Positions 1 to 64,000 of a DNA stretch of 64,000 nt are shown here, in pieces (within the stretch, counting starts at the first letter, position 1; every line of letters begins with the position of its first letter). The translations under genes and the position numbers were made by a program. The notes under the pieces are model-generated. The model was not told the DNA's origin and ran no database searches. It saw only the letters and a list, made by a program, of their open reading frames with translations. Source of the stretch: Chryseobacterium cucumeris (GTDB lineage Bacteria > Bacteroidota > Bacteroidia > Flavobacteriales > Weeksellaceae); NCBI RefSeq assembly GCF_016775705.1, contig NZ_CP068760.1, positions 1,860,001 through 1,924,000 on the forward strand. The letters are read 5' to 3'.

Positions 1-1
1 T

Positions 2-328
2 GGTTTATTGGAAAGCGTATATCATAAATGTCTGGAAGAAGAATTTAGATTAAGAAATATTAATTTTAAATCTGAATTGAAAGTTCCTGTACATTACAAA
101 GGAAAAGAAATTAACTGTGATTTCTTTTGTGACTTTTTAATTGAAGACCTAATTGTGGTAGAATTAAAGTCAGTTGCGAAGCTTAATGATATTCATAGAG
201 CTCAACTTCTTAACTATATTAACTTAATGAAGAAACCCAAAGGCATTTTAGTCAATTTTAATGTAAAAAACCTATATCACGAAGGGCAAGAAACCTTTGT
301 AAATCAATATTACGATATGCTTTTTTAA
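2..328 (+). CDS. GxxExxY protein (PD-(D/E)XK nuclease-like), 5' end cut off
   Basis: The frame is open to the left edge and begins Gly-Leu-Leu-Glu-Ser-Val-Tyr, the GxxExxY signature that names this family, so the true start lies before the window. The remaining ~108 residues show the family's nuclease-like core: a CDF..DFLIED strand followed by VVELKSV (the D...ExK part of a PD-(D/E)XK fold), then a QLLNYINLM helix and a GILVNF strand. GxxExxY proteins are short and common in Bacteroidota; their cellular role is not established. Ends 60 bp before the next gene. Confidence 0.8.
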   Translation, partial: GLLESVYHKCLEEEFRLRNINFKSELKVPVHYKGKEINCDFFCDFLIEDLIVVELKSVAKLNDIHRAQLLNYINLMKKPKGILVNFNVKNLYHEGQETFVNQYYDMLF

Positions 329-388
329 ACTTTAATGATTAAAAGTATTTTACTTAAAACTTTTGTGCCTTTTGTGGTTAAATAGAAT

Positions 389-1213
389 ATGAAAACAGTA
401 ATCCCCTCCGAGATAACCTCCGTACAACTACAGACCATTATGCAGACCGCCGTTTCACCACGACCGATTGCACTGGCATCTACTGTAGATAAAGACGGTA
501 ATAATAACTTATCTCCTTTCAGTTTTTTTAATATGTTCAGTACGGTTCCTCCGATTTTGATTTTTTCACCATCGAGAAGAGTTCGTGATAATACCACCAA
601 GCATACGCTGGAAAATGTTCTTGAAGTACCGGAAGTAGTCATCGGAACAGTAAACTTTCCGATTGTACAACAGATCTCTTTAGCCTCTACAGAATATGAA
701 ACCGGAGTGAATGAGTTTATCAAATCCGGTCTTACCATGAAAGAGGCAGATCTTGTACAACCTAAGCTGATTGAAGAATGCCCTGTTAACTTTGAATGCA
801 AAGTTTTAGAAGTAAAATCATTGGGTGATCAGGGCGGTGCAGGAAATCTGGTGATCTGTGAAGTTCAGAAAATTCATATCAGGGAAGAATATCTGAATGA
901 AGCAGGAAATCTGGATCAGAAAAAACTGGATATGGTAGCCCGTTTAGGCAGCAACTGGTATTCCAGAAGCAATGAAAACAGTCTTTTTGAAGTACCTAAA
1001 CCTTTGGTAACAAAAGGAATCGGTTTTGATCTGCTGCCGGATTCTATCAAATATAGTAAAGTATTTACAGGAAATGACCTTGGAATGCTTGCCAATACGG
1101 AAGTATTGCCTGAAGGTGACTTTCATGCTGGTGAAAATATTCATCTCGACGCACAGAAATTACTTCTGGAAAGCAAAGTGGAAGAAGCGTGGGTTTTGCT
1201 CACTATTAAATAA
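389..1213 (+). CDS. Flavin reductase family protein
   Basis: A 274-residue protein with the split-barrel FMN-binding fold of the DIM6/NTAB flavin reductase-like family. Recognisable segments are the N-terminal SPRPIALAST strand, the LSPFSFFN segment and the following PPILIFS strand, which in the family hold the FMN phosphate and isoalloxazine. Members reduce flavin with NAD(P)H or simply bind FMN; the substrate here cannot be told. No signal peptide, so cytosolic. The start at 389 gives the expected N-terminus. A strong hairpin terminator follows directly, so it is probably transcribed alone. Confidence 0.85.
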   Translation: MKTVIPSEITSVQLQTIMQTAVSPRPIALASTVDKDGNNNLSPFSFFNMFSTVPPILIFSPSRRVRDNTTKHTLENVLEVPEVVIGTVNFPIVQQISLASTEYETGVNEFIKSGLTMKEADLVQPKLIEECPVNFECKVLEVKSLGDQGGAGNLVICEVQKIHIREEYLNEAGNLDQKKLDMVARLGSNWYSRSNENSLFEVPKPLVTKGIGFDLLPDSIKYSKVFTGNDLGMLANTEVLPEGDFHAGENIHLDAQKLLLESKVEEAWVLLTIK

Positions 1214-1247
1214 AAAAATAAGCCTGAAATTTCAGGCTTATTTTTTT
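1214..1247 (+). terminator. Rho-independent terminator after the flavin reductase gene
   Basis: Perfect stem AAGCCTGAAA/TTTCAGGCTT flanked by an A-run before and seven T after; it begins at the stop codon of the upstream gene. The A-run makes it potentially bidirectional. Confidence 0.85.
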
Positions 1248-1258
1248 ATGCTGGAAGT

Positions 1259-1376
1259 AAGAAGCTGGAAGTATATAAGGTCTTATGAATAGATTTTTGT
1301 CCAAATTAATACCCTTTGGAAAATAGTTCCATTTTGATTTCAATAGATACTGAATACTATTATCTTCCAGCTTCTT
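1259..1376. repeat. Inverted repeat, 13-bp perfect arms
   Basis: Arms AAGAAGCTGGAAG (1259-1271) and CTTCCAGCTTCTT (1364-1376) are perfect reverse complements, separated by 92 bp of AT-rich sequence with no gene. The element fills the spacer between two convergent genes and ends about 10 bp before the stop codon of the lipoprotein gene on the minus strand. Confidence 0.7.
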
Positions 1377-1386
1377 GTTTACTTTC

Positions 1387-1896
1387 TTATTTTGCTTTCA
1401 GTGATTCTGAGACCGTAATTTTCCCTTTTTCAGCAAATTCTGTTATCTTGCCGTTTTTATCTATGGAAACATTCAGATTATCATTTTTAGCATCGTAATA
1501 AATGCTTGTCGCGTATCCCGGACAATCGTGCTGTTTACATCCTGTCAGTTTGTAGATTCCATTTTCTGATACAACAGGACTTTCCACATTGAAATTCTTT
1601 ACCATCTCATCATACTGAGCACCAGTAAGTTTTTTAAGTCTTTCTGAAATACCTTTATCTTCAAAGAATTTAATATCATGAGGATATTTCCCAACGTTTT
1701 TGGTAATAACATTATCCGGAGCAGGAGCAGAAGGAGCTGCAGTTGCTGCTGAATCTGTTTTTGGAGTTGTTGCGGAATCCTTAGGCATTACCGTTGCCAA
1801 AGTATCACTGCTTACAGAAGATTCTGTTTTTGTTTCTTTTTTACATGAAACAACACATAATGAAAGCGCAAATGCGCCTGCAATAATTTTTTTCAT
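1387..1896 (-). CDS. Hypothetical lipoprotein
   Basis: A 169-residue protein with a lipoprotein signal: a basic start, a hydrophobic stretch and a VVSC lipobox, followed by a Ser/Thr/Ala/Pro-rich linker to about residue 60. The folded part begins at NVGKYPHDIKFFE and holds a GCKQHDC segment whose two cysteines could form a disulfide. I do not recognise the family. It should sit in the envelope as a lipid-anchored protein. Its position 50 bp downstream of the hydrolase gene suggests co-transcription, but nothing in the sequence gives a function. Confidence 0.8.
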   Translation of the reverse strand: MKKIIAGAFALSLCVVSCKKETKTESSVSSDTLATVMPKDSATTPKTDSAATAAPSAPAPDNVITKNVGKYPHDIKFFEDKGISERLKKLTGAQYDEMVKNFNVESPVVSENGIYKLTGCKQHDCPGYATSIYYDAKNDNLNVSIDKNGKITEFAEKGKITVSESLKAK

Positions 1897-1945
1897 AAAT
1901 ATATTTTTATGGTGGTTACCATATAATAACGTAGTTTTAAACGTT

Positions 1946-2788
1946 TTATTTCAATTTTTCATTGATAAAATCAATGCATTTTTCAGTTACAGTATGGAGA
2001 TCTTTTGGTAGATCATTTTCTTCCCATGGTTCTTTTGCCCCGAAAGTATGGTTGGCATTTTCAATAAGAAACAATTCAGAATTGGGGTGGAGAATATGAA
2101 GATGTTCAGCCTGTTTTACTTCTACCGCTTCATCTTCTGTTCCATGAATAATCAGCATATGAGCTTTAGCCATTTCTGTAGCTCGTTCTACATCAAAACG
2201 GTGAATATCCTTTTCATAGTCTTCATAAAACTGATAATAATGAGGCATTTCTTGTTTTGTACGGCCGTTCAGCGCATAATACACTCCATTATTTTTCCAG
2301 TTCTCAAAGGCTTCTCCTTTTGGAAAACGATCTAAAGTATCCACACTGGCCACCGTAATCAACCCGTTAATCCTTTCATCTTCAAAAGTTTTAACAATAG
2401 AAATTCCTCCTCCTCTGCTGTGCCCGATCAGCACAATCTTTTCATCATCCACATGGGGATCTTTACTAAAGTGATCAATCACTACGCCAAGATCTGAAAG
2501 TTCTTTAGAATAATTATTATTTCCAAAAGCTTCAAGATCTCCGAAGTTGAGCGGATCATCGGTTGTTGTCCCGTTATGTGAAAAATTAAACTTGACAAAG
2601 AAAAAGCCAGCTTCCGCAAACTTTTCAGCCATCAGATTCCAGGCTCCCCAATCTTTATACCCTTTATATCCGTGAACAAATATGATCAGGGGAAGTTTTT
2701 TTTGACTGTCTTTATAAAAAGCATCAGCAAGAAAACCTTTTGTTTCTTTATTTTCTAAGTATATATTCTTTTCTATAATCAAATTCAT
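1946..2788 (-). CDS. Alpha/beta hydrolase (dienelactone hydrolase-like)
   Basis: A 280-residue cytosolic serine hydrolase with a complete visible triad: nucleophile Ser124 in GHSRGG, Asp219 in the HGTEDE turn and His247 in ENANHTF. The oxyanion-hole segment FVHGYKG lies at residues 38-43. Length and motif order fit the alpha/beta hydrolase fold. The natural substrate cannot be inferred. No signal peptide. It is transcribed away from the secreted SGNH-like gene, with 61 bp between the two start codons; the lipoprotein gene lies just downstream on the same strand. Confidence 0.85.
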   Translation of the reverse strand: MNLIIEKNIYLENKETKGFLADAFYKDSQKKLPLIIFVHGYKGYKDWGAWNLMAEKFAEAGFFFVKFNFSHNGTTTDDPLNFGDLEAFGNNNYSKELSDLGVVIDHFSKDPHVDDEKIVLIGHSRGGGISIVKTFEDERINGLITVASVDTLDRFPKGEAFENWKNNGVYYALNGRTKQEMPHYYQFYEDYEKDIHRFDVERATEMAKAHMLIIHGTEDEAVEVKQAEHLHILHPNSELFLIENANHTFGAKEPWEENDLPKDLHTVTEKCIDFINEKLK

Positions 2789-2849
2789 AAAACAAATGGG
2801 TTTTACTTAATATTATTTATATTTATAGGATGAATTCAAACTGAAATTT

Positions 2850-4106
2850 ATGAAAAAAACTCTACTTTTTTTATCTTTAATTACATTTTCTTTCATCCTG
2901 AGCCAGACGACCAAAAGGGTATTCTTTATTGGAAACAGTTATACTTATGTTAACAATTTACCTGGCCTTATTCAAAGCATTGCTGCATCTAATGGTGATG
3001 TATTCGAGCATCACAGCCAGACTCCGGGAGGTGCTACCCTGCAGGATCATGCCAACAATCCGAATGTCACTACAGACATTAATCAGGGAAACTGGGATTA
3101 CGTGGTATTGCAGGAACAGAGCCAGCTTCCTTCGTTTCCTGATTCGCAGGTACAAAACCAGGTGTATCCTTATGCGCTTCAGCTTTCCAATTTAATTAAA
3201 ACAGCCAATCCTTGTGGAAATGTTATTTTCTATATGACCTGGGGCCGTAAAAACGGAGATGCTACGAACTGTCCCGGGCTTCCGGCTGTCTGTACCTATC
3301 AGGGAATGGACATGCAAATTTATAACCGATACATGGAAATGGCTATGAACAATGAAGGCATTGTCTCTCCTGTAGGTAAAGTCTGGAGAACAATCAGAGA
3401 ACAAAACCCGGCCATTGAATTGTATGATCAGGACGAATCGCACCCGAGCTACATTGGTTCTATGGCGGCTGCGTATACATTTTATACTATTATTTTCAAA
3501 AAAGATCCGACCCAGATTCCTTTTAATGGAAATCTTACTCCGGCACAGGCTCAGTTGATCAAAGAAATTGTGAAAACAGAGGTCTATAACCAGCCTGGTC
3601 AATGGTATGTAACCAACAATGATGTTCACAGCAGATTCACTTATCAGCTTACCGGAGCAGGAACCGTTCAGTTTACTAATACAACACAGAATGCAGCTTC
3701 TTATTTATGGGATTTTGGTGATGGTACAACATCTACTTTGGAAAATCCGACGCATACCTATACTGCAGTAGGAAATTATAATGTTAAACTGACAACCGAT
3801 GCCTGCGGAGCAACAACTACCAAAACAAAACTGGTGGTTATAAATACATTAAATACTGCGGAAACAACTATAGAAAACGGAATTCAAATCTATCCAAATC
3901 CTGTTCAAAACCTTATTAACATTGTTTCTAAAAAGAAATTTGAAGTAATTTCCCTTACAGAAGCTTCAGGAAAAATCATTCCTTATCATTTGAATAAAAC
4001 AGAGACTGGCTACAGTATTTCACTTCAGCATCTGACCAGCGGAGTTTATTTCCTGCAATATAAAACAGGTGAAAAGGAATTCACTAAAAAAATTATTAAA
4101 AAATAA
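2850..4106 (+). CDS. Secreted SGNH hydrolase-like (DUF4886-type) protein with PKD and T9SS sorting domains
   Basis: A 418-residue exported protein. Residues 1-19 are a signal peptide. The catalytic part starts with FFIGNSYT (Ser30, the G-N-S block I of SGNH esterases) and closes with DESHPS (Asp195 and His198), giving a plausible Ser-Asp-His triad. A PKD domain (about 270-330) carries the WDFGDGT motif. A type IX secretion sorting domain (about 345-418) begins IYPNPVQN and ends in Lys-rich KKIIKK. It is therefore predicted to cross the outer membrane by T9SS and act on an extracellular ester, perhaps on a glycan; the substrate is unknown. Confidence 0.85.
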   Translation: MKKTLLFLSLITFSFILSQTTKRVFFIGNSYTYVNNLPGLIQSIAASNGDVFEHHSQTPGGATLQDHANNPNVTTDINQGNWDYVVLQEQSQLPSFPDSQVQNQVYPYALQLSNLIKTANPCGNVIFYMTWGRKNGDATNCPGLPAVCTYQGMDMQIYNRYMEMAMNNEGIVSPVGKVWRTIREQNPAIELYDQDESHPSYIGSMAAAYTFYTIIFKKDPTQIPFNGNLTPAQAQLIKEIVKTEVYNQPGQWYVTNNDVHSRFTYQLTGAGTVQFTNTTQNAASYLWDFGDGTTSTLENPTHTYTAVGNYNVKLTTDACGATTTKTKLVVINTLNTAETTIENGIQIYPNPVQNLINIVSKKKFEVISLTEASGKIIPYHLNKTETGYSISLQHLTSGVYFLQYKTGEKEFTKKIIKK

Positions 4107-4109
4107 GCT

Positions 4110-4117
4110 TATTTTTG
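4110..4117 (+). promoter_or_regulatory. Candidate -7 box (TAnnTTTG) of the HipA-like gene
   Basis: TATTTTTG matches the Bacteroidota -7 consensus exactly and lies only 5 bp before the ATG at 4122. If it is used, the transcript would be nearly or fully leaderless. No TTG/TTTG box sits at the expected distance, which lowers confidence. Confidence 0.4.
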
Positions 4118-4121
4118 CTGC

Positions 4122-4895
4122 ATGCAGAATTTAAGAACTGTAACCGTGATGCGTTACATTCTGCCCCTGAGAGAAGGAGGATCTCTTCCGGCTCTGGCAG
4201 AAGCTGATGATGATTTCAAATATGTATTAAAATTCCGTGGTGCAGGCCATGGGGTAAAAATGCTGATCTCCGAACTTTTGGGCGGGAAAATTACCGAAGC
4301 TTTGGGACTTAAAATTCCTGAACTTGTTTTCGTTAATCTTGACGCCGATTTCGGAAGAACGGAAGCCGATGAGGAAATACAGGATCTTCTTAAGTTTTCC
4401 GAAGGACTGAATCTTGGGCTGCATTATCTTTCCGGTTCTATCACCTATGACCCGGGAGTAAGTGTTGACCCGCTTCTGGCGTCAAAAATAGTATGGCTGG
4501 ATGCATTCATTACCAACATCGACCGTACTTTTAAAAATACGAATATGCTGATGTGGCATAAAGAACTTTGGATCATCGATAATGGTGCTTCGTTCTACTT
4601 CCACCACTCCTGGCAGAATTTTGATGCAGCGGCTAAAACGCCTTTCAAATATGTGAAAGATCATGTGCTTCTTCCTAAGGCCAAAATGCTTGACGAAGCG
4701 GATAAATTTGCTCATGAAGTTTTGAATGATACTCTTTTCAGAGACATTGTGAATATGATTCCTGGAGACTGGCTGCACTGGAATGATGCCGACGAAACAC
4801 CGGAAGAAATCCGTGAGATCTATTTTCAGTTTATGAAAACCAGATTAGAAAATTCTCAAATCTTTGTAAACGAAGCGAAAAATGCAAGAGGATAA
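4122..4895 (+). CDS. HipA-like kinase family protein
   Basis: A 257-residue protein that reads as a compact, single-domain HipA-type kinase. Visible are a candidate ATP-binding Lys37 in YVLKF, the catalytic-loop-like region D127-AFITNIDR-(x4)-N with Asp134 and Asn139, and the metal-binding IDNG motif at 152-155. It lacks the N-terminal domain of classical HipA toxins. The last 14 bp overlap the next gene (DUF3037), a pairing I recognise from other bacteria, so the two probably act together. Such kinases are sometimes misnamed aminotransferases. The target is unknown; toxin activity should not be assumed because no HipB-like repressor is present. Confidence 0.75.
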   Translation: MQNLRTVTVMRYILPLREGGSLPALAEADDDFKYVLKFRGAGHGVKMLISELLGGKITEALGLKIPELVFVNLDADFGRTEADEEIQDLLKFSEGLNLGLHYLSGSITYDPGVSVDPLLASKIVWLDAFITNIDRTFKNTNMLMWHKELWIIDNGASFYFHHSWQNFDAAAKTPFKYVKDHVLLPKAKMLDEADKFAHEVLNDTLFRDIVNMIPGDWLHWNDADETPEEIREIYFQFMKTRLENSQIFVNEAKNARG

Positions 4896-5265
4896 AATAT
4901 ATGAATATGCGGTAATACGCCTGGTACCTAAAGTTGAAAGAGAAGAATTTTTCAATATCGGGCTGGTGATGTTTTCCAAAAAGGAAAAATTCATCAGAGT
5001 GGAATTCTATTTGTGTCCGGACAAATTCAAACTGATGCATAGCAAACTGGATTACAATGATATCATCCACAATCTTGAAAGCTTTCAAAAAATTGCTAAC
5101 GGTGAGAAAGATGGCGGTCCTATTGCTTTTCTTGATATTCCGGAACGTTTCCGATGGCTGACAGCGGTAAGAAGTTCTGTAGTCCAGACCTCAAGACCTC
5201 ATCCGGGAAAATCAAAGGATCTGAATGCCACTTTTGGTAAGCTTTTTGAGGAGTTAGTAAAATAA
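4882..5265 (+). CDS. DUF3037 domain-containing protein
   Basis: A 127-residue protein matching DUF3037 over nearly its full length: the opening YEYAVIRLVPKVEREEFFNIG is typical, followed by VRVEFY/CPDK-like strands, and SVVQTSRPHPG near the end. Cytosolic, no signal. Its start lies inside the 3' end of the HipA-like kinase gene (14-bp overlap, different frame), which implies translational coupling and a shared function. The biochemical role of DUF3037 is not known; it could be a partner, inhibitor or substrate of the kinase. Confidence 0.8.
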   Translation: MQEDKIYEYAVIRLVPKVEREEFFNIGLVMFSKKEKFIRVEFYLCPDKFKLMHSKLDYNDIIHNLESFQKIANGEKDGGPIAFLDIPERFRWLTAVRSSVVQTSRPHPGKSKDLNATFGKLFEELVK

Positions 5266-5284
5266 CACTCCTTAAAAATTTATT

Positions 5285-6319
5285 ATGAAATTACACATCA
5301 ACAACATATCAACATACAGGTTTTTCACAAACCTGTTTTTTATTTTATTTTTAAGCTTTACAAATTTATTTTTTTCACAAGACCTACCATTAAGACCAAA
5401 CAAACCTTCTGCTGTAAAAAGTACATTACTTCCTGAAATTGCAACAGTTTCCGAAGATATCGTGTACAAAACAAACAGAAAGGGCAAACCTCTCGCTCTT
5501 GATCTCTATACACCCAAGAATGCCACCACTGAAAAACTTCCGGTATTGATCTACGTTCATGGAGGCGGATGGGTAGAAGGTGACAAAGTGGTAAATGCAG
5601 ATAATTATCTTGAAACAACTGTAAAAAAACTAATAGACAAACAGTATGCGGTGATCAGTATCAATTATACGCTTTTAAGTGACAGCATTCATTTTCCTCT
5701 GCCGTTGGAAGATACCAAAGATGCCATAAGATGGGTAAGAAAAAATGCTGAAAAATATAACCTTGACACCAACAATATCGGACTTTTCGGGGCTTCAGCC
5801 GGAGCCCATCTTTCTCTGATGGCAGCCTATACACCAGACAATACTTATCTTGGTAATCCTGAACTTTCCTCTTATTCGGCTAAAGTGAATTATGTGATTG
5901 ATCATTATGGCCCTGCAGACCTCAACAAACTTTTCCATACAAGATTAGGAACAATTCCGGTGGGAATGATAGGATTAATGTCTAAAAAAATTGTCGGTTT
6001 ACAGGAAAATCTTGTCAAAGGAATTTCCGGATATAATATCAGAAAAGATCAGGACAGCGCTATTGACTATCTTAAAACGATTTCCCCTGTCTATTTTGTT
6101 TCCGGAGGAGTTCCAACTTTAATTGTCCAGGGGAATAATGATAAAATTGTTCCTTTAAGCCAGTCTAAAAAGCTCCACCGAAAATTAAACAGAGCCAAAA
6201 TACAGAACTCCCTGATCGTCGTTGATGGCGGAGTGCATGGCTTTGGCACTACTGATAAAGCTTATCTGGACCAACTTACAGATAAGATGGTAGATTTTGT
6301 TCTTTCACAAAAGAAATAA
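5285..6319 (+). CDS. Exported alpha/beta hydrolase (carboxylesterase/lipase type)
   Basis: A 344-residue protein with an N-terminal hydrophobic signal (about residues 11-32, ending near FFSQ), pointing to the periplasm. The hormone-sensitive-lipase/BD-FAE-type signature is complete: oxyanion motif HGGGW at 92-96, nucleophile Ser171 in GASAG, Asp286 in GNNDKI and His318 in GGVHGFG. Enzymes of this group cleave short acyl or feruloyl esters; the substrate here is not indicated. It lies 19 bp after DUF3037, so it may be read through from that operon, although its function looks unrelated. Confidence 0.85.
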   Translation: MKLHINNISTYRFFTNLFFILFLSFTNLFFSQDLPLRPNKPSAVKSTLLPEIATVSEDIVYKTNRKGKPLALDLYTPKNATTEKLPVLIYVHGGGWVEGDKVVNADNYLETTVKKLIDKQYAVISINYTLLSDSIHFPLPLEDTKDAIRWVRKNAEKYNLDTNNIGLFGASAGAHLSLMAAYTPDNTYLGNPELSSYSAKVNYVIDHYGPADLNKLFHTRLGTIPVGMIGLMSKKIVGLQENLVKGISGYNIRKDQDSAIDYLKTISPVYFVSGGVPTLIVQGNNDKIVPLSQSKKLHRKLNRAKIQNSLIVVDGGVHGFGTTDKAYLDQLTDKMVDFVLSQKK

Positions 6320-6515
6320 GATATATATTTATCTATCAGAGTACAATACAAAATCCTATAAATCAAATTAATAACATAAAGAACAAATACAAATTTGCTA
6401 GATTGATATACATATTATTACTTTTTCATTGAGAATTAATTACCTTGGCTATTGTTTAAATTATTAACAACAAAAACACCAATAGTTTAATTTTTTATCA
6501 ACAAAAATAAGCAGT

Positions 6516-8357
6516 ATGGAATCTTTAAACAATATCAATGCACTTACACTCATCTTTGTATCTGTTCTTCTTTTTGCGATAGCTTACCGTTTTTACGGTA
6601 TTTTCATTGCCAATAAAGTTCTCCGGCTTAATGACGGGAATACAACACCTGCTGTAGAATTTGCAGATGGTAAAGATTATGTGGCTACCAATAAAAATGT
6701 ACTTTTCGGGCATCATTTTGCAGCTATTGCAGCTGCGGGACCTTTGGTAGGCCCTGTTTTGGCGGCACAATTCGGGTATCTTCCCGGCGCATTATGGATA
6801 TTGATAGGATGCGTACTGGGAGGCGGAGTGCATGACATGATCGTTCTTTTTGCTTCAGTGAGGCATAAAGGGCAAAGTCTAGCCACGATTGCTTCCAAAG
6901 AAATCGGGAAAGCAACGGGTACGGTAGCAGGTTTTGCGATCCTCTTCATTTTGATTCTTACACTGGCAGGTCTATCTTTAGCTTGCATCAACGCGATGCA
7001 TGAAGCTTCATGGTCTCTTTTTACCGTTGTGATTACGATGCCTATTGCGATCATTATGGGTCTGATTATGCGTTATAAAAAGAATAGTGTCCTGTTTGCA
7101 AGTATTTTGGGAGGTATTCTTTTGGTTGCAGGAATTATCGGAGGACATACCCTCATGCAGAATCCTACGATGAATGGTTTATTTTCCTGGGATATTAAAA
7201 CCATTTCTATTGCCATTCCTCTGTATGGTTTTATTGCTTCGGTATTACCCGTATGGCTTCTTTTGGTTCCCAGGGATTATCTATCGACTTATTTAAAGAT
7301 CGGAACGATTATCATGCTGGCTATAGGGGTAATCGTTATCCATCCAACGATACAGATGCCGGCTATCACAGCATTTGTTAATGGCGGCGGCCCTATTATT
7401 GGCGGTCCGGTACTTCCTTTTATCTTCATTGTAATTGCCTGCGGAGCGATTTCCGGGTTCCATGCGGTGATTGCTACGGGAACCACTCCGAAAATGCTTA
7501 ATAAAGAAAGAGAAATTCTTTTTGTTGGTTACGGAGCCATGCTGGTAGAAGGTTTTGTCGCATTAATGGCGCTTATCGCAGCCTGTACACTGATGCCGGG
7601 TGATTATTTTGCCATCAACACGCCCAAAGAAGCCTATGATTCATTTCTGGCAGCGCATCCTTCTTTGCACGGAGTGGATATTGATTATTACTCCCAGAAA
7701 ATAGGTATTGATCTGTATGGCAGAACCGGAGGTGCAGTATCTCTGGCCGTGGGAATGGCCCATATCTTTAATAAAATCCCGTATATGGATCAGCTTACCG
7801 CGTATTGGTATAATTTCGCGATTATGTTTGAAGCGGTATTTATTCTTACAGCCATTGATGCAGGAACAAGAGTCGGACGCTTCTTCTTACAGGAAATGCT
7901 GGGGTCCGTAGTTCCAAAGTTTAATGATAAAAACTGGATTCCGGGAATCATTATCAGCAGTCTTCTTTTCACTTTTGCCTGGGGATATCTGGTATATACA
8001 GGAAATGTAAACAGTATCTGGCCGTTATTCGGAATCAGTAACCAATTGCTGGCAGCCTGCGGGCTTATTGTCTGTACAACGATGCTGATCAGAATGAACA
8101 GGGGAAAATATGCTTTATGCTCGGCTATTCCGGGTGTATTCATGGCTGGAATTACCTTCTGGGCGGGTTATATTCAGGTGACCGCCATTTACATTCCTAA
8201 AGGGCAGTATTTGCTGGCTGCTTTAGCGGTGACAGCCATGGTTCTGATGCTTATTGTATTTGCAGGAGCTTTCAGAAAGTGGTATCAGCTGCTTCAAATC
8301 AAAACAACTGAAATTGACCATTATGGTGAACCAGTGAAAGAACTGGTAGAAAGATAA
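6516..8357 (+). CDS. cstA: CstA-family carbon starvation protein (peptide/pyruvate transporter)
   Basis: A 613-residue integral membrane protein with more than a dozen hydrophobic segments. The N-terminal block contains FGHHFAAIAAAGPLVGPVLAAQ and GGGVHDM, both characteristic of CstA; the C-terminal CstA_5TM-like part follows about residue 430 (the ILTAIDAGTR segment). Homologues in enterobacteria import pyruvate or peptides under starvation, acting in the inner membrane. The 613-residue length fits the shorter CstA subgroup. The ~195 bp upstream is AT-rich with no clear promoter match. A terminator follows the gene. Confidence 0.88.
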   Translation: MESLNNINALTLIFVSVLLFAIAYRFYGIFIANKVLRLNDGNTTPAVEFADGKDYVATNKNVLFGHHFAAIAAAGPLVGPVLAAQFGYLPGALWILIGCVLGGGVHDMIVLFASVRHKGQSLATIASKEIGKATGTVAGFAILFILILTLAGLSLACINAMHEASWSLFTVVITMPIAIIMGLIMRYKKNSVLFASILGGILLVAGIIGGHTLMQNPTMNGLFSWDIKTISIAIPLYGFIASVLPVWLLLVPRDYLSTYLKIGTIIMLAIGVIVIHPTIQMPAITAFVNGGGPIIGGPVLPFIFIVIACGAISGFHAVIATGTTPKMLNKEREILFVGYGAMLVEGFVALMALIAACTLMPGDYFAINTPKEAYDSFLAAHPSLHGVDIDYYSQKIGIDLYGRTGGAVSLAVGMAHIFNKIPYMDQLTAYWYNFAIMFEAVFILTAIDAGTRVGRFFLQEMLGSVVPKFNDKNWIPGIIISSLLFTFAWGYLVYTGNVNSIWPLFGISNQLLAACGLIVCTTMLIRMNRGKYALCSAIPGVFMAGITFWAGYIQVTAIYIPKGQYLLAALAVTAMVLMLIVFAGAFRKWYQLLQIKTTEIDHYGEPVKELVER

Positions 8358-8374
8358 AATTCAAATTTTATACA

Positions 8375-8410
8375 GAAAAAACAGTTCAGGATTTCTGAAC
8401 TGTTTTTTTA
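8375..8410. terminator. Bidirectional terminator between cstA and the TonB receptor gene
   Basis: Stem ACAGTTCAG/CTGAACTGT (8381-8403) with an A-run on the left and seven T on the right. It separates convergent genes and could serve both strands. Confidence 0.85.
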
Positions 8411-8430
8411 AGCATTATCTTTTGTTTTAT

Positions 8431-11211
8431 TTAAAAATTGAAATTCAATCTTGCAAAAACATATCTTCCATTCTGCCCAAACTGTGAAGTAGATCTTGAA
8501 TAGATGAATTGGTCATTATTGGTAGAAGCGGTAAGGTTTTTCGTTGGATAGATATCAAACAAATTGTTTACTCCTAAAGTCAGTCCTACATTTTTAGTAA
8601 ACTGATAAGCAGCAGATAAATCCGTAATGATCTTATCTCCGATCTGCTGATGTTCGTTAAAATCAATGATTCCGTCTCCGTTTACATCAATAATATCAGC
8701 GCCTGTTACTTTTCCGAAATAGGTATTTCTGAGATATAAACTTGCATTCTTCCATGAAAGCGTATGAGAAAGACTGGCTTTCACTCTAGGTACCGCTTCT
8801 TCCAGATACACTCTTGATTTTTCAGAAAAATAAATCTTTTCAAGCGAAGGAGACTGCAGCAGCCCGGCCGAATGAATTTCTCCTACCTGTTTGGTTTGGT
8901 TCAGATTAATCGCAAAGTTATTGTCCAGTTTTATTCCTGAAAATCTCACATTATGGGAAATTACCACATCTAAACCTTTTGTTTCTGTATCGATAGCATT
9001 TGTGAAGAACTGGGCACCATTCACATTTAATTTATCATATTCTTTTTGTGCATCTGAAGGTACATCTTTTCTTAAAAACTGATCAGTAAGAATGATACGG
9101 TTATCAATTCTCGTAAAATATCCGTCCGCGGTAAAGCTAAGCCCGGCCGAAGGAATTCTGTAAGTAAATCCTACACTTGCTGATTTGGAAGTTTCCTGCT
9201 TCAGTTTTGGCATACCCAGCAGTCCTGCCAGCTGAGAATCATTACTGAAAGTTCCTACTTCCAACAGTTGATTATTGGTGAACAACGTAGAGGTTACATT
9301 ATAATAGATCTGGTGGATAGATGGTGCTCTGAATCCTGTAGATCCCGCAAATCTTACATTGAAATTAGGAGCTACTTTGATTCTTGAAGCCAGTTTATAA
9401 TTGAATGTAGATCCAAAATCTGAATAGTTTTCATATCTCGCTGCTGCATCTACCAATAACCAATTGGTAAAGTTGAATTCAACATCTGCATACGCTGCTA
9501 CCGACTGTCTGTTTTTATCGACTGCATTTCCAGGCCTGAATCCGTTGAATACCTGAGAACCTCCCGGCAAGGGTTGTCCAAAAAAGTCTGTGGCTCTCTG
9601 GCTTGGATCTCCGTTCCAGATATTTCCAAACTGGTCATATGTCTGATAGGAAGCTTCTTCTCCTTGGGTAATTTTAAAATTCTCATAACGGTGCTCACCT
9701 CCAAAGGCTACATTAATTCCTTCCCATACATCATATTTCTTAGAAAAATCTAAATTGATCGTATTTTGAGAAAATCTTAAACCACCTGCATTAAACTCCC
9801 TTGGTGAAGCAAAACGCAAAGAGGTATTTCCTGTATTCTGAATATTATAGGTAAATGAATTCTGTCCGTACGTATTACTGAAATCAATATTCCAGCCTTC
9901 CCATTTTCCTTTGATTCCCGCTGCCAATGAGATATCCTGAATATCTGTTCCGATCTGTGGAAGATAACCGTTAGGATACAATCCCGTAAACGTTCTGCTT
10001 TCTCTCGGTCTTCTGTAAAATCCTCCGGAAGTTCCATGTCTTAAACTGTATCCTCCAAAAGTATATACTTTCCAGTTATCACTTACAGGAATTTCAGCAT
10101 TCACAAAAAGCTGGTGATTGTTAAGTTTAGACTGTCCTACCTGCATATTAAAATCCTTTCTGACCTGTCCTCTGTAAGCCAGTTCCTGATCTGTCACATC
10201 GGCACTCAATAAAGACCAAAGTCCTTTCTGAAGAACATTTCCTGAAGCATCCGTAATGTCTTTAAATGTATTTGCATTTTGTATGTCAGAGAGCTGAGTT
10301 GCACTAAAATAGTTCACTCCCTGAGCATACTGATGTACATAATCAATAATCTGCTGTGAATTGGGAGTATTATTTATATTGGTAAAAAGAGAAGAAAGAT
10401 TGACTCCGTCATTCAAGGCACGTTGTTCTATCGCATTATAAGCATTGTAGATTTTTCCACTTTCAGTACCGGCGCGGTAGGTAGGATTTCTGAATTGTGA
10501 AGACCAGGTAATATTAAAGAACCCTCCTTTGGTTCCGATTTTATTTCCATAGTTCAAATCCAGCTGAATATTCTGACCGTCAAAATCTCCGGTATGATCA
10601 TTAGCCGTTGGCGTAAGGTTTCCTCCATAGCTTATCTGTCCTGCCAGTTTTCCTGTATCTCTTTTCAGGTCAAGGTTGATAACACCGGCAATGGCATCAG
10701 ATCCGTATTGTGCGGCAGCTCCGTCTCTTAATACTTCAATCCTGTTCAAAGCGAAAGATGGAATGGCATTCAAATCGGTTCCTACGGTACCTCTTCCAGG
10801 TGTTCCGTTGACGTTCACCAATGCTGAAGTATGTCTTCTTTTTCCATTCACCAAAACCAAAACCTGGTCTGGCCCCAAGCCTCTCAGCTGTGCAGGATCC
10901 AGGTGATCTGTTCCATCTGAATTCGTTTGAATGGTAGAAGTAAATGAAGGAGCAACCGCATTCAGAATCTGCCCGATATTGGTTTGCGGGAGTATAACTG
11001 AAGATTCTTTAACATTAAATACATCTACAGGAACCGGACTATCTGTTTTGGATCTCGCCCCGGCTCTGGAACCCAGTACGACTACTTCTTCTACATTATT
11101 GGTTTTTATGGTGTCTTTATTTGCTTTTATGCTGTCTTTTTCCTGTCCATAAGTAAATACACCGAGGAAAAATAAAACAGAGGCCGAAAGAATAGTTTTC
11201 TTATTTTTCAT
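8431..11211 (-). CDS. TonB-dependent outer-membrane receptor
   Basis: A 926-residue protein with a signal peptide ending near FTYGQ, then a plug domain (about 60-180) with the usual landmarks: LRGLGPDQVLVLVNGKR, ALNRIEVLRDGAAAQYGSDAIAGVIN. The rest is beta-barrel, ending in the aromatic-terminal strand RYVFARLNFNF expected for BAM recognition. The N-terminal stretch with VEEVVVLGSR acts as the TonB box region. There is no SusD-like partner next to it, so this is a stand-alone receptor, more like a siderophore or metal importer than a SusC glycan importer; the ligand is not evident. A consensus promoter lies at 11251-11281. Confidence 0.9.
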   Translation of the reverse strand: MKNKKTILSASVLFFLGVFTYGQEKDSIKANKDTIKTNNVEEVVVLGSRAGARSKTDSPVPVDVFNVKESSVILPQTNIGQILNAVAPSFTSTIQTNSDGTDHLDPAQLRGLGPDQVLVLVNGKRRHTSALVNVNGTPGRGTVGTDLNAIPSFALNRIEVLRDGAAAQYGSDAIAGVINLDLKRDTGKLAGQISYGGNLTPTANDHTGDFDGQNIQLDLNYGNKIGTKGGFFNITWSSQFRNPTYRAGTESGKIYNAYNAIEQRALNDGVNLSSLFTNINNTPNSQQIIDYVHQYAQGVNYFSATQLSDIQNANTFKDITDASGNVLQKGLWSLLSADVTDQELAYRGQVRKDFNMQVGQSKLNNHQLFVNAEIPVSDNWKVYTFGGYSLRHGTSGGFYRRPRESRTFTGLYPNGYLPQIGTDIQDISLAAGIKGKWEGWNIDFSNTYGQNSFTYNIQNTGNTSLRFASPREFNAGGLRFSQNTINLDFSKKYDVWEGINVAFGGEHRYENFKITQGEEASYQTYDQFGNIWNGDPSQRATDFFGQPLPGGSQVFNGFRPGNAVDKNRQSVAAYADVEFNFTNWLLVDAAARYENYSDFGSTFNYKLASRIKVAPNFNVRFAGSTGFRAPSIHQIYYNVTSTLFTNNQLLEVGTFSNDSQLAGLLGMPKLKQETSKSASVGFTYRIPSAGLSFTADGYFTRIDNRIILTDQFLRKDVPSDAQKEYDKLNVNGAQFFTNAIDTETKGLDVVISHNVRFSGIKLDNNFAINLNQTKQVGEIHSAGLLQSPSLEKIYFSEKSRVYLEEAVPRVKASLSHTLSWKNASLYLRNTYFGKVTGADIIDVNGDGIIDFNEHQQIGDKIITDLSAAYQFTKNVGLTLGVNNLFDIYPTKNLTASTNNDQFIYSRSTSQFGQNGRYVFARLNFNF

Positions 11212-11250
11212 AGTTTAGAATTTTGATAACATTTATGTTTTTACAGGGTG

Positions 11251-11281
11251 CAAATGTAAAATTTATTTATTAGTCTACAAA
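11251..11281 (-). promoter_or_regulatory. Consensus promoter of the TonB receptor gene
   Basis: Read on the minus strand: TTTG (11281-11278), 19-bp spacer, TACATTTG (11258-11251). This is an exact match to the Bacteroidota TTTG-N19-TAnnTTTG promoter and leaves a leader of roughly 35 nt. Confidence 0.75.
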
Positions 11282-11566
11282 ACAGATAGACTTTGTTTTT
11301 ATAAAAAATAGTTATCGTTTCTTTCTATCCCTTATTTAAAGTTATGATAATTTAAGAACATTTCAATAAAAAAACATTGTTTTATAGAAGGTTAACAGTA
11401 AAATAAATTTTGAAAAAACGCTATGTGCGCTAAGAAATTCTTACTTAGTGATTATTTTTACGATCGCAACGGCATCTCCGTTCAGCAATAAAAATCATCT
11501 CTGCTAAGTGAAACGCCCTTGCGAAAAAAAAAAATAGCAGATCCAGATAATCACATTGCGAACTTT
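11282..11566. other. Gene-free spacer with degenerate palindromic sequence
   Basis: The 418-bp spacer between two minus-strand genes holds the receptor promoter, the uvrD terminator, and in between no plausible ORF. Around 11421-11535 there are CTAAG..CTTAG motifs (GCTAAGAA, CTTAGTGA, GCTAAGTGA) and a small AACGG/CCGTT hairpin (11469-11483). It looks like a decayed copy of a repeat; I see no definable ends. Confidence 0.4.
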
Positions 11567-11608
11567 GTATTTAAAAATAAAAACGGATCCAAAAATTGAA
11601 TCCGTTTC
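11567..11608 (-). terminator. Terminator of the UvrD-family helicase gene
   Basis: On the minus strand the stem AAACGGAT/ATCCGTTT is followed by TTATTTTTAAA. It starts about 25 bp past the helicase stop codon. Confidence 0.75.
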
Positions 11609-11629
11609 TTTGTATCTTTATTTTTAAAT

Positions 11630-13960
11630 TTAAATCTTAGTCAGTTTAGCATATTTCAGAATCAGATTTTTTTCTCCTTCATGCATGAAAACTACTTTTG
11701 CTTTGATATTCTGAGGATCTGTTCCATCCAGGAAAGTCACTTCTCCAATTCCGAAACGATCGTGTCTCACTTTATCACCCACTTCAATATCCTGAGAAGA
11801 AGCTCCGCTTGGATTGATAATTTTAGCCGTACTTACCGGTTTCAGTTTTCTGACTTCAGGAGCAGGTTTGGAAGTATCTCCTCTGTCGATGGTCTTTTTC
11901 TCAACCTTTTTGAAAGATCTCATTTCAGATGGATGCTCATCAAAGATATTGGATTTCACTCCTGAATTATTGATAAACCTTTTTTCCAAAGCCGGATTAA
12001 GGAATTCAATATATTCATCATCAATTTCGCTTAAGAATCTTGAAGGTTCAGCATCTGTAATTTTTCCCCATTGAAAACGGGAAACCGCATAAGAAAAGAA
12101 GGCTTGTTTTTCCGCTCTTGTCAATGCCACATAGAATAATCTTCTCTCCTCTTCCAGGTCTTCTCTGGTTGCAGAGCTCATAAAGCTAGGGAAAAGGTTT
12201 TCTTCAAGTCCTACCAGGTGAACCACCGGGAACTCCAGCCCTTTTGAAAGGTGAATCGTCATTAAAGAAACCATGTCATCTTCCAGATCTTTATCCTGAG
12301 TATCTGCAGAAAGGGCAATATTTTCAAGGAAGTTGGAAAGACTAGGATCTCCGTCCTCAAGCTGCATCTGTTCTTCAATGAAACCCTGCATGGAGTTCAT
12401 CAATTCCTGAACGTTTTCTACTCTGGAAATTCCTTCCGGAGTCTGATCATCTTTTAAAAACTTGATTAAACCGCTTCGCTTTGCCACTTCCATAGCCACG
12501 CTGTAAGCTGTTTCTGTTTTCAGCAATACCTGAAAAGCTTTGATCATGGACCAGAAGTCATTCAGTTTGTTTAAAACTCCATTATTCAAACCTAGCTGCG
12601 GTGCATACATCGGAAGGTTCTCCAATACCTTTGAAACAGCAATATTGTGGGCATCAGCAAAAACGATCAGTTTATTCTGAGTCGTTTCTCCAATTCCTCT
12701 TGCAGGATAATTGATAATCCTCATCAATGCTTCAGAATCATTTTCATTGATCAGCAGACGAAGGTATCCAATAAGATCTTTTACTTCTTTTCTTTGGTAG
12801 AAAGAAAGTCCTCCATACACTTTGTACGGAATATTTTTACGTCTCAGCGCATCTTCAAAAGCACGTGTCTGAGAGTTGGTTCTGTATAAAATAGCAAAAT
12901 CGCTGTATTTTCTCTGGTCACGGTTACGAAGTTCCCAGATATTTCCTGCCACAAAATTCGCTTCATCAGCATCGGAAAGGGAACGGTATATTTTGATCTT
13001 GTCTCCTTCTTCATTATCACTGAAAACATTTTTCTTAAACTGCTGAAGGTTTTTAGCAATAACAACATTAGCCGCATTTACAATATTCTGGGTGGAACGG
13101 TAATTCTGCTCCAGAGATACCGTTATAGCATCCGGATAATCTTTTTTAAAGTTTAAGATATTGTAGATATTCGCTCCACGGAAAGAGTAAATAGACTGTG
13201 CGTCGTCTCCTACCACACAGATATTTTCAAATTTCGAAGCCAGAGCTTTTACGATAAGATACTGAGAGTGGTTGGTATCCTGATACTCATCTACCATGAT
13301 GTATCTGAATCTGTCCTGATATTTTGCCAGTACTTCCGGGAAACGGGTCAATAGTTCATTGGTTTTCAATAAAAGATCATCAAAATCCATAGATCCGTTT
13401 CTGAAACACTGATCTACGTATTTCTGATAAATCTGCCCGATGAATTTCATATTCGCTTTTTCATCCGCTTCCATCAGTTCCGGATTGTTGAAATAAGCTT
13501 TTACTGTAATCAGATTATTTTTGTATGTTGAAATTCTTGCCTGAACTTTTTTAGGTTTATAAAGATCAGCATCAATATTCATATCCTTCAGTACTTTTTT
13601 AATCACATTCAGGGCATCCTGCTGATCATAAATGGTAAAATTGGAAGGATACCCAAGATAATGGGCTTCAATTCTTAAAATTCTTGCAAAAACCGAGTGA
13701 AAGGTTCCCATCCAAAGGCTTCTTGCATTGCTGTCCCCTACTACTTTGGCGATACGTTCTTTCATCTCACGTGCTGCTTTATTGGTAAAGGTAAGAGCCA
13801 GAATATTGAAAGGGTCTATTCCGTTGTGTATCAAATGGGCAATACGCATGGTCAATACACGCGTTTTACCGGAACCTGCTCCGGCAAGCACCATCAAAGG
13901 TCCCTGTAAAGAGGTAACAGCTTCATATTGTGATTCGTTGAGTCCTTTCAAATAGTCCAT
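11630..13960 (-). CDS. uvrD: UvrD/PcrA/Rep-type ATP-dependent DNA helicase
   Basis: A 776-residue superfamily 1A 3'-5' helicase. Walker A GAGSGKT lies near residue 27, motif II is VDEYQDTN, motif III contains VGDDAQSIYSFRGA, motif IV has LEQNYRS, and motif V/VI are MTIHLSKGLEFPVV and ALTRAEKQ. The C-terminal ~50 residues (VGDKVRHDRFGIGEV...) form the tudor-like PcrA tail that binds RNA polymerase in homologues. Expected roles are nucleotide-excision and mismatch repair and clearing of transcription-replication conflicts. pcrA would be an equally good name. A perfect promoter is present at 13983-14013. Confidence 0.93.
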   Translation of the reverse strand: MDYLKGLNESQYEAVTSLQGPLMVLAGAGSGKTRVLTMRIAHLIHNGIDPFNILALTFTNKAAREMKERIAKVVGDSNARSLWMGTFHSVFARILRIEAHYLGYPSNFTIYDQQDALNVIKKVLKDMNIDADLYKPKKVQARISTYKNNLITVKAYFNNPELMEADEKANMKFIGQIYQKYVDQCFRNGSMDFDDLLLKTNELLTRFPEVLAKYQDRFRYIMVDEYQDTNHSQYLIVKALASKFENICVVGDDAQSIYSFRGANIYNILNFKKDYPDAITVSLEQNYRSTQNIVNAANVVIAKNLQQFKKNVFSDNEEGDKIKIYRSLSDADEANFVAGNIWELRNRDQRKYSDFAILYRTNSQTRAFEDALRRKNIPYKVYGGLSFYQRKEVKDLIGYLRLLINENDSEALMRIINYPARGIGETTQNKLIVFADAHNIAVSKVLENLPMYAPQLGLNNGVLNKLNDFWSMIKAFQVLLKTETAYSVAMEVAKRSGLIKFLKDDQTPEGISRVENVQELMNSMQGFIEEQMQLEDGDPSLSNFLENIALSADTQDKDLEDDMVSLMTIHLSKGLEFPVVHLVGLEENLFPSFMSSATREDLEEERRLFYVALTRAEKQAFFSYAVSRFQWGKITDAEPSRFLSEIDDEYIEFLNPALEKRFINNSGVKSNIFDEHPSEMRSFKKVEKKTIDRGDTSKPAPEVRKLKPVSTAKIINPSGASSQDIEVGDKVRHDRFGIGEVTFLDGTDPQNIKAKVVFMHEGEKNLILKYAKLTKI

Positions 13961-13982
13961 ACAGCAAAAAAATTTGGGAACA

Positions 13983-14013
13983 CAAAATTAAGGTATTCAG
14001 AGGAGAATTCAAA
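13983..14013 (-). promoter_or_regulatory. Consensus promoter of the UvrD-family gene
   Basis: On the minus strand TTTG (14013-14010), 19-bp spacer and TAATTTTG (13990-13983) match the Bacteroidota consensus exactly. The start codon is 23 bp downstream of the -7 box. Confidence 0.75.
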
Positions 14014-14064
14014 CTTTCATAGAGAAGTTAGGGATATGAAGCATTAAGACTGTATTGATAGCAT

Positions 14065-14208
14065 TTGTCAATGGTCAATTTTGCTTCGCAAGTAAATCGT
14101 AAATGGTTATTCTTAATCTCAAATCCCGCAACCCGAATCACGTAACCTCATTGATAAGCGAAGCGAATTCACCATTCACTACTCACATTTACCTATCTAT
14201 TTTATACA
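14065..14208. repeat. Interspersed palindromic repeat, family A, copy 1
   Basis: The left part reads TTTGTCAATGGTCAATTTTG then CTTCGCAAGTAAATCG. The right part has AAGCGAAGCGAATTCACCATTCAC. The left and right parts are degenerate inverted copies of each other, with a middle ATCCCGCAACCCGAATC unit. The same middle unit occurs inverted at 36470-36495. The ~300-bp spacer between uvrD and the peptidase gene holds this and nothing else recognisable. Confidence 0.65.
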
Positions 14209-14263
14209 TTCTGTAACATTTAATTCACTTTTCATACTAATTGGTAAACAATTTCTAAATTTT

Positions 14264-15577
14264 ATGAAAAAGCGACTTCTTTCTGCTGCTGCCGTAGCTT
14301 TCTTCGGGCTCATGCTGAATGCACAGCAAATCAAATTCGAAGAGTATGACCTTCCCAATGGTCTGCATGTAATTCTTCATCAGGATAATTCGGCACCGGT
14401 GGTAACGACAGGTGTAATGTATCATGTAGGTGCAAAAGATGAAGTAAAAGGCAGAACAGGTTTTGCTCACTTCTTTGAACACCTTTTATTCGAAGGAACT
14501 CCTAACATCAAGAGAGGAGACTGGTTTAAAATCGTTTCTTCAAACGGAGGGCAGAACAACGCCAACACGACCAATGACAGAACGTATTACTATGAAACAT
14601 TCCCTTCCAACAATGAACAGCTTGGTCTTTGGATGGAGGCAGAAAGAATGCGTCACGCTGTTATCAACCAAATTGGTGTAGATACCCAGAGAGAGGTTGT
14701 AAAAGAAGAGAAAAGATTAAGAATGGATAACCAGCCTTATGGGAATCTTTTCACGACTATTCAGAAAAATTTATTCACAAACCACCCATACAACTGGCCG
14801 ACAATCGGTTCAATGGAAGATTTAAACTCTGCTAAACTAGAGGAATTCCAGGCGTTTTATAAAAAATATTACGTTCCGAATAATGCTACTTTAGTGGTTG
14901 CAGGAGATATCAAACCCGAGCAGACAAAAAAATGGATCGAAACCTACTATGGAGGCATTCCAAAAGGAACCCTTTATCCAAAAGATTTCCCGAAAGAAAC
15001 ACCTATCACTCAGGAAAAAGAAGTAACTGCTACAGATCCCAACATCCAGCTTCCGGCTTATGTGTTCGCATATAGAACTCCGGCTAACAAAGAGAAAGAT
15101 GCTTATGTTTTAGATATGCTTTCTTCTTATTTAAGCAGCGGTAAATCTTCGGTTTTATATAAAAAATTAGTAGACCAGGACAAAAAAGCACTTCAGGTGG
15201 CTGCTTTCAACCAGGGACTTGAAGATTACAGTATTTTTGCCTTCTTCGCAATTCCAATGGGACAAACTACAAAACAGGCTTTACAGACTGACATTGATGC
15301 TGAAATCAAAAAGCTTCAGACTACTTTAATTTCTGAAGAGGATTATCAAAAACTTCAAAACCAGTACGAAAACCAGTTTGTAAATGCCAATTCAAGCATT
15401 CAGGGAATTGCCGCTTCATTGGCAACCAACCACGTATTGATGGGTGATACGAATCTGATCAACAAAGAAATCGACATTTACAGATCTATCACAAGACAGG
15501 ATCTTCAAAATGCTGCTAAAAAGTATCTTAATTCCAACCAAAGAATAATCATCAATTACGTACCTGAGAAAAAGTAA
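14264..15577 (+). CDS. M16 family zinc peptidase, catalytically intact
   Basis: A 437-residue exported protein: signal peptide to about residue 20 (LMLNAQ), then an M16 fold. The inverted zinc motif HxxEH is present as HFFEH (His69, Glu72, His73), with the distal acidic ligand expected in the EVVKEE segment at 144-149. The C-terminal half has the M16 LSSYLSSGKSSVLYKKLV pattern. M16 peptidases of this processing type work in pairs of one active and one inactive subunit in the periplasm; the next gene supplies the inactive partner. Likely role is degradation of small peptides or of misfolded envelope proteins. Confidence 0.9.
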   Translation: MKKRLLSAAAVAFFGLMLNAQQIKFEEYDLPNGLHVILHQDNSAPVVTTGVMYHVGAKDEVKGRTGFAHFFEHLLFEGTPNIKRGDWFKIVSSNGGQNNANTTNDRTYYYETFPSNNEQLGLWMEAERMRHAVINQIGVDTQREVVKEEKRLRMDNQPYGNLFTTIQKNLFTNHPYNWPTIGSMEDLNSAKLEEFQAFYKKYYVPNNATLVVAGDIKPEQTKKWIETYYGGIPKGTLYPKDFPKETPITQEKEVTATDPNIQLPAYVFAYRTPANKEKDAYVLDMLSSYLSSGKSSVLYKKLVDQDKKALQVAAFNQGLEDYSIFAFFAIPMGQTTKQALQTDIDAEIKKLQTTLISEEDYQKLQNQYENQFVNANSSIQGIAASLATNHVLMGDTNLINKEIDIYRSITRQDLQNAAKKYLNSNQRIIINYVPEKK

Positions 15578-15630
15578 TCATGTTCAACTTTCAGGTTACC
15601 TTATGATTATTAAAAATTAAATTTTTACAA

Positions 15631-17676
15631 ATGAAAAAGCAATTAACATATATAGCTGCAGCATTTTTCTTTACAGGAATGGTTTCAGCACAAAAAATAG
15701 ATCTTAATGCAATGCCAAAACCAGGACCTACTCCTGCGATTAACATTGCGAAGCCAAAAACTTTCCAGCTAAGCAACGGCCTTACGGTAATGGTGGTTGA
15801 GAACAACAAATTACCAAGAGTAAGTGCCAGCCTTTCTATGGACAGACCTCCATACAACGAAGGAGCAGTAACCGGAGTAAGCGAAATTATGGCTGAGCAG
15901 TTCGAAAACGGAACTACCAATATCAGCAAAGATGACTTCAACAAAAAAGTGGATTATCTTGGAGCAAACCTTAATTTCTCTTCGGGAGGTGCTTCTGCCA
16001 ATTCACTTTCAAAATATTTCCCTGAAGTTTTAGGTTTAATGGCTGATGCCATCATTAATCCTAAATTCTCTGCTGAAGAAATTCAAAACTCTAAGGAGAG
16101 AACGATTGAAGGATTAAAAGCTGACGAAAAAAATGCTTCTTCTATTGCTGAAAGAGTATCCAACGCTTTGATGTATGGAAAAAATACTTCAAGAGGTGAG
16201 TTTGAAACGGTTGAATCTATCAACAAAATCCAGCTTGCTGACGTACAAAATGTTTATAAAAAATACTACGCTCCGGATAATGCTTATTTAGTAATTGTAG
16301 GAGACGTAAAGTTTGACCAGGTAAAACCTTTGATCGAAAAAGCTTTCAGTGGCTGGAAAAAAGCAAACACTCCTATTACACCATTGGAACCTGCTTCTAA
16401 CGTTGCCAAAACGGAGATCAATGTAGTAGACGTTCCTTCGGCTGTACAGTCTGTTGTTTCTTTAAACAACCTGAACACCCTGAAAATGAAAGACGCCAAC
16501 TACTTCCCTGCTACAATCGCCAATTACATCCTTGGTGGTGGCGGTGAAGCCAGACTTTTCATGAACCTTCGTGAGAAAAACGGATTTACCTATGGGGCTT
16601 ACTCAGAAATGGTGGCCAGCAAGTATTCTCCACAATTCTCTGCGAGTGCAAGTGTAAGAAATGAGGTTACAGACAAAGCCGTTAAGGAATTCATGAATGA
16701 ACTTAATGCGATTTCTACCATAAAACCAGAAGAATTAGCGAACGCTAAAGCTAAATTAAAAGGAGCTTTCATTCTTGCCCTGGAACAACCTGCCAATATC
16801 GCAAGATTTGCTTTAAACCTGAAGGTTCAGGATTTACCTGCTGATTTTTATACCAATTACTTAAAATCTATTGATAAGGTAACTGCAGCAGATGTTTCCA
16901 ATGCTGTAAAAGCTACAATTTTGCCCAACCAGAGCAGAATTTTCATCGCTGGTAAGGCATCTGATATTTCTGAAGGATTGGAAAAACTGGGTTATCCTGT
17001 AAAATATTTCGATAAAGAAGCCAACCCCGTTGCAAAACCAACTGTACAAAAAGTGGATGCCAATGTAACCGTTGCATCTGTTGTTGACAAATACATCAAT
17101 GCTATCGGAGGAAAAGCTAATCTGGCGAAAATCACTTCTTATACAACCAACGCCTCAATGTCTATGCAAGGACAAAACATCGATTTTAAAATCGTTAAAG
17201 CACAGGGCGGAAAAGAGCTTACCACGGTAACGGCAATGGGACAGGTTGTTCAGAAGCAGGTATTCGACGGGAAAACCGGCTATTCTATGCAAATGGGACA
17301 AAAGGTTGACATCACACCGGAGGAAATTGCCGAAAAACAAAAAAATCCTGAGATTTTCGAAGAATTGGGATTTGCAAAATCTCCCGATTATAAATTAGGA
17401 GGAATTGAGAAAATCGGCGGGGAAGATTCTTATGCTATTAAAGGTGGAAATACAACCTATTACTACAGTGTGGCAACGGGATTAAAAACCGGAGAAACTA
17501 AAAAAATAAAAGCTAAAGGTCAGGAAATGACCATTCCGACAACCTACTCTAATTATAAAGATGTAGAAGGCGTAAAAATGCCTTTCACGATCTCTGTAAG
17601 CCAGATGGGAATGGATATGACCATGAATGTAAAGTCTTATGAGATCAATAAGGCTACAGATGCTGATTTTAAATAA
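15631..17676 (+). CDS. M16 family peptidase-like protein, inactive partner subunit with extra C-terminal domain
   Basis: A 681-residue exported protein (signal to about residue 20). The M16 fold spans about 40-450, but where the zinc motif should be it reads EIMAEQ (85-90), so no zinc site is formed. The R/Y-containing segment used for substrate binding is kept as FMNLREKNGFTYGAYS (about 310-325). After residue 470 a separate ~200-residue domain follows, resembling outer-membrane-lipoprotein-sorting-like beta proteins (VVDKYINAIGGKANLAKI...). It lies 53 bp after the active M16 gene, so the two should form a heterodimer. The terminator at 17696 closes the operon. Confidence 0.87.
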   Translation: MKKQLTYIAAAFFFTGMVSAQKIDLNAMPKPGPTPAINIAKPKTFQLSNGLTVMVVENNKLPRVSASLSMDRPPYNEGAVTGVSEIMAEQFENGTTNISKDDFNKKVDYLGANLNFSSGGASANSLSKYFPEVLGLMADAIINPKFSAEEIQNSKERTIEGLKADEKNASSIAERVSNALMYGKNTSRGEFETVESINKIQLADVQNVYKKYYAPDNAYLVIVGDVKFDQVKPLIEKAFSGWKKANTPITPLEPASNVAKTEINVVDVPSAVQSVVSLNNLNTLKMKDANYFPATIANYILGGGGEARLFMNLREKNGFTYGAYSEMVASKYSPQFSASASVRNEVTDKAVKEFMNELNAISTIKPEELANAKAKLKGAFILALEQPANIARFALNLKVQDLPADFYTNYLKSIDKVTAADVSNAVKATILPNQSRIFIAGKASDISEGLEKLGYPVKYFDKEANPVAKPTVQKVDANVTVASVVDKYINAIGGKANLAKITSYTTNASMSMQGQNIDFKIVKAQGGKELTTVTAMGQVVQKQVFDGKTGYSMQMGQKVDITPEEIAEKQKNPEIFEELGFAKSPDYKLGGIEKIGGEDSYAIKGGNTTYYYSVATGLKTGETKKIKAKGQEMTIPTTYSNYKDVEGVKMPFTISVSQMGMDMTMNVKSYEINKATDADFK

Positions 17677-17695
17677 TAACATCCTATTTTTATAG

Positions 17696-17730
17696 AAAAA
17701 ACGGCAACAAATGTTGCCGTTTTTATTTTT
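17696..17730 (+). terminator. Terminator of the M16 peptidase operon
   Basis: AAAAACGGCAAC/GTTGCCGTTTTT stem with a short AAAT loop and a T-rich tail. Confidence 0.88.
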
Positions 17731-17753
17731 ATCAACATTTGGCGATATCTTTT

Positions 17754-17784
17754 TTTGTAATTCAGTAAAAAAAGATTAAATTTG
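17754..17784 (+). promoter_or_regulatory. Consensus promoter of secG
   Basis: TTTG (17754-17757), 19-bp spacer, TAAATTTG (17777-17784): an exact match to TTTG-N19-TAnnTTTG, 26 bp before the secG start codon. Confidence 0.8.
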
Positions 17785-17809
17785 CCCATTCAAAAAGATA
17801 TCAGAATTA

Positions 17810-18157
17810 ATGGATACTATATTTACACTATTGATGGTTCTTATTATGATTGCCAGTGTCTTATTGGTAATTATTGTTATGGCACAAAATCCAAAAGGAG
17901 GAGGCCTTTCCAGTACATTCGGAGGTGCATCATCTGCACAGTTCGGGGTACAGAGAACCAATGATTTCATGGAAAAGGCAACATGGACTCTGGGCGGAAC
18001 TATCATCGTTCTTATCCTTTTAAGCGTTGTTATTACAGGTAAGCCTTCTCAGGCACTTCCTACACAACAGCCTGCTAAGAAAGAAGCTCCGGCAAAACAG
18101 TCAGCTCCTGCTTCTTCCACAACTACTCCGGCACAGACTCCTGCACCGGCAAAATAA
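17810..18157 (+). CDS. secG: Preprotein translocase subunit SecG
   Basis: A 115-residue inner-membrane protein. Two membrane segments (about 4-22 and 60-76) flank the conserved cytosolic loop with AQNPKGGGLSSTFGG and FMEKATWTL, the classic SecG signature. The last ~35 residues are a low-complexity Ala/Pro/Thr/Gln/Lys tail, which is common in Bacteroidota SecG. The protein supports SecYE-SecA export. It has its own promoter and terminator. Confidence 0.92.
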   Translation: MDTIFTLLMVLIMIASVLLVIIVMAQNPKGGGLSSTFGGASSAQFGVQRTNDFMEKATWTLGGTIIVLILLSVVITGKPSQALPTQQPAKKEAPAKQSAPASSTTTPAQTPAPAK

Positions 18158-18182
18158 GAAGAATATCATCTTACATACAACA

Positions 18183-18215
18183 AAAGCAACTCAGATTGAG
18201 TTGCTTTTTTATTTT
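18183..18215. terminator. Terminator after secG, overlapping the 3' end of the glycosyltransferase gene
   Basis: Stem AAAGCAACTCA/TGAGTTGCTTT with six T after it. The right arm and tail overlap the last codons of the convergent glycosyltransferase gene, whose stop is at 18209. Confidence 0.85.
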
Positions 18216-19042
18216 AACCTGATCTTTTCAATCTGATGCCGAAGCTTTAATCCTGCCTTTAAAAATGAATACTGTACAGGCTTCGATTCTTTATAGTATT
18301 TATCAATAAAGATCTGCATGGCTCCGTAAAATCTGTTGAGGTATACTTCATCTTTAATGGTACTTTCCCCTTTGTGATGAAGAATTGAAACTTTCCCGTA
18401 ATAGAAGTTTTGATATCCGTTTCTTAAAAAGGTATAACAAAGATCAATATCTTCTCCATACATAAAATAAGCTTCATCCAATCCTCCTATTCTCTCGTAA
18501 ACGTCTTTTTTAGCCAATAAAAATGCTCCGGTGATTACTTCCACTTCAGCAATAGCATTTTCTTCTATATCGTTTCTGTAATAGGATTTCGAGTTGTTCT
18601 TTTTAAAATTGGTAAACAGCTTTTCAAATGAATTGAACATATCCGGAACCGATCGCTTGCTTTCAGGAAGGAAATTTCCTCCGGCATCATGCATTCTCAC
18701 CCCCAGACATCCGAATGAAGGCTGTGCATCTGCAAAATCCAGCAGTTCTTTCATATAAAACCCTTCAAATTCAGTATCAGGATTCAAAAGCAAAATATAT
18801 TCTCCTTTTGCCTTCCGGACAGCCTGATTATTCGCTTTTGAAAACCCGCCATTTGTTGCAGAAGATATAAAATGTACGTTGGGAAATTCAGAAATAAGAT
18901 CTCGCCATGAGCTATCTGCAGAAGCATTATCAATGACAATCACCTCATAATCTATATCCTGTATATACTTCCGGAGCGACAGGAGGCAGCTTCTGAGCAA
19001 TTGGGTAACATTGTAATTAACTATAATAACAGATAACTTCAT
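18209..19042 (-). CDS. Glycosyltransferase family 2 protein
   Basis: A 277-residue GT2 (GT-A fold) enzyme. The start LSVIIVNYNV and EVIVIDNASADSS are the nucleotide-sugar-binding strand-turns, LLLNPDTEF takes the place of the DxD metal motif, and GAFLLAKKDVYERIGGLDE followed by MYGEDIDLCYTF holds the acceptor/catalytic region. This layout is that of rhamnosyl-like transferases in cell-surface glycan synthesis. No membrane segment. It starts 1 bp after recR ends, so it is co-transcribed with recR, a chance rather than functional pairing. Donor and acceptor are unknown. Confidence 0.87.
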   Translation of the reverse strand: MKLSVIIVNYNVTQLLRSCLLSLRKYIQDIDYEVIVIDNASADSSWRDLISEFPNVHFISSATNGGFSKANNQAVRKAKGEYILLLNPDTEFEGFYMKELLDFADAQPSFGCLGVRMHDAGGNFLPESKRSVPDMFNSFEKLFTNFKKNNSKSYYRNDIEENAIAEVEVITGAFLLAKKDVYERIGGLDEAYFMYGEDIDLCYTFLRNGYQNFYYGKVSILHHKGESTIKDEVYLNRFYGAMQIFIDKYYKESKPVQYSFLKAGLKLRHQIEKIRLK

Positions 19043-19043
19043 A

Positions 19044-19655
19044 TTAATCCTTTTCGTTGTAAGGCAGTCTGTTGATAATAGATCTTCCTAAAGAAATTTC
19101 ATCTGCATATTCCAGTTCATCTCCTACAGAAATTCCTCTTGCAATGCTGGAAAAATTCACATTGAAATTTTTAAATTTTTTGTAAATATAATAGGCGGTG
19201 GTATCTCCTTCCATCGTAGCACTCAGTGCGAAAATAAATTCCTTTACCTGTCCGTCATTCAGTTTCTTTTCTATGCTTGGAATATTCAGCTGGCCTGGCC
19301 CTACTCCTTCCATGGGAGAAATTTTCCCACCGAGAATCAGATATTTTCCTGTATACTTTCCTGTATTTTCGATCGCAATCACATCCCTTACATCTTCAAC
19401 GATACAAATCAGTTCGCCATTTCTCTTTTCATTGCTGCATATTTCACAGATGTCAAAATCTGAAAAATTATGACATTCTTTACAATATTTTATTTCATTG
19501 ACAAGATTAATCAGGGAGTTGCCAAGGCTTACAGCTCTTGAATTGGGCTGCTTCAGCAAATGTAATGCTAATCTCAGAGCCGTTTTCCTGCCAATCCCAG
19601 GCAATCCCGAAATCTCATCTACTGCTTTTGCCAATACTTTACTAGGGTAATCCAT
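19044..19655 (-). CDS. recR: Recombination mediator RecR
   Basis: A 203-residue protein of standard RecR length. The helix-hairpin-helix motif (SGLPGIGRKTALRLA, about 16-30) comes first, then the four-cysteine zinc finger (C58, C61, C70, C73), then a Toprim domain with CIVEDVRDV and LGGKISPMEGVGP. RecR clamps DNA with RecO to load RecA at gaps. The start codon has a -7 box only 6 bp upstream. Confidence 0.95.
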   Translation of the reverse strand: MDYPSKVLAKAVDEISGLPGIGRKTALRLALHLLKQPNSRAVSLGNSLINLVNEIKYCKECHNFSDFDICEICSNEKRNGELICIVEDVRDVIAIENTGKYTGKYLILGGKISPMEGVGPGQLNIPSIEKKLNDGQVKEFIFALSATMEGDTTAYYIYKKFKNFNVNFSSIARGISVGDELEYADEISLGRSIINRLPYNEKD

Positions 19656-19660
19656 AAGTA

Positions 19661-19668
19661 CAAAAATA
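19661..19668 (-). promoter_or_regulatory. Candidate -7 box of recR
   Basis: On the minus strand TATTTTTG ends 5 bases before the recR ATG. The match to TAnnTTTG is exact but no TTTG lies 19 bp upstream. If used, the recR mRNA would have almost no leader. Confidence 0.4.
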
Positions 19669-19680
19669 AGGATTAAAGTT

Positions 19681-19792
19681 GATAATTGATAGTGAATCGT
19701 GAATGGTCAATTCACTTCGTTTGTGAATTTGTATAAAGTGATTATTGACTATTGACTTTGCGCAGTAAAATTGACAATTGACCATGAAATTA
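19681..19792. repeat. Interspersed palindromic repeat, family A, copy 2
   Basis: Contains GATAGTGAATCGTGAATGG, TCAATTCACTTCGTTTGTGAATT, ATTGACTATTGACTTTGCGC and ATTGACAATTGACC. These are the same short words (TCAAT, GACTATTGAC, TTCACTTCG) found in copies near 14.1, 31.2 and 36.5 kb, arranged as imperfect inverted and direct units. It occupies most of the recR upstream spacer. Confidence 0.65.
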
Positions 19793-19891
19793 ATGTCCCA
19801 TTATGATATTTTATATTTCCCGTGTATCTGAGAACACTAAAAAAACCTTTATATTTGCGGCTTAAATTAAATATGAAAAAAATAAACTGAT

Positions 19892-20497
19892 ATGGTACTT
19901 AACAATCTTAATTATCCTCTGGATTTCAAATTCAAAATCACTACTTTAGCAAGTGACTTCAACATTACTGACAAAAACGGAAATTATGTGGCATATGTCC
20001 GTCAGAAAATGTTCAAGTTAAAAGAAGATGTTATTGTTTTTAATGATGAAAGCAAGTCTAAGGAACTTTTCAGAATTAAAGCTAACCAATGGATTGATTT
20101 CAACGCTTCTTATTCTTTGAACGACCTCATCGACAACAAAAACTTCGGCAGGCTGGCAAGAAAAGGAATGCGTTCTCTGTGGAAAGCAAGTTATGATATC
20201 CTGGATGCACATGATCAGCCTAAGTTTAAAATTCAGGAAGATAGTGCATGGGTAAGATTCTGGGACAGCTTTGTAGGAGAACTTCCTATCATCGGGATGT
20301 TTACAGGATATTTCCTTAATCCGTCCTATACTGTGACAGGGATTGATGGAAAGGCTTATTTTAAGCTAAAAAAAATGCCTTCATTCTTCGGAAGAAGATT
20401 TCAGCTGGACAGACTGATCGATATTGATGATGAGGAAGAAAGCCTGGTAATCCTTTCTTTATTGATGATGACACTTCTTGAAAGAGCAAGAGGATAA
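19892..20497 (+). CDS. Tubby C-terminal/LURP-one-related-like protein
   Basis: A 201-residue cytosolic protein with repeated beta-strand pairs: FKITTLASDFNITDKNGNYVAYVRQKMFKLKEDVIVFND, then SLWKASYDILDAHDQPKFKIQEDS, then NPSYTVTGIDGKAYFKLKKM. That alternating pattern of a short strand followed by a D..G turn and another strand resembles the LURP-one/scramblase branch of the tubby-like superfamily. Function unknown. Followed 23 bp later by a lipoprotein gene, probably on the same transcript. The family call rests on pattern only. Confidence 0.6.
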   Translation: MVLNNLNYPLDFKFKITTLASDFNITDKNGNYVAYVRQKMFKLKEDVIVFNDESKSKELFRIKANQWIDFNASYSLNDLIDNKNFGRLARKGMRSLWKASYDILDAHDQPKFKIQEDSAWVRFWDSFVGELPIIGMFTGYFLNPSYTVTGIDGKAYFKLKKMPSFFGRRFQLDRLIDIDDEEESLVILSLLMMTLLERARG

Positions 20498-20520
20498 ACA
20501 AATAATAAAACCACAAAGAC

Positions 20521-21012
20521 ATGAAATATGTAATCATTGTATTTTCCGCATTTCTACTGGTAGCCTGTAAAAAGCAAAAAGAAACTGTGTCAGGTTCTGC
20601 TCCTGCTGATTCTTTACATATCACTAAAGATACTGCTTCTATCGGACCTTCTTCAGGAAATATTCTGGTGGGAACCATTCCGTTTCCAAAAGAAATCAAA
20701 GAATGTTCCTGCTATTTTGCAGCCAGCAAATCTGATTTTGAAAATGAAAGATATATCTATGCGGATGATGCCGGAAAAACAGCATACATGATGCTTGACG
20801 GTAAAAGACTGGCGATGAACCTCATTTCATCAAGTGACATGGAAGTAGATGAATTGCTGACCAAGGAAATAGAAAATGATGATTATAAAATTTCTGTAAA
20901 AGGTAAAAAAATAAAGGGCGAAGAAGCTTTGCTGTTTGAAGGAACTCTGACTATAGAGAAACCGGACGGAACTACATTTACCACTCCGATCTATGGAGAA
21001 TGCGGATGTTAA
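20521..21012 (+). CDS. Hypothetical lipoprotein
   Basis: A 163-residue protein with a lipoprotein signal ending in LLVAC, followed by KKQKE, then a Ser/Thr/Asp-rich linker and a folded part from about residue 50. It has a Cys pair in ECSCYFAA and another in the C-terminal YGECGC, suggesting disulfides in the envelope. The family is not recognised. The tight spacing behind the tubby-like gene and the terminator after it suggest a two-gene unit. Confidence 0.78.
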   Translation: MKYVIIVFSAFLLVACKKQKETVSGSAPADSLHITKDTASIGPSSGNILVGTIPFPKEIKECSCYFAASKSDFENERYIYADDAGKTAYMMLDGKRLAMNLISSSDMEVDELLTKEIENDDYKISVKGKKIKGEEALLFEGTLTIEKPDGTTFTTPIYGECGC

Positions 21013-21029
21013 TAAAGCTAAATCCTACA

Positions 21030-21066
21030 AAAATGCTTCTGTATCTCACGGAAGCATTTTTTATTT
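21030..21066 (+). terminator. Terminator after the lipoprotein gene
   Basis: Stem AAATGCTTC/GAAGCATTT with loop TGTATCTCACG and a T-rich tail. The -7 box TAAATTTG (21069-21076) for pepD starts just after it. Confidence 0.85.
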
Positions 21067-21092
21067 CGTAAATTTGAGAAAAATAAATTTCA

Positions 21093-22535
21093 ATGGAATT
21101 ATCTAATATAGAACCGCAGATTATATGGAAAAATTTCTCCAGATTAAATGCTGTTCCGAGACCTTCAAAAAAGGAGGAAAAAGTAATAGCTTTTATCAAA
21201 GGATTTGGTGAAAATTTAGGACTGGAAACTACGGTAGATGAAGTAGGAAACGTTATTATCAAGAAACCAGCCACGGCAGGAATGGAAAACCGTAAATCGA
21301 TCGTGCTTCAATCGCACCTTGATATGGTTTGCCAGAAAAACAATGATGTGAATTTCGATTTTGAAACGGAAGGAATCAAAATGGAAATTGATGGTGACTG
21401 GGTTAAGGCTAAAGGAACTACTTTGGGCGCTGATAATGGTTTAGGAGTAGCAACCATCATGTCTATCCTTGAGAGTTCTGATATTCCACACCCTGCATTG
21501 GAAGCTCTTTTCACGATTGATGAAGAGACCGGAATGACAGGTGCTTTAGGATTAAAACCAGGACAATTGACAGGACAAATCCTATTGAATCTTGATACGG
21601 AAGAGGATGATGAAATTGATATCGGCTGTGCAGGAGGTGTAGACGTGACAATCACTCAAACCTATGCTGCAGAAGCTTCAAAAGGACAAATTGTAAGACT
21701 TGAAGTAAAAGGTCTTCAGGGAGGACACTCCGGAATGGATATCCATAAAGGTTTCGGAAATGCCAATATCATTCTGGGAAGACTTCTTTACAGCGGATTG
21801 GACAACCAAAATATTGAACTGGTTTCTATCGACAGCGGAGGTTTGAGAAACGCTATTCCAAGAGAAGGAGTTGCTATAATCTCAGTGAGAAATGCTCAGG
21901 AGTTTATTGAAAATGTAACGGTTCTTAAAAAAGAGATCTTAGAAGAATTTGCTGCTGTAGAACCGGGAATCCAGATCAATATTGAAAACTCTACGTCTTC
22001 CGACAAAGCTATTTCAGAAGCAGATTCCAGAAAAGTGATCCTTACTTTAAAGGCTCTTCACAACGGAGTTTACAGAATGAGCCCGGACGTAAAAGATCTT
22101 GTAGAAGCGTCCAACAATGTAGCAAGAGTAGAACTGAAAGGTGGAGAACTTAAGATCTTAAACCTTACGAGATCTTCTGTAGATTCTTCCAAATATTCAG
22201 TGGCAGAACAATTGAAATCGGTAGCAGAGCTTGCTGGAATGAATGTTGAATTCAGCGGTTCATATCCTGGATGGAAGCCAAAACCTGGTTCAGAGATTGT
22301 ACAGCTGATGGAGAAACTTTATATTGAAAAGTTCACTGAAAAACCTCATGTAGTAGCATGCCACGCAGGTCTTGAATGTGGTATCATCGGTGCCAACTAT
22401 CCTGAAATGGAAATGGTAAGCTTCGGACCTACTATCAGAGGCGCACACTCTCCTGATGAAAGAGCGAATATTCCTTCAACTCAGAAATTCTGGAGCTTCC
22501 TGAAAGATATTTTAGCGAATATTCCTCAGAAATAG
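21093..22535 (+). CDS. pepD: Aminoacyl-histidine dipeptidase (beta-Ala-His/Xaa-His dipeptidase)
   Basis: A 480-residue M20 metallopeptidase of the PepD type. Zinc and catalytic landmarks are QSHLDMVCQ (first zinc His and catalytic Asp), GADNGLGVA (bridging Asp), TIDEETGMTGA (general-base Glu followed by zinc Glu) and LLNLDTEE. The C-terminal CHAGLECG and FGPTIRGAHSPDE complete the site. It hydrolyses X-His dipeptides in the cytosol. A -7 box lies 17 bp before the start; the terminator at 22557 follows. Confidence 0.93.
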   Translation: MELSNIEPQIIWKNFSRLNAVPRPSKKEEKVIAFIKGFGENLGLETTVDEVGNVIIKKPATAGMENRKSIVLQSHLDMVCQKNNDVNFDFETEGIKMEIDGDWVKAKGTTLGADNGLGVATIMSILESSDIPHPALEALFTIDEETGMTGALGLKPGQLTGQILLNLDTEEDDEIDIGCAGGVDVTITQTYAAEASKGQIVRLEVKGLQGGHSGMDIHKGFGNANIILGRLLYSGLDNQNIELVSIDSGGLRNAIPREGVAIISVRNAQEFIENVTVLKKEILEEFAAVEPGIQINIENSTSSDKAISEADSRKVILTLKALHNGVYRMSPDVKDLVEASNNVARVELKGGELKILNLTRSSVDSSKYSVAEQLKSVAELAGMNVEFSGSYPGWKPKPGSEIVQLMEKLYIEKFTEKPHVVACHAGLECGIIGANYPEMEMVSFGPTIRGAHSPDERANIPSTQKFWSFLKDILANIPQK

Positions 22536-22556
22536 AACATTAAAATTGCTATATTC

Positions 22557-22597
22557 AATATCCAAAGTCTTATGATTTTGGATATTTTAATTTTTTT
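22557..22597 (+). terminator. Terminator after pepD
   Basis: AATATCCAAA (22557-22566) pairs with TTTGGATATT (22577-22586) and is followed by TTAATTTTTTT. An upstream in-frame ATG for the next gene (22572) lies inside this hairpin, which is why the later start at 22602 is preferred. Confidence 0.8.
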
Positions 22598-22601
22598 AAA
22601 G

Positions 22602-23570
22602 ATGAAAATAAAATTACTCTTATTACTTTATTTGATCGTTTGTATTAAAACTTATTCTCAGTCACAGAGATTAATGGGCGAATGGATTTTAGATAAAATT
22701 GTACAACCTGATGGGAAAAATTTAGAAATAAATAATCCCAAGTATTCCTTCAGTCTTTTTTACAAAATTAATCAAGATGAATTTGTAATTTCTAAGCAAA
22801 AATTCAAAGCGAAGTTTTATACTGACAAGATTATTCTTGAAAATCGTACTTTCAAATACTGGTTTGAAGATAATTATCTAGTCCTACAAGAAGGAAATGA
22901 AATATCTTTATTATTAAAGGAAGGAGATTTTATAAAAAAGTTTCCGGAATTTAAACCCAAAATCGAAGTAAGAAACAACGATAGCTTATTGATTGCTAAT
23001 CAGGTAATTCGTCCAATATTTAATCATGAAAAAAGTTTTGATGACTTCATAATACCCTTAATGAAACAAGAAAACTCAAAAGATATGGATGACTTATATT
23101 TTAAAATTGAATATATTTTAACAAAAGATAATAAGATTACTAGTATTAAAATACTTGACAAGCGTACCCCTCAATATGATACACAATTTGTGCAAGCATT
23201 AATGCAGGCAGAAAAATATTTTAAAAATCCTTATGGAATAAATATGTTAGTAACTGAAGAAAACTATTTTTTAAAATGGTATCAGGATTTGAGCGATAAA
23301 TCAGAGAAAGATTTATATCATATTATTGGGAATGGTTTTGAATACTATAATAACAATCAATTTGATAAAGCGATTGAAAACCTCAGTAAGTTGGACAAAT
23401 TACAAATTAAAGATAATCGCTTCATCTCGAGATTTCGTGAGGGCTATATTAAACTAGGAATATCATATCTTGCAGTTGGAAAAATTGAACAGGCATGTAC
23501 AAACTTCAAAAAAGCTGGAGGTTTAACAGATTTTGAAGTTAGAAACTATTTAATTGATTTTTGCAAATAA
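22602..23570 (+). CDS. Exported protein with TPR-like C-terminus, unknown function
   Basis: Taken from the ATG at 22602 the protein has 322 residues and a good signal peptide (MKIKLLLLLYLIVCIKTYSQ). The next ~100 residues look lipocalin-like (RLMGEWILDKI.., VISKQKFKAKF.., NRTFKYWFEDNYLVLQEG), as in small Bacteroidota stress or lipid-binding proteins. A middle region contains ..KITSIKILDKRTPQYDTQFVQALMQAEKYF, recalling a TonB-C-like strand. The last ~80 residues form at least two TPR helices (GFEYYNNNQFDKAIENLSKL, LAVGKIEQACTNFKKA). The gene is visibly more AT-rich than its neighbours. Function unknown. Confidence 0.75.
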   Translation: MKIKLLLLLYLIVCIKTYSQSQRLMGEWILDKIVQPDGKNLEINNPKYSFSLFYKINQDEFVISKQKFKAKFYTDKIILENRTFKYWFEDNYLVLQEGNEISLLLKEGDFIKKFPEFKPKIEVRNNDSLLIANQVIRPIFNHEKSFDDFIIPLMKQENSKDMDDLYFKIEYILTKDNKITSIKILDKRTPQYDTQFVQALMQAEKYFKNPYGINMLVTEENYFLKWYQDLSDKSEKDLYHIIGNGFEYYNNNQFDKAIENLSKLDKLQIKDNRFISRFREGYIKLGISYLAVGKIEQACTNFKKAGGLTDFEVRNYLIDFCK

Positions 23571-23571
23571 T

Positions 23572-24153
23572 ATGAAAAGTATCACCATATTCTGCGGCTC
23601 AAGCTTCGGCACAGATAAAATATATGAAGAGCAAGCATTTCTGCTGGGGCAAACCTTAGCAAAACAAAATATACAACTGGTTTATGGTGGTTCGGAAACT
23701 GGTTTAATGGGAACAATTGCTAACGGTGCTTTAAGTGAAAAAAGTAAAGTAACAGGAGTCTTACCCCAGTTTTTACAGTCTAAAGAAATTGCTCACAAAA
23801 ACCTGACAGAGCTTATCATCGTGGAAACCATGCACGAAAGAAAAACCAAAATGAATGACCTTTGTGATGGGGTTATCGTTCTTCCCGGCGGATATGGTAC
23901 ATTAGAAGAATTCTTTGAGATGATCACGTGGGCACAGCTCGGGCTTCACAAAAAACCGATTGGGATTTTGAATATTGACGGATTTTATGATGATCTGATC
24001 AAACTGGTTCAGACGATGGTCGATAAAGGATTTTTAAAGCAAATAAACAGAGATATGCTGCTGATCAGCAATACCATTGACGACCTGCTGGAAAAGATGA
24101 GAAATTATCAGGCTCCTACGGTTGGAAAATGGATTTCTAAGGAAGAAATTTAA
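23572..24153 (+). CDS. LOG family / TIGR00730 Rossmann-fold protein
   Basis: A 193-residue protein from the ATG at 23572, where SITIFCGSS is the usual N-terminus; an earlier ATG at 23554 would add six residues overlapping the previous gene. The nucleotide-binding GGSETGLMG, the MHERK motif and PGGYGTLEEF identify the lysine-decarboxylase-like/LOG family. Members cleave nucleoside 5'-monophosphates (cytokinin riboside monophosphates or AMP) to ribose 5-phosphate and base. It starts 1 bp after the TPR gene, so the two are co-transcribed. Confidence 0.9.
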   Translation: MKSITIFCGSSFGTDKIYEEQAFLLGQTLAKQNIQLVYGGSETGLMGTIANGALSEKSKVTGVLPQFLQSKEIAHKNLTELIIVETMHERKTKMNDLCDGVIVLPGGYGTLEEFFEMITWAQLGLHKKPIGILNIDGFYDDLIKLVQTMVDKGFLKQINRDMLLISNTIDDLLEKMRNYQAPTVGKWISKEEI

Positions 24154-24170
24154 GTTTTATAGTCTTTCAC

Positions 24171-24539
24171 ATGAATAACTACAACGTTAATAAAGAAATG
24201 CTCGGAGTTGCCACAGCATTTGTAACTATATTCGTTATTGTTCCTGCTCTTTCTTCTTATTTTATGGAAGATTGTAAGACTGCGATGGAAAGAGTTAAGA
24301 AGCAAAAATGTAAAATTAGAGTCGAAAGTATTGAAGGTATAAAATCTCTTAAATTAAAGGGAACTATTCCTGAAAGCATTCAACCTTGTGAATGTTATGA
24401 AAACGGCCAATGGTGGGTTTCCTATAAAGATGAAATAGAACCGGGAGATTACTTTATAAAGAATGAAGGTGAAAGTTACTTAGAAATCATTAAAGAAGAC
24501 ACTCTAATCAGACACGAGTATATATGTTCTCAGAAATAA
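24171..24539 (+). CDS. Small single-pass membrane protein, unknown
   Basis: A 122-residue protein with one hydrophobic segment (about 12-30, VATAFVTIFVIVPALSSYF) followed by a soluble part with Cys in EDCK, KQKCKI and QPCECYENGQWWVSY. The soluble part looks like a small beta-domain. I do not recognise a family. It sits 17 bp after the LOG gene and before a terminator, so is probably the last gene of that operon. Confidence 0.65.
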   Translation: MNNYNVNKEMLGVATAFVTIFVIVPALSSYFMEDCKTAMERVKKQKCKIRVESIEGIKSLKLKGTIPESIQPCECYENGQWWVSYKDEIEPGDYFIKNEGESYLEIIKEDTLIRHEYICSQK

Positions 24540-24550
24540 ATATAAAAACA

Positions 24551-24579
24551 AAACCCGTCCGAAAAATCCGGACGGGTTT
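24551..24579. terminator. Bidirectional terminator between convergent genes
   Basis: AAACCCGTCCG/CGGACGGGTTT stem with AAAAAT loop. The minus-strand tail (TTTTGTTTTTA) is the better one and would end the ferredoxin transcript. Confidence 0.85.
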
Positions 24580-24603
24580 CTTATTAAGATTAAAAAATAT
24601 TTT

Positions 24604-24933
24604 CTAAGGATAAGGAGCAATTTCCACTTCGAGCCCTTCCATAGCATCGGCAATATGTAACTGGCATCCCAATCTGCTGTTGTCTTTCACATGGAAAGCT
24701 TCAGCCAGCATGGCATCTTCTTCATCTCCCATCGGTTCCAGACCCGGATCATTGATTACATATACCTGGCATGAAGCGCACATCGCCATTCCTCCGCATA
24801 CCCCAATAGTACCTTCTTCTGCCAATTCATAGGAACGGATAATTTCCATTAAATTCATGGACATATCCGTAGGCGCTACGACATCATGGGTTACCCCTTC
24901 TCTGTCGGTGATTTTAATATTAACGTCTGACAT
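24604..24933 (-). CDS. 2Fe-2S ferredoxin (adrenodoxin/Isc type)
   Basis: A 109-residue cytosolic electron carrier. The plant/vertebrate-type [2Fe-2S] ligands are visible as CGGMAMCASC (C-x5-C-x2-C) and a fourth Cys in LGCQLHI. The MDEVE-like acidic region GLEPMGDEEDAML follows the cluster loop. It lies 12 bp downstream of a ferredoxin-NADP reductase gene, its likely electron source; users could include Fe-S assembly or hydroxylases. No oxygenase lies nearby. Confidence 0.9.
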   Translation of the reverse strand: MSDVNIKITDREGVTHDVVAPTDMSMNLMEIIRSYELAEEGTIGVCGGMAMCASCQVYVINDPGLEPMGDEEDAMLAEAFHVKDNSRLGCQLHIADAMEGLEVEIAPYP

Positions 24934-24945
24934 AATTCTGCAAAA

Positions 24946-26001
24946 TTAGTCAATTTTTTTCACAACTGCCTTCTCAGCTTCTTTACGGCTTCCGTCAAAT
25001 CCGTCTACACCACTTACCGTTGTATATTTTAATACGAATTTTTTACCAGGATTTAGTCTGTTGTACACACTCTGACACATTAAAGTAGCTTCGTGGAAAC
25101 CACAAAGGATCAACTTCAGTTTTCCGGGGTATGTATTGATATCTCCGATAGCGTAGATCCCATCAATGTTAGTTTGATAATCAAGAGCATTGTTTACAAC
25201 GATTGCATTTTTTTCGATATTTAATCCCCAGTTTCCGATCTCACCCAATTTTGGTGTCAATCCGAATAAAGGAATGAAATAATCTGTTTCAATATCGTAA
25301 GCTTCCTGGCCTTCTACTTCTACAGTAATCGCTTCTACTTTTCCGTCACCTTTAATACCGGTAACTTCAGCAGGCGTAATTAGTTTGATTTTCCCCTGGT
25401 TTTTCAGATCCTGAACTTTCTCTACAGAATCCAAAGCTCCTCTGAACTCGTTTCTTCTGTGGATCAAAGTTACTTCACTGGCAACATTGGAAAGGAAGAT
25501 ACTCCAGTCTAACGCGGAGTCACCTCCACCAGCAATCACCACTTTTTTATTTCTGAAGTGTTCAGGTTCTTTAACGAAATATTCAAGACCTTTTTCTTCA
25601 TAGTCAGCGATATTTTCAAACGTAGGTTTTCTTGGCTCAAAAGTCCCTAAACCTCCTGCGATGGCAATCGCTTTACATCTGTGAACGGTTCCTTTGTTGG
25701 TAATCACCTCAAACCATTCATCATCTATTTTTGTATAAGAAACAGCGGTTTCCCCTAAGGTAAATCCAGGCTGGAACTGCTTGATCTGCTCCATCAGATT
25801 ATCCACCAATTCTCCTGCATTCACAGAAGGATAACCAGGGATATCGAAAATAGGTTTTTTAGGATAAAGTTCAGCCAATTGCCCTCCCGGCTGAGGAAGC
25901 GCATCAATAATATGGCACTTCATTTTTAATAAACCAGCTTCAAAAACTGCAAAAAGTCCTGTAGGTCCCGCACCTATGATCAATATATCAGTGGTTATCA
26001 T
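24946..26001 (-). CDS. Ferredoxin--NADP reductase, thioredoxin-reductase-like type
   Basis: A 351-residue flavoprotein. FAD binding is shown by IIGAGPTGLFAVFEAG at the start and by YAIGDINTYPGK near the end; NADP(H) binding by VIAGGGDSALDW. It lacks the CxxC pair of thioredoxin reductase, which separates the FNR branch from TrxR. The role is to move electrons between NADPH and ferredoxin. The ferredoxin gene follows 12 bp downstream on the same strand, supporting the partnership. Confidence 0.9.
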   Translation of the reverse strand: MITTDILIIGAGPTGLFAVFEAGLLKMKCHIIDALPQPGGQLAELYPKKPIFDIPGYPSVNAGELVDNLMEQIKQFQPGFTLGETAVSYTKIDDEWFEVITNKGTVHRCKAIAIAGGLGTFEPRKPTFENIADYEEKGLEYFVKEPEHFRNKKVVIAGGGDSALDWSIFLSNVASEVTLIHRRNEFRGALDSVEKVQDLKNQGKIKLITPAEVTGIKGDGKVEAITVEVEGQEAYDIETDYFIPLFGLTPKLGEIGNWGLNIEKNAIVVNNALDYQTNIDGIYAIGDINTYPGKLKLILCGFHEATLMCQSVYNRLNPGKKFVLKYTTVSGVDGFDGSRKEAEKAVVKKID

Positions 26002-26154
26002 AATCTTTAAGATAATTTAATTATACATGTAACTGCAAATTTACTAATTTTAATGCGAAGCATATTTAATTGATTCTAAATAAAAACCTGAGATTTGTCA
26101 AATATCTATCTTTTAAGATTTTAAATTTGGCAATATTTTTGTAAATGTCTTGTT

Positions 26155-26925
26155 ATGAATAAACTTTTGAACCTTTTTGCTGTATTTATATTCTTTTTAG
26201 GCTCTGCCCAGATTGATAATATCGCAGATGGCGAATCTATTACTCTTAGAATCCACTATGGTTTCCTTAATGCAGGAACTGCCAATCTTACGACCAAACA
26301 AACTACCTACAAAGGAGTTCCTCATCTTTATGTAAAAGGGACAGGACAAACTACAGGTGCCGTAAAAGCATTCTTCAAAGTAGAAGATTTATATGAAAGT
26401 TTCATCAATACACAGACGGGATTACCAAGCTTTTATGTCAGAAATGTACGTGAAGGAAGTTACCGCCAGCATTTTGAAACCGTTTTTAATCACGATAACA
26501 ACACTTTAATTTTAACAGATAAAAAGACACCAGCCAATGGTTCTAAAGTTCTGAAATCAGTAAAAGGTGTTCAGGATATGCTTTCCTGCTTTTATTATTT
26601 AAGAAGTAAAAGCCCGGATGAACTGAAAGTGGGAACTGTTATTAATATGAATGTATGGATTGATGATGAAATGTTTCCTTTTCAGCTGAAAGTAACAGGA
26701 ACAGAAAATTTAAAAACCAAATTTGGAACTATTAACTGTTTAAAAATTATTCCGTCTGTAAAAAGCGGAAGAGTGTTTAAGGAAAAAGAAGGCGTAACCA
26801 TGTGGGTTTCCAATGATTCCAACCACATTCCTATGCTGTTGAAGGCTGAGCTTGCAGTAGGATCACTGAAAGCCAGTATTGATGATTATAAAAATGTGAA
26901 GTATCCTTTAAAGTTTAGTAAATAA
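26155..26925 (+). CDS. DUF3108 domain-containing exported protein
   Basis: A 256-residue protein with a signal peptide ending near FFLGSAQ. The rest matches DUF3108: GESITLRIHYGFLNAGTANL at the start, TTGAVKAFFKVEDLYESF, and a C-terminal ..KEKEGVTMWVSNDSNHIPMLLKAELAVGS, a beta-rich envelope fold of the LolA/outer-membrane-lipid-binding kind. Function unestablished. A TATTTTTG -7 box (26134-26141) lies 13 bp before the start codon. A large palindromic element follows the gene. Confidence 0.83.
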   Translation: MNKLLNLFAVFIFFLGSAQIDNIADGESITLRIHYGFLNAGTANLTTKQTTYKGVPHLYVKGTGQTTGAVKAFFKVEDLYESFINTQTGLPSFYVRNVREGSYRQHFETVFNHDNNTLILTDKKTPANGSKVLKSVKGVQDMLSCFYYLRSKSPDELKVGTVINMNVWIDDEMFPFQLKVTGTENLKTKFGTINCLKIIPSVKSGRVFKEKEGVTMWVSNDSNHIPMLLKAELAVGSLKASIDDYKNVKYPLKFSK

Positions 26926-26949
26926 CAATCCACAGTTGTAAAGATAAAA

Positions 26950-27096
26950 CCTGTCTCAAAAGTCAAATAATTTGATTTTTGTCATTGACTACGTCGAATC
27001 TTCGATTTCTGACGAAGGAAGAATCTCATCGATAATTAATAACCTGAGATTCTTCACTCCATTCCATTTCGTTCAGAATGACACTTTTGAGACAGG
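26950..27096. repeat. 147-bp palindromic element with perfect 14-bp terminal inverted repeats
   Basis: Ends CCTGTCTCAAAAGT (26950-26963) and ACTTTTGAGACAGG (27083-27096) are perfect reverse complements. Inside are a second perfect pair, GAATCTCA (27021-27028) and TGAGATTC (27045-27052), and between the arms a GTCATT..GAACGAA-like segment repeated in opposite orientation. The element has no ORF and looks like a MITE or REP-type unit. The final arm is followed by CTTTTTTA, so it may also end transcription of the DUF3108 gene. Confidence 0.7.
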
Positions 27097-27119
27097 CTTT
27101 TTTATTTTCAATGTAATAT

Positions 27120-27300
27120 ATTCCTGCTACAGATTGTCTTTATAATAGAGGCAGACAAAGAGCTGCAGCATGTCAATACTTCATTTGAGGTACCTGGCGG
27201 TTCCGAACCGAAGTATGGGCATAAGAAACAGACACGTGTAAATTTTTCAATAAGATCAGTTTTTAATTACGTTTTGTTTCTTAGGTCAGTAATTAAAAAC
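27120..27300 (+). other. Gene-free, structure-rich spacer; possible small RNA
   Basis: About 180 bp with no ORF but several strong inverted pairs: ATACTTC (about 27176-27182) with GAAGTAT (about 27213-27219) enclosing CGGTTCCGAACCG, and a perfect 12-bp pair GTTTTTAATTAC (27259-27270) and GTAATTAAAAAC (27289-27300). It is followed by the strong hairpin at 27304-27327. This would be a reasonable layout for a plus-strand structured RNA, but I cannot assign it to any RNA family. Confidence 0.3.
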
Positions 27301-27303
27301 AAA

Positions 27304-27327
27304 AAACCTCCGGAGCTCCGGAGGTTT
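27304..27327 (-). terminator. Terminator of pheS (possibly bidirectional)
   Basis: AAACCTCCGGAG/CTCCGGAGGTTT is a perfect palindrome. On the minus strand it lies just after the pheS stop codon and runs into TTTGTTTTTAAT; on the plus strand it is followed by GATTTTTTA. Confidence 0.85.
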
Positions 27328-27333
27328 GATTTT

Positions 27334-28344
27334 TTATAGCGTTTTGAATTGTTCAAGTGTTCTGATATCATTTTCGAAGAACATTCTGATGTCACTCATC
27401 TGGTAAAGAAGCATCGTGATTCTTTCAATACCCATTCCGAATGCATATCCTGAATATTTCTCAGCATCGATATTCACATTTTTCAGTACGGCAGGGTCTA
27501 CCATTCCGCATCCCATAATTTCCAGCCATCCTGTACCTTTTGTGATTCTGTAATCTGTTTCTGAGTTTAATCCCCAATACACATCAATTTCAGCACTTGG
27601 CTCTGTGAAAGGGAAGAAAGAAGGTCTCATTCTGATTTTGGATTTTCCGAAAAGTTCAGTGGTAAAGAACTGAATGGTTTGCTTCAGATCAGCAAAGCTC
27701 ACATTTTCGTCAATATATAATCCTTCAATCTGATGGAAAATACAGTGAGAACGTGAAGAAATAGCTTCATTTCTGAACACTCTTCCCGGAGATAAAATTC
27801 TGATAGGCGGCTGGTTTTCTTCCATATAACGTGTTTGTACGGAAGAAGTATGCGTTCTTAAAAGAATATCCGGATTCTGTTCAATGAAGAATGTATCCTG
27901 CATATCTCTTGCCGGGTGATATTCCGGAAGGTTTAGCGCGGTAAAGTTATGCCAGTCATCTTCAATCTCTGGTCCGTCTGCTACTGCAAAACCAATAGAT
28001 TTGAAGATTTCAATAATTCTGTTTTTTACCAGGTTGATCGGATGTCTTGAACCCAATTCCAATGGAAAAGCAGGTCTTGTAAGATCTTCTTTTTCAATCA
28101 CAACAGAAGATGCGGAAGCATTTTTCAAATCCTCCAGTTTTACAGCAACTGCCTGCTTCAAAGTGTTGATCTTCTGTCCGAATTCTTTCTTTTGATCGTT
28201 AGGAACTTCTTTAAATTTTTCAAAAAAATCATTCAGAACCCCTTTTTTACCATTGTATTTGATTCGGAAGTTTTCGATCTCTTCCTTAGAGGTAGCATTG
28301 AAGCCATTTACTTCGACCAGTAATTCTTCTATCTTTTCTATCAT
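27334..28344 (-). CDS. pheS: Phenylalanine--tRNA ligase alpha subunit
   Basis: A 336-residue class II synthetase subunit. After an N-terminal coiled-coil arm (about 1-90) come motif 1 ([19 protein letters not shown]), motif 2 ([12 protein letters not shown] ... [23 protein letters not shown]) and motif 3 ([16 protein letters not shown]), as expected of Phe[15 protein letters not shown] is the phenylalanine-site signature. The partner pheT is not next to it in this window, a common arrangement in Bacteroidota. A TATTTTTG -7 box lies at 28370-28377 on the minus strand. Confidence 0.95.
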
Positions 28345-28404
28345 TGTTTTACCCTTTCAAAATGTTTTGCAAAAATACGATTTTAAGTTGAATAATAAGT
28401 CCGT

Positions 28405-28438
28405 CAAAAAAAAATCTGCCTCTTTTTCGGGAGGCAGA
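28405..28438 (-). terminator. Terminator of the YceI-family gene
   Basis: On the minus strand TCTGCCTC and GAGGCAGA pair around a CCGAAAAA-type loop, with nine T following. Confidence 0.85.
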
Positions 28439-28470
28439 CTTCAATCACTTATTTCACTTAAATAAAAAAA

Positions 28471-29130
28471 TTATTTCTTTTCTAAAGCTTTAACGCTGAT
28501 CTGAAGAGTTACTTCGTCTTTAATCACGCCGTTTTCAGCAGGAGCCTGAAACTTTACTCCAAACTCTTCTCTCTTTATATCTTTTGGCTCAGTAGCTACA
28601 CTTACTTCTCCATCTTTCACAGAAACATTAGCTTTAAACTGAACAGGTTTTGTAATTCCTTTAATGGTTAAATTACCATCCAAAAGAGTATTATAATCAC
28701 CTTCTGCAGCAGGAGTTACCTTTGTAATTTCATAAGAAGCTGTCGGGAATTTTTCAACTTCAAAGAAATCACCACTTTTCAGGTGGCCATTTAATTTTCC
28801 TAAATCTTCCGGGCTGTCTTTCAGGTCCACAGAAGTTAAAGAGTTCATATCAGCAACGAATTTTCCGCTTTCCAGTTTTCCGTCTTTCACCGTCACATCT
28901 CCGCTTTCAAACCTGATGGTTCCAAAATGGCTTGTATTCTCAGATTTAAATACTTTATATCCCTTCCATTCAACCTTACTGTTTAGCGTATCCAGAGTGA
29001 ACTGGCTACCTTCTTTAGTAGTCGTCACCTCATTACTTTCACTCGTAAGTGGTTTGTCTTTTTTACAAGAAACCACTACAGCAGCAATAAATAATGCAGG
29101 AATAGCTAACGAAAACAGTTTTTTTCTCAT
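28471..29130 (-). CDS. YceI-like lipoprotein
   Basis: A 219-residue protein with a lipoprotein signal ending VVVSC-KKDK, then a Ser/Thr-rich linker and a YceI domain from about residue 45. The YceI pattern is clear: SQFTLDTLNSKVEWKGYKVF, SGDVTVKDGKLESGKFVADMNSL, and GNLTIKGITKPVQFKANV with the REEFGVKF signature near the end. YceI domains are lipocalin-like barrels that bind polyisoprenoids or amphiphiles in the periplasm. It is divergent from the ABC ATPase gene. Confidence 0.9.
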   Translation of the reverse strand: MRKKLFSLAIPALFIAAVVVSCKKDKPLTSESNEVTTTKEGSQFTLDTLNSKVEWKGYKVFKSENTSHFGTIRFESGDVTVKDGKLESGKFVADMNSLTSVDLKDSPEDLGKLNGHLKSGDFFEVEKFPTASYEITKVTPAAEGDYNTLLDGNLTIKGITKPVQFKANVSVKDGEVSVATEPKDIKREEFGVKFQAPAENGVIKDEVTLQISVKALEKK

Positions 29131-29193
29131 TTTTGATTTATTTTTATTAGTTCCGCTAATATAATAAAAAAAATTATGTTTTCATAAAAACCT

Positions 29194-29201
29194 TACATTT
29201 G
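29194..29201 (+). promoter_or_regulatory. Candidate -7 box of the ABC ATPase gene
   Basis: TACATTTG is an exact -7 consensus match with its last base 5 bp before the ATG at 29206, which would give an almost leaderless transcript. The -33 region is poor. Confidence 0.4.
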
Positions 29202-29205
29202 TAAT

Positions 29206-30141
29206 ATGCTATTAGAAATAAACAATTTATTTTTCTCTCATAACAAAGAAAATCCCCTGTTTCAGAACCTTAATCTAAGGTTTGAAGAAAACAGAATTAT
29301 AGCGCTGGCCGGTGAAAGCGGATGTGGAAAATCTACTCTTCTCAACCTGATTTATGGTCTTTTGGATTGGGAAAGCGGAGAGATTATTTTTAACGGAACA
29401 AAGCTTTTGGGACCGAAAGGAAATCTTGTTCCAGGAGAACCGGAAATGAAATTCGTAGCGCAGAATTTTGATCTTATGCCCTACGCTACAGTGGCTGAAA
29501 ACGTAGGAAAATTTATTTCTAATATCAATTTAAAACAAAAAAAAGAAACTGTAACGGAGCTTCTTGAGGTGGTAGGGCTTCAGGAATTTGCGAATGTACT
29601 TCCAAAATACTTAAGCGGCGGACAACAGCAAAGAGTGGCTATTGCCAGAGCATTGTCTGTACTTCCCAAGCTTCTTATTTTAGATGAACCCTTCAGTAAT
29701 CTTGATTTTCCGAGAAAAATTGAACTGAGGGAAAGACTTTTCAGATATGTAAAACAACATGGCGTTTCTCTGATTATTTCCACTCATGAACTTCAGGATA
29801 TCATGCCATGGCTGGACCAGATTGTTATTCTGCAGGATGGAAGACTGATTCAGAATGACAGCCCGGAAGAAACCTACAGAAATCCTTACAACTCTTATGT
29901 TGCTAAGCTATTTGGGGAAGTGAATATTTTCAGTGAAGCAGAAGCTGAAGATTTCCAGCTTACCAAATTCTCTTATTATCCCAAAGAAATCAGAATTACA
30001 GAAACTGGTCTCGAAGCCGAAGTTTTTGAAAGCAGATTTGCAGGAAATTATTATTGGAATAAATTAAAGACAAAAGGAAAGGAACTCATTGTGTATACGG
30101 ATGAGAAAATTTCAGGAACCATAAATGTTTCGTTTATTTAA
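29206..30141 (+). CDS. ABC transporter ATP-binding protein with C-terminal TOBE-like domain
   Basis: A 311-residue ATPase: Walker A GESGCGKST (36-44), Q-loop Gln86, signature LSGGQQQR (136-143), Walker B LLILDEP (156-162) and switch His194 in STHEL are all present. The last ~70 residues (from about 240) look like a TOBE-type regulatory domain, as in importers for sulfate, ferric iron, molybdate or polyamines. No permease or binding protein is adjacent, so it is an orphan ATPase whose membrane partner must be elsewhere. It could also be a non-transport ABC protein. Confidence 0.87.
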   Translation: MLLEINNLFFSHNKENPLFQNLNLRFEENRIIALAGESGCGKSTLLNLIYGLLDWESGEIIFNGTKLLGPKGNLVPGEPEMKFVAQNFDLMPYATVAENVGKFISNINLKQKKETVTELLEVVGLQEFANVLPKYLSGGQQQRVAIARALSVLPKLLILDEPFSNLDFPRKIELRERLFRYVKQHGVSLIISTHELQDIMPWLDQIVILQDGRLIQNDSPEETYRNPYNSYVAKLFGEVNIFSEAEAEDFQLTKFSYYPKEIRITETGLEAEVFESRFAGNYYWNKLKTKGKELIVYTDEKISGTINVSFI

Positions 30142-30249
30142 GCGAAAAGACTTAACAGAAAAAGAGAAACACTCCATTCTCTATGAGCCCGTTTTAACTT
30201 TCAATATTCGCTGCATAACTCATACATTTACTTACACTTATCAATAAAA

Positions 30250-30300
30250 AAATACAAACATAAGAATCTGTATATGAAACTTTTTCTTACATTTGTATTT
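30250..30300. repeat. Inverted repeat downstream of the ABC gene
   Basis: Arms 30250-30266 and 30284-30300 match at 15 of 17 positions (AAATACAAACATAAGAA against its partner). No poly-T tail follows. It lies in the ~300-bp spacer between convergent genes; the rest of that spacer shows nothing recognisable. Confidence 0.5.
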
Positions 30301-30444
30301 CTAAAGTATAAGGAAATTTTTGGTTAATTCTCTTTCTGCCTTCCAGACGGACATTAGCAATCTTGCAATTAAGTCTGTTGAAAGATTACACTGTCCAATT
30401 TTTTCCTTTTCTTTATTTTCAGGGCATAGAAAAACAAAGTTTTC

Positions 30445-30789
30445 TTATGCTTTCTTTACAAATTCTGACTTAAGAGCCATTGCTCCGAAACCATCAATTT
30501 TACAGTCAATATTGTGATCACTTCCCGGTCTCAAACGGATATTTTTCACTTTAGTTCCGGCTTTTACCGGTTTTGGTGCTCCCTTTACAGGTAAATCTTT
30601 TATTACCACTACAGAATCACCATCCTGAAGTTCATTTCCGTTGGAATCCAGGATTTTTCCTTCATTTGCGGCTTCAGCAGCGGCTTCTGCCGGATCCCAT
30701 TCGTAGAAACACTGGGAACATACCATCATATTATCGCTCGGGTATGTAAACTCAGAGCTGCATTTTGGACAAATTACTGTGTCACTCAT
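30445..30789 (-). CDS. PhnA/YjdM-type zinc-ribbon protein
   Basis: A 114-residue protein. The N-terminal zinc ribbon has C7-x2-C10 and C24-x2-C27 (ICPKC, VCSQC). The rest is the KOW-like PhnA domain: [23 protein letters not shown], followed by GTKVKNIRL and [23 protein letters not shown]. Despite the name, the family is not proven to take part in phosphonate use; its function is uncertain. It is cytosolic and transcribed from a recognisable promoter. Confidence 0.92.
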
Positions 30790-30803
30790 ATTTTTATTTT
30801 TTG

Positions 30804-30835
30804 CAAAGGTAGAACTTTTTAGAGGTTGAAGTCAA
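30804..30835 (-). promoter_or_regulatory. Promoter of the PhnA-like gene
   Basis: On the minus strand TTG (30835-30833), a 21-bp spacer and TACCTTTG (30811-30804). The spacer is 2 bp longer than ideal. The start codon is 14 bp downstream of the -7 box. Confidence 0.6.
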
Positions 30836-31124
30836 TAGATAAAGCTCAGTATAGTAGATCATAAGCTCCTGTTAATTTTACACATATAGGTGAATTAACA
30901 CAAATTAAATAAACTTGCTGCAAAGAAAATAAAGTATAGTAATAAACAGTGTATATTTTGTCAGCAAATATTTTTCATTAAGCAAAAAACACAGGTTTAT
31001 CTGTCTTAGAGAAAAGGCTATCGTCAACAAATAAAAAATATAAATAATCGGAAAATCTTTACAATTCAGCATTAAAATTTATTTCTACCATGTAAAAAAT
31101 TAATAAACATACAGGCCATTCACT

Positions 31125-31290
31125 ACTGAATCTCAGATTGTCAATAGTCAGTTTTTGCTTTGCAAAGTGAATCGTGAATGCGCAACCTTCCATTAGAAAA
31201 CTGATCTGTACAATATATAATTACTCAAACCTCTCAACCGGAAACCGAAAATTCACAAGCGAAGCGAATTGATCATTCACAATTCACAAC
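31125..31290. repeat. Interspersed palindromic repeat, family A, copy 3
   Basis: Left part: ATTGTCAATAGTCAG, TTTGCTTTGCAAAGTGAATCG. Right part: AATTCACAAGCGAAGCGAATTGATCATTCAC. These match in inverted order the arms of the copies at 14.1, 19.7 and 36.5 kb. The 580-bp spacer around it (30790-31372) otherwise holds only the PhnA promoter, an AT-rich stretch with no ORF, and the rsmB -7 box. Confidence 0.65.
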
Positions 31291-31339
31291 CCTTCATCAA
31301 CTCTCCCACCCCAAATTCCAAACTCTCAATTAAAAGTCG

Positions 31340-31347
31340 TATTTTTG
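31340..31347 (+). promoter_or_regulatory. Candidate -7 box of the RsmB-like gene
   Basis: TATTTTTG, exact to TAnnTTTG, 25 bp before the start codon at 31373; no good -33 box is seen. Confidence 0.45.
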
Positions 31348-31372
31348 CAGATTCAAACAGCGAAGCAAATTT

Positions 31373-32578
31373 ATGGAACTTATTCACAGAAACTTGGCAA
31401 TCGGAATTCACGATGCCTTACAGGAGACATTTTTTGAGAAAAACAAATATGCCGATAAAGTTATTGAAAGACTTTTGAAAGCAAACAGAAAATGGGGAAG
31501 CCAGGACAGAGCTGTTGTTTCTGAAATTTTTTACAATATTATCCGTTGGAAGAAACGCCTTGAATACTATATGGGTGAAGGTGTAAAACCCAACAATATC
31601 TACAAACTGATTATTGCGTATTTACTCTGGAGTAAAACCAATTATAAAAAATTCGAAGAATTTGACGGAATCAAAATCGCCGATATTCTTACCAAACTTA
31701 AAAAGAATACTGTTCCTACAAAAGCAATAGAACACTCTATTCCTGAATGGCTGGCTGAAACTCTTGAAAAAGAACTTGGTGCCAGCTGGGAAAGAGAAAT
31801 GATTGCCTTAAACGAGCAGGCTCCTACGGTTTTACGAGCAAACTCTTTAAGAACAACCACTAAAGAACTTATCTCTGATCTTTCAGATGAGGGTGTTGTT
31901 TCTTATCCTGTTAAAGGTTATCCTGATGCTGTTCAGCTGGAAGAAAAGAAAAATGTTTTCCTTACTACCGCTTTCAAAGAAGGATTATTTGAAGTTCAGG
32001 ATGCTTCTTCTCAGAAAATCGGGTATTTTCTTGATGTAAAAGAAGGACAAAGAGTAGTAGACGCATGTGCAGGTGCAGGAGGAAAAACATTGCACTTAGC
32101 CGCATTAATGAAAAACAAAGGTCAGATCGTAGCATTAGACATCTTTGAATGGAAGCTTGCAGAACTGAAGCGTCGTGCCAAAAGAGCCGGAGCACACAAC
32201 ATTGAAACCCGTATGATTTCCGATAACAAGGTGATCAAACGACTTCATGAAAAGGCTGACAGACTTCTGATTGATGCACCATGTTCAGGTCTTGGTGTTT
32301 TGAAAAGAAACCCGGACAGCAAGTGGAAAATTGATCAGGACTTTATTGACAGAATTAAAAAGGAACAACAACAAATTCTTCAGGACTATTCTAAAATGCT
32401 TAAAAAAGGAGGAAAAATGGTATACGCTACCTGTTCTATCCTTCCATCTGAAAACAATCTTCAGGTAGATGAGTTCATCAAAAACAATCCTGGATTCAAG
32501 ATGATTAAAGATGAAAAAGTAATGCCTAGCGAAGGGTATGACGGATTCTATATGGCTTTGATTGAGAGAATTTCTTAA
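31373..32578 (+). CDS. RsmB/NOP-type rRNA m5C methyltransferase
   Basis: A 401-residue SAM-dependent RNA methyltransferase. The N-terminal ~140 residues are a NusB-like RNA-binding part. The Rossmann core shows VVDACAGAGGKTLHLAAL (SAM binding), VALDIFEWKL (motif II), DAPCSGLG with Cys304 (motif IV) and YATCSILPSENN with Cys354 (motif VI), the two-cysteine arrangement of m5C methyltransferases. Most likely it modifies 16S rRNA like RsmB, but the target base cannot be proven from sequence. A terminator follows. Confidence 0.9.
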   Translation: MELIHRNLAIGIHDALQETFFEKNKYADKVIERLLKANRKWGSQDRAVVSEIFYNIIRWKKRLEYYMGEGVKPNNIYKLIIAYLLWSKTNYKKFEEFDGIKIADILTKLKKNTVPTKAIEHSIPEWLAETLEKELGASWEREMIALNEQAPTVLRANSLRTTTKELISDLSDEGVVSYPVKGYPDAVQLEEKKNVFLTTAFKEGLFEVQDASSQKIGYFLDVKEGQRVVDACAGAGGKTLHLAALMKNKGQIVALDIFEWKLAELKRRAKRAGAHNIETRMISDNKVIKRLHEKADRLLIDAPCSGLGVLKRNPDSKWKIDQDFIDRIKKEQQQILQDYSKMLKKGGKMVYATCSILPSENNLQVDEFIKNNPGFKMIKDEKVMPSEGYDGFYMALIERIS

Positions 32579-32603
32579 TTTAAATCCTCTAAACGATATT
32601 TAA

Positions 32604-32634
32604 ACTACTCTATTTTCTGGAGTAGTTTTTTTTT
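32604..32634 (+). terminator. Terminator of the RsmB-like gene
   Basis: ACTACTC/GAGTAGT stem followed by an unbroken T-run. Confidence 0.85.
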
Positions 32635-32715
32635 ATTTAAATCTTTCAAAAAAAAATGTAACATTTTTTGTAACATTTACAGTACGTTTTCTACTAACTG
32701 TATAGATTAAACCGG

Positions 32716-32747
32716 TTTGACGCTGTGAGAAGTTAAGAGTAACTTTG
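32716..32747 (+). promoter_or_regulatory. Promoter of the PNGase F-like gene
   Basis: TTTG (32716-32719), 20-bp spacer, TAACTTTG (32740-32747): consensus in both boxes. The start codon is 19 bp downstream of the -7 box. Confidence 0.7.
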
Positions 32748-32765
32748 CAGTAAACTCATTTATTT

Positions 32766-34433
32766 ATGCATACAAGACTTGTCTTCAATTTTCTGGCTGT
32801 TTTTTTATATTGTCTGTTTTCTGCACAGACCTATGAAATTCAGTACTCCAGTTCTTATAACGGAAAAGCATTAACAGATCAGCCTTCTACAATTATCTGG
32901 GTCAATGAAAAAGAAAACTTCATTCTTAACAGCACGATCAAAGAACAAAAAAGCAGCTATCCTTATGAAATCACTAAGGTGGAAAAGCCATCCAATACTA
33001 TAGTTTCTTATGCCTTTTTAAAACCCGGCTCAATCATCTCAACCTCAGATGCTGAATCTGTAGGAAAACAGGATTTTGAACTGACTAATGAAACGAAAAA
33101 GATCTTAGGGTACAACTGTAAAAAAGCCTTTACGAAAATCAATTCAAATACCATTGAAGTCTGGTATACGAATGATCTGAAACTAAAAGGCGGCCCATCT
33201 GTATTGGGGCAGAATTTAGGATTAGTTCTGGAAGTGGAAAGAAATAAGAACTCTTTAACGACTGCCGCTTCAATCAAAAAAATAAAGAACACAGGGATTG
33301 AAAACATATTGAAAGGAAACATACAAATAACCGATCAGCTGGGATATAAAGATCTCCTGTGGAAAAGCAGATTTACCACGCTGAATGTTTTTGAAAACGA
33401 AATCATCAATTTCTCTGATGCCTCAAAATCTGACGGCCAAATAAAAAGATACGCCAAGGGAACTATTATCCTAAAAAAAGTAAAATTTCCTGCTATTACA
33501 GAAGGAGAGACTATTTTTGCAGAACTAAAACAGCAATCAAATGGTGATGCCTATGACAGAACCGGAACTGTATTTTTCATTCCGCAGGATAAAGAAAAGT
33601 CTTTTTTTGACGGCCTGGAAAAGGGGGCAAAAACACTTCCTCTTTACGAAAACGGAAATGGAAAACAATATTACGGGGTAACGGCTACCGGCAGCTACAG
33701 CCCTGCCATGGAAATGATGCGGTTCTTTACCGCTTTTGGCATTCAGAAATTTAATCATATTCAGCTTAAGGGAAAAGACTGGCAGACCATCAGCCCTTAC
33801 CGGCAGGATATTACAGAATTGAAGCCTGCTCTATCCGGAAAAGAGCTTTGGATAGGAACTTTTATTGGAAATTATGATAAAGGAGGACACAAAGTAAGTC
33901 TTGATATTACGATTCATAAAAGCGATCAAAACGTTAATAAAAATAATGTAGCCATCCCGTTATTCAACACTTTAAACATTATGGAAATGGCCGGACAGGA
34001 CTATTCTACTATGTTCAGTCAGGATAAAGGCCTTCTTGTTGATTTCACTTTGGATAAAGATCTGAAAAACGCTCAGCTAAGATATACCACAACAGGACAT
34101 GGCGGTTGGGAAAATGGTGATGAATTTGTTCCAAAAACCAATTCTATATTGGTGGATGGAAAACCCGTTTTTTCATTTGTACCCTGGAGAACAGACTGTG
34201 GTTCATACCGTTTATACAATCCGGCCTCCGGAAATTTCCAGGATGGTCTTTCGTCATCAGACCTCAGCAGATCAAACTGGTGCCCGGGAACGGTTACCAA
34301 TCCTGATTTCATTCCTCTTGGGGATCTGAAAGCAGGAAAGCATACGATTCAGGTAAAAATTCCGCAAGGTCCTACTGAAGGAACAAGCTTCAGTTCATGG
34401 AATGTTTCCGGAGTATTACTGGGGGTTCAATAA
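32766..34433 (+). CDS. Secreted PNGase F-like peptide-N-glycosidase with N-terminal GLPGLI-like domain
   Basis: A 555-residue exported enzyme (signal to about residue 20, LFSAQ). Residues 20-165 form a separate domain (KKILGYNCKKA, EVWYTNDL, VLGQNLGLVLE) that resembles GLPGLI-type beta proteins and corresponds to the extra N-terminal bowl domain of PNGase F-II. The catalytic part shows YDRTG (Asp264, aligning with the essential Asp of PNGase F WDRY), GDEF (Glu453, aligning with the second catalytic acid region) and the shared WCPG motif (505-508). Such enzymes cleave the Asn-GlcNAc bond of N-glycoproteins outside the cell. No T9SS tail is present. A promoter is visible. Confidence 0.85.
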   Translation: MHTRLVFNFLAVFLYCLFSAQTYEIQYSSSYNGKALTDQPSTIIWVNEKENFILNSTIKEQKSSYPYEITKVEKPSNTIVSYAFLKPGSIISTSDAESVGKQDFELTNETKKILGYNCKKAFTKINSNTIEVWYTNDLKLKGGPSVLGQNLGLVLEVERNKNSLTTAASIKKIKNTGIENILKGNIQITDQLGYKDLLWKSRFTTLNVFENEIINFSDASKSDGQIKRYAKGTIILKKVKFPAITEGETIFAELKQQSNGDAYDRTGTVFFIPQDKEKSFFDGLEKGAKTLPLYENGNGKQYYGVTATGSYSPAMEMMRFFTAFGIQKFNHIQLKGKDWQTISPYRQDITELKPALSGKELWIGTFIGNYDKGGHKVSLDITIHKSDQNVNKNNVAIPLFNTLNIMEMAGQDYSTMFSQDKGLLVDFTLDKDLKNAQLRYTTTGHGGWENGDEFVPKTNSILVDGKPVFSFVPWRTDCGSYRLYNPASGNFQDGLSSSDLSRSNWCPGTVTNPDFIPLGDLKAGKHTIQVKIPQGPTEGTSFSSWNVSGVLLGVQ

Positions 34434-34440
34434 AAACAAA

Positions 34441-34469
34441 ACCTTCTTGCATGAGAATTGCAAGAAGGT
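34441..34469. other. Perfect 10-bp hairpin downstream of the PNGase F-like gene
   Basis: ACCTTCTTGC/GCAAGAAGGT around ATGAGAATT. On the plus strand it is followed by AAAAAC rather than a T-run, so it is not a standard terminator for the upstream gene; the minus strand has the T-run but no gene to end. A 13-codon ORF (34480-34521, MMKKNYFEPQSKG) follows. The rest of the ~320-bp spacer is AT-rich, with the asnB promoter at its end. Confidence 0.5.
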
Positions 34470-34701
34470 AAAAACACAAATGATGAAAAAAAATTATTTC
34501 GAGCCACAAAGTAAGGGGTAAAATTCATATAATTACTTACCATAGATTAATAAATATGTCATTTTTATTTCGTATGGAGATTATGCAATTTTAGTCGCGA
34601 CGAAAAAAATTAATCAAAAACATCATAATTCAAATAAATAGTTAAAATTTTTAACTTCAAAACATAAATTGATTAAAAATTTTCTCATTTAAACATTTTT
34701 A

Positions 34702-34733
34702 ATTGTTATTTATAAACATCACTTCTACTTTTG
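34702..34733 (+). promoter_or_regulatory. Promoter of asnB
   Basis: ATTG (34702-34705), 20-bp spacer, TACTTTTG (34726-34733). The -7 box is exact; the -33 box keeps the core TTG. Start codon 21 bp downstream. Confidence 0.65.
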
Positions 34734-34754
34734 TCTCATAAATAATAAAAAATT

Positions 34755-36422
34755 ATGTGTGGAATTGTATGTTTATTTGACGCCAAGCAAAAAACTGAAG
34801 TATTAAGACCTCAGGTATTGGAAATGTCAAAAAAAATCCGTCACAGAGGACCGGATTGGAGTGGAGTTTTCCAGGATGAGAAAGTCATTTTTTCTCATGA
34901 AAGACTTGCCATTGTAGATCCAACTTCTGGGAAACAACCTTTATTTACGAAAGACGGAAAAGTAGTATTAGCCGTAAACGGTGAAATCTACAACCATAGA
35001 GAATTAAAAGTAGAATTTCCTGATTATGAGTTTCAGACTCAGTCGGACTGTGAGGTGATCCTTGCACTATACAGAAAATATGGAAAAGATTTCGTAGAGA
35101 AACTCAACGGAATTTTTGCCTTCGCTTTATATGATACTGAAAATGATGTTTATCTTATTGCCCGCGATCATATGGGAATCTGCCCGCTTTATCAGGGTTG
35201 GGACAAAAACGGAAACTATTATGTCGCTTCAGAATTAAAAGCTCTTGAAGGGGTATGTAAAAAAATAGAAACATTCCTGCCCGGTCATTTCGTTTACAGC
35301 AAAGATGGCGCTGAGCTTCAGCAATGGTACACAAGAGACTGGGACAGCTTTGATCATGTAAAAGACAATGAAACTGATATTTCAAAACTGAGAAAAGGTC
35401 TAGAAGATGCCGTTCACAGACAACTGATGAGTGATGTTCCTTATGGAGTACTTCTTTCGGGAGGTTTAGATTCATCGGTCATTTCCGCTATTACTGCAAA
35501 ATTTGCCCGCCAGAGAATTGAAAGCGGCGATACACAGGAAGCGTGGTATCCGAGACTTCACAGTTTCGCCGTAGGATTGGTTGGTTCTCCCGATCTGGCA
35601 GCAGCTCAGAAAGCTGCAGAACACATCGGATCTGTACACCATGAGGTTAACTTTACCGTACAGGAAGGACTGGACGCTGTACGTGACGTTATTTACCACC
35701 TTGAAACCTATGATGTTACCACCATCAGAGCATCCACCCCAATGTACCTTTTAGCAAGAGTGATCAAATCTATGGGGATTAAAATGGTTCTTTCAGGAGA
35801 AGGTTCTGATGAATTGTTCGGCGGCTATTTGTATTTCCATAAGGCGCCTGATGCAAAAGAATTCCACGATGAAACAGTGAGAAAACTGGGCAAACTTCAC
35901 CTTTATGACTGTTTAAGAGCCAACAAAGCGTTGATGAGCTGGGGAATTGAAGGAAGAGTTCCTTTCCTTGACAAAGAATTCATGGATATTGCAATGACGA
36001 TTAACCCTCAGGATAAAATGATCAGTACTGCTGAAGGAAAAATTGAAAAATGGGTATTGAGAAAAGCTTTTGAAGACCTTCTTCCAGATTCTATTGTCTG
36101 GAGACAGAAAGAACAGTTCTCGGATGGTGTGGGATATTCATGGATAGATACCTTAAAAGAGGTAGCTGAAAGAGAAGTAACAGACGAAATGATGGCGAAT
36201 GCAAGATTCAGATTCCCGCTAAACACACCTCAGAACAAAGAAGAATACCGATACAGAACTATTTTTGAAGAACATTTCCCGAGTGAAACTGCAGCTGCTA
36301 CCGTTCCATCAGTTCCTTCTGTTGCATGCTCCACTCCTATTGCTCTGGAATGGGATGAAGCGTTCAAAAAAATGAATGATCCAAGTGGAAGAGCGGTGAA
36401 GGTACATGAAACTTCATATTAG
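34755..36422 (+). CDS. asnB: Asparagine synthase B (glutamine-hydrolysing)
   Basis: A 555-residue cytosolic enzyme making asparagine from aspartate, ATP and glutamine. Met is followed by Cys2, the class II glutaminase nucleophile (MCGIVCLF), with RHRGPDWSG, ERLAIVD and NGEIYNH as further glutaminase landmarks. The synthetase half has the PP-loop SGGLDSS (235-241) and LSGEGSDELFGGY. Length and order match AsnB throughout. It has its own promoter; a repeat element lies after it. Confidence 0.95.
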   Translation: MCGIVCLFDAKQKTEVLRPQVLEMSKKIRHRGPDWSGVFQDEKVIFSHERLAIVDPTSGKQPLFTKDGKVVLAVNGEIYNHRELKVEFPDYEFQTQSDCEVILALYRKYGKDFVEKLNGIFAFALYDTENDVYLIARDHMGICPLYQGWDKNGNYYVASELKALEGVCKKIETFLPGHFVYSKDGAELQQWYTRDWDSFDHVKDNETDISKLRKGLEDAVHRQLMSDVPYGVLLSGGLDSSVISAITAKFARQRIESGDTQEAWYPRLHSFAVGLVGSPDLAAAQKAAEHIGSVHHEVNFTVQEGLDAVRDVIYHLETYDVTTIRASTPMYLLARVIKSMGIKMVLSGEGSDELFGGYLYFHKAPDAKEFHDETVRKLGKLHLYDCLRANKALMSWGIEGRVPFLDKEFMDIAMTINPQDKMISTAEGKIEKWVLRKAFEDLLPDSIVWRQKEQFSDGVGYSWIDTLKEVAEREVTDEMMANARFRFPLNTPQNKEEYRYRTIFEEHFPSETAAATVPSVPSVACSTPIALEWDEAFKKMNDPSGRAVKVHETSY

Positions 36423-36429
36423 GAAGGGA

Positions 36430-36540
36430 TGATGAATAGTCAATCGTCAATTCGCTTCGCTTGTCAATTTGTTGCGGGATTCGGGTTACGGGATTACAGG
36501 TTTATTATTCACTTGCAAAGCAAAATTCACTAATGACATG
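36430..36540. repeat. Interspersed palindromic repeat, family A, copy 4
   Basis: GAATAGTCAATCGTCAATTCG, CTTCGCTTGTCAATTTG, then GTTGCGGGATTCGGG, and ATTCACTTGCAAAGCAAAATTC. The GCGGGATTCGGGTTACGGG part is the inverted form of the middle unit in the copy at 14.1 kb. It follows asnB directly. Confidence 0.65.
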
Positions 36541-36714
36541 TATATTTTTCACATTCAAACGTATAACTCCTTCTGTTATAATTTATCAATCCTGTAGCAA
36601 TACAGGATTTTTTCTTGAATTAACAATAACAATATGGCATAATTTAACTCACAATCCAAAATAATATCTAATAAATAATTATATTTGGAAAACGAAAATA
36701 TCAATTATAAAAAA

Positions 36715-37527
36715 ATGAGAAGAAACCTTACTGTTTTATTTGCCTTATTAGCGATTAGTTTTGCTTTTGGACAAGGGAAATATGGCAAATATCTGAATTC
36801 AAAGAAGCTTGCTTTGGCTTATAAGAGTGTGAAAGACCAGGATAAGGATGACTACTATCAACAATTCTACTGGCTGGTAAAAGCAGAGCAACTGAAAACT
36901 TATCCTCACCTTAAAGATATAAAACCTGTCGTTTTATATGAATTTGTAAAATACGTAAACCCTCAGAATCCGACCAAAAAACTGGATGCAAGAGGCAAAG
37001 AACTGAGAGCAACTGCAGAATTATCATTAAATCAATATTTTAAAAATAAAAAATTTGAAAACAATTCTGTATTAATGTACAATCTTGAAACGTATGTAGA
37101 TCCTTCAAAAGGGCAATATTATACTAAGGTTGATCCGGAAAAAATCAAAGAGCTTGTACCAAAGGAATTATTTGCTTTCAACTCGTTCAACAGAAATATA
37201 GGAGAAGAAAAAACCTATTATCTCTGGATTGACAAGAAAAAAGATGATCTTAATATTGTAGATATCATTCCTAGCGAAAAAGAAGACAAAGCTTTTTATA
37301 CCAGATTAAGACAATATCTTCCAAGCTATAAATTCTCAAAATATGTTCCTACTGTAAAAAAAGGGAACAAGTCTGACAAAACGGATATCGAATATTATTA
37401 TATCATGCCTTTTGAACAGAATACCGATAACATCGAATACAAAACAAAGGATTTCAAAACTTTCACTTTAAGCCAGTACAGAAAAGCCGGTGATGAATGG
37501 AAAGGAGTAGAAAAGCCTAGAAAATAA
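36715..37527 (+). CDS. Exported protein of unknown function
   Basis: The ATG at 36715 gives 270 residues with a clean signal peptide (MRRNLTVLFALLAISFAFGQ); an in-frame TTG 30 bp upstream is unlikely. The mature part is charged and Lys/Tyr-rich, with no Cys and no recognised motif; segments include LDARGKELRATAELSLNQYF and YYYIMPFEQNTDNIEY. No T9SS tail or lipobox, so it is probably periplasmic. It is transcribed alone: the family A repeat precedes it and a strong terminator follows. Confidence 0.75.
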   Translation: MRRNLTVLFALLAISFAFGQGKYGKYLNSKKLALAYKSVKDQDKDDYYQQFYWLVKAEQLKTYPHLKDIKPVVLYEFVKYVNPQNPTKKLDARGKELRATAELSLNQYFKNKKFENNSVLMYNLETYVDPSKGQYYTKVDPEKIKELVPKELFAFNSFNRNIGEEKTYYLWIDKKKDDLNIVDIIPSEKEDKAFYTRLRQYLPSYKFSKYVPTVKKGNKSDKTDIEYYYIMPFEQNTDNIEYKTKDFKTFTLSQYRKAGDEWKGVEKPRK

Positions 37528-37530
37528 ATC

Positions 37531-37563
37531 AAAAAGTCCTGTGAAATTTCACAGGACTTTTTT
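37531..37563 (+). terminator. Terminator of the exported-protein gene
   Basis: Long perfect palindrome AAGTCCTGTGAAA/TTTCACAGGACTT with A-run before and six T after. Confidence 0.9.
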
Positions 37564-37665
37564 AATTTTATATAGATTTCTTTATCTAAGAATCAAAACG
37601 CTTAGAGTAAGCGGTTCTTCAAATCAAATAAGTCTGGGGATTTTTTATAACCCAGCCGGTACAAA

Positions 37666-39069
37666 ATGACAGAAGCAAATACACAACAGACCTCCGTAAA
37701 AAAAATACTTCCCTTAATTCTGGCCACTGCTATTTTCATGCAAATGCTGGATTCCACGATTCTGAATACTTCCCTGCCTGCTATTGCAAAAGATCTGAAT
37801 GAATCTCCCCTCAATATGCAGAACGCTATCATCAGTTATGTTCTGACCCTTGCTGTTTTTATGCCCGCCAGCGGATTTCTTGCCGACCGGTTTGGAACAA
37901 AAAAAATATTTATATTTTCTCTGGTATTATTCAGTCTGGGCTCGCTATTTTGTTCTTTGTCTCAAAACCTCACCCATCTTGTTATTTCAAGGGTCGTTCA
38001 GGGAGTTGGAGGAAGCCTGATGACTCCTGTCGGAAAACTGGCACTCATTAAAACATTTGATAAAAACGAACTGCTCAAAGCCATGAACTTTGCCATCATT
38101 CCTGCTCTTATCGGACCTGTATTGGGACCATTGGTCGGAGGTTATATGGTAGATTATCTTTCATGGCACTGGATATTCCTGATCAATATTCCGATTGGAG
38201 TTCTGGGAATTCTTTTAGGATTAAAATTCATGCCCAATTATAAATCCGATGATGTTGATTTTGATTTAAAGGGTTTCCTGATTTTTGCCGCAGCCTCTCT
38301 CCTGCTTTCTGTTTCACTGGAACTTTTCGGAGACATTCAGAATATCACACCTGTCTTATTGGTATTTATCATGGGATTTTTGTTCCTGTACTATTATTAT
38401 AAACATGCAAAAAGAGGCGGAAATCCTATTTTCCCATTAAATCTGTTTCAGGTAAGAACTTTCCGTGTGGGTATTGTGGGCAATCTGGCGACCAGATTGG
38501 GAATCAGCTCCGTTCCGTTATTACTTCCGCTAATGATTCAGATTGCCTATAAACAGTCTGCAGTCACTTCGGGCTGGATCATTGCTCCTATGGCTTTGAC
38601 GGCTATCTTCGGAAAATCATATGTTATTAAAATTTTAGATAAATATGGCTACCGCCAGACTTTGATGATTAATACATTCATCATCGGAACGCTGATATGC
38701 CTGCTTGCCATACCTGATATACACACATCTTTGTACTGGTTTGTTCCGATCATCGCAATATTAGGTTTTTTCAACTCTATACAGTTCACTTCCATGAATA
38801 CTATTTCTATTGCCGATCTTCGTAACTTTCAGACCAGCAGCGGAAACTCTTTACTCTCAGTCAATCAACAGCTGGCGATAGGCTTCGGAATTGCCTTCGG
38901 ACTGATTGTTTTAAAGTTATTTGAAAATACAGATCTTATTAATGGTGAAATCCATAATGCCTTCCGGTTAACCTTTCTCACGGTAGGAATATTAACAATT
39001 CTATCAGGATTGGTGTTCAGAAGACTCCATATTTCGGATGGAAAGAATATGAAGTCCAAGGAAGATTAA
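37666..39069 (+). CDS. MFS drug/proton antiporter (DHA2-like, EmrB/HsrA type)
   Basis: A 467-residue inner-membrane transporter with about 13-14 hydrophobic segments. DHA2 landmarks are LDSTILNTSLPAIAKDL in helix 1 (motif D1), GFLADRFGTKK (motif A), RVVQGVGGSLMTPVG (motif B) and GPVLGPLVGGYMVDYLSWHWIFLINIPIG (motif C and the conserved WHW..FLINIP segment). It probably exports toxic compounds using the proton gradient. No EmrA-like adaptor or TetR regulator is adjacent. Confidence 0.87.
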   Translation: MTEANTQQTSVKKILPLILATAIFMQMLDSTILNTSLPAIAKDLNESPLNMQNAIISYVLTLAVFMPASGFLADRFGTKKIFIFSLVLFSLGSLFCSLSQNLTHLVISRVVQGVGGSLMTPVGKLALIKTFDKNELLKAMNFAIIPALIGPVLGPLVGGYMVDYLSWHWIFLINIPIGVLGILLGLKFMPNYKSDDVDFDLKGFLIFAAASLLLSVSLELFGDIQNITPVLLVFIMGFLFLYYYYKHAKRGGNPIFPLNLFQVRTFRVGIVGNLATRLGISSVPLLLPLMIQIAYKQSAVTSGWIIAPMALTAIFGKSYVIKILDKYGYRQTLMINTFIIGTLICLLAIPDIHTSLYWFVPIIAILGFFNSIQFTSMNTISIADLRNFQTSSGNSLLSVNQQLAIGFGIAFGLIVLKLFENTDLINGEIHNAFRLTFLTVGILTILSGLVFRRLHISDGKNMKSKED

Positions 39070-39170
39070 ACAGATCTGATCGCAGCTTCATCCTTTTCCA
39101 CGAACTTAACACAGATCAATGCTTTTCGCATATAACAATGGTAATTTTGTTTACATAAATCAACAATGTG

Positions 39171-40046
39171 ATGGCAACTAAAAAAATAGAAATCGTAGTA
39201 TCTCCAAAACCTGCGCACTTTGTAGGCGATGGGTTCAGGGTTCACAATTTCATTCCGGGAGTTCCTGGATTGGATATGAAAAGAATGGATCCGTTCATTA
39301 TGCTTGATTATAATTCAAAATTTCATTTCAATGGTTCAGACAGACCAAGAGGTGTAGGAGTACATCCGCACAGAGGTTTTGAAACAGTAACGATAGCGTA
39401 TAGCGGAAAAGTAGAACACCATGACAGCGCTGGCGGCGGCGGTGTGATCGGAGAAGGTGATGTTCAGTGGATGACTGCAGCCAAAGGAGTTCTTCACAAG
39501 GAATATCATGAAACAGAATGGGCAAAAGAAGGAGGAATTTTTCAGATGGTTCAGCTTTGGGTGAATCTTCCGGCAAAAGATAAAATGAGCTGCCCAAAAT
39601 ACCAGGCTATTGAAAACTCCAAAATGGAAAGAGTTGATCTCGGTGATAATGGTTTTATTGAAGTAATTGCCGGAGACTATGATGGTCATAAAGGACCTGC
39701 AAGCACTTTCACTCCGGTTCACATGATGAACGCAAAACTTAAAGCAGGAGGAAAAGCAGAATTTAGTTTCCCTGCTCATTTCAATACCGCGGCTTTGGTG
39801 ATTGAGGGAAGTATTATTATTAATGGAGAAGAGAATGTTAAATCCGATCATTTTGTATTGTTTAAAAATGAAGGCGAAACATTTACCATCGAAGCAAAGG
39901 AAGATGCTGTTGTTTTAATCATCAGTGGTGAGCCTATCAATGAACCTATTTACCCTCATGGTCCTTTTGTGATGAATTCCAGAGAAGAAATTATGCAGGC
40001 TTTTGAGGATTTTAATACCGGAAAATTCGGATACCTGGAAGATTAA
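39171..40046 (+). CDS. Pirin family protein (first copy)
   Basis: A 291-residue bicupin protein. The ATG at 39171 is chosen over the GTG directly before it. The pirin core is clear: DPFIMLDYNSKFHF, GVGVHPHRGFETVTIAYSGKVEHHDS (metal-ligand His/His/His/Glu set), WMTAAKGVLHKEYH. Pirins bind Fe or another divalent metal; some oxidise quercetin, others regulate. It opens a run of same-strand genes that reaches 43.5 kb, including a second pirin, with a 154-bp spacer before the next gene. Confidence 0.9.
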   Translation: MATKKIEIVVSPKPAHFVGDGFRVHNFIPGVPGLDMKRMDPFIMLDYNSKFHFNGSDRPRGVGVHPHRGFETVTIAYSGKVEHHDSAGGGGVIGEGDVQWMTAAKGVLHKEYHETEWAKEGGIFQMVQLWVNLPAKDKMSCPKYQAIENSKMERVDLGDNGFIEVIAGDYDGHKGPASTFTPVHMMNAKLKAGGKAEFSFPAHFNTAALVIEGSIIINGEENVKSDHFVLFKNEGETFTIEAKEDAVVLIISGEPINEPIYPHGPFVMNSREEIMQAFEDFNTGKFGYLED

Positions 40047-40105
40047 AAGATTTAAATTTATCTTAATCTTTGATTATTCCTTTTTTATTAACTTTATATA
40101 ATGGC

Positions 40106-40138
40106 AAACCTTATAGGTTTTATGAACCTATAAGGTTT
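40106..40138. repeat. Perfect 14-bp inverted repeat between pirin and GNAT genes
   Basis: AAACCTTATAGGTT (40106-40119) and AACCTATAAGGTTT (40125-40138) with a TTATG loop. A smaller CTGCATTT/AAATGCAG hairpin follows at about 40160-40180. No T-run follows, so it may be a REP-like unit or an operator rather than a terminator. Confidence 0.65.
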
Positions 40139-40200
40139 AATTGTCTTAACAAGCAATTTCCTGCATTTATAGGAAATGCAGCACCCTTAGTACAAATATT

Positions 40201-40512
40201 ATGAAACCAGAATTTGAAAATATACCTCTTGTAAAAGCCGAAAAAAGATTTGAAATAGAATTCAACGGACATTATGCATTCATCGATTACCGTGAAACCA
40301 TGCACCAGATTTCTTTGATACATACAGAGGCAGAACCGGAACTGGCAGGAACCGGCGCAGCAGCTGCGGTAGTAGAAAAAACTTTGAATTTTATTGAGGA
40401 AAGCGGAAAAAAACTTCTTCCCTTCTGTCCTTATGTTTTCGCCTTTATTAAGAAACACCCTGAATGGAAACGTATCGTGGATGAGAGATTTGAAGGCTAC
40501 GACAAACTTTAA
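40201..40512 (+). CDS. Small GNAT-family N-acetyltransferase (YjdJ-like)
   Basis: A 103-residue protein of the short single-domain GNAT_2 type. GTGAAAAVVEKTLNFIEESGKKLLPFCPYVFAFIKKHPEWK contains the acetyl-CoA pyrophosphate loop (Q/R-x-x-G-x-G/A degenerated to L-A-G-T-G-A) and the conserved P-x-C-P-Y segment with Cys. Preceded by HYAFIDYRETMHQISLIHTE, the usual first beta-strands. Substrate unknown. A second, related small GNAT gene closes the same run at 43218. Confidence 0.85.
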   Translation: MKPEFENIPLVKAEKRFEIEFNGHYAFIDYRETMHQISLIHTEAEPELAGTGAAAAVVEKTLNFIEESGKKLLPFCPYVFAFIKKHPEWKRIVDERFEGYDKL

Positions 40513-40570
40513 ACCTTCATCAGAACTCATCAATTTATTTAAATAACATTTTAAAAAGTATCACATCATT

Positions 40571-41470
40571 ATGTCAAATATTGGACTTATTATTGAAGAA
40601 AAAGCAGCAGATATCGGAAATTTCCTGGTAGGAAGACTTCTTCCTTTCCGTGAGAAAAGAGCCGTTGGACCTTTTGTTTTTATCGACCACATGGGGCCTT
40701 CAGAATTAAAAGATTATCAGAATCTTGATGTTCCGCCACATCCGCATATCGGATTATCTACCTTAACTTACCTGTTGGAAGGGTCTATCTTTCACAGAGA
40801 CAGCATTGGAAGTGCTATAGAAATAAAACCGGGTGCCGTCAACTGGATGACTGCCGGAAAAGGAGTGGTACATTCAGAAAGAACGCCTGAATATTTAAGA
40901 CACAGTGATAAAAGGCTTCACGGATTTCAGATCTGGGTGGGTCTTCCAAAGCATCTTGAGCAGTCTGAGCCTACTTTTCATCATATTGAAGCGGATGAAA
41001 TTCCGGTCTGGGAAGAAGATGGTATTCAGTATAAATTAATTGCCGGTGAAGCATTCGGAAGAACATCTGCAGTTCCGGTACACAGCAAATTATTTTTCCT
41101 TGAAATTAAAACAAAAGAAGCAAGAAAAATCAGCATTGGAAAAGATCTTTATGGAGAAGCAGCCATGTATGTTCTGGATGGAACTGTAACCACCGATGGA
41201 AACTCTTATGGTTCCAAACAGCTGATGATTGCCAAAGATACCAAGCTTTGCGAATTTGAAATGAGCGAAAACGGAACGGTTTATCTTTTTGGTGGTGAGC
41301 CATTCGATGAAGAGCGTTTTATATTCTGGAATTTTGTTAACTCTGACAAAGAATTAATTGAACAGGCAAAGGTAAACTGGAATGATCAGAATCACGAAGC
41401 ATTTCCTCTGGTTCCAGGTGACGAAAATGAATATGTGCCGCTTCCTAAGGCTATTTTAAACAGAAAATAA
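40571..41470 (+). CDS. Pirin family protein (second copy)
   Basis: A 299-residue bicupin. Metal-site motifs VPPHPHIGLSTLTYLLEGSIFHRDS and WMTAGKGVVHSERTPE are intact. It ends with the pirin C-terminal segment LFGGEPFDEERFIFWNFV. It differs clearly from the first pirin at 39171 (different N-terminus and spacing), so this is not a recent duplication. It lies 58 bp after the small GNAT gene. Confidence 0.9.
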   Translation: MSNIGLIIEEKAADIGNFLVGRLLPFREKRAVGPFVFIDHMGPSELKDYQNLDVPPHPHIGLSTLTYLLEGSIFHRDSIGSAIEIKPGAVNWMTAGKGVVHSERTPEYLRHSDKRLHGFQIWVGLPKHLEQSEPTFHHIEADEIPVWEEDGIQYKLIAGEAFGRTSAVPVHSKLFFLEIKTKEARKISIGKDLYGEAAMYVLDGTVTTDGNSYGSKQLMIAKDTKLCEFEMSENGTVYLFGGEPFDEERFIFWNFVNSDKELIEQAKVNWNDQNHEAFPLVPGDENEYVPLPKAILNRK

Positions 41471-41491
41471 CTTCAGTTCAGATTATTAACT

Positions 41492-42022
41492 ATGAAAATA
41501 TTAGCATTTGCCGGAAGTACATCTTCCACGTCTATCAACAGGGAACTGGTAAAATTTGTTCTGAAAGATTTTCAGGATGAGGAAATCAATCTGATTGACC
41601 TCAACGATTTTACGATGCCCGTATTCTCTGTAGACCTTGAAAAGAAAGGTTTTCCGGATGAAGCGCATCAGTTTTTAAAAGCGATTGAGGAATGTGATGT
41701 GATCATCTGCTCTCTTGCTGAGCACAACCGTTCTTACAGTGCAGCTTTTAAAAATGTTTTTGACTGGGCTTCAAGAATTAACGTAAAAGTATTTCAGAAT
41801 AAACCCATGCTTCTGATGAGCACTTCTCCAGGAGGCTATGGCGGCGGAAATGTGATGAATACGGCAAAAACATTTTTCCCACAGTTTGCGGCAGACATTA
41901 AGGATACTTTTTCATTGCCAAAATTCTATGAAAATTTTGATCTGGAAAGCGGGGTCATCAATCCGGATATGCTGAATGATCTGAAAGGTAAAATACAAAA
42001 CTTTAAAAATCAGATAAAGTAA
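41492..42022 (+). CDS. NADPH-dependent FMN reductase
   Basis: A 176-residue flavodoxin-like reductase. The phosphate-binding loop is AFAGSTSSTSINRELVKF and the flavin-contact region SLAEHNRSYSAAFKNVFDWASRI, followed by MSTSPGGYGGGNVM. Such enzymes reduce FMN, quinones or azo compounds with NADPH, often under oxidative stress. It lies 21 bp after the second pirin gene, and its stop codon is immediately followed by the ATG of the next gene, so it is clearly within the operon. Confidence 0.9.
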   Translation: MKILAFAGSTSSTSINRELVKFVLKDFQDEEINLIDLNDFTMPVFSVDLEKKGFPDEAHQFLKAIEECDVIICSLAEHNRSYSAAFKNVFDWASRINVKVFQNKPMLLMSTSPGGYGGGNVMNTAKTFFPQFAADIKDTFSLPKFYENFDLESGVINPDMLNDLKGKIQNFKNQIK

Positions 42023-42601
42023 ATGAACAAAGGAAGACTGGAGGCGTTCAGTGATGGTGTCCTTGCTATTATTATCACCATTATGGTACTTGAACTGAAA
42101 GTACCTGAAGGAAATAGCTGGGCCAGTGTCAAACCTCTTCTTCCTAAGTTTCTGGCTTATATTTTCAGTTTTATATATGTAGGAATCTACTGGAACAATC
42201 ATCATCATTTGTTCCAGACAGTAAAGAAAGTAAATGGCAGCATTCTCTGGGCCAATCTTCACCTTCTGTTCTGGCTTTCTCTGATGCCTGTTGCTACGGA
42301 ATGGATCGGGACAACAAATTTTGCAAAAAATCCCGTTGCAGTCTATGGTATCGGGCTCATTATGTCGGCTATTGCCTATACTATTCTGGAACATGTTATT
42401 ATCCGTTGTGAAGGGGAAGATTCAAAACTGAAAGAAGCCATCCATTCGAAATATAAAGAGTATATCTCAATTGTATTTTATGTCCTGGGAATCGCTACTT
42501 CATTTTTTTATCCTTATATTGCCATAGGTTTTTATTATATCGTGGCTCTTATATGGCTGATTCCAGACAGAAGAATCGAAAAAACATTAAAAGAAAATTG
42601 A
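42023..42601 (+). CDS. TMEM175-family potassium channel-like protein
   Basis: A 192-residue membrane protein with about six hydrophobic helices. The first carries the family hallmark FSDGVLAIIITIMVLELKVP. WNNHHHLF, SLMPVATEWIG and the final FYYIVALIWLIPDRRIEK match bacterial TMEM175 (DUF1211). Bacterial members form tetrameric K+ channels without the classic TVGYG filter. It follows the FMN reductase gene with no spacer, so it is co-translated with redox genes. Confidence 0.88.
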   Translation: MNKGRLEAFSDGVLAIIITIMVLELKVPEGNSWASVKPLLPKFLAYIFSFIYVGIYWNNHHHLFQTVKKVNGSILWANLHLLFWLSLMPVATEWIGTTNFAKNPVAVYGIGLIMSAIAYTILEHVIIRCEGEDSKLKEAIHSKYKEYISIVFYVLGIATSFFYPYIAIGFYYIVALIWLIPDRRIEKTLKEN

Positions 42602-42602
42602 T

Positions 42603-42821
42603 ATGGAAACACACGAATATCCTAATGGAAACATTACTGTCATCTGGCAGCCTAAGAAATGCATCCACTCTGCCATATGTGTAAAAACACTTCCAAAAGT
42701 CTATAATCCTAAAGAAAGACCGTGGATAAAAGCAGAAAACGCAAGTCCTGAAGAACTCAAAAATCAAATAGACTTATGCCCTTCAGGTGCATTAAGTTAT
42801 AAATTCAATACAGAAAAATAA
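42603..42821 (+). CDS. Divergent mono-cluster ferredoxin (Fer4_19, YjdI-like)
   Basis: A 72-residue protein of the short iron-sulfur family found next to small GNAT proteins in enterobacteria (yjdI-yjdJ). Cluster ligands are the Cys pair in KKCIHSAICVK and the LCPSGAL motif near the end. The family is predicted to bind one Fe-S cluster; its physiological role is unknown. It overlaps the OsmC gene by 1 bp and lies 1 bp after the channel gene. Confidence 0.87.
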   Translation: METHEYPNGNITVIWQPKKCIHSAICVKTLPKVYNPKERPWIKAENASPEELKNQIDLCPSGALSYKFNTEK

Positions 42822-43216
42822 TGGCGGTAACGGTAAAAGCAAGTTTAGGAAAAACAAAATATTATACAGAAGTAACAGCCGGCGAAAACACAATCATTAC
42901 GGATGAACCGATTGATAAAGGCGGACAGAACAAGGGTTTCAATCCGCTGGAAATTTTGGCTACGTCATTGGCAAGCTGTACCGCAGCTACATTGAGAATG
43001 TATATTGAAAGAAAAGAATGGGATGTGGAAAACATCAATGTAGAAGTAGAGCTTGAAAATTTCCCATTAACAAAAAGAGCTGTTTTCAAAAGAGATATCA
43101 GCTTTGAAGGTATTCTGGATGATGAGCAGCGTAAAAGGCTGCACACTATTGCAGACGCATGCCCTGTTCACAAAATATTAACCAACGACATAGAAATACT
43201 AACTAAATTCTCATAA
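42821..43216 (+). CDS. OsmC family protein (peroxiredoxin-like)
   Basis: A 131-residue protein with the two cysteines of the OsmC/Ohr fold: Cys53 in SLASCTAATLRMY and Cys114 in DACPVHKIL. GGQNKGFNPLEILATSLASC is the typical family segment. OsmC/Ohr proteins reduce organic hydroperoxides with thiol cofactors, which matches the other redox genes around it. It overlaps the preceding Fer4_19 gene and is followed after 1 bp by a GNAT gene. Confidence 0.9.
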   Translation: MAVTVKASLGKTKYYTEVTAGENTIITDEPIDKGGQNKGFNPLEILATSLASCTAATLRMYIERKEWDVENINVEVELENFPLTKRAVFKRDISFEGILDDEQRKRLHTIADACPVHKILTNDIEILTKFS

Positions 43217-43217
43217 T

Positions 43218-43505
43218 ATGATCGAAGTAAAACAAAACAACGACGAAAAACACGGAAGTTTTGAAGCTTTCATAGATGGAAGACGCGCAGGAATGATGAC
43301 GTATACCTGGGCCGGAGAAGAAAGATTTATTATAGACCACACCGAGGTGGAAGAAGCTTACAACGGAAAAGGCGTAGGCAAGGAAATGCTTCTGGCAGCC
43401 GTAGATTTTGCCAGAAAAAATGACAAGAAGATTATTCCCCTCTGCCCTTTCGCTAAGGCAAGTTTCCAGAAAAGTGAGGAACTTCAGGATGTTTTAGTGA
43501 ATTAG
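43218..43505 (+). CDS. Small GNAT-family N-acetyltransferase (YjdJ-like)
   Basis: A 95-residue single-domain acetyltransferase: FEAFIDGRRAGMMTYTWAGEERFIIDHTEVEEAYNGKGVGKEMLLAAVDFARKNDKKIIPLCPFAKASFQ. The GKGVG loop binds acetyl-CoA, and the PLCPFA segment with Cys matches the YjdJ group. It is the last gene of the run and is followed by a terminator. The neighbouring Fer4_19 partner two genes upstream fits the known yjdI-yjdJ association. Confidence 0.9.
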   Translation: MIEVKQNNDEKHGSFEAFIDGRRAGMMTYTWAGEERFIIDHTEVEEAYNGKGVGKEMLLAAVDFARKNDKKIIPLCPFAKASFQKSEELQDVLVN

Positions 43506-43528
43506 TCACTGTATTACCCTTACGATAC

Positions 43529-43566
43529 AACCCTTCCGGACAGTCTCTGGAAGGGTTTTTATTTTT
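43529..43566 (+). terminator. Terminator of the pirin-OsmC run
   Basis: AACCCTTCC/GGAAGGGTT stem (43529-43557) with a T-rich tail. Confidence 0.88.
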
Positions 43567-43688
43567 AATGAAAAACATTGGCTGAAAGTAAATTAACAAT
43601 TGTAATCTGCCAGGAAATGAACAGGTTTTTAAATTCATGATTCACGACTGATCTTTTTTATATATTTGCTAAAATTTAAAAATCAAGA

Positions 43689-45248
43689 ATGAATCCAGGA
43701 ACTATCCTTTTGTTATTTGTTTTCGTCTATTTTATCGGTCTTTTGGTGATTTCTTATTTCACCAGCCGGAATTCTGACAACCAGTCTTTTTTTATCGGTA
43801 ACAAAAAGAGTAAATGGTGGCTCGTAGCATTCGGAATGATAGGAACCAGCTTAAGCGGGGTTACTTTTATTTCAGTTCCGGGAACCGTCGGAAAAATGAC
43901 CGGCTCCGAATATATTTACGGAGGTTTTGAGTACTATATGATGGTGATCGGTTTCTTCATCGGATATTTTATTGTAGCAGCGATACTTTTACCGCTTTAT
44001 TACAAGATGAATCTAACCTCTATTTATACGTATCTGGGGAAAAGATTCAATGTGGAGGCGCATAAAATCGGTTCTATCTTTTTTATTATTTCAAGAGCAA
44101 TTGGAGCTACCGCAAGATTATACCTGGTAGTGAATGTTTTACAGATATTTTTACTTGAAGGATTGGGAGTTCCGTTTTGGGTAACTTCCCTTGTACTTCT
44201 GCTGATGGTACTTCTGTACACTTTTGAAGGCGGTGTAAAAACGATTGTTATTACAGATACCCTGCAGACTTCATTTATGATCATCAGCCTTGTAGCATGT
44301 ATCGTTTATATTTTATCTAATCTGAATTTATCATTCGGTGAAGCTTATACGATTCTGGAACAGAAAAACTATACGCATTTCATCAATTTTGATCCTAATT
44401 CCAAAACCTTTTTCCTGAAAACCATTCTGGGAGGAATTTTCATTACCATTGCTATGACGGGACTGGATCAGGAAATGATGCAGAAAAATATATCAGTAGA
44501 CAATCTTAAGAATTCAAAGAAAAATATGCTGACCTTCGCCGGAACACTTCTTATCGTGAACCTTGCATTCCTATTCCTGGGAGGGTTGCTATACCTTTTT
44601 GCGCTGCAGCATGGAGCGGAATATGGGACTATAAACGGTGAAACAGTAACAAATATTTTCGGATTTAAAGACCCTTCAGGAAACATTAAAAATGTAATGG
44701 GAGACGATCTTTTCCCGGCTTTATCGCTTCAGGGATATTTTCCTATGGCTATTTCCGTTATTTTCATCATCGGATTAATTTCAGCCTTATTTCCTTCTGC
44801 AGACGGTGCTTTAACAGCTGTAACAAGCTCATATTGTGTAGATTTATTAAACCTTAATGAGGATAAAACCAAAACTGAAAAAGAGAAGAAACGTCTTCGT
44901 ATGAAAGTGCATTTAACTTTCACTGTCGTTTTCTTTATTCTGATCATGGTTTTCAAGGCATTAAATGATAAATCCATTGTGTACCTGATCATGGAAATTG
45001 CAGGATATACCTATGGACCGCTTTTAGGACTTTTCGCCTTTGGAATTTTCACCAGGTTCCAGATTTCAAGAAAATATTCAATTCTTGCGGTAACTATTTT
45101 TGCCCCTATCCTGACCTATTTAATCAATCTTGCTGTTACCACGTATACAGATTACAGAATCGGTGTAGAACTGATTGTTCTTAACGGATTGCTGACCTTC
45201 ATTGGTCTGTGGCTGGTAAAAAACAAGCAGCACTTAAAAGTCGTTTAA
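43689..45248 (+). CDS. Sodium:solute symporter family protein
   Basis: A 519-residue inner-membrane SSF transporter with about 13 membrane segments. Family marks are SFFIGNKKSKWWLVAFGMIGTSLSGVTFISVPG near the start, the TDTLQTSFMI segment and GLISALFPSADGALTAVTSSYCVDLL (the SSF signature with the Na+-site serines). The substrate could be a sugar, sialic acid, proline or other; nothing nearby decides it. A TATATTTG -7 box is at 43661-43668. A terminator follows. Confidence 0.9.
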   Translation: MNPGTILLLFVFVYFIGLLVISYFTSRNSDNQSFFIGNKKSKWWLVAFGMIGTSLSGVTFISVPGTVGKMTGSEYIYGGFEYYMMVIGFFIGYFIVAAILLPLYYKMNLTSIYTYLGKRFNVEAHKIGSIFFIISRAIGATARLYLVVNVLQIFLLEGLGVPFWVTSLVLLLMVLLYTFEGGVKTIVITDTLQTSFMIISLVACIVYILSNLNLSFGEAYTILEQKNYTHFINFDPNSKTFFLKTILGGIFITIAMTGLDQEMMQKNISVDNLKNSKKNMLTFAGTLLIVNLAFLFLGGLLYLFALQHGAEYGTINGETVTNIFGFKDPSGNIKNVMGDDLFPALSLQGYFPMAISVIFIIGLISALFPSADGALTAVTSSYCVDLLNLNEDKTKTEKEKKRLRMKVHLTFTVVFFILIMVFKALNDKSIVYLIMEIAGYTYGPLLGLFAFGIFTRFQISRKYSILAVTIFAPILTYLINLAVTTYTDYRIGVELIVLNGLLTFIGLWLVKNKQHLKVV

Positions 45249-45264
45249 CACTTATAAAAACATA

Positions 45265-45299
45265 AAAAAGGCTGTTTTCAATGAAGACAGCCTTTTTCT
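45265..45299. terminator. Bidirectional terminator between symporter and protease genes
   Basis: AAAAAGGCTGT/ACAGCCTTTTT stem with TTTCAATGAAG loop, T-rich on both strands. Confidence 0.88.
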
Positions 45300-45323
45300 T
45301 TTTATTGGAATCAATGAAATAGA

Positions 45324-47558
45324 TTATTCTTTAATCCACTTAATTGTTCTCTCCAGATTCTTAGATTTAACTTTAATCAGATAATCTCCCTGGACAAGGT
45401 GTGACAAGTCAAAAGTACCTGTTTTATCATGATTCAATTTGTTAGCAGCCTGCGTGAACACTAATTTTCCGCTTACATCGTATACAGTAATATCATATAC
45501 TTCATTTGAATTGGTAAATTTCACATTCAGTAATCCTTTACTTGGATTAGGATATACGACAAATACGTCTTTATTGGCAGCAGTCTCGTTCACACCTAAT
45601 GTCTGGGTAATGGTGAAGTTGACAGGGTTAATGTTGTAGAATACGTTCGTTTCTGCAGCCACCATAATTCTTGCCTGTGTTGTATTTACGTTAGGAATAG
45701 TAACAGCTTCAGAACCATCATTCGGAGTAGAAGCCAGGATCAGTGTAGGATAGGTAAGACCGCCGTCTGTTGAAAGATAAATATTCACAGTAGCAGCATT
45801 CACAGGAAATGCCGTTGTATTGGCGACATCCCATGTTACCGTCTGAGTGGAATTACCAGCCCAGCTTACCGCTGTAGCAGGTGCAGTTACATTGAAAGGT
45901 CCGGAATTTCCATCAACGGTAATAACAGCATCATCATTGGCTACCCCGGCGCAACCCGCATTATTATCTCTTACGGTCAGTCTGAACTCCATCGTTCTTG
46001 CATAAGATGGTCTAACTTCTCCTTTGGAAATCGTACCATTGATTACATCTGTAAGTTTTGGGAAATATCTGTAAGGAACGGTTACAGGTACATATGATCT
46101 GAACAGAGGTGCATTTCCGGTAGGAGCATTCCAGTCGCCTGCCGGGCCTACATCATTCTGCTCCCAGCTGTACGTAAGCGGATTATTATCAATATCTGTC
46201 GCAGAACCTTCCAATCTGAATGGTGTACTCTTCGGGATGGTATAATCACCTCCAGCGTTTACTGTTGGAGCAAAATTATTAACAGGAAGCGTAACCTGAC
46301 ATGTTGTTGACTGAACTTTTGTTGTGATAGACTGATATGATTTGGTATGGAAAGTCGGAATACTGTTAGGAGCCAGGTTATTGGTACTTCCACAAATTCC
46401 GGCGTAAGCCATTATGGTAATTCCGCTTCCAGGTTCTACGGCATTAGATGCACTACGGTTACCATTACAACTCCCTGTAATGGCATTAAATGTATGCGGA
46501 CCACCAAACTGATGCCCTACTTCATGGGCTACATAATCAATATCATAAGGATCTCCAACAGGATTAGGTGAACCGGTAATCCCTCTACCTTTATTGGTTG
46601 CATTACAGATTACTCCCAATCCGGCTAATCCTCCGCCACCCGTACTGAAGGTGTGTCCGATATCATAATTTGCATTTCCTATCAATAAATCAATCTGAGT
46701 CTGGCTCTCATTAATTAACGTGCTGGCATTGTTATTTCCGTTAAACGGATCTGTAGCGGCATTTGTAAAGACCACATTGGCTTCATTATCCACCAGTACC
46801 AATCTTGAAGCAACTTCCTGTTCGTAGACTCCATTCACCCTGTTTACGGAGGTTACTATGGCTGAAAGTGTCTGTGCTACAGTAGGTGTAGCGGTACCCG
46901 TTGCTGCTACAGCATATTCTCCTGTACAAGCCACCGCAAGTCTGAAAACTCTAATCTGATTTCCTACGCTTGGTGCTACGGTCTTTTGAGCGTTTTTTTT
47001 TCCCAGTGGAGAGTCGTCCTCATCCTTTACTCCACAAGACCTTGGGTTTTTATCAATCAAATCACTTTTTTTATAAATGATATAATTGCTGATATCCTGT
47101 TTTGCATAGGGGTCAATATAAGAATCTCCGGCTACTATAGATTTTATCTGTGCATGGAATCCAAGCTCTGTAAAATCCAGTTTTATGGTGGCGTACTTGT
47201 CGTCAATTCCCTGTCCTGTAAAAGTAACAATCTGAGGAAACTGGCTGGCTAACCCGGGAGCCATCACTGAAGATTTCCAGATTCTGAATTTTGCTTTGGT
47301 GCCGTCAGGCATTGGCAGAACAATAATAGGAGCATTGTCTTTACGATCGCTGTCTTTTAACTCCGGAACGGAATTAAAATAACTTTTCATTCCGGCTACA
47401 TCCAGTGTGTACGTTAGTGCCTTTTCCGGTTGTACTGTTCTGTTTTTAGGGTCTGCTTTAATGGATCTTTCACTAATTACTGTAAAAAAATCCTGTGCTT
47501 TCCCGGAGGAAACGGATATTATAAATATCCCCAGATAAAATAATTGTTTAATTTTCAT
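45324..47558 (-). CDS. Secreted reprolysin-like (M12B-type) metallopeptidase with T9SS sorting domain
   Basis: From the ATG at 47558 the protein has 744 residues, with a signal peptide ending near SGKAQ; an upstream ATG would put nine polar residues before it. The zinc motif HEVGHQFGGPH (HExxHxxGxxH) is intact and preceded by the DIDYVAHE strand, as in metzincins. Downstream are Ig/fibronectin-like beta regions (PTVNAGGDYTIPKSTPFRLEGSATD; NVTAPATAVSWAGNSTQ) and a T9SS type A tail starting VVYPNPSKG and ending RTIKWIKE. It should be an extracellular protease. Lacks a met-turn that I can place with certainty. Confidence 0.88.
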   Translation of the reverse strand: MKIKQLFYLGIFIISVSSGKAQDFFTVISERSIKADPKNRTVQPEKALTYTLDVAGMKSYFNSVPELKDSDRKDNAPIIVLPMPDGTKAKFRIWKSSVMAPGLASQFPQIVTFTGQGIDDKYATIKLDFTELGFHAQIKSIVAGDSYIDPYAKQDISNYIIYKKSDLIDKNPRSCGVKDEDDSPLGKKNAQKTVAPSVGNQIRVFRLAVACTGEYAVAATGTATPTVAQTLSAIVTSVNRVNGVYEQEVASRLVLVDNEANVVFTNAATDPFNGNNNASTLINESQTQIDLLIGNANYDIGHTFSTGGGGLAGLGVICNATNKGRGITGSPNPVGDPYDIDYVAHEVGHQFGGPHTFNAITGSCNGNRSASNAVEPGSGITIMAYAGICGSTNNLAPNSIPTFHTKSYQSITTKVQSTTCQVTLPVNNFAPTVNAGGDYTIPKSTPFRLEGSATDIDNNPLTYSWEQNDVGPAGDWNAPTGNAPLFRSYVPVTVPYRYFPKLTDVINGTISKGEVRPSYARTMEFRLTVRDNNAGCAGVANDDAVITVDGNSGPFNVTAPATAVSWAGNSTQTVTWDVANTTAFPVNAATVNIYLSTDGGLTYPTLILASTPNDGSEAVTIPNVNTTQARIMVAAETNVFYNINPVNFTITQTLGVNETAANKDVFVVYPNPSKGLLNVKFTNSNEVYDITVYDVSGKLVFTQAANKLNHDKTGTFDLSHLVQGDYLIKVKSKNLERTIKWIKE

Positions 47559-47880
47559 ATATAATGGTTTGTAATTTTTATTCATTCAAATAATAAGGCC
47601 AAAGCTAAAAGATAATTAACCAAGGAATAATAATTCAAATAATCTGGAATTATAAAATTAATTAAATTAATCAGATTATTACATACAAAAAGTAAAAATT
47701 TAAATATAAACCTATAGAAAATGTAAAAATTCGCCTGTATAAAGGCATTAAGCTAAAACAAATTAATTATAATTTTTTCTTTTATTTACACAGATACTTT
47801 TACGATTTTAATATCTTTGAAATGTATAAAATAAACAGAATTAAAAATTAATCAAAATAAAAAATACAAACCTAAAAACC
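47559..47880. other. Divergent AT-rich promoter region
   Basis: About 320 bp between divergent genes with no ORF. TATCTTTG (47812-47819) is an exact -7 box for the plus-strand gene, leaving a leader of ~57 nt. No convincing box for the protease gene and no strong hairpin. Confidence 0.4.
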
Positions 47881-48399
47881 ATGAAAAAAATTATCTCATT
47901 TTTCGCTTTCCTATTAACATTCAGTTTTATGAGCGCTCAGGACAATTTTGAACTATCAACATTAAGAATCGGGCCGTTTAAAGTCTTTATGCCGAAGGCT
48001 GAAGCCGAAAAAATTGCAGGAACAAAGCTGGTTAACACGGGTGGAGAGAAAAAAAACATGGTAAAGTATAATGGAGAAACCATACAGATTGATCTTTTTG
48101 ATAATTACATTAATGAGGCCAATCCAAGTGTTCCTTCAATTACCTATATGACAACAACTAGTAAAAAGTTTAAAACCAAAAGCGGAATCGGAGTTGGAAG
48201 CACCCGCGACGACCTGATCAATGCCTACAGAAATTACCCCAACTTTAGTGTACGCCCGGATTGGGACTCTAATGGCAAACCGATTAAAGACACCGGTTAT
48301 TTTAATCTTGAAGACAGCCAGGCAGGAACGCTGTTAAGCTTTAAATTTGTTAATAATATAGTCACCGAAATCTCCGTTTACCTTAATGAAGGTTGTTAA
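47881..48399 (+). CDS. Exported protein of unknown function
   Basis: A 172-residue protein with a signal peptide (MKKIISFFAFLLTFSFMSAQ). The mature part begins DNFELSTLRIGPFKVFMPK and contains GIGVGSTRDDLINAYRNYPNFSVRP, a pattern I associate loosely with small periplasmic proteins that carry two similar 'R-G-x-x-x-x-D' units (IGPFKVFMPKAEAEKIAG and IGVGSTRDDLINAY). One Cys, at the second-last position. Family not recognised; it is followed after 110 bp by the transketolase genes but need not be linked to them. Confidence 0.7.
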   Translation: MKKIISFFAFLLTFSFMSAQDNFELSTLRIGPFKVFMPKAEAEKIAGTKLVNTGGEKKNMVKYNGETIQIDLFDNYINEANPSVPSITYMTTTSKKFKTKSGIGVGSTRDDLINAYRNYPNFSVRPDWDSNGKPIKDTGYFNLEDSQAGTLLSFKFVNNIVTEISVYLNEGC

Positions 48400-48509
48400 A
48401 AGCAGAAAAATATTAAAATCATACAAAAATCCGAGTTTTATCTCCGGGCTTTTGCATTTCCGTAAGCCGGTAAAAAATTGTAAATTCGCATACAAATAAA
48501 TCAGATATA

Positions 48510-49361
48510 ATGAGTAAAAGTATTGAGGAGTTAAAGACTCTTACTACGCAGATCAGAAGAGACATTTTAAGAATGGTTCACGCTGTTAATTCAGGACACC
48601 CGGGTGGAAGCTTAGGTTGTACAGAATTCTTTACAGCCCTTTATGGTAAAGTGATGAACTATAAGCTTCCTTTCACAATGGAAGGCAAAAATGAAGATCA
48701 TTTTTATCTATCAAACGGACATATTTCTCCGGTATTCTATTCTACTTTAGCAAGATTTGGTTTCTTCCCTGTTGAAGAACTGAGCACTTTCAGAAAATTA
48801 GATTCAAGATTACAGGGACACCCAACTACACATGAAGGACTTCCGGGAGTCAGAATCGCTTCAGGTTCTCTTGGACAAGGGCTTTCTGTTGCACTTGGAG
48901 TAGCTCAGGGTAAAAAATTAGATGGTGATCAGTCTCTTGTTTACTCTCTTCACGGAGATGGTGAGCTTCAGGAAGGTCAGATCTGGGAGGCATTGATGTA
49001 TGCTTCTGCTAAAAAAGTAGATAACATCATTTCTACTATTGATTACAACGGACGCCAGATTGACGGAGATACCGATGATGTATTAAGCTTAGGAAATCTT
49101 CATGCAAAACTGGAAGCATTCGGATGGACTGTTTTGGAAGAAAAAAACGGTAATGATCTTGAAGCGGTCATTGCAATTCTTGAGAAAGCAAAAACAGAAA
49201 CCGGAAAAGGAAAACCTGTTGCCATCCTTCTTCATACAGAAATGGGGTACGGAATTGATTATATGATGGGATCTCATGCGTGGCATGGTAAAGCTCCTAA
49301 TGATGAGCAGTTAGACACGGCATTCAAGCAATTGTACCTGGAAGCTCCGGCTGATTATTAA
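48510..49361 (+). CDS. Transketolase, N-terminal subunit
   Basis: A 283-residue protein corresponding to the thiamine-diphosphate-binding half of transketolase. The TPP motif GDGELQEGQIWEALMYA, the HP GG segment NSGHPGGSLGCTEF and GHPTTHEGLPGVRIASGSLGQGLS are intact, as is the GSHAWHGKAPNDEQ segment. In the pentose phosphate pathway it moves two-carbon ketol units. The protein is a separate gene, not fused to the C-terminal half; the two halves are 99 bp apart with a repeat between them. Confidence 0.92.
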   Translation: MSKSIEELKTLTTQIRRDILRMVHAVNSGHPGGSLGCTEFFTALYGKVMNYKLPFTMEGKNEDHFYLSNGHISPVFYSTLARFGFFPVEELSTFRKLDSRLQGHPTTHEGLPGVRIASGSLGQGLSVALGVAQGKKLDGDQSLVYSLHGDGELQEGQIWEALMYASAKKVDNIISTIDYNGRQIDGDTDDVLSLGNLHAKLEAFGWTVLEEKNGNDLEAVIAILEKAKTETGKGKPVAILLHTEMGYGIDYMMGSHAWHGKAPNDEQLDTAFKQLYLEAPADY

Positions 49362-49380
49362 TTATAAATGATAAATTATT

Positions 49381-49439
49381 ATTGATAAATGATACTCCTG
49401 GAACTTTATAATATGATTAATCACTCATCATTTATCAAT
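49381..49439. repeat. Inverted repeat between the two transketolase subunit genes
   Basis: ATTGATAAATGAT (49381-49393) and ATCATTTATCAAT (49427-49439) are perfect 13-bp reverse complements. Further near-copies ATGATAAATT and TGATTAAT flank them. It fills the 99-bp spacer inside what must be one functional unit. No T-run follows, so full termination is unlikely; it might stabilise or process the mRNA. Confidence 0.7.
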
Positions 49440-49460
49440 GATCAAAAACTTTAGTAAAAA

Positions 49461-50405
49461 ATGAAATATACATATACAGAAAAAAAGGACACTCGTTCAG
49501 GATTCGGAGCAGGATTAGCAGAATTAGCGGACAAAAATCCTAATGTAGTAGCACTTTGTGCAGACCTTATCGGTTCTTTGAAGATGGAGAAATTCATTGA
49601 AAAGGCTCCTGAAAGATTCTTTCAGATCGGTATTGCAGAAGCGAACATGATGGGAATTGCTGCAGGTCTTAGTATTACAGGAAAAATTCCTTTTACAGGA
49701 ACTTTCGCGAACTTCTCTACTTCAAGAGTATATGATCAGATCCGTCAGTCTATTGCTTATTCTGACAAAAATGTAAAAATCTGTGCATCTCACGCAGGTC
49801 TTACTTTAGGAGAAGATGGGGCTACTCACCAGGTTCTTGAAGATATCGGTATGATGAAAATGCTTCCCGGAATGACCGTGATCAACACTTGTGATTACAA
49901 CCAGACTAAAGCTGCTACCCTGGCGATTGCAGATTTTGAAGGTCCTGTATATTTAAGATTCGGAAGACCTGTGGTTCCTGTATTCATCCCTGAAGATATG
50001 CCTTTCGAAATCGGAAAAGGAATCATGCTTCAGGAAGGTACTGATGTAACGATTGTTGCAACAGGACATCTTGTATGGGAATCTCTTGTAGCGGCTGATG
50101 AACTTGAGAAAGAAGGTATTTCTTGTGAGGTGATCAACATTCACACGATCAAGCCTCTTGATGAAGAGATCATTTTAAAATCTGTAGAAAAAACAGGTAA
50201 AATTGTAACCGCTGAAGAGCACAACTATCTTGGCGGTTTAGGAGAATCTGTTGCAGGTATGCTTGCAAGAAGAAGACCTACAAAACAGGAATTTGTGGCG
50301 GTAAACGATACTTTCGGAGAGTCTGCAACACCAGCAGAATTGATGAAAAAGTATCAAATTGACGCGGCTGCAGTAAAAGAAGCTGTAAAGAGAATTTTAG
50401 CTTAA
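49461..50405 (+). CDS. Transketolase, C-terminal subunit
   Basis: A 314-residue protein made of the PYR and C-terminal domains of transketolase. FQIGIAEANMMGIAAGLS contains the catalytic Glu that activates TPP, followed by FANFSTSRVYDQIRQSIAYSDKNVKICASHAGLTLGEDGATHQVLEDI, a textbook transketolase block. The last domain is VTIVATGHLVWESLVAADELEKEGISCEVINIHTIKPLD. It should form an alpha2beta2 enzyme with the preceding protein. A strong terminator follows. Confidence 0.92.
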   Translation: MKYTYTEKKDTRSGFGAGLAELADKNPNVVALCADLIGSLKMEKFIEKAPERFFQIGIAEANMMGIAAGLSITGKIPFTGTFANFSTSRVYDQIRQSIAYSDKNVKICASHAGLTLGEDGATHQVLEDIGMMKMLPGMTVINTCDYNQTKAATLAIADFEGPVYLRFGRPVVPVFIPEDMPFEIGKGIMLQEGTDVTIVATGHLVWESLVAADELEKEGISCEVINIHTIKPLDEEIILKSVEKTGKIVTAEEHNYLGGLGESVAGMLARRRPTKQEFVAVNDTFGESATPAELMKKYQIDAAAVKEAVKRILA

Positions 50406-50424
50406 AATAAGGTATTATATAGAC

Positions 50425-50462
50425 AAACTCCGGCGGTTTCTTCGAAACCGCCGGAGTTTTTT
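50425..50462 (+). terminator. Terminator of the transketolase genes
   Basis: 16-bp perfect stem AAACTCCGGCGGTTTC/GAAACCGCCGGAGTTT with TTC loop, then TTT. Confidence 0.9.
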
Positions 50463-50600
50463 GCTGGCAGATTTGTGAAAATCTGTTTTTTGTGATGTAT
50501 CAACCACCCCGTAAAAAATTCTTTGAATTTTTGCCACCCTTCCGGAGGAGGTGAATGGTTATACACCCATTCTTCATTGTATTAGTTTTTACCCTGATTA

Positions 50601-51119
50601 TTATTGTTCCGGTTGATTCAAAGGAATTCCAACAGCGATGAGAACGGGAGATAAAATTTCTTTGATGTATTCATCTTCTCTTCTTTCGGAAGCTTTAGAT
50701 CCGGAAAAGTAATTGCTGATTCTGTAGTTTTTCACAAACTGATTTCTTTTCTTCCCGATGGAATAGTAATACCCACCTCTTTCATCATTAATAAAATAGG
50801 TCATTTCATCAAAGTTCATCAGCTTTTTGGAAAGTAACAGTTTTCTGTAAATACACTTTTCTGATTTATCAAAAATATATTTCACAGGAATTATGAAAAG
50901 AAGGTCAAACAGGAAATAAATCATATAAACAGCCCATAAGCCCATTGCTATTTTAAACTGGTCGCCAGACATCTTATCCATAAAATAATACACAATAACA
51001 GGAAGTGCAATCACTCCCAGTCCCAGCCACCATACCAGAGTGCGTAGGAAACTGTAATTCGGCATAAAGCTTATTTCACTTCCGTTTTCTTCAAATCTAT
51101 AACGGTCTCTGATATCCAT
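50601..51119 (-). CDS. Small membrane protein, unknown (first of an overlapping pair)
   Basis: A 172-residue protein with two or three hydrophobic helices (about 27-47, 60-82, the second reading IAMGLWAVYMIYFLFDLLFIIPVKYIF), followed by a soluble beta-rich tail that resembles a PH-like domain (EKCIYRKLLLSKKLMNFDEMTYFIND). Its start overlaps the end of the next upstream gene by 23 bp, so it is translated from the same mRNA. The two proteins have the same layout (N-terminal helices, C-terminal PH-like part) and may form a complex. Confidence 0.68.
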   Translation of the reverse strand: MDIRDRYRFEENGSEISFMPNYSFLRTLVWWLGLGVIALPVIVYYFMDKMSGDQFKIAMGLWAVYMIYFLFDLLFIIPVKYIFDKSEKCIYRKLLLSKKLMNFDEMTYFINDERGGYYYSIGKKRNQFVKNYRISNYFSGSKASERREDEYIKEILSPVLIAVGIPLNQPEQ

Positions 51120-51576
51120 TCTCAGGACTATTAAGGTTCATTATATCTTCCGTCTCATTGACCATTTTCTGAATTCCTTTCTGAGTAAGTGCCTGGCCTA
51201 TGGTAAGTTGCTTTTCTTTTCCATCTACTTCAAAATACATAGACAACATTACATTTGTGGTGATAAAACCCATGTATTTTGTAGCCAAAACATGAAAATT
51301 TCTGAAATTTTCTATGGGATAGGTCTTTACCGGAACAAAAATGGAGTGTTTTCCCGTAACTGTTTTACGGTCCATATCAATAATGAATTTCTTGGTAAAA
51401 AAATTGATCATAATAAGTACTACTGTAGCAATAATAACATAACTGAAAGTTCTTAGGCTATTAAAGAGTAATGCTGCTACAATCAGGAAAATAATACAAA
51501 GCACGGATACAAATACCGGCTGATTTTTAAAAATATATTGGTTTCCTTCCTGTTTATAAAATTGGTAGTTGTTCAT
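51097..51576 (-). CDS. Small membrane protein, unknown (second of an overlapping pair)
   Basis: A 159-residue protein with two hydrophobic segments (about 20-40 and 43-62, VFVSVLCIIFLIVAALLF and SYVIIATVVLIMINFF), then a PH-like soluble part (IIDMDRKTVTGKHSIFVPVKTYPIENFRNFHVLA, GFITTNVMLSMYFEVDGKEKQLTIG). No recognised family. Transcribed ahead of the first pair member, with a 23-bp overlap. Confidence 0.68.
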   Translation of the reverse strand: MNNYQFYKQEGNQYIFKNQPVFVSVLCIIFLIVAALLFNSLRTFSYVIIATVVLIMINFFTKKFIIDMDRKTVTGKHSIFVPVKTYPIENFRNFHVLATKYMGFITTNVMLSMYFEVDGKEKQLTIGQALTQKGIQKMVNETEDIMNLNSPENGYQRPL

Positions 51577-51719
51577 AATGAATGTAATTGTTCTTTATAT
51601 TTTGGTTGGTGGTTGAGTCTAATGCTTAAGAGATTGCAATGTATAAGAGGCTTCTGAGACAATTATTTTATCGGGCTTCATATGTATATATTTAAAGTGT
51701 TTTTTTATGCGTCATATTT

Positions 51720-52253
51720 TTAATTGCCCCAGGCAGCCATCCAGTTCAGATATTCACTTTTGTATTTATTATCGTTAAGTCTGACGATAAGATCTTTTAG
51801 CTCTTCCTTCTCAAACTCATAGTCTGAGACCGTGAAAATCAGGAAAATATCTTTGCCTGTGATCTTTGTGAAAAAGTTTTCATTTTTAAGTTTCTCCAGC
51901 ACTTCAATACAGGTGGAATACAACTTCGTCTGAAAACCTTCAAACCAATGACCATCGTCGTCATGTTTAGTAAGCTCTGCTCTCAATTGGGTACAGATCT
52001 CATCAAATTCTTTATCGGCTCCTTCCATTTCGTAGGTCCATTCTGCCGGTTCATATTTATAATAAAGAGCATCTTCGTCATCTGTATTCTCCATTGCTTT
52101 CAATGTATTGGCAGCAGGGCAAACCGTCATTGCTCCCTCATCGCTGTACAAAGCAAAACTGTAAATACCTTCTGCTCCATGCTTTTCATACACTTCTAAA
52201 AAAGCTTTCCTTGCAGCGTCTTCAATTTGCTGTTTCAAAATTTCAAAATCCAT
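51720..52253 (-). CDS. DUF4303 domain-containing protein
   Basis: A 177-residue cytosolic protein with the layout of DUF4303: AARKAFLEVYEKHGAEGIYSFALYSDEGAMTVCPAANT at the N-terminus, EPAEWTYEMEGADKEFDEI in the middle and LIFTVSDYEFEKEELKDLIVRLN near the end. The family is often found among polymorphic-toxin immunity genes and as stand-alone genes; its function is unknown. No toxin gene is visible next to it, so an immunity role is not supported here. Confidence 0.8.
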   Translation of the reverse strand: MDFEILKQQIEDAARKAFLEVYEKHGAEGIYSFALYSDEGAMTVCPAANTLKAMENTDDEDALYYKYEPAEWTYEMEGADKEFDEICTQLRAELTKHDDDGHWFEGFQTKLYSTCIEVLEKLKNENFFTKITGKDIFLIFTVSDYEFEKEELKDLIVRLNDNKYKSEYLNWMAAWGN

Positions 52254-52431
52254 ACTTCTTTTCTTTTTTAAAATGGGCGTTAAAATTACCTTTATCCTGT
52301 CAAATCAGCGCATTATATTCTTTATAAGATCAGCCAGTTTCATGATTATAGCTATTCTATTTTATCATTTTTTTAGCGTTCTGATTTTATTATCGTCAAA
52401 ATGGTCTTTTGTACCTGTTAATCATCAGATA

Positions 52432-52752
52432 TTATCTAATGAAAGAAAACTTATCTTCAAACATTTTTCCGATCAACGGTAAAGGTTTTTCAACATTGTT
52501 GGCTGCATTAATAATCCCGATAATCATCAACACCAAAGGAATCAAACCCAATATTCCCAGAATTCCGATTTTAGTAACCATCAATACAATATTGAGAATG
52601 ATAGATAAAAAAATAGAAAAAAGAATTAATCCCAATGATTGTTTCAGATGGTATTTTAAAAGGCTGTTCGACTTTTCTTTTCCGATAAAGAAGGATATCA
52701 GCCATCCGAAAAGCGTAATGTAAGAAACAATTGATAAGGTTTTGTTGTCCAT
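52432..52752 (-). CDS. DUF4870-like membrane protein
   Basis: Taken from the ATG at 52752, giving 106 residues starting MDNKTLSIVSYITLFGWLISFFIG; an upstream ATG adds 34 residues that look non-coding. Three hydrophobic helices and the YHLKQSLGLILFSIFL segment match DUF4870/Tic20-like small proteins. Role unknown; located in the inner membrane. Confidence 0.78.
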   Translation of the reverse strand: MDNKTLSIVSYITLFGWLISFFIGKEKSNSLLKYHLKQSLGLILFSIFLSIILNIVLMVTKIGILGILGLIPLVLMIIGIINAANNVEKPLPLIGKMFEDKFSFIR

Positions 52753-52990
52753 AGCTGTAAAATTTTTAATTAATATTCTTTGATTTTTTCCGGTCCAAAA
52801 TTGCAGAAGAAAAAGATCCCAGTCTTCTTTTATGCAACTACAAAACATCTTCAATTCAGATTACGGATGACTACAAAATGTCTACAAAAACAATTAAAAA
52901 TCTAATATTCAACAAATTACAAACAATACATAGTTCTACTTTTTCAGACAGGAAATTGACAGGTGTCTACAATTTTTGTACTTTCACCTT

Positions 52991-54841
52991 ATGAAATTAA
53001 AGTACTTACTTTTATACTGTATACTTTTTATCTGCCCATTATATCCCGCACAGAATACATTTATTGATGGTCTTAAGAACCAGTTGAATGAAGATCATAT
53101 TTCTACTGCAGAAAAATTCAGAATTTACAATGAACTTACCGAATATTACAGAGTCAGCGATCAATATTCTACAGCTGAAAAATATGTTCAGCAGCAACTT
53201 GATCTTGCTAAAAAAGAAAATGATTATGCTGAAGAAGTAAAAGCTCTCAGTCAAAAAGGAGTCATTAAGCTTAATCAGTCTGAATATGATAAGATTCCTC
53301 CTATTCTGGATGCTGCGAATGCAATTGTTCAAAAGAGTCAAAATAAAACTGCGGAACTATATGCCACTTATCTGAATATCTACTACAGAAATGCACTTGG
53401 CGAACTTGAAAATACAATCAGGCTTGTTCAGAAAGTTCTTCCCACCGTTGAAAAACAACCTTCTGAAATCTTATTAAACGCAAAGCTCAATTATCTTCTC
53501 TATGGAATCTATACAGAATGGAACGATGCTGACAATGCCACCAGATATGCCAAGAAATCCATAGAGCTTGCTGAAAAGGCGGGAAACAAAAATTTACTCA
53601 GCTCTACCTATTCGGCGCTGGCTGTCTGCTACTCCTTTCAATATGAGAAAAGCGGGAACTCAAAAGATCTGAAACCCGTCATTGAGATGTGTAAGAAAGC
53701 TGTTGGCCTGTACCATCAATTTCCCGGTCATGTCTCAGCCCATGTACATGCAATGGCCTTACTGAATCTTACAAACTATTATCTGAGCTATCCGGTTATG
53801 ACTCCCGAAATCCGTGAGGAAATTCAGAATAACGCCCACGAAATCCTGACCCTTACCCAGCATACGACTCTTAATCAGAGTATGCAGGCAGGTGCACTTG
53901 GTGTTTTGAGCAATCTTGCATCACGGGATCAGAATGATGCTTTATCAGAGCAGTATCTTCTGAAAGCTGAACAGATTCTGCTTACCCAGCAGCCGGTTTA
54001 TTATCACGTGATGATCAATGTGGTAAAAAATCTTGCAGAGCTTTATGCAAAACAGAAAAATTACCGGAAAGCTTATGAGTACGAGACAAAAGTAACAGAA
54101 TACAGCAATCTTCTCTTTGATGAAGGCCAGGCTGAAACTGCAAAAAGGTTGGAAGCTCAGTATCAATCGCAGAAAAAAGAATCTGAACTCAGATCTCTCA
54201 CCGAAAAAACGGCCAGTCTGAAAAAGGAAAAACTTCTTTATATTATACTGGGAATCATAGGATTGATTGGAGCCTTCTTTATGTTCCGTTCTTATCATTT
54301 TAAACTGCGGTATTCTATAGAAAGGGAAAATAAGCTTGATACAGAAAAGCATGAAGCAGAAATGCAGGTCAAACTTCAGGAGGAAGAGCAGGCCCGATTA
54401 AGGGCAGAACAGGAACTACTTACCCTTCAGCAGCAAAAACTTCAAAGTGAGGTACTGGCGAGCCAGCTTCATATTCAGCATAAGAATGAGGTTCTGCAGC
54501 AGCTTCAGACCCAGCTTTCCGATACGGATATTAATATTCATCAGGTGGTAAAAGGAGAAAATCGGGTTGACAATGATTTTGAAAAAATCAGATTCACCAT
54601 TCAGGAACTGCATCCTGATTTCTTCAAAAATATCAATGAAAAAGCTAAACAAAAGCTTACTGCTCTGGATTTGAAATACTGTGCTTACCTCTATCTGGGA
54701 ATGGACACCAAACAAATTGCCAACCTCCTCAATGTAGAACCCAAAAGTGTAAGAATGACCAAATACCGGTTGAAGAAAAAGTTCGGACTCGACGAGAATA
54801 CTGCTTTAGAATCTTTTTTCCAGGGGGTGTTTTCTGAGTAA
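52991..54841 (+). CDS. TPR-containing membrane-bound transcriptional regulator (LuxR-like HTH)
   Basis: A 616-residue regulator. The ATG at 52991 gives a signal (MKLKYLLLYCILFICPLYPAQ); an upstream TTG is not needed. Residues about 20-400 are helical TPR repeats in the periplasm, ILGIIGLIGAFFMF (about 420) is the membrane helix, a long coiled coil (EKHEAEMQVKLQEEEQARLRAEQELL) leads to a C-terminal HTH at about 555-615 (LTALDLKYCAYLYLGMDTKQIANLLNVEPKSVRMTKYRLKKKF). This class senses an envelope signal and binds DNA. Targets unknown. It lies just upstream of the RiPP locus on the same strand, but a terminator and ~600 bp separate them. Confidence 0.87.
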   Translation: MKLKYLLLYCILFICPLYPAQNTFIDGLKNQLNEDHISTAEKFRIYNELTEYYRVSDQYSTAEKYVQQQLDLAKKENDYAEEVKALSQKGVIKLNQSEYDKIPPILDAANAIVQKSQNKTAELYATYLNIYYRNALGELENTIRLVQKVLPTVEKQPSEILLNAKLNYLLYGIYTEWNDADNATRYAKKSIELAEKAGNKNLLSSTYSALAVCYSFQYEKSGNSKDLKPVIEMCKKAVGLYHQFPGHVSAHVHAMALLNLTNYYLSYPVMTPEIREEIQNNAHEILTLTQHTTLNQSMQAGALGVLSNLASRDQNDALSEQYLLKAEQILLTQQPVYYHVMINVVKNLAELYAKQKNYRKAYEYETKVTEYSNLLFDEGQAETAKRLEAQYQSQKKESELRSLTEKTASLKKEKLLYIILGIIGLIGAFFMFRSYHFKLRYSIERENKLDTEKHEAEMQVKLQEEEQARLRAEQELLTLQQQKLQSEVLASQLHIQHKNEVLQQLQTQLSDTDINIHQVVKGENRVDNDFEKIRFTIQELHPDFFKNINEKAKQKLTALDLKYCAYLYLGMDTKQIANLLNVEPKSVRMTKYRLKKKFGLDENTALESFFQGVFSE

Positions 54842-54871
54842 CAATATATATTTTATTTTTATACTCAATTG

Positions 54872-54907
54872 AAAGCTTTTCATCTTAAGATTGAAAAGCT
54901 TTTTTTA
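54872..54907 (+). terminator. Terminator of the TPR regulator gene
   Basis: AAAGCTTTTCA/TGAAAAGCTTT stem with TCTTAAGAT loop and a T-run. Confidence 0.85.
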
Positions 54908-55458
54908 TACTTAAAATTCATTTGTTAATATCCAAAGTTTTAAAATCAGAGGTTTTTTTATAAAAACTGAGGGGATACTTACGTGGTTTTTGGTGCTAAA
55001 AAAGTTGATTTTAAATAAAACAAATCATAAGAAGCATACAAATAGTACCCAAAACAAGTTATTCAACATCTTATTTCCAGGCTTACATCACTTATTTTCC
55101 GGTATTGTACAATAGAAAATATTACCGTACAAACTATTGTTAAAGTCAGTAGCTTTCTTTTTATAGCCGGTATGTAATTTATACTTTTTCGAATTTCAAA
55201 TATTTCACCAAAGCCCAGCTCCTATTCAGAGTAAAATTTGCATTTGTACACAAAGCAAAATACAAATCATTTACACATTTTATCCCTATAAAGTGATCTA
55301 AATATTTATAGTTTTATCCCATCAACGTTGACAAAATGTATTCTTCAAATTTAAAATGCAAGTGTACAGTGTATAATAAATAGGAAGAATTATTCACCCA
55401 AAGTCAAGGGTTAATTTGACACAAATGATTTATATAAAAACAATTAAAAATTACACAC
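54908..55458 (+). other. Long AT-rich leader region of the RiPP locus
   Basis: About 550 bp without a convincing ORF on either strand; only a 15-codon ATG frame (55336-55383, MYSSNLKCKCTVYNK) appears, judged fortuitous. No exact -33/-7 pair was found close to the precursor start; the nearest -7-like word is TTAATTTG (about 55412-55419). The stretch may hold operators or an RNA leader. Its base composition is visibly lower in GC than the neighbouring genes. Confidence 0.4.
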
Positions 55459-55659
55459 ATGAAAAAATTAAATGGAATGAAGAGTGGCTTCTCTTCTACA
55501 GAAAACAAGAAATTACAAAGAAAGGATCTAAAATCTATTTTAGGTGGAGATGGTTATAAATATGTAGAAACAGATTGTGGTTCTACATGTTATGATAAAG
55601 AAACATGGAAAGATGGGACTCTTATCAGTACTTTAAAAATAGATACCAGCCTTAATTAG
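55459..55659 (+). CDS. RiPP precursor peptide with double-glycine leader (grasp-with-spasm type)
   Basis: A 66-residue peptide. Residues 1-30 are a leader ending KDLKSILGG, the Bacteroidota GG-type cleavage motif (Gly29-Gly30). The 36-residue core carries a CGSTC pair (Cys40, Cys44), several Asp/Glu (31, 37, 39, 46, 48, 52, 62) and Ser/Thr/Lys acceptors, the residues an ATP-grasp ligase would link by ester or amide bonds. The maturation genes follow at 55727-58777. GG leaders are normally cut by a C39-peptidase ABC exporter, which is absent from this window. Found by sequence pattern; product structure unknown. Confidence 0.85.
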   Translation: MKKLNGMKSGFSSTENKKLQRKDLKSILGGDGYKYVETDCGSTCYDKETWKDGTLISTLKIDTSLN

Positions 55660-55726
55660 TATTATCACAGATAGAGGGTTATCCCTCTATCTCTTTTATC
55701 ATCACACCATATTCGTTAGAGAATTT

Positions 55727-56632
55727 ATGAAAAAGGATATTTGGAACTATGCTTCATATGGTTTAATAGCTATAATTTTCACTCTCATAGCTTGCAAGAG
55801 CAGAAATTTGAACTATATAACCTATTATAATAGAATCAATGAAATCGACAGTATATTTCGTTTACAAAAGGATACAATATTTACAATTAAGCAGTACAAA
55901 AAAATATTCAGCCAATATCCTCCCAAAAACCAGGAACGGAGGGAGGAATATGAAAATTACATAAAGCTTGCAGATCAACATCACAAAAATTTCGGAGGGA
56001 AAAAAAGTCTTTACAAGCTTATTCCGTTAGTTGCACATAATTGGAAATATAAAAAGCAAGACTCCAGCTTCATACAGCTCTATCAAAAATATGGTATTGG
56101 CAGGCAGGAAATGGAATTGAAAGTTGAGGAATGGAAAAGAGGACTTAATCAAAAACTTGTAGATTCTTTTACAGTCGCGTTTAAACGTGATCAAGACAGC
56201 CGTATTGATTCAAATTATGCAGATATCAATAAAAATGATAAAAAGAATGCTGAACTTCTGAGGTGGATGTTTGAGAATTATGGTTTCCCAAGTCTGCAAA
56301 AAATTGGTTTATCAAATGGTGATTTCTTTATGCCATCAGGACCTATATTACTACACATGGCAGATTATGAAGAGTATTACCCATATTTGAAAATAAAGCT
56401 ATTAGAGTATGTAAAATCTGGTGAATGTCCCCCAAGAGACTACGCAGCTATGGTAGATAGAAATAATTTACACCATAAAGTACCTTATACTTATGGCGTT
56501 TATCAAGGATATGAAAATATAAAAGACTCCGCAACCGTCAATCGTAATCGCAAAAACATAGGGCTGCCAAGCTTAAAGCATGCTCAGTTGATTACAAAAG
56601 ATTTTTTCAAAAAAATAAAAAAGAAAAATTGA
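55727..56632 (+). CDS. DUF6624-like lipoprotein in the RiPP locus
   Basis: A 301-residue protein with a lipoprotein signal: LIAC at residues 20-23, followed by KSRN. The C-terminal half contains LLRWMFENYGFPSLQKIGLS, GPILLHMADYEEYY and DYAAMVDRNNLHHKVPYTYGV, which resembles the DUF6624 family (helix-rich, with a conserved D-R and a Y-G after it). It is placed between the precursor and the ATP-grasp gene and ends in TTGA, where TTG is the next start, so it is translationally coupled to the maturase. An immunity, binding or proteolytic role is a guess only. Confidence 0.75.
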   Translation: MKKDIWNYASYGLIAIIFTLIACKSRNLNYITYYNRINEIDSIFRLQKDTIFTIKQYKKIFSQYPPKNQERREEYENYIKLADQHHKNFGGKKSLYKLIPLVAHNWKYKKQDSSFIQLYQKYGIGRQEMELKVEEWKRGLNQKLVDSFTVAFKRDQDSRIDSNYADINKNDKKNAELLRWMFENYGFPSLQKIGLSNGDFFMPSGPILLHMADYEEYYPYLKIKLLEYVKSGECPPRDYAAMVDRNNLHHKVPYTYGVYQGYENIKDSATVNRNRKNIGLPSLKHAQLITKDFFKKIKKKN

Positions 56633-57531
56633 TACTGATCATTTCTCAAAATAACGAGATAACCACTACAGAAGTCATTAAATGGCTACAAAAATTGGAT
56701 AAAAGCTTTATCCGGGTGCATGAAGATGAAATTTTTGATATTAAAATCCAAGAAAAACGGATTTATCTAGAAAGCCCGAGAAATTGTTTTTTTATTGATG
56801 AAATTAGCAGTGTATGGTATAGAAGAGGTAGACTGAAGTTTAACCGCCTGTACTATAAAAATGAAGCGATTAACCTCCATATGAATGAATATCAACACTG
56901 GCTGGAAGATTATGTAATAAAGGTTTTAGAGTCAAAAAAACATATTAATAAACAAAGCAATTGTGATATCAATAAACTTCTTGTGCTTGAAGAGGCCCAA
57001 AAGGCTGGATTAGATGTTCCGTCTTATTTTCTGGCTGACAACACAGATCATGTTACTTTAAATAAAACAATCATCAAAACCATTGGTGGCAACCCAAGAA
57101 TGGAAAGCATACTCAAGGATTCCAGTGGGATGATGTATACAACAGTTGTTCAAGAAAATGAAAATAAAAATTTTTTAATCACTTTTTTTCAGGAAAAAAT
57201 CGAAAAAAACTTCGAGATCAGAAGCTTTTATCTAAATGGTAAAGTTTGGTCTACAGCCATCTTTTCGCAAAATGATAACCAAACTAAAATTGACTTTAGG
57301 AAATACAATGATGAAAAACCCAATAGAAAAGTACCTTATAATCTTCCGAAAAATATTGAGCAAAAAATACATCTGTTAATGCAGTCATTAGATCTTAATT
57401 CCGGTTCTCTTGATTTCATCAAAAATGATGGTAAATACTATTTTTTAGAAGTCAATCCAGTAGGCCAGTTTTTGGGAATATCAGTAATATGTAATTATTT
57501 ATTGGAAAAAGAAATAGCTGATTATTTATGA
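56629..57531 (+). CDS. gwsG: Grasp-with-spasm system ATP-grasp peptide maturase
   Basis: A 300-residue ATP-grasp ligase. It starts at TTG 56629, overlapping the stop of the lipoprotein gene. The family landmark WYRRGR (63-68) is present, as in MvdC/MvdD-type graspetide ligases. The metal/ATP site is D262 in SLDFI, E274 and N276 in FLEVNPVGQF. Such enzymes link Asp/Glu side chains to Ser/Thr/Lys of a precursor peptide with ATP. It is followed by a 4-bp ATGA overlap with the next gene. Cytosolic; precursor at 55459 is the presumed substrate. Confidence 0.88.
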   Translation: MILIISQNNEITTTEVIKWLQKLDKSFIRVHEDEIFDIKIQEKRIYLESPRNCFFIDEISSVWYRRGRLKFNRLYYKNEAINLHMNEYQHWLEDYVIKVLESKKHINKQSNCDINKLLVLEEAQKAGLDVPSYFLADNTDHVTLNKTIIKTIGGNPRMESILKDSSGMMYTTVVQENENKNFLITFFQEKIEKNFEIRSFYLNGKVWSTAIFSQNDNQTKIDFRKYNDEKPNRKVPYNLPKNIEQKIHLLMQSLDLNSGSLDFIKNDGKYYFLEVNPVGQFLGISVICNYLLEKEIADYL

Positions 57532-57710
57532 AAAGAGATTTTACTAACAAAGAAAAACATAAACTTCCCCTCACCTTTAAATATATTGACGTTGTAAAAA
57601 ACAAAATTCGTGAGAAAAAACATTTTAGCATCACCATTCCATGCGAAAAATACTATACTGATTCTTACGCAAAACTTAATCCTTATAAATTTCTGACGAG
57701 ATTATTATGA
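57528..57710 (+). CDS. Small basic protein between the two maturase genes
   Basis: A 60-residue ORF, Lys/Arg-rich, reading MKRDFTNKEKHKLPL at the start and YAKLNPYKFLTRLL at the end. It begins in the ATGA that ends the ATP-grasp gene and ends in the ATGA that starts the SPASM gene, so it is tightly coupled on both sides, which argues for a real protein. No motif recognised; one Cys (in ITIPCEKYY). It could be a recognition or adaptor protein for the precursor, or a second small peptide substrate. Confidence 0.65.
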   Translation: MKRDFTNKEKHKLPLTFKYIDVVKNKIREKKHFSITIPCEKYYTDSYAKLNPYKFLTRLL

Positions 57711-58777
57711 ACTATTTCAGCCTATTTGCCAACATCCTTATCACCAAAGGAGCCACCAGAATTCTCATTTCAGATCTACAGAGAAATATATCAGAACTGT
57801 ATCCGTTGGAGTTGTATGAAATTATAGAAGAGCTGAAAAACAAATCCGTTGAAGATACAATGACAAGTTATGATGAAGAATCCAAAGTAATTATTCAGGA
57901 ATACATCCATCTTCTGTTGGAAAAAGAATATGGATTTATTACAGAGAATGACTGGGATAGAAATTTTCCTCCCCTTTCTTTTGAACATCATGAGCCCAGC
58001 GCTATCACCAATCTCTTTATTGAAATGGACGATATCGGGATCATAAAGAAGATATTTCCGTCAATAGAAAACCTTGGGATTAAGCATTTGGTTATTTACA
58101 GCTCAAAACCTTTACCCTTAAAAGATTGTATAGAAATTGATGAAATTTTTAAAACCTCAGTGTTATCAGGAATAGAAATTTTCTCACCGTTTCACCAGGA
58201 AGTCAACCTCTCTTTTATACAGGCTCTTCAAAAAAATACGGTCAGAATATACAGTCTTATTTTTTACAATTGTCCGGAGTCTCCTTTCAAAGCTAAAGAT
58301 GAATATAGATTCTCACTGAATTTGCTGAAAGATGATCTGAAAATATCTGCCTGTGGAAAAGTGGAACTGAAATACTTCAACACGAATATTACTAAAGTTA
58401 TAGAAGCAGTGAACCACAATTCCTGCCTGCATAAAAAGATAGGCATTGATAGAAAAGGTAATATTAAAAACTGTCCACTGATGAATGAAAGCTTTGGAAA
58501 CATCCATAAATACAGTCTTGAAGAAGCTATCAATCAACCTGATTTCAGAAAATACTGGGATCTTACTAAAGACCAAATTGAAATATGCAAAGACTGTGAG
58601 TTCCGTTATGTCTGCACAGACTGCAGGGCATATACGGAAAACACATTAAAAAACAAAAAAGGCCTGAATATATCAAAACCTCTGAAATGCGGCTATAATC
58701 CTTATACGGGCGTTTGGGATGACTGGTCAAAAAACCCTTTAAAACAAGAAATTTTTAATTCCCTGGTACTCAGATAA
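57707..58777 (+). CDS. gwsS: Grasp-with-spasm system SPASM-domain maturase, no radical-SAM cluster motif
   Basis: A 356-residue protein. Residues 240-328 make a full SPASM domain: Cys240-x10-Gly251-x4-Cys256 (CLHKKIGIDRKGNIKNC), then C294-x2-C297-x5-C303-x2-C306 (CKDCEFRYVCTDC) and Cys328. The N-terminal ~235 residues are degenerate: no CxxxCxxC motif is present, so a SAM-cleaving [4Fe-4S] cluster is not expected. It resembles TIGR04193-like members of this system. Expected to bind two auxiliary Fe-S clusters and perhaps deliver the precursor to the ligase. Confidence 0.87.
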   Translation: MNYFSLFANILITKGATRILISDLQRNISELYPLELYEIIEELKNKSVEDTMTSYDEESKVIIQEYIHLLLEKEYGFITENDWDRNFPPLSFEHHEPSAITNLFIEMDDIGIIKKIFPSIENLGIKHLVIYSSKPLPLKDCIEIDEIFKTSVLSGIEIFSPFHQEVNLSFIQALQKNTVRIYSLIFYNCPESPFKAKDEYRFSLNLLKDDLKISACGKVELKYFNTNITKVIEAVNHNSCLHKKIGIDRKGNIKNCPLMNESFGNIHKYSLEEAINQPDFRKYWDLTKDQIEICKDCEFRYVCTDCRAYTENTLKNKKGLNISKPLKCGYNPYTGVWDDWSKNPLKQEIFNSLVLR

Positions 58778-58804
58778 TTTTTTTTCATAATCCCTGTTAA
58801 TTGA

Positions 58805-58837
58805 AAACCGCTTTTAAATTAGATTTAAAAGCGGTTT
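58805..58837. terminator. Bidirectional terminator after the RiPP locus
   Basis: 15-bp perfect stem AAACCGCTTTTAAAT/ATTTAAAAGCGGTTT with TAG loop; it separates the RiPP genes from the convergent membrane-protein gene. The T-tail is short on both strands. Confidence 0.8.
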
Positions 58838-58862
58838 ATTATCTTATCGTATTGATTACATT

Positions 58863-59240
58863 TTATTTAAAAAACTTCCATTTTGGGATAATGGCAAGCA
58901 TTCCAAATCCTGTAAACAGGAAGAGATTGGTTACATCCGTATACAAAAATGTAGACAGGTAGTAATTGTGCATAAAGAAATGCAGCACCAGTAAAGCCGG
59001 AAACATAAAGATTCCTGCCTTTTTGTAGAAGAACATCAGCACAAGCCCTATCATCATCAGTATGTCAATAGAAAAAATCACATAGAAGTACCACCTCGGA
59101 ATCTGAAGGTATTCATGCTGCAGATATTCATCCACATCGATACCAAGTCCCATAATAGTAAACAACATCAAGGCTGCAAACGCCAAAATAAATCCCCATC
59201 CTTTCTTTGGGTCTTCGTCAAAATAGCTGTATTCTTCCAT
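58863..59240 (-). CDS. Small four-helix membrane protein, unknown
   Basis: A 125-residue protein with about four hydrophobic helices (GWGFILAFAALMLFTIMGL; WYFYVIFSIDILMMIGLVLMFFY; IFMFPALLVLHFFMHNYYL; LFLFTGFGMLAII). A charged start (MEEYSYFDEDPKKG) suggests the N-terminus stays in the cytosol. Similar short proteins occur in flavobacteria as DUF-type membrane proteins; no function known. A 69-bp gap separates it from the Lrp gene upstream. Confidence 0.65.
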   Translation of the reverse strand: MEEYSYFDEDPKKGWGFILAFAALMLFTIMGLGIDVDEYLQHEYLQIPRWYFYVIFSIDILMMIGLVLMFFYKKAGIFMFPALLVLHFFMHNYYLSTFLYTDVTNLFLFTGFGMLAIIPKWKFFK

Positions 59241-59309
59241 ACCTACAAAAATAAAGAACTTATGAGAGATTTCATAAGTTCTTTTATAATTATTCGTTTA
59301 AAATTTGAC

Positions 59310-59780
59310 TTACACAGAGATTGCGTTGATCAGTCTGTTTTTGTCACTTAAGAATTCCTCCATAGAGATCATACTTTCAGTTCTCATTACATCCTGAATG
59401 TCGTCGATCTGGTAAATAATTCTTTTGGCATCATCAGTATTCTTAGCTCTTACTTTACAGAAAATATTATATTTTCCTGAAATAACGCTAGCCTCGATTA
59501 CGTTAGGAATAGTTGACAATTCTTTCAATACTTCCTGAGTACGGTTTGATTTTGTCAAAAGGATACCTATGAAAGCTGTAAAGTGATAATCCAGCTTACC
59601 ATAATCGATGTTAAGAGATGATCCCAAAATAATACCTGCATCTTCCATCTTTTTCACTCTTACGTGAATTGTTCCAGCAGAAACATCCATCTGCTTTGCA
59701 ATTTCAGTAAAAGGCATTCTTGTGTTTTCTACTAAGAAATCAAGAATCTTCTTGTCTATTTCGTCCAGTTGATAGTTCAT
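59310..59780 (-). CDS. Lrp/AsnC family transcriptional regulator
   Basis: A 156-residue regulator. The N-terminal winged HTH covers about 5-60: LDEIDKKILDFLVENTRMPFTEIAKQMDVSAGTIHVRVKKMEDAGII. The C-terminal RAM (ACT-like) domain covers about 65-150 with AFIGILLTKSNRTQEVLKEL and NIFCKVRAKNTDDAKRIIY. Such proteins form octamers that sense amino acids. A TAAATTTG -7 box lies at 59825-59832 on the minus strand. Targets are unknown. Confidence 0.92.
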   Translation of the reverse strand: MNYQLDEIDKKILDFLVENTRMPFTEIAKQMDVSAGTIHVRVKKMEDAGIILGSSLNIDYGKLDYHFTAFIGILLTKSNRTQEVLKELSTIPNVIEASVISGKYNIFCKVRAKNTDDAKRIIYQIDDIQDVMRTESMISMEEFLSDKNRLINAISV

Positions 59781-59914
59781 ATTAGTTAAATTACAATTTC
59801 TTTAAAAAATCTATGTATTTTTTGCAAATTTACGAAAAATAATTTAACTAAAAAATATATATCAAATATTAACAATAATTAACACAGATGATAAAAATCA
59901 TTAAAATATTCTAA

Positions 59915-62900
59915 TTATTTACCATTCGATTTTATAGAATCTGTTTTTATTTCACCTTTTGCGTCTGAAGTTTTTTTGTCTTTTTTCTTCTTTTTAAACA
60001 AAGAATTGAAGCTTTTACTCCACACTACCCCTCCGCCATAAGCTTGATTAGCAGAACCGTTTGTACTCACCATTCCGATGTTTGTAGGCTTGGAATACGC
60101 ACGTATCACCAATGAGCCATCATTCTTTTTAGACAGATCATATTCTACAGATCCTTCCGTGGAAAGATAATTGTTTTGTGCACCATCCGTTTTTGATAAA
60201 GGAATACCTAAACCGGTCTTGATATTGACTCTCGGGGAAAGGGCTACACTTACTCCCGCATTGGCTCTGTCTCCATAATTTGAGTTCTGATCTCCTTTCA
60301 CATAATTAAGGTCAATCTGAAATTCGTTACTCATCGTATTAAGAACAGATCCCAACTGCTTCAGAAGTATATTATATCCTGAGGATTCCGCTACATTTCC
60401 TACATTTACATCGAATCCACCTGTATTGGATACGTTAAAGGTACTCAATAGCAATACAGATCCGAACTGGAGAACCTTCTCTCCTTCCTGGCTCATTTTC
60501 GCAGCTAGTGTTTCTCTTACCTGGCTGGATACATCCATTGCCGTCACATTAAGATCAATCTGGGGGTCTACCAACGACTGGGTGATATGGGCCTGCAGCA
60601 GAATACTGATAGGCTGCAGTTTCCCCATACTAAGATATTCTCCCGCATTGGAAACCATTCTGATGTAGTTGGCATTAATATCCAGCATTGGTTTCATCGC
60701 ATCACCATCCCACCTTATACTGCTGTTTCTTTCGATCTGGAATGTTTTATTAAGAATGGCCTTAGAGACAAATGTTCCGTTATCTACTTTATAGGTACCG
60801 CTCATCGCAATATTCCCCTGTCTGTTCATATGGAACCTCAACGGATCAGCTGATCCTTTTACCGTAATATTTCCCACATCGTCTCCTACCAGTACATTTA
60901 CGGTGGTTCCTTTATCTACCGCCAGATTGAAGTCAATATTCATATTGGCTCCTGTTTTCTTCTTTTCTTCAAGTGTAATCAGACCATCTTTTCCTTCTTT
61001 CAGGAACCTCAGCATTTTAAATTCTTCTACATTGGACGTTGAGCTGGAATTAAAGGTAAAGGTACTTCCGTTAAGCGCCTTCATATTAGGAGTGGTTATA
61101 CTTAATCCTGATACAGGTCCGTCCACGTACAGATCTCCCTGTCCGTAAACTCTTCCCCAGAAAAGGTCAAAATCTTTTTGCGTGGTATTCAGCATCAACA
61201 GGTTGTCTGCTCTCATTACAAGAGATACCCCCATGGAAGAAAGGGTTTCAAACTGAATCGCTCCGGAGATATTCCCTTTGGAATTGGTTCTTCCGTCGTG
61301 TACTTCAATATTATTGAGGATAGCAAGTCCTTTGGAAAGCTGAATCACAGTATCATCAAAAGAATAATCTACCCCGGTAAACAATAGTTTTAATCCAAAA
61401 TCTTTTAATGCAATATCTCCGCTATAATCAAGATTGTTAAGCTTTCCATTGATTTTAAGATCCCCTGTTGCCTTTCCGCGAAGGTTTCCGAAAATAGTCT
61501 GCACAAACTGCTGCGTAAATGCCAGGTCAAAATCACGCATTTCCGCAGTAAGATCAATAATCGGAGAAGAAGTATTATTATTAACCGTTCCTGTAAGGTT
61601 AAGGCTGTTGTTTCCAAGTACGCCGGCAGAGTGAACTTTCACATCAATATCATACACATTCAGCGAGAATCCATTGGTGGCAGAAATAGAGATATCCCCC
61701 ATATCATCACCATTCATCTTAATATCATCAATGTTAAGATCTACCAGCGGCTGAAGTGTACTTTTATCCATTTTGATCTTAACGCTTCCGTTGGCAAGAC
61801 CTTTAATATCCATAGTATTTCCTCCGGACTGCATTTCAAGAAGCTTCTCTACCGCAAAATCGTTGATGTCTGCATCTACGTAAAAGTCTTTTGCTGACTT
61901 AAACTGGGCTTCCTTAATAAACAAAGCACTTTTATCGGAATATACCCTCAGATTCCTGATATCAAAATCTCCGGTTTTCTTTCTGTAGGTAATAGAGTGA
62001 TTCAGTTCAGGACTTGTATCTATAGCCCAGGTAACTTCATTGAATTTTACCTCGGTAGGTTCAAACCTGAATACATAATCACCAGCTGCATCCGTGGACT
62101 GATCTACATTGATTGCATATTCCTTAAGCTTTTCGTTAAGCTCATCATCAGGACTTCCATGCTTGAACACGGTTGCTAAATGAAGTGTATTTCCATTTTC
62201 ATTATTCCCTTTAAGCTCAAAATCTTTAATTACATTTTTATTATAAATGACCCTGTTGATCTTAGCATACAATTGCTGGTTAAGGTCACCTGTGTTAATT
62301 CTCACTTTAACACTATCCACCATTGCACTGTCTCTGCTGAGATTTTTTCGGTCATTAATTTTATAATCAGGATTTGAAGATGCCAGCGCCTGATCAGCAT
62401 CTGTAATCTCCTCTTCCTTGGTCATTATATATTTTAAAGATGCCGCATCAAGATTCAGGATCAGGTTGTTGGAATTCCCATCATATTCCCCTTCTACAAG
62501 AGCTCCCTGTGGTAATCTCAATTCGGGTAAGAAATAATTAACAAGGCCCTGCTGGACATCAAACTTCAACGCAAAATTCTGTCCACGGTATAATTTTCTT
62601 GGCGGCGGTCCCACCAATATTTTCCCTACTCCATTTTCTACCATTCCTGCAAGATCTGCAAGGTTATATTTTCCTGAGATTTTACCTGTCGCTGCTCCCG
62701 GAGCATCTACATCAATGACACGACCTCCTGCTTCAACAAACGTTTTTAACCTGGCATTCGGAATATTATATTTTTGAGTAGCTGAAGCAAAGTGAAGGTT
62801 ATTGGCATTCACATCTAAAGTAAGATCGTTGATAGAAGACATGGCCATTTTCCCTTCAACCTGACCACTTACCACCTGAGTGCCGGGCTTGTTGGTAAAG

Positions 62901-64000
62901 TAATTCATGTTCAGGTAAGTAACGTCTGCATTAACGTCCATAGCGATTCTTGAAGTACTGAAATCGATCAATCCTTTGACCGTAGCTTTAGCCTGCTCAT
63001 CATTAACAGTGATGAGTCCGTTATATTTTTTATGATCCAATAAACCATCCAGATACAGATTATTGATCGTTTTATCCATAATTTCAATACTGGCAATCTG
63101 AGATTTCGTAGTCAGACGCATGGTATTGACGTCAAAACTTTGTCCGTTAAGATCAAATTTACCGGAAATTAAGCCTACCGATTTATTCTTAGTGATGACT
63201 GAGGTATTGAGATCTTTTACATCAAGATAACCGGAATATTTTGGCATTGCAGTGCTGTAGCCTGTCAGAGTAAGTTTCGAAATTTTCGCCTGCCCGATTC
63301 CTGTCATTAAATTACCATTATCCACATAAATTTGCTCAGGATTCACTTTTGCGGTTCCGTTATATTTCAGTTTTCCGAAATCATCTGCAAAGTTCTTCAT
63401 CTTTTTGGAGATGAATGAAGGCATCATGGCTTTTAAATCCTTGTACGTAAAATCTGTTGAAAGATCTTTTGTTTCAATAGCAAAATTTCCTTTCAGCAGA
63501 TTGTCAACCTTCATCGTTTTGGTAGCAATATTGACGTCAGGATTTCTGATCAGAAAGTTCTCCAGGTGGAATTTATTCAATGGCCCTGTCATTACCCCGG
63601 AAAGATTGAAGGGTTTGATATTATCCCAGTTGGTTACAAAATAACTGATATCATATCCGCTTAGCTGGCTTCCCTGTTTAATATTCATATCCCAGCGTAC
63701 TTTGTCTGCAAAATCTGCCCAGGATCCGTCGTGAAGATTAAATTTGATATCTCCCTGAAGTAAGGTATGATCCGTATTCAGGGTAAGGTCTTTTAACGAC
63801 AAAAACTGCTTCGTTAGAGAAAGTTCTGTTGAAAAGGTATCCACAAAGTGAGATTTTCCCCACCTTGAAGTTACAAATGACATATTATTAATCAACGCCG
63901 AAACATTCGGTCCGTTGACTTTTACGTTCGGTGCTTTTAAATTGAATTTTGTTGCGGTAAGCCATTTTCCCTGTTCTCCGGGAGAATTTTCATTAACGAT
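59915..64000 (-). CDS. TamB-like (DUF490) translocation/assembly protein, N-terminus beyond the window
   Basis: The frame is open to the right edge, so at least 1361 residues of the C-terminal part are seen and the start lies outside; no in-window Met is trusted as a start. The body is a long run of short beta segments with repeated G/D turns, as in the TamB/YtfN taco-shaped beta-sheet. The last 300 residues show the DUF490 features: GRVYGQGDLYVDGPVSGLSITTP, GNIAMSGTYKVDNGTF, ISILLQAHITQSLVDPQIDLNV and a final YGGGVVWSKSFNSLF..KKKKKD. Bacteroidota often lack a TamA partner. Predicted inner-membrane-anchored, spanning the periplasm. Confidence 0.88.
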   Translation of the reverse strand: MVNENSPGEQGKWLTATKFNLKAPNVKVNGPNVSALINNMSFVTSRWGKSHFVDTFSTELSLTKQFLSLKDLTLNTDHTLLQGDIKFNLHDGSWADFADKVRWDMNIKQGSQLSGYDISYFVTNWDNIKPFNLSGVMTGPLNKFHLENFLIRNPDVNIATKTMKVDNLLKGNFAIETKDLSTDFTYKDLKAMMPSFISKKMKNFADDFGKLKYNGTAKVNPEQIYVDNGNLMTGIGQAKISKLTLTGYSTAMPKYSGYLDVKDLNTSVITKNKSVGLISGKFDLNGQSFDVNTMRLTTKSQIASIEIMDKTINNLYLDGLLDHKKYNGLITVNDEQAKATVKGLIDFSTSRIAMDVNADVTYLNMNYFTNKPGTQVVSGQVEGKMAMSSINDLTLDVNANNLHFASATQKYNIPNARLKTFVEAGGRVIDVDAPGAATGKISGKYNLADLAGMVENGVGKILVGPPPRKLYRGQNFALKFDVQQGLVNYFLPELRLPQGALVEGEYDGNSNNLILNLDAASLKYIMTKEEEITDADQALASSNPDYKINDRKNLSRDSAMVDSVKVRINTGDLNQQLYAKINRVIYNKNVIKDFELKGNNENGNTLHLATVFKHGSPDDELNEKLKEYAINVDQSTDAAGDYVFRFEPTEVKFNEVTWAIDTSPELNHSITYRKKTGDFDIRNLRVYSDKSALFIKEAQFKSAKDFYVDADINDFAVEKLLEMQSGGNTMDIKGLANGSVKIKMDKSTLQPLVDLNIDDIKMNGDDMGDISISATNGFSLNVYDIDVKVHSAGVLGNNSLNLTGTVNNNTSSPIIDLTAEMRDFDLAFTQQFVQTIFGNLRGKATGDLKINGKLNNLDYSGDIALKDFGLKLLFTGVDYSFDDTVIQLSKGLAILNNIEVHDGRTNSKGNISGAIQFETLSSMGVSLVMRADNLLMLNTTQKDFDLFWGRVYGQGDLYVDGPVSGLSITTPNMKALNGSTFTFNSSSTSNVEEFKMLRFLKEGKDGLITLEEKKKTGANMNIDFNLAVDKGTTVNVLVGDDVGNITVKGSADPLRFHMNRQGNIAMSGTYKVDNGTFVSKAILNKTFQIERNSSIRWDGDAMKPMLDINANYIRMVSNAGEYLSMGKLQPISILLQAHITQSLVDPQIDLNVTAMDVSSQVRETLAAKMSQEGEKVLQFGSVLLLSTFNVSNTGGFDVNVGNVAESSGYNILLKQLGSVLNTMSNEFQIDLNYVKGDQNSNYGDRANAGVSVALSPRVNIKTGLGIPLSKTDGAQNNYLSTEGSVEYDLSKKNDGSLVIRAYSKPTNIGMVSTNGSANQAYGGGVVWSKSFNSLFKKKKKDKKTSDAKGEIKTDSIKSNGK

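Follow-up and report, generated by a model that had tools for sequence, protein, structure and literature searches.

The graspetide clusters most similar to the locus analysed here are those assigned to "branch 5" by Makarova 2022 (PMC8939145) and to "group 14" by Carter et al. 2026 (PMC13097080). In the 2022 paper, branch 5 loci are described as encoding an ATP-grasp ligase, a SPASM protein and a small LPL protein, the last always directly upstream of the SPASM gene, and almost all of them also carry a lipoprotein of cluster 23. The same paper treats the SPASM protein as a radical SAM enzyme and suggests a role in thioether formation, considers the non-LPL small proteins to be unrelated, remarks on the resemblance of LPL to the ATP-grasp-binding motif, and classes the lipoproteins as "auxiliary extracellular enzymes". 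In group 14 the synthetase is always accompanied by a SPASM-domain protein and frequently by NHLM-type transporters, and DUF6624 proteins accompany several other graspetide groups; group 14 itself was not characterised in that study (PMC13097080). MirC, the partner protein of rosaritide (PMC13097080), is unrelated and comparable only as an example of a partner that the system requires. In the literature searched we found neither a characterised product of group 14 or branch 5 nor any occurrence of the phrase "grasp-with-spasm". The chryseoviridin and microviridin systems (CdnC, MvdC/MvdD) resemble the present one in having an ATP-grasp fold, a GG leader and ester or amide linkages. To our knowledge they use other synthetase families, with no SPASM and no LPL protein; a pair of the MvdC/MvdD type also occurs in the same genome, at a separate site (3.143-3.145 Mb).

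We analysed a window of 64,000 nucleotides from Chryseobacterium cucumeris (GCF_016775705.1, contig NZ_CP068760.1, positions 1,860,001 to 1,924,000 of the forward strand; positions below are those of the window), in which an initial annotation had described a complete, five-gene grasp-with-spasm RiPP locus including two extra coupled genes. All five open reading frames were recovered intact on the forward strand, in the order precursor, lipoprotein, ATP-grasp, LPL, SPASM, with 4-bp overlaps at the lipoprotein/grasp (TTGA), grasp/LPL (ATGA) and LPL/SPASM (ATGA) junctions, and a 15-bp inverted repeat that is a likely terminator follows the operon on the same strand (58805-58837). The matches to TIGR04192 (354.8 bits against a cut-off of 230) and TIGR04193 (463.9 against 175) were those called for by the profile check proposed in the annotation; because the family matches far exceed the curated cut-offs, chance is excluded as an explanation of the gene identities. 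With coordinates, overlaps and curated families in agreement, the locus is an authentic, intact grasp-with-spasm cluster, an ordinary member of a known graspetide group, i.e., branch 5/group 14. The description "complete" holds for the precursor and enzymes, but not for a leader peptidase or exporter, neither of which was found in the locus. The two "extra" genes are present as described, but they are parts of the published system rather than additions to it, because Makarova 2022 had already named both the LPL family and cluster 23 (PMC8939145).

The locus has in common with branch 5 (PMC8939145) the ATP-grasp ligase, a TIGR04193 SPASM protein, LPL directly upstream of SPASM and GG precursors of the TIGR04139/PF14406 type, together with a lipoprotein that fits the description of cluster 23. 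It differs in that a radical SAM enzyme is described there whereas the radical-SAM motif is absent here, and in that the small proteins called unrelated there have a C-terminal motif in common here; GLPGLI proteins are absent from the text of that paper, and the hairpin described below did not appear in the sections consulted. Compared with group 14 (PMC13097080), the synthetase and SPASM-domain protein are alike, but there is no transporter in the Chryseobacterium locus.

Conservation was examined in a family sample of 299 genomes, of which 116 contained a protein above the TIGR04193 cut-off, and in two sets of loci that partly overlap, some genomes being common to both: sample 1, 100 genomic regions (98 with a SPASM match), and sample 2, the best 80 of 453 relatives (named loci from Chryseobacterium, Pedobacter, Sphingobacterium, Taibaiella and Flagellimonas). 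The exact five-gene order, which the annotation had proposed to look for in other genomes, recurred in 33/98 loci of sample 1 and 41/80 of sample 2; most of the remaining loci were variants that had gained precursors, gained or lost lipoproteins, or carried modules in tandem. The small protein was near-universal in about 180 loci and is, as the annotation had inferred, an integral part of the system.

The precursor (55459-55659, 66 residues) matches TIGR04139 (80.2 bits, cut-off 40) and PF14406 (25.7 bits, cut-off 25), and the GG leader that had been read from the sequence was confirmed: the leader is MKKLNGMKSGFSSTENKKLQRKDLKSILGG, the GG lies at residues 29-30 and the core is DGYKYVETDCGSTCYDKETWKDGTLISTLKIDTSLN. 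"GG" is present in 87/90 aligned precursors. The column of D46 contains Asp or Glu in 89 of the 90, and a Ser/Thr-rich column about 10 residues before it (71/90) would fit an ester donor. In the spacer between the precursor and the downstream genes there is a terminator- or attenuator-like hairpin with a 10-bp stem (55669-55692, forward strand; -17.5 kcal/mol, z = -4.75), followed by CTTTT. A terminator-like hairpin occupies the same place in 29/74 relatives, compared with 0.14% of shuffled spacers, and its position between the precursor and the other genes suggests that more precursor than enzyme transcript is made.

The ATP-grasp ligase, or graspetide synthetase (56629-57531, 300 residues), begins at a TTG codon at 56629, a start supported by the TIGR04192 profile match, which begins at residue 2. 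Both the WYRR motif and the D-x11-E-x-N metal site reported earlier were found (DFIKNDGKYYFLEVN), as was a DFR motif, and the nearest solved chains are 5ig9, 7m4s, 5ig8 and 7mgv. A loss of 18 Da per linkage is a reasonable expectation for the ATP-grasp step, within a product chemistry that is predicted.

The small protein (57528-57710, 60 residues, KLPLTFKYI ... KFLTRLL) had no match in Pfam. Its KLPLTF segment carries the LPL motif as described in PMC8939145, and its gene lies directly upstream of SPASM, which it overlaps by 4 bp. An LPL profile match was present at the grasp/SPASM junction in 76/80 loci (the best 80 of 453 relatives), and a small open reading frame lay between the two genes in 85/86 close pairs. 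We also examined 28 divergent, non-redundant small proteins from loci with SPASM scores below 490 bits. A C-terminal pattern, K-x-[ILVY]-x-[KR]-[ILFM], was found in 17/28 (mean of 1.1 and maximum of 6 in 5000 shuffles), and an LPL-like P-h-x-h motif in the N-terminal half in 13/28 (mean 1.4, maximum 7), the patterns having been picked after inspection, so that the shuffle statistics are descriptive. The recurrence of both motifs suggests that these small proteins, described in the literature as unrelated, form a single family.

Several features of gene organization show that LPL goes with grasp. In three loci (L137, L163 and L167), complete or near-complete tandem modules of precursor, lipoprotein, grasp and LPL precede a single SPASM gene, and none of the best 80 of 453 relatives had more SPASM genes than grasp genes. 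Inserted lipoprotein genes split LPL from SPASM rather than from grasp. Against this pairing, the 4-bp overlap is tighter at the LPL/SPASM junction (65/70 adjacent cases) than at the grasp/LPL junction (56/79), which would also fit SPASM as the partner. A model of a single chain in which grasp and LPL of L179 are joined by read-through of a stop was mostly confident for grasp but left LPL unplaced (pLDDT 35-46), so binding of the two gains no structural support from it. One tentative proposal, to which we give rather less than even weight, is that LPL supplies in trans, as LPLTFKYI, the Phhx(1,2)h ATP-grasp-binding motif, replacing the one absent from the leaders of this branch. The excess of the P-h-x-h pattern in divergent small proteins over shuffles, and the resemblance of LPL to Phhx(1,2)h noted by Makarova (PMC8939145), are in its favor; the post hoc choice of that pattern and the unplaced LPL in the fused model count against it.

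The lipoprotein (55727-56632, 301 residues) has a signal peptide with the lipobox L-I-A-C23 and is predicted to be exported. It had been labeled DUF6624-like. By itself the sequence scores only 15.7 bits against DUF6624 (PF20329), below the Pfam gathering cut-off of 27, and just 3/62 relatives matched at E ≤ 0.1; however, a lipoprotein profile aligned with DUF6624 proteins of related genomes with an hhalign probability of 97.7 over 144 columns, which supports a distant relationship. The alignment covers the C-terminal 150 residues, leaving the N-terminal helical region outside. Position, lipobox and conserved His and Arg fit the published description of cluster 23, to which the lipoprotein may belong. 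The AlphaFold2 model is all-alpha (pLDDT 92.8), and its fold had no match in the PDB at E ≤ 0.001, with a weak TPR-like resemblance.

The lipoprotein belongs to the present version of the system but is not universal: it was found in 70/100 regions and in 59/80 loci (the best 80 of 453 relatives), so that an obligatory role was rejected. Roughly a quarter to a third of the loci lack the gene. Among the 59 sampled loci with SPASM proteins closest to that of the window, 54 had the lipoprotein and the other five a secreted GLPGLI-family protein (the one examined scored 137.8 bits against TIGR01200, cut-off 50), with both present in six of the 59; neither was found, within the fetched flanks, in 17/80 loci of the best 80 of 453 relatives. 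In the 42 loci with exact gene order, core and lipoprotein distances were correlated with grasp and SPASM held constant (partial r 0.62; Mantel p 0.001). This was the highest correlation of any cross-gene pair, compared with 0.05 for core and SPASM. The trees of lipoprotein, grasp and LPL each explain the core types with 11 changes, the lowest number possible, versus 15 on the SPASM tree, so that precursor, lipoprotein, grasp and LPL travel together, with SPASM swapped more freely. These counts weaken the view that only the lipoprotein follows the core, the grasp tree being equally congruent with core type, and joint exchange of neighboring genes can also account for the covariation. A rival reading, possible but rather less likely than not, sees in the lipoprotein an enzyme of maturation outside the cytoplasm, one of Makarova's "auxiliary extracellular enzymes", rather than an immunity or receptor protein. 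An enzyme would account for the conserved His210, Arg and Asp, and related DUF6624 proteins lie beside several graspetide groups (PMC13097080), but the gene's absence from many loci, its covariation with the core and a model with weak TPR-like matches and no enzyme match argue the other way.

The SPASM-domain protein (57707-58777, 356 residues) had been paired with the ATP-grasp ligase as a maturase. The pairing stands, but the protein is at most a candidate maturase and has no radical-SAM cluster motif: CxxxCxxC was absent from it and from an alignment of 29 sequences, and an alignment of 100 SPASM sequences showed no conserved cysteines at the expected site, whereas genuine radical-SAM/SPASM proteins of the same genus do carry the motif. 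Its SPASM cysteine set was confirmed (TIGR04085, 32.4 versus 27 bits). Eight cysteines in the C-terminal half (216, 240, 256, 294, 297, 303, 306 and 328) were near-invariant (98-100% of 100 aligned sequences), the only other conserved one being at position 189 (57%). In known SPASM domains, each cysteine set binds one [4Fe-4S] cluster. A degenerate SPASM paralogue in the same genome (3.933 Mb) has lost C216, C240, C256 and C306 but kept C294, C297, C303 and C328, the split expected if each four-cysteine set ligates one separate cluster. A SPASM profile run against PDB sequences found no SPASM or radical-SAM chain, its only match below E = 0.001 being a repeat protein, outside the SPASM domain. 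A candidate RRE/PqqD-like fold for the N-terminus had no statistical support (hhalign probability <1, E ~0.1-0.2).

The thioether role proposed in 2022 for this family is unlikely, judging from the sequences, because CxxxCxxC is missing while the eight SPASM cysteines are kept, and 20/90 precursors contain no cysteine at all; a structural or redox partner is the better guess. The same two absences make it improbable that SPASM does genuine tailoring, adding thioether or other bonds to precursor cysteines, with LPL as its PqqD-like chaperone. The frequent LPL/SPASM overlap, the full conservation of the SPASM cysteines and the LPL distances, for which the leader gives the highest correlation (partial r 0.42), would fit such an enzyme, but LPL adjoins grasp even where lipoprotein genes part it from SPASM, and one SPASM gene serves for tandem grasp-LPL modules.

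Four C39 peptidase transporters are encoded in the genome, all away from the locus, and beside one of them is a remnant copy of the system in which precursor and lipoprotein are intact but grasp is a 62-residue stub. That the present locus is itself decaying and silent is very improbable: it has no nearby transporter, and the second and third copies in the genome are degenerate and a remnant, respectively, but here all five frames, the catalytic motifs and the coupling are preserved, with C39 transporters available elsewhere.

On balance we favor, with modest confidence, a graspetide cluster of group 14/branch 5 in which ATP-grasp cross-linking is assisted by an LPL adaptor and a non-radical SPASM partner, followed by C39 export and an external lipoprotein. 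In the cytoplasm, the ATP-grasp ligase would activate Asp or Glu side chains of the core, D46 being the best-conserved candidate, and couple these to the side chains of Ser/Thr or Lys, with loss of 18 Da per ester or amide link. LPL would be a small adaptor working with the ligase, in leader recognition or activation, and SPASM an iron-sulphur protein with two putative [4Fe-4S] clusters, serving the grasp-LPL unit as a generic partner. The GG leader would then be cleaved and the peptide exported via one of the C39 transporters, and outside the cytoplasm the DUF6624-like lipoprotein may act on, or protect against, the exported peptide. A stricter form of this scheme, which we put somewhat short of evenly balanced, is a three-component synthesis in which the ligase obligately needs both LPL and a SPASM pseudo-enzyme with structural or redox-sensing clusters, lipoprotein and GLPGLI proteins being swappable, cognate protection or receptor modules.

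The locus alone adds little novelty, and what is new is mostly detail on how the parts of the system belong together, but these comparative details sharpen questions that can be tested. The group is large, with 453 relatives in one scan, and this compact, intact member suits a first reconstitution. A SPASM protein without the radical-SAM motif, and the pairing of LPL with grasp, alter both the choice of genes to co-express and the mass changes to be expected.

The genome that carries the window operon (C1) also holds another grasp-with-spasm system, of which only a remnant is left (locus L039, C1:4360000-4375000; 7708-9165 plus flanks). Here the TIGR04139 precursor and the lipoprotein are both intact, the ATP-grasp protein is shortened to 62 residues, and the LPL and SPASM genes are absent. 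Neighboring genes encode a C39 ABC transporter, an HlyD protein, a 504-residue membrane/thioredoxin-like protein and a further GG peptide. The precursor of this remnant might be a substrate, in trans, of the window enzymes.

At a divergent locus in the same genome (L037, C1:3925000-3944000), ATP-grasp, small protein and SPASM genes (7908-10024) are followed by a lipoprotein and a GLPGLI-like protein. No precursor was recognised at this locus, and of the eight cysteines of the SPASM protein four have been lost. The genome also contains a microviridin/chryseoviridin-type cluster (L038, C1:3143501-3145403), with MvdC- and MvdD-type ATP-grasp proteins scoring 434.9 and 499.8 bits, both above the cut-offs.

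Upstream of the window operon lies a gene for a 621-residue TPR protein with a LuxR-type C-terminus (window 52976-54838), whose FimS-like score, 56 bits, is far below the cut-off. Some related loci have a different regulator gene, of the TPR/AraC type, on their upstream side.

Secreted GLPGLI-family proteins occupy the place of the absent lipoprotein at loci L084, L085, L089 and others, an association with lipoprotein-less loci that is not mentioned in the text of Makarova et al. (2022; PMC8939145). At three further loci, ATP-grasp and LPL, or LPL and SPASM, genes share one frame with a single stop between them (L179, 5909-7024; L186, 6901-8004; L215, 7857-9092). These are useful natural templates for single-chain study of grasp-LPL or LPL-SPASM.

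Follow-up and report, generated by a model that had tools for sequence, protein, structure and literature searches.

The window, a 64,000-nucleotide stretch of the Chryseobacterium cucumeris genome, contains an operon in which genes for a precursor peptide, a lipoprotein, GwsG, a 60-aa LPL protein and GwsS follow one another on one strand (the plus strand, as for all features of the operon given below). The precursor ORF (55459-55659, ATG start) is followed by genes for a lipoprotein-like protein of 301 aa (55727..56632), GwsG, a graspetide-type ATP-grasp ligase (56629..57531; TIGR04192, 354.8 bits against a cut-off of 230), an LPL-type protein containing L-P-L-T-F-K-Y-I-D (57528..57710; named after PMC8939145) and GwsS (57707..58777; TIGR04193, 463.9 bits against a cut-off of 175). 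Each of the last three junctions is a 4-base overlap between neighbouring genes. One terminator-like hairpin lies between the precursor gene and the maturation genes (55669..55692) and another 3' of the operon (58805..58837). A hairpin with a T-rich tail was found within 90 bases 3' of 45 of 70 distinct precursors, compared with 26 of 1000 random 90-mers drawn from these loci and 4 of 700 shuffled sequences, and the hairpin of the precursor gene is likely an attenuator that gives an excess of precursor over enzymes. A sigma-70 promoter scan, which does not cover the Bacteroidetes promoter type, was uninformative because the count was close to chance (22 found versus 18.2 +- 4.3). Directly upstream of the operon lies a gene for a TPR protein that ends in a LuxR-type helix-turn-helix (52976-54841); it has weak FimS and MalT-like matches and is a possible regulator.

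The precursor ORF encodes 66 aa (MKKLNGMKSGFSSTENKKLQRKDLKSILGG / DGYKYVETDCGSTCYDKETWKDGTLISTLKIDTSLN). The leader, residues 1-30 (55459..55548), lacks proline and ends in Gly29-Gly30, of the double-Gly type, while codons 31-66 encode the 36-residue core DGYKYVETDCGSTCYDKETWKDGTLISTLKIDTSLN (55549..55656), with seven acidic residues (D31, E37, D39, D46, E48, D52 and D62) and a C40-GST-C44 pair. Translation of the ORF agrees with the initial annotation on Gly29-Gly30, the length of the core, its seven acids and CGSTC. In a profile search the precursor matched TIGR04139 over its full length (80.2 bits, E 1.2e-22, cut-off 40), and it also scored against Pfam Bacteroid_pep PF14406 (25.7 bits, cut-off 25). 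The name of the former family, CxxCx5CxxC_targ, serves as a label here, as the four-Cys pattern is absent and only CGSTC is found. Near relatives on five other contigs have nearly identical cores. Synonymous and non-synonymous differences in the core were 4 and 5 (L033), 6 and 3 (L034) and 10 and 5 (L038) for three near relatives, the sites compared being about 21 for synonymous and 87 for non-synonymous changes; the counts were 1 and 0 for L049, and 9 and 13 for the more distant L013. The TIGR04139 score and this conservation rule out a chance ORF, and on these comparisons the precursor ORF is a real gene.

Homologues were collected from 246 genomes drawn from the family, of which 106 match TIGR04192 at E <= 0.001 and 71 score over the cut-off; regions were fetched for most of the matches over the cut-off among those listed. 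Length limits were 320-420 aa for GwsS, 280-380 for GwsG, 40-120 for LPL and 200-420 for the lipoprotein. Precursors came from 145 loci (32 from genome searches, 33 from related-locus searches and 80 fetched stretches), and a leader pattern together with four HMM matches yielded 75 distinct precursors, selected on the leader and not on the core. Omitted among the HMM matches listed were L007, which lacks a core, L009, whose leader is in a different frame and whose core has one Cys, and the divergent L094, with two core Cys; the precursor of L138 (two core Cys) lies outside the count. Position 46 is acidic in all 75 precursors (58 Asp, 17 Glu), the sole core position of which this is true. Acidic residues occupy position 48 in 51 and position 52 in 56 precursors, position 50 is aromatic in 66, and position 58 holds Thr in 40 precursors and Arg in 31. 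Within a near group of 22 precursors with DK[EQK]T[WY], D46, T49, T58 and L59 are each present in all 22, D52 in 21 and T38 in 20, the remaining two having Ser at a similar distance. Acid 52 is present in 39 of 40 precursors with T58 versus 17 of 35 without it, an association to be read with shared ancestry in mind. The core thus retains both a conserved acceptor (D/E) and a conserved donor (S/T/K), as in graspetides, and the alignment of homologous precursors that had been proposed as a check reveals a conserved core with conserved Thr and Asp positions. The reading of the ORF as a graspetide precursor, adjoining an ATP-grasp ligase, is upheld across the 75 precursors.

The operon is of a kind that is already known, because branch 5, as outlined in the parts of PMC8939145 available to us, has the same make-up. 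Branch 5 combines a SPASM protein, a 'cluster 23' lipoprotein and an 'LPL' gene directly upstream of the SPASM gene; its precursors have MKKL leaders, GG and conserved Thr/Ser and Asp/Glu, with TIGR04139 cited, and with 190 loci it outnumbers every other poorly characterised group (PMC8939145). The window operon likewise has a SPASM protein beside the ATP-grasp ligase, LPL directly upstream of the SPASM gene, a lipoprotein that is probably of the cluster 23 type, an MKKL leader, GG and conserved Thr/Ser and Asp/Glu, and we found no difference that sets it apart, the window being without a C39 transporter. SPASM-linked graspetides also appear as group 14 in PMC13097080, which we infer, from the SPASM partner, to be the same set as branch 5. 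The available portions of the two papers name no characterised product of either. A literature search did not return the term 'grasp-with-spasm'; PMC8939145 was the sole graspetide paper among the listed matches to the TIGR accessions, and 'RiPP recognition element', 'SPASM' and 'ATP-grasp' together matched PMC13097080 only. By inspection, each of the 75 related precursors has a single core block; the one block in the window precursor rules out a multi-core graspetide. The initial annotation was correct in counting one core, which is normal in this set; its description of the core as unusual is not supported, because the precursor belongs to a curated family (TIGR04139) and, as far as the available text of PMC8939145 and PMC13097080 goes, to a published group, and because single cores are the rule among the 75 precursors.

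For the ring residues, the best prediction from the alignment is that threonines are esterified to Asp46 and Asp52, the pairing of particular Thr and Asp residues being a guess. Asp46 (55594..55596) is the predicted acceptor and Thr38 (55570..55572) the predicted ester donor, while Thr49 (55603..55605) and Thr58 (55630..55632) are candidate donors; Asp52 (55612..55614) is the position that goes with Thr58 in the full set of precursors. In known graspetides the donors usually precede their acceptors in the sequence. The donor-acceptor pairs of rosaritide fit this order (PMC13097080), and a Thr58-Asp52 ester is therefore disfavoured.

GwsG carries the motif KIDFRKYND, and Asp222 and Arg224 of DFR are present in all 106 homologues (literal DFR in 82 of 106). 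It is thus an ATP-grasp synthetase with the DFR motif named for graspetides in PMC13097080. Scores against the MvdC and MvdD profiles were 110 and 101 bits, below the cut-offs. In the LPL protein, L13 is found in 73 of 73 and P14 in 72 of 73 homologues, and 70 of the 73 fit the pattern L-P-h-x-h-x-x-h-[ED/T]. Its PLTFKYID segment aligns with the microviridin activating motif PFFARFLE, of which the last residue is E. The motif PFFARFL is named in PMC8939145, where, in the text available to us, the resemblance of LPL to it is noted and branch 5 leaders are described as lacking it. A leader motif of the Phhx(1,2)h or PFFARFL type is absent here, the leader having no proline, as is also the case for 72 of the 75 related leaders. 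Leaders can activate RiPP enzymes in trans (PMC13003496). Because the PFFARFLE-like motif is present in LPL and absent from precursor leaders, a bold reading is that LPL may act as an activating helix separated from the leader, switching on the ligase in trans.

GwsS matches the SPASM family PF13186 (28.7 bits, cut-off 21.5). The SPASM Cys pattern is present in 86 of 94 distinct homologues; C294, C297, C303 and C328 are found in all 94, and C216, C240, C256 and C306 in 87. However, none of the 94 has a radical-SAM CX3CX2C N-terminal to the SPASM domain, a C-x(2-20)-C-x2-C ahead of residue 200 or a GG[ED] in residues 120-160. One homologue has CX3CX2C elsewhere, and 45 of 94 have one or two Cys in residues 90-135, with CX3CX2C-type spacing absent. 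An AlphaFold2 model (mean pLDDT 67, pTM 0.54) has three strands and three helices, then beta-alpha units and a SPASM region. The N-domain elements of this middling-confidence model are E10-14, E18-23, E28-33, H34-45, H48-53 and H57-74, with residues 1-70 in blocks of pLDDT 46-82. In Foldseek the best matches were sactipeptide maturase structures 5why (E 2.9e-5) and 5wgg (E 6.5e-5), which we take to be CteB, followed by MccB. VIA matched the model to PqqE, BtrN, anSME, CteB and TigE with Z of 9.7-11.0 (PqqE 11.0, BtrN 10.9, TigE 10.2, anSME 9.9; SuiB 9.8). Residues 4-75 alone gave scores below the caution line of 8: leader-bound TbiB1 with Z 7.0 (71 aligned, 3.0 A), the heterocyclase 4v1u, presumably LynD, with 6.4, and TruD with 6.2. 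Pfam lists neither PqqD nor another RRE family for 25 members of the GwsS alignment, and a search with a GwsS sequence profile gave no meaningful score to any relative of solved structure. On the model, we read GwsS as an RRE-like domain, a degenerate radical-SAM half-barrel and a SPASM domain. The modelled domain order is shared with the 5why/5wgg maturase, TigE and PqqE, some with an RRE; these are radical-SAM/SPASM maturases, whereas GwsS lacks the radical-SAM cluster motif.

Because the CX3CX2C motif is missing from 94 of 94 homologues and the modelled radical-SAM part is degenerate, GwsS is probably a non-radical partner protein and not a radical enzyme. The available text of PMC8939145 calls the SPASM proteins radical SAM enzymes; the motif counts argue against such catalysis by GwsS. 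Radical-SAM thioether chemistry was rejected as the main reading because GwsS lacks a cluster motif. We found no published account of this degeneracy in a limited search, in which 'pseudo-rSAM' was swamped by medical 'spasm'.

The core cysteines of the 75 precursors number none in 20, one in 7, two in 44 and three in 4, an even number in 64 and an odd one in 11. A pair is placed either as CxxxC before Asp46, or with one Cys ahead of it and the other close to the C-terminus. The parities of the Cys counts before and after residue 46 are linked (Fisher raw p 4.6e-10 for 75 precursors); the link is retained on thinning to 53 representatives (p 7.0e-6) and to 42 at 70% core identity (p 4.7e-4), and weakens with further thinning (p 0.012 for 32, and 0.057 for 27 representatives at 50%). 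In a tree built from 68 GwsG proteins, parity changes 11 times upstream and 12 times downstream, while that of the total changes only 6 times; an independent-pairs sign test on the tree, with too few pairs, was not significant (median p 0.375). Relatives also differ by paired losses, as in GECYDK..LEIC versus GEVYDK..LEVG (CYDKETW..LEIC to VYDKETW..LEVG), and by the paired change CGNNC versus SGSNS. Since the cysteines are mostly even in number and can vanish as a pair, the core alignment and the GwsG tree favour a disulfide over a thioether for Cys40-Gly-Ser-Thr-Cys44 (55576..55590). Of the two fates first suggested for this pair, the disulfide is thus the better reading, whereas modification by an Fe-S protein acting as a radical enzyme is not supported, given the motif counts for GwsS (CX3CX2C and GG[ED] each 0/94).

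The lipoprotein-like protein has a lipobox Cys (Cys23, in 89 of 90 homologues), a conserved His (His210) and a conserved Arg, in agreement with the cluster 23 description in PMC8939145, and is probably of this type, the comparison being with the description in the available text. It matches DUF6624 weakly, and of 24 homologues 2 did so at E <= 0.1. The model is mostly helical (pLDDT 87.8); it had no Foldseek match at E <= 0.001, and its best VIA match (Z 8.7), to a helical-repeat stretch, falls within the tool's caution range. Of 107 distinct GwsG loci whose flanks were long enough, GwsS was downstream in 93, LPL was detected in 64, the lipoprotein in 68 and a precursor of the counted type in 72. 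At the other 14, no GwsS turned up within 1500 bases downstream, and some of these may be tandem ligases. Tandem ligases, together with divergent partners missed by single-sequence searches, probably account for part of the undercounts.

The explanation that we favour, and hold with moderate confidence on sequence comparisons, is a single-core graspetide precursor matured by GwsG, LPL and GwsS. The RRE-like N-terminal domain of GwsS would bind the leader, and its SPASM part would hold or shape the core. By analogy with the PFFARFL helix of microviridin leaders, the PLTFKYID helix of LPL would dock on GwsG and activate it. GwsG would then phosphorylate Asp46 and probably Asp52, and the activated residues would form omega-esters with threonines, Thr38 first and Thr49 or Thr58 second. 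The hairpin 3' of the precursor gene would keep the precursor above the enzymes. Cleavage after Gly30 and export would fall to a C39-type transporter whose gene lies outside the window; outside the cytoplasm Cys40-Cys44 would be oxidised to the disulfide, and there the lipoprotein would either act on the peptide or serve in self-protection. The usual guesses for graspetide activity are protease inhibition and the killing of competitors.

Other readings differ from this explanation in the bonds formed. GwsG might join Lys in amides instead of Thr in esters, with Lys47 as one example: K47 is invariant in the near group (22/22), and graspetide ligases are capable of both bonds (PMC13097080). Outside that group, however, position 47 is mostly Thr, Tyr or other residues (Lys in 22 of 75 overall), and a Ser or Thr lies upstream of acid 46 in every core listed, so that we consider amides unlikely. 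Were GwsS instead an active iron-sulfur maturase, the cysteines would enter a thioether and the product would be a graspetide-sactipeptide hybrid. This would accord with PMC8939145, whose available text treats the SPASM protein as a radical SAM enzyme and proposes that conserved Cys give thioethers, and with retention of the SPASM cysteines; but it is hard to reconcile with the absence of all three radical-SAM motifs from the 94 homologues, with core cysteines that vary in pairs, and with the 20 Cys-free cores in a group in which GwsS is common at GwsG loci, and we regard the hybrid as improbable.

A further alternative is a plain GG-leader bacteriocin, exported unmodified or with a disulfide only. 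At L139 in the same genome, a Cys-rich GG peptide does adjoin a C39 transporter, but the operon encodes an intact GwsG with its invariant Asp222 and Arg224, and the core has an invariant acid; a peptide of this sort is very improbable here.

Within the favoured graspetide explanation, we tentatively propose, as possible rather than probable, that the jobs of a leader are split over three proteins: GwsS, in which an RRE-like domain on a dead radical-SAM/SPASM scaffold would read the precursor leader; LPL, whose PFFARFL-type helix would activate the ligase in trans; and the ligase, which would form esters on a core held further by one disulfide. If so, the synthetase would consist of three proteins, with a new, non-radical role for an iron-sulfur SPASM protein. 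This would explain how a graspetide ligase serves precursors without the usual leader motif, and would add a degenerate radical-SAM protein to the partners on which graspetide synthesis can depend. As a gene find the operon is ordinary; its relatives allow us to predict which residue is the ring acceptor, that the cysteines form a disulfide and that the Fe-S partner works without radical chemistry, and the comparison points to individual residues for mutagenesis and gives the SPASM partner another job. GwsG is related to MvdC and MvdD of the chryseoviridin/microviridin systems, and chryseoviridin comes from the same genus; the window operon differs in its single core, its leader without a PFFARFL-type motif and its SPASM and LPL partners. 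As in the rosaritide pair MirB-MirC (PMC13097080), the ligase may need a partner with an RRE-like part; MirC, however, is PpiC/SurA-like in the text available, whereas GwsS is a degenerate radical-SAM/SPASM protein for which the requirement is predicted.

Related loci were also seen elsewhere. A divergent grasp-with-spasm set (L138:2808-5149) encodes a 57-aa GG peptide with two core Cys, a GwsG (256.6 bits), a 65-aa protein in the LPL position and a GwsS-like protein under the cut-off (117.9 bits). Another locus (L111; G091:C1 1709345-1718200) has two tandem GwsG matches, both with stops inside the matched stretch. No C39 protease match was found in the window, and four lie elsewhere in the genome; one adjoins a second TIGR04139 precursor and a VKOR-thioredoxin protein. 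At this second locus (L139:1400-7160; G000:C1 near 4363400-4369160), the precursor has two core Cys and is accompanied by a lipoprotein, a 62-aa GwsG remnant (profile positions 1-57), the VKOR-thioredoxin protein, a C39 transporter, a Cys-rich GG peptide and HlyD. Disulfide machinery and C39 export therefore stand together with such a precursor, which may depend on the GwsG and GwsS of the window in trans.
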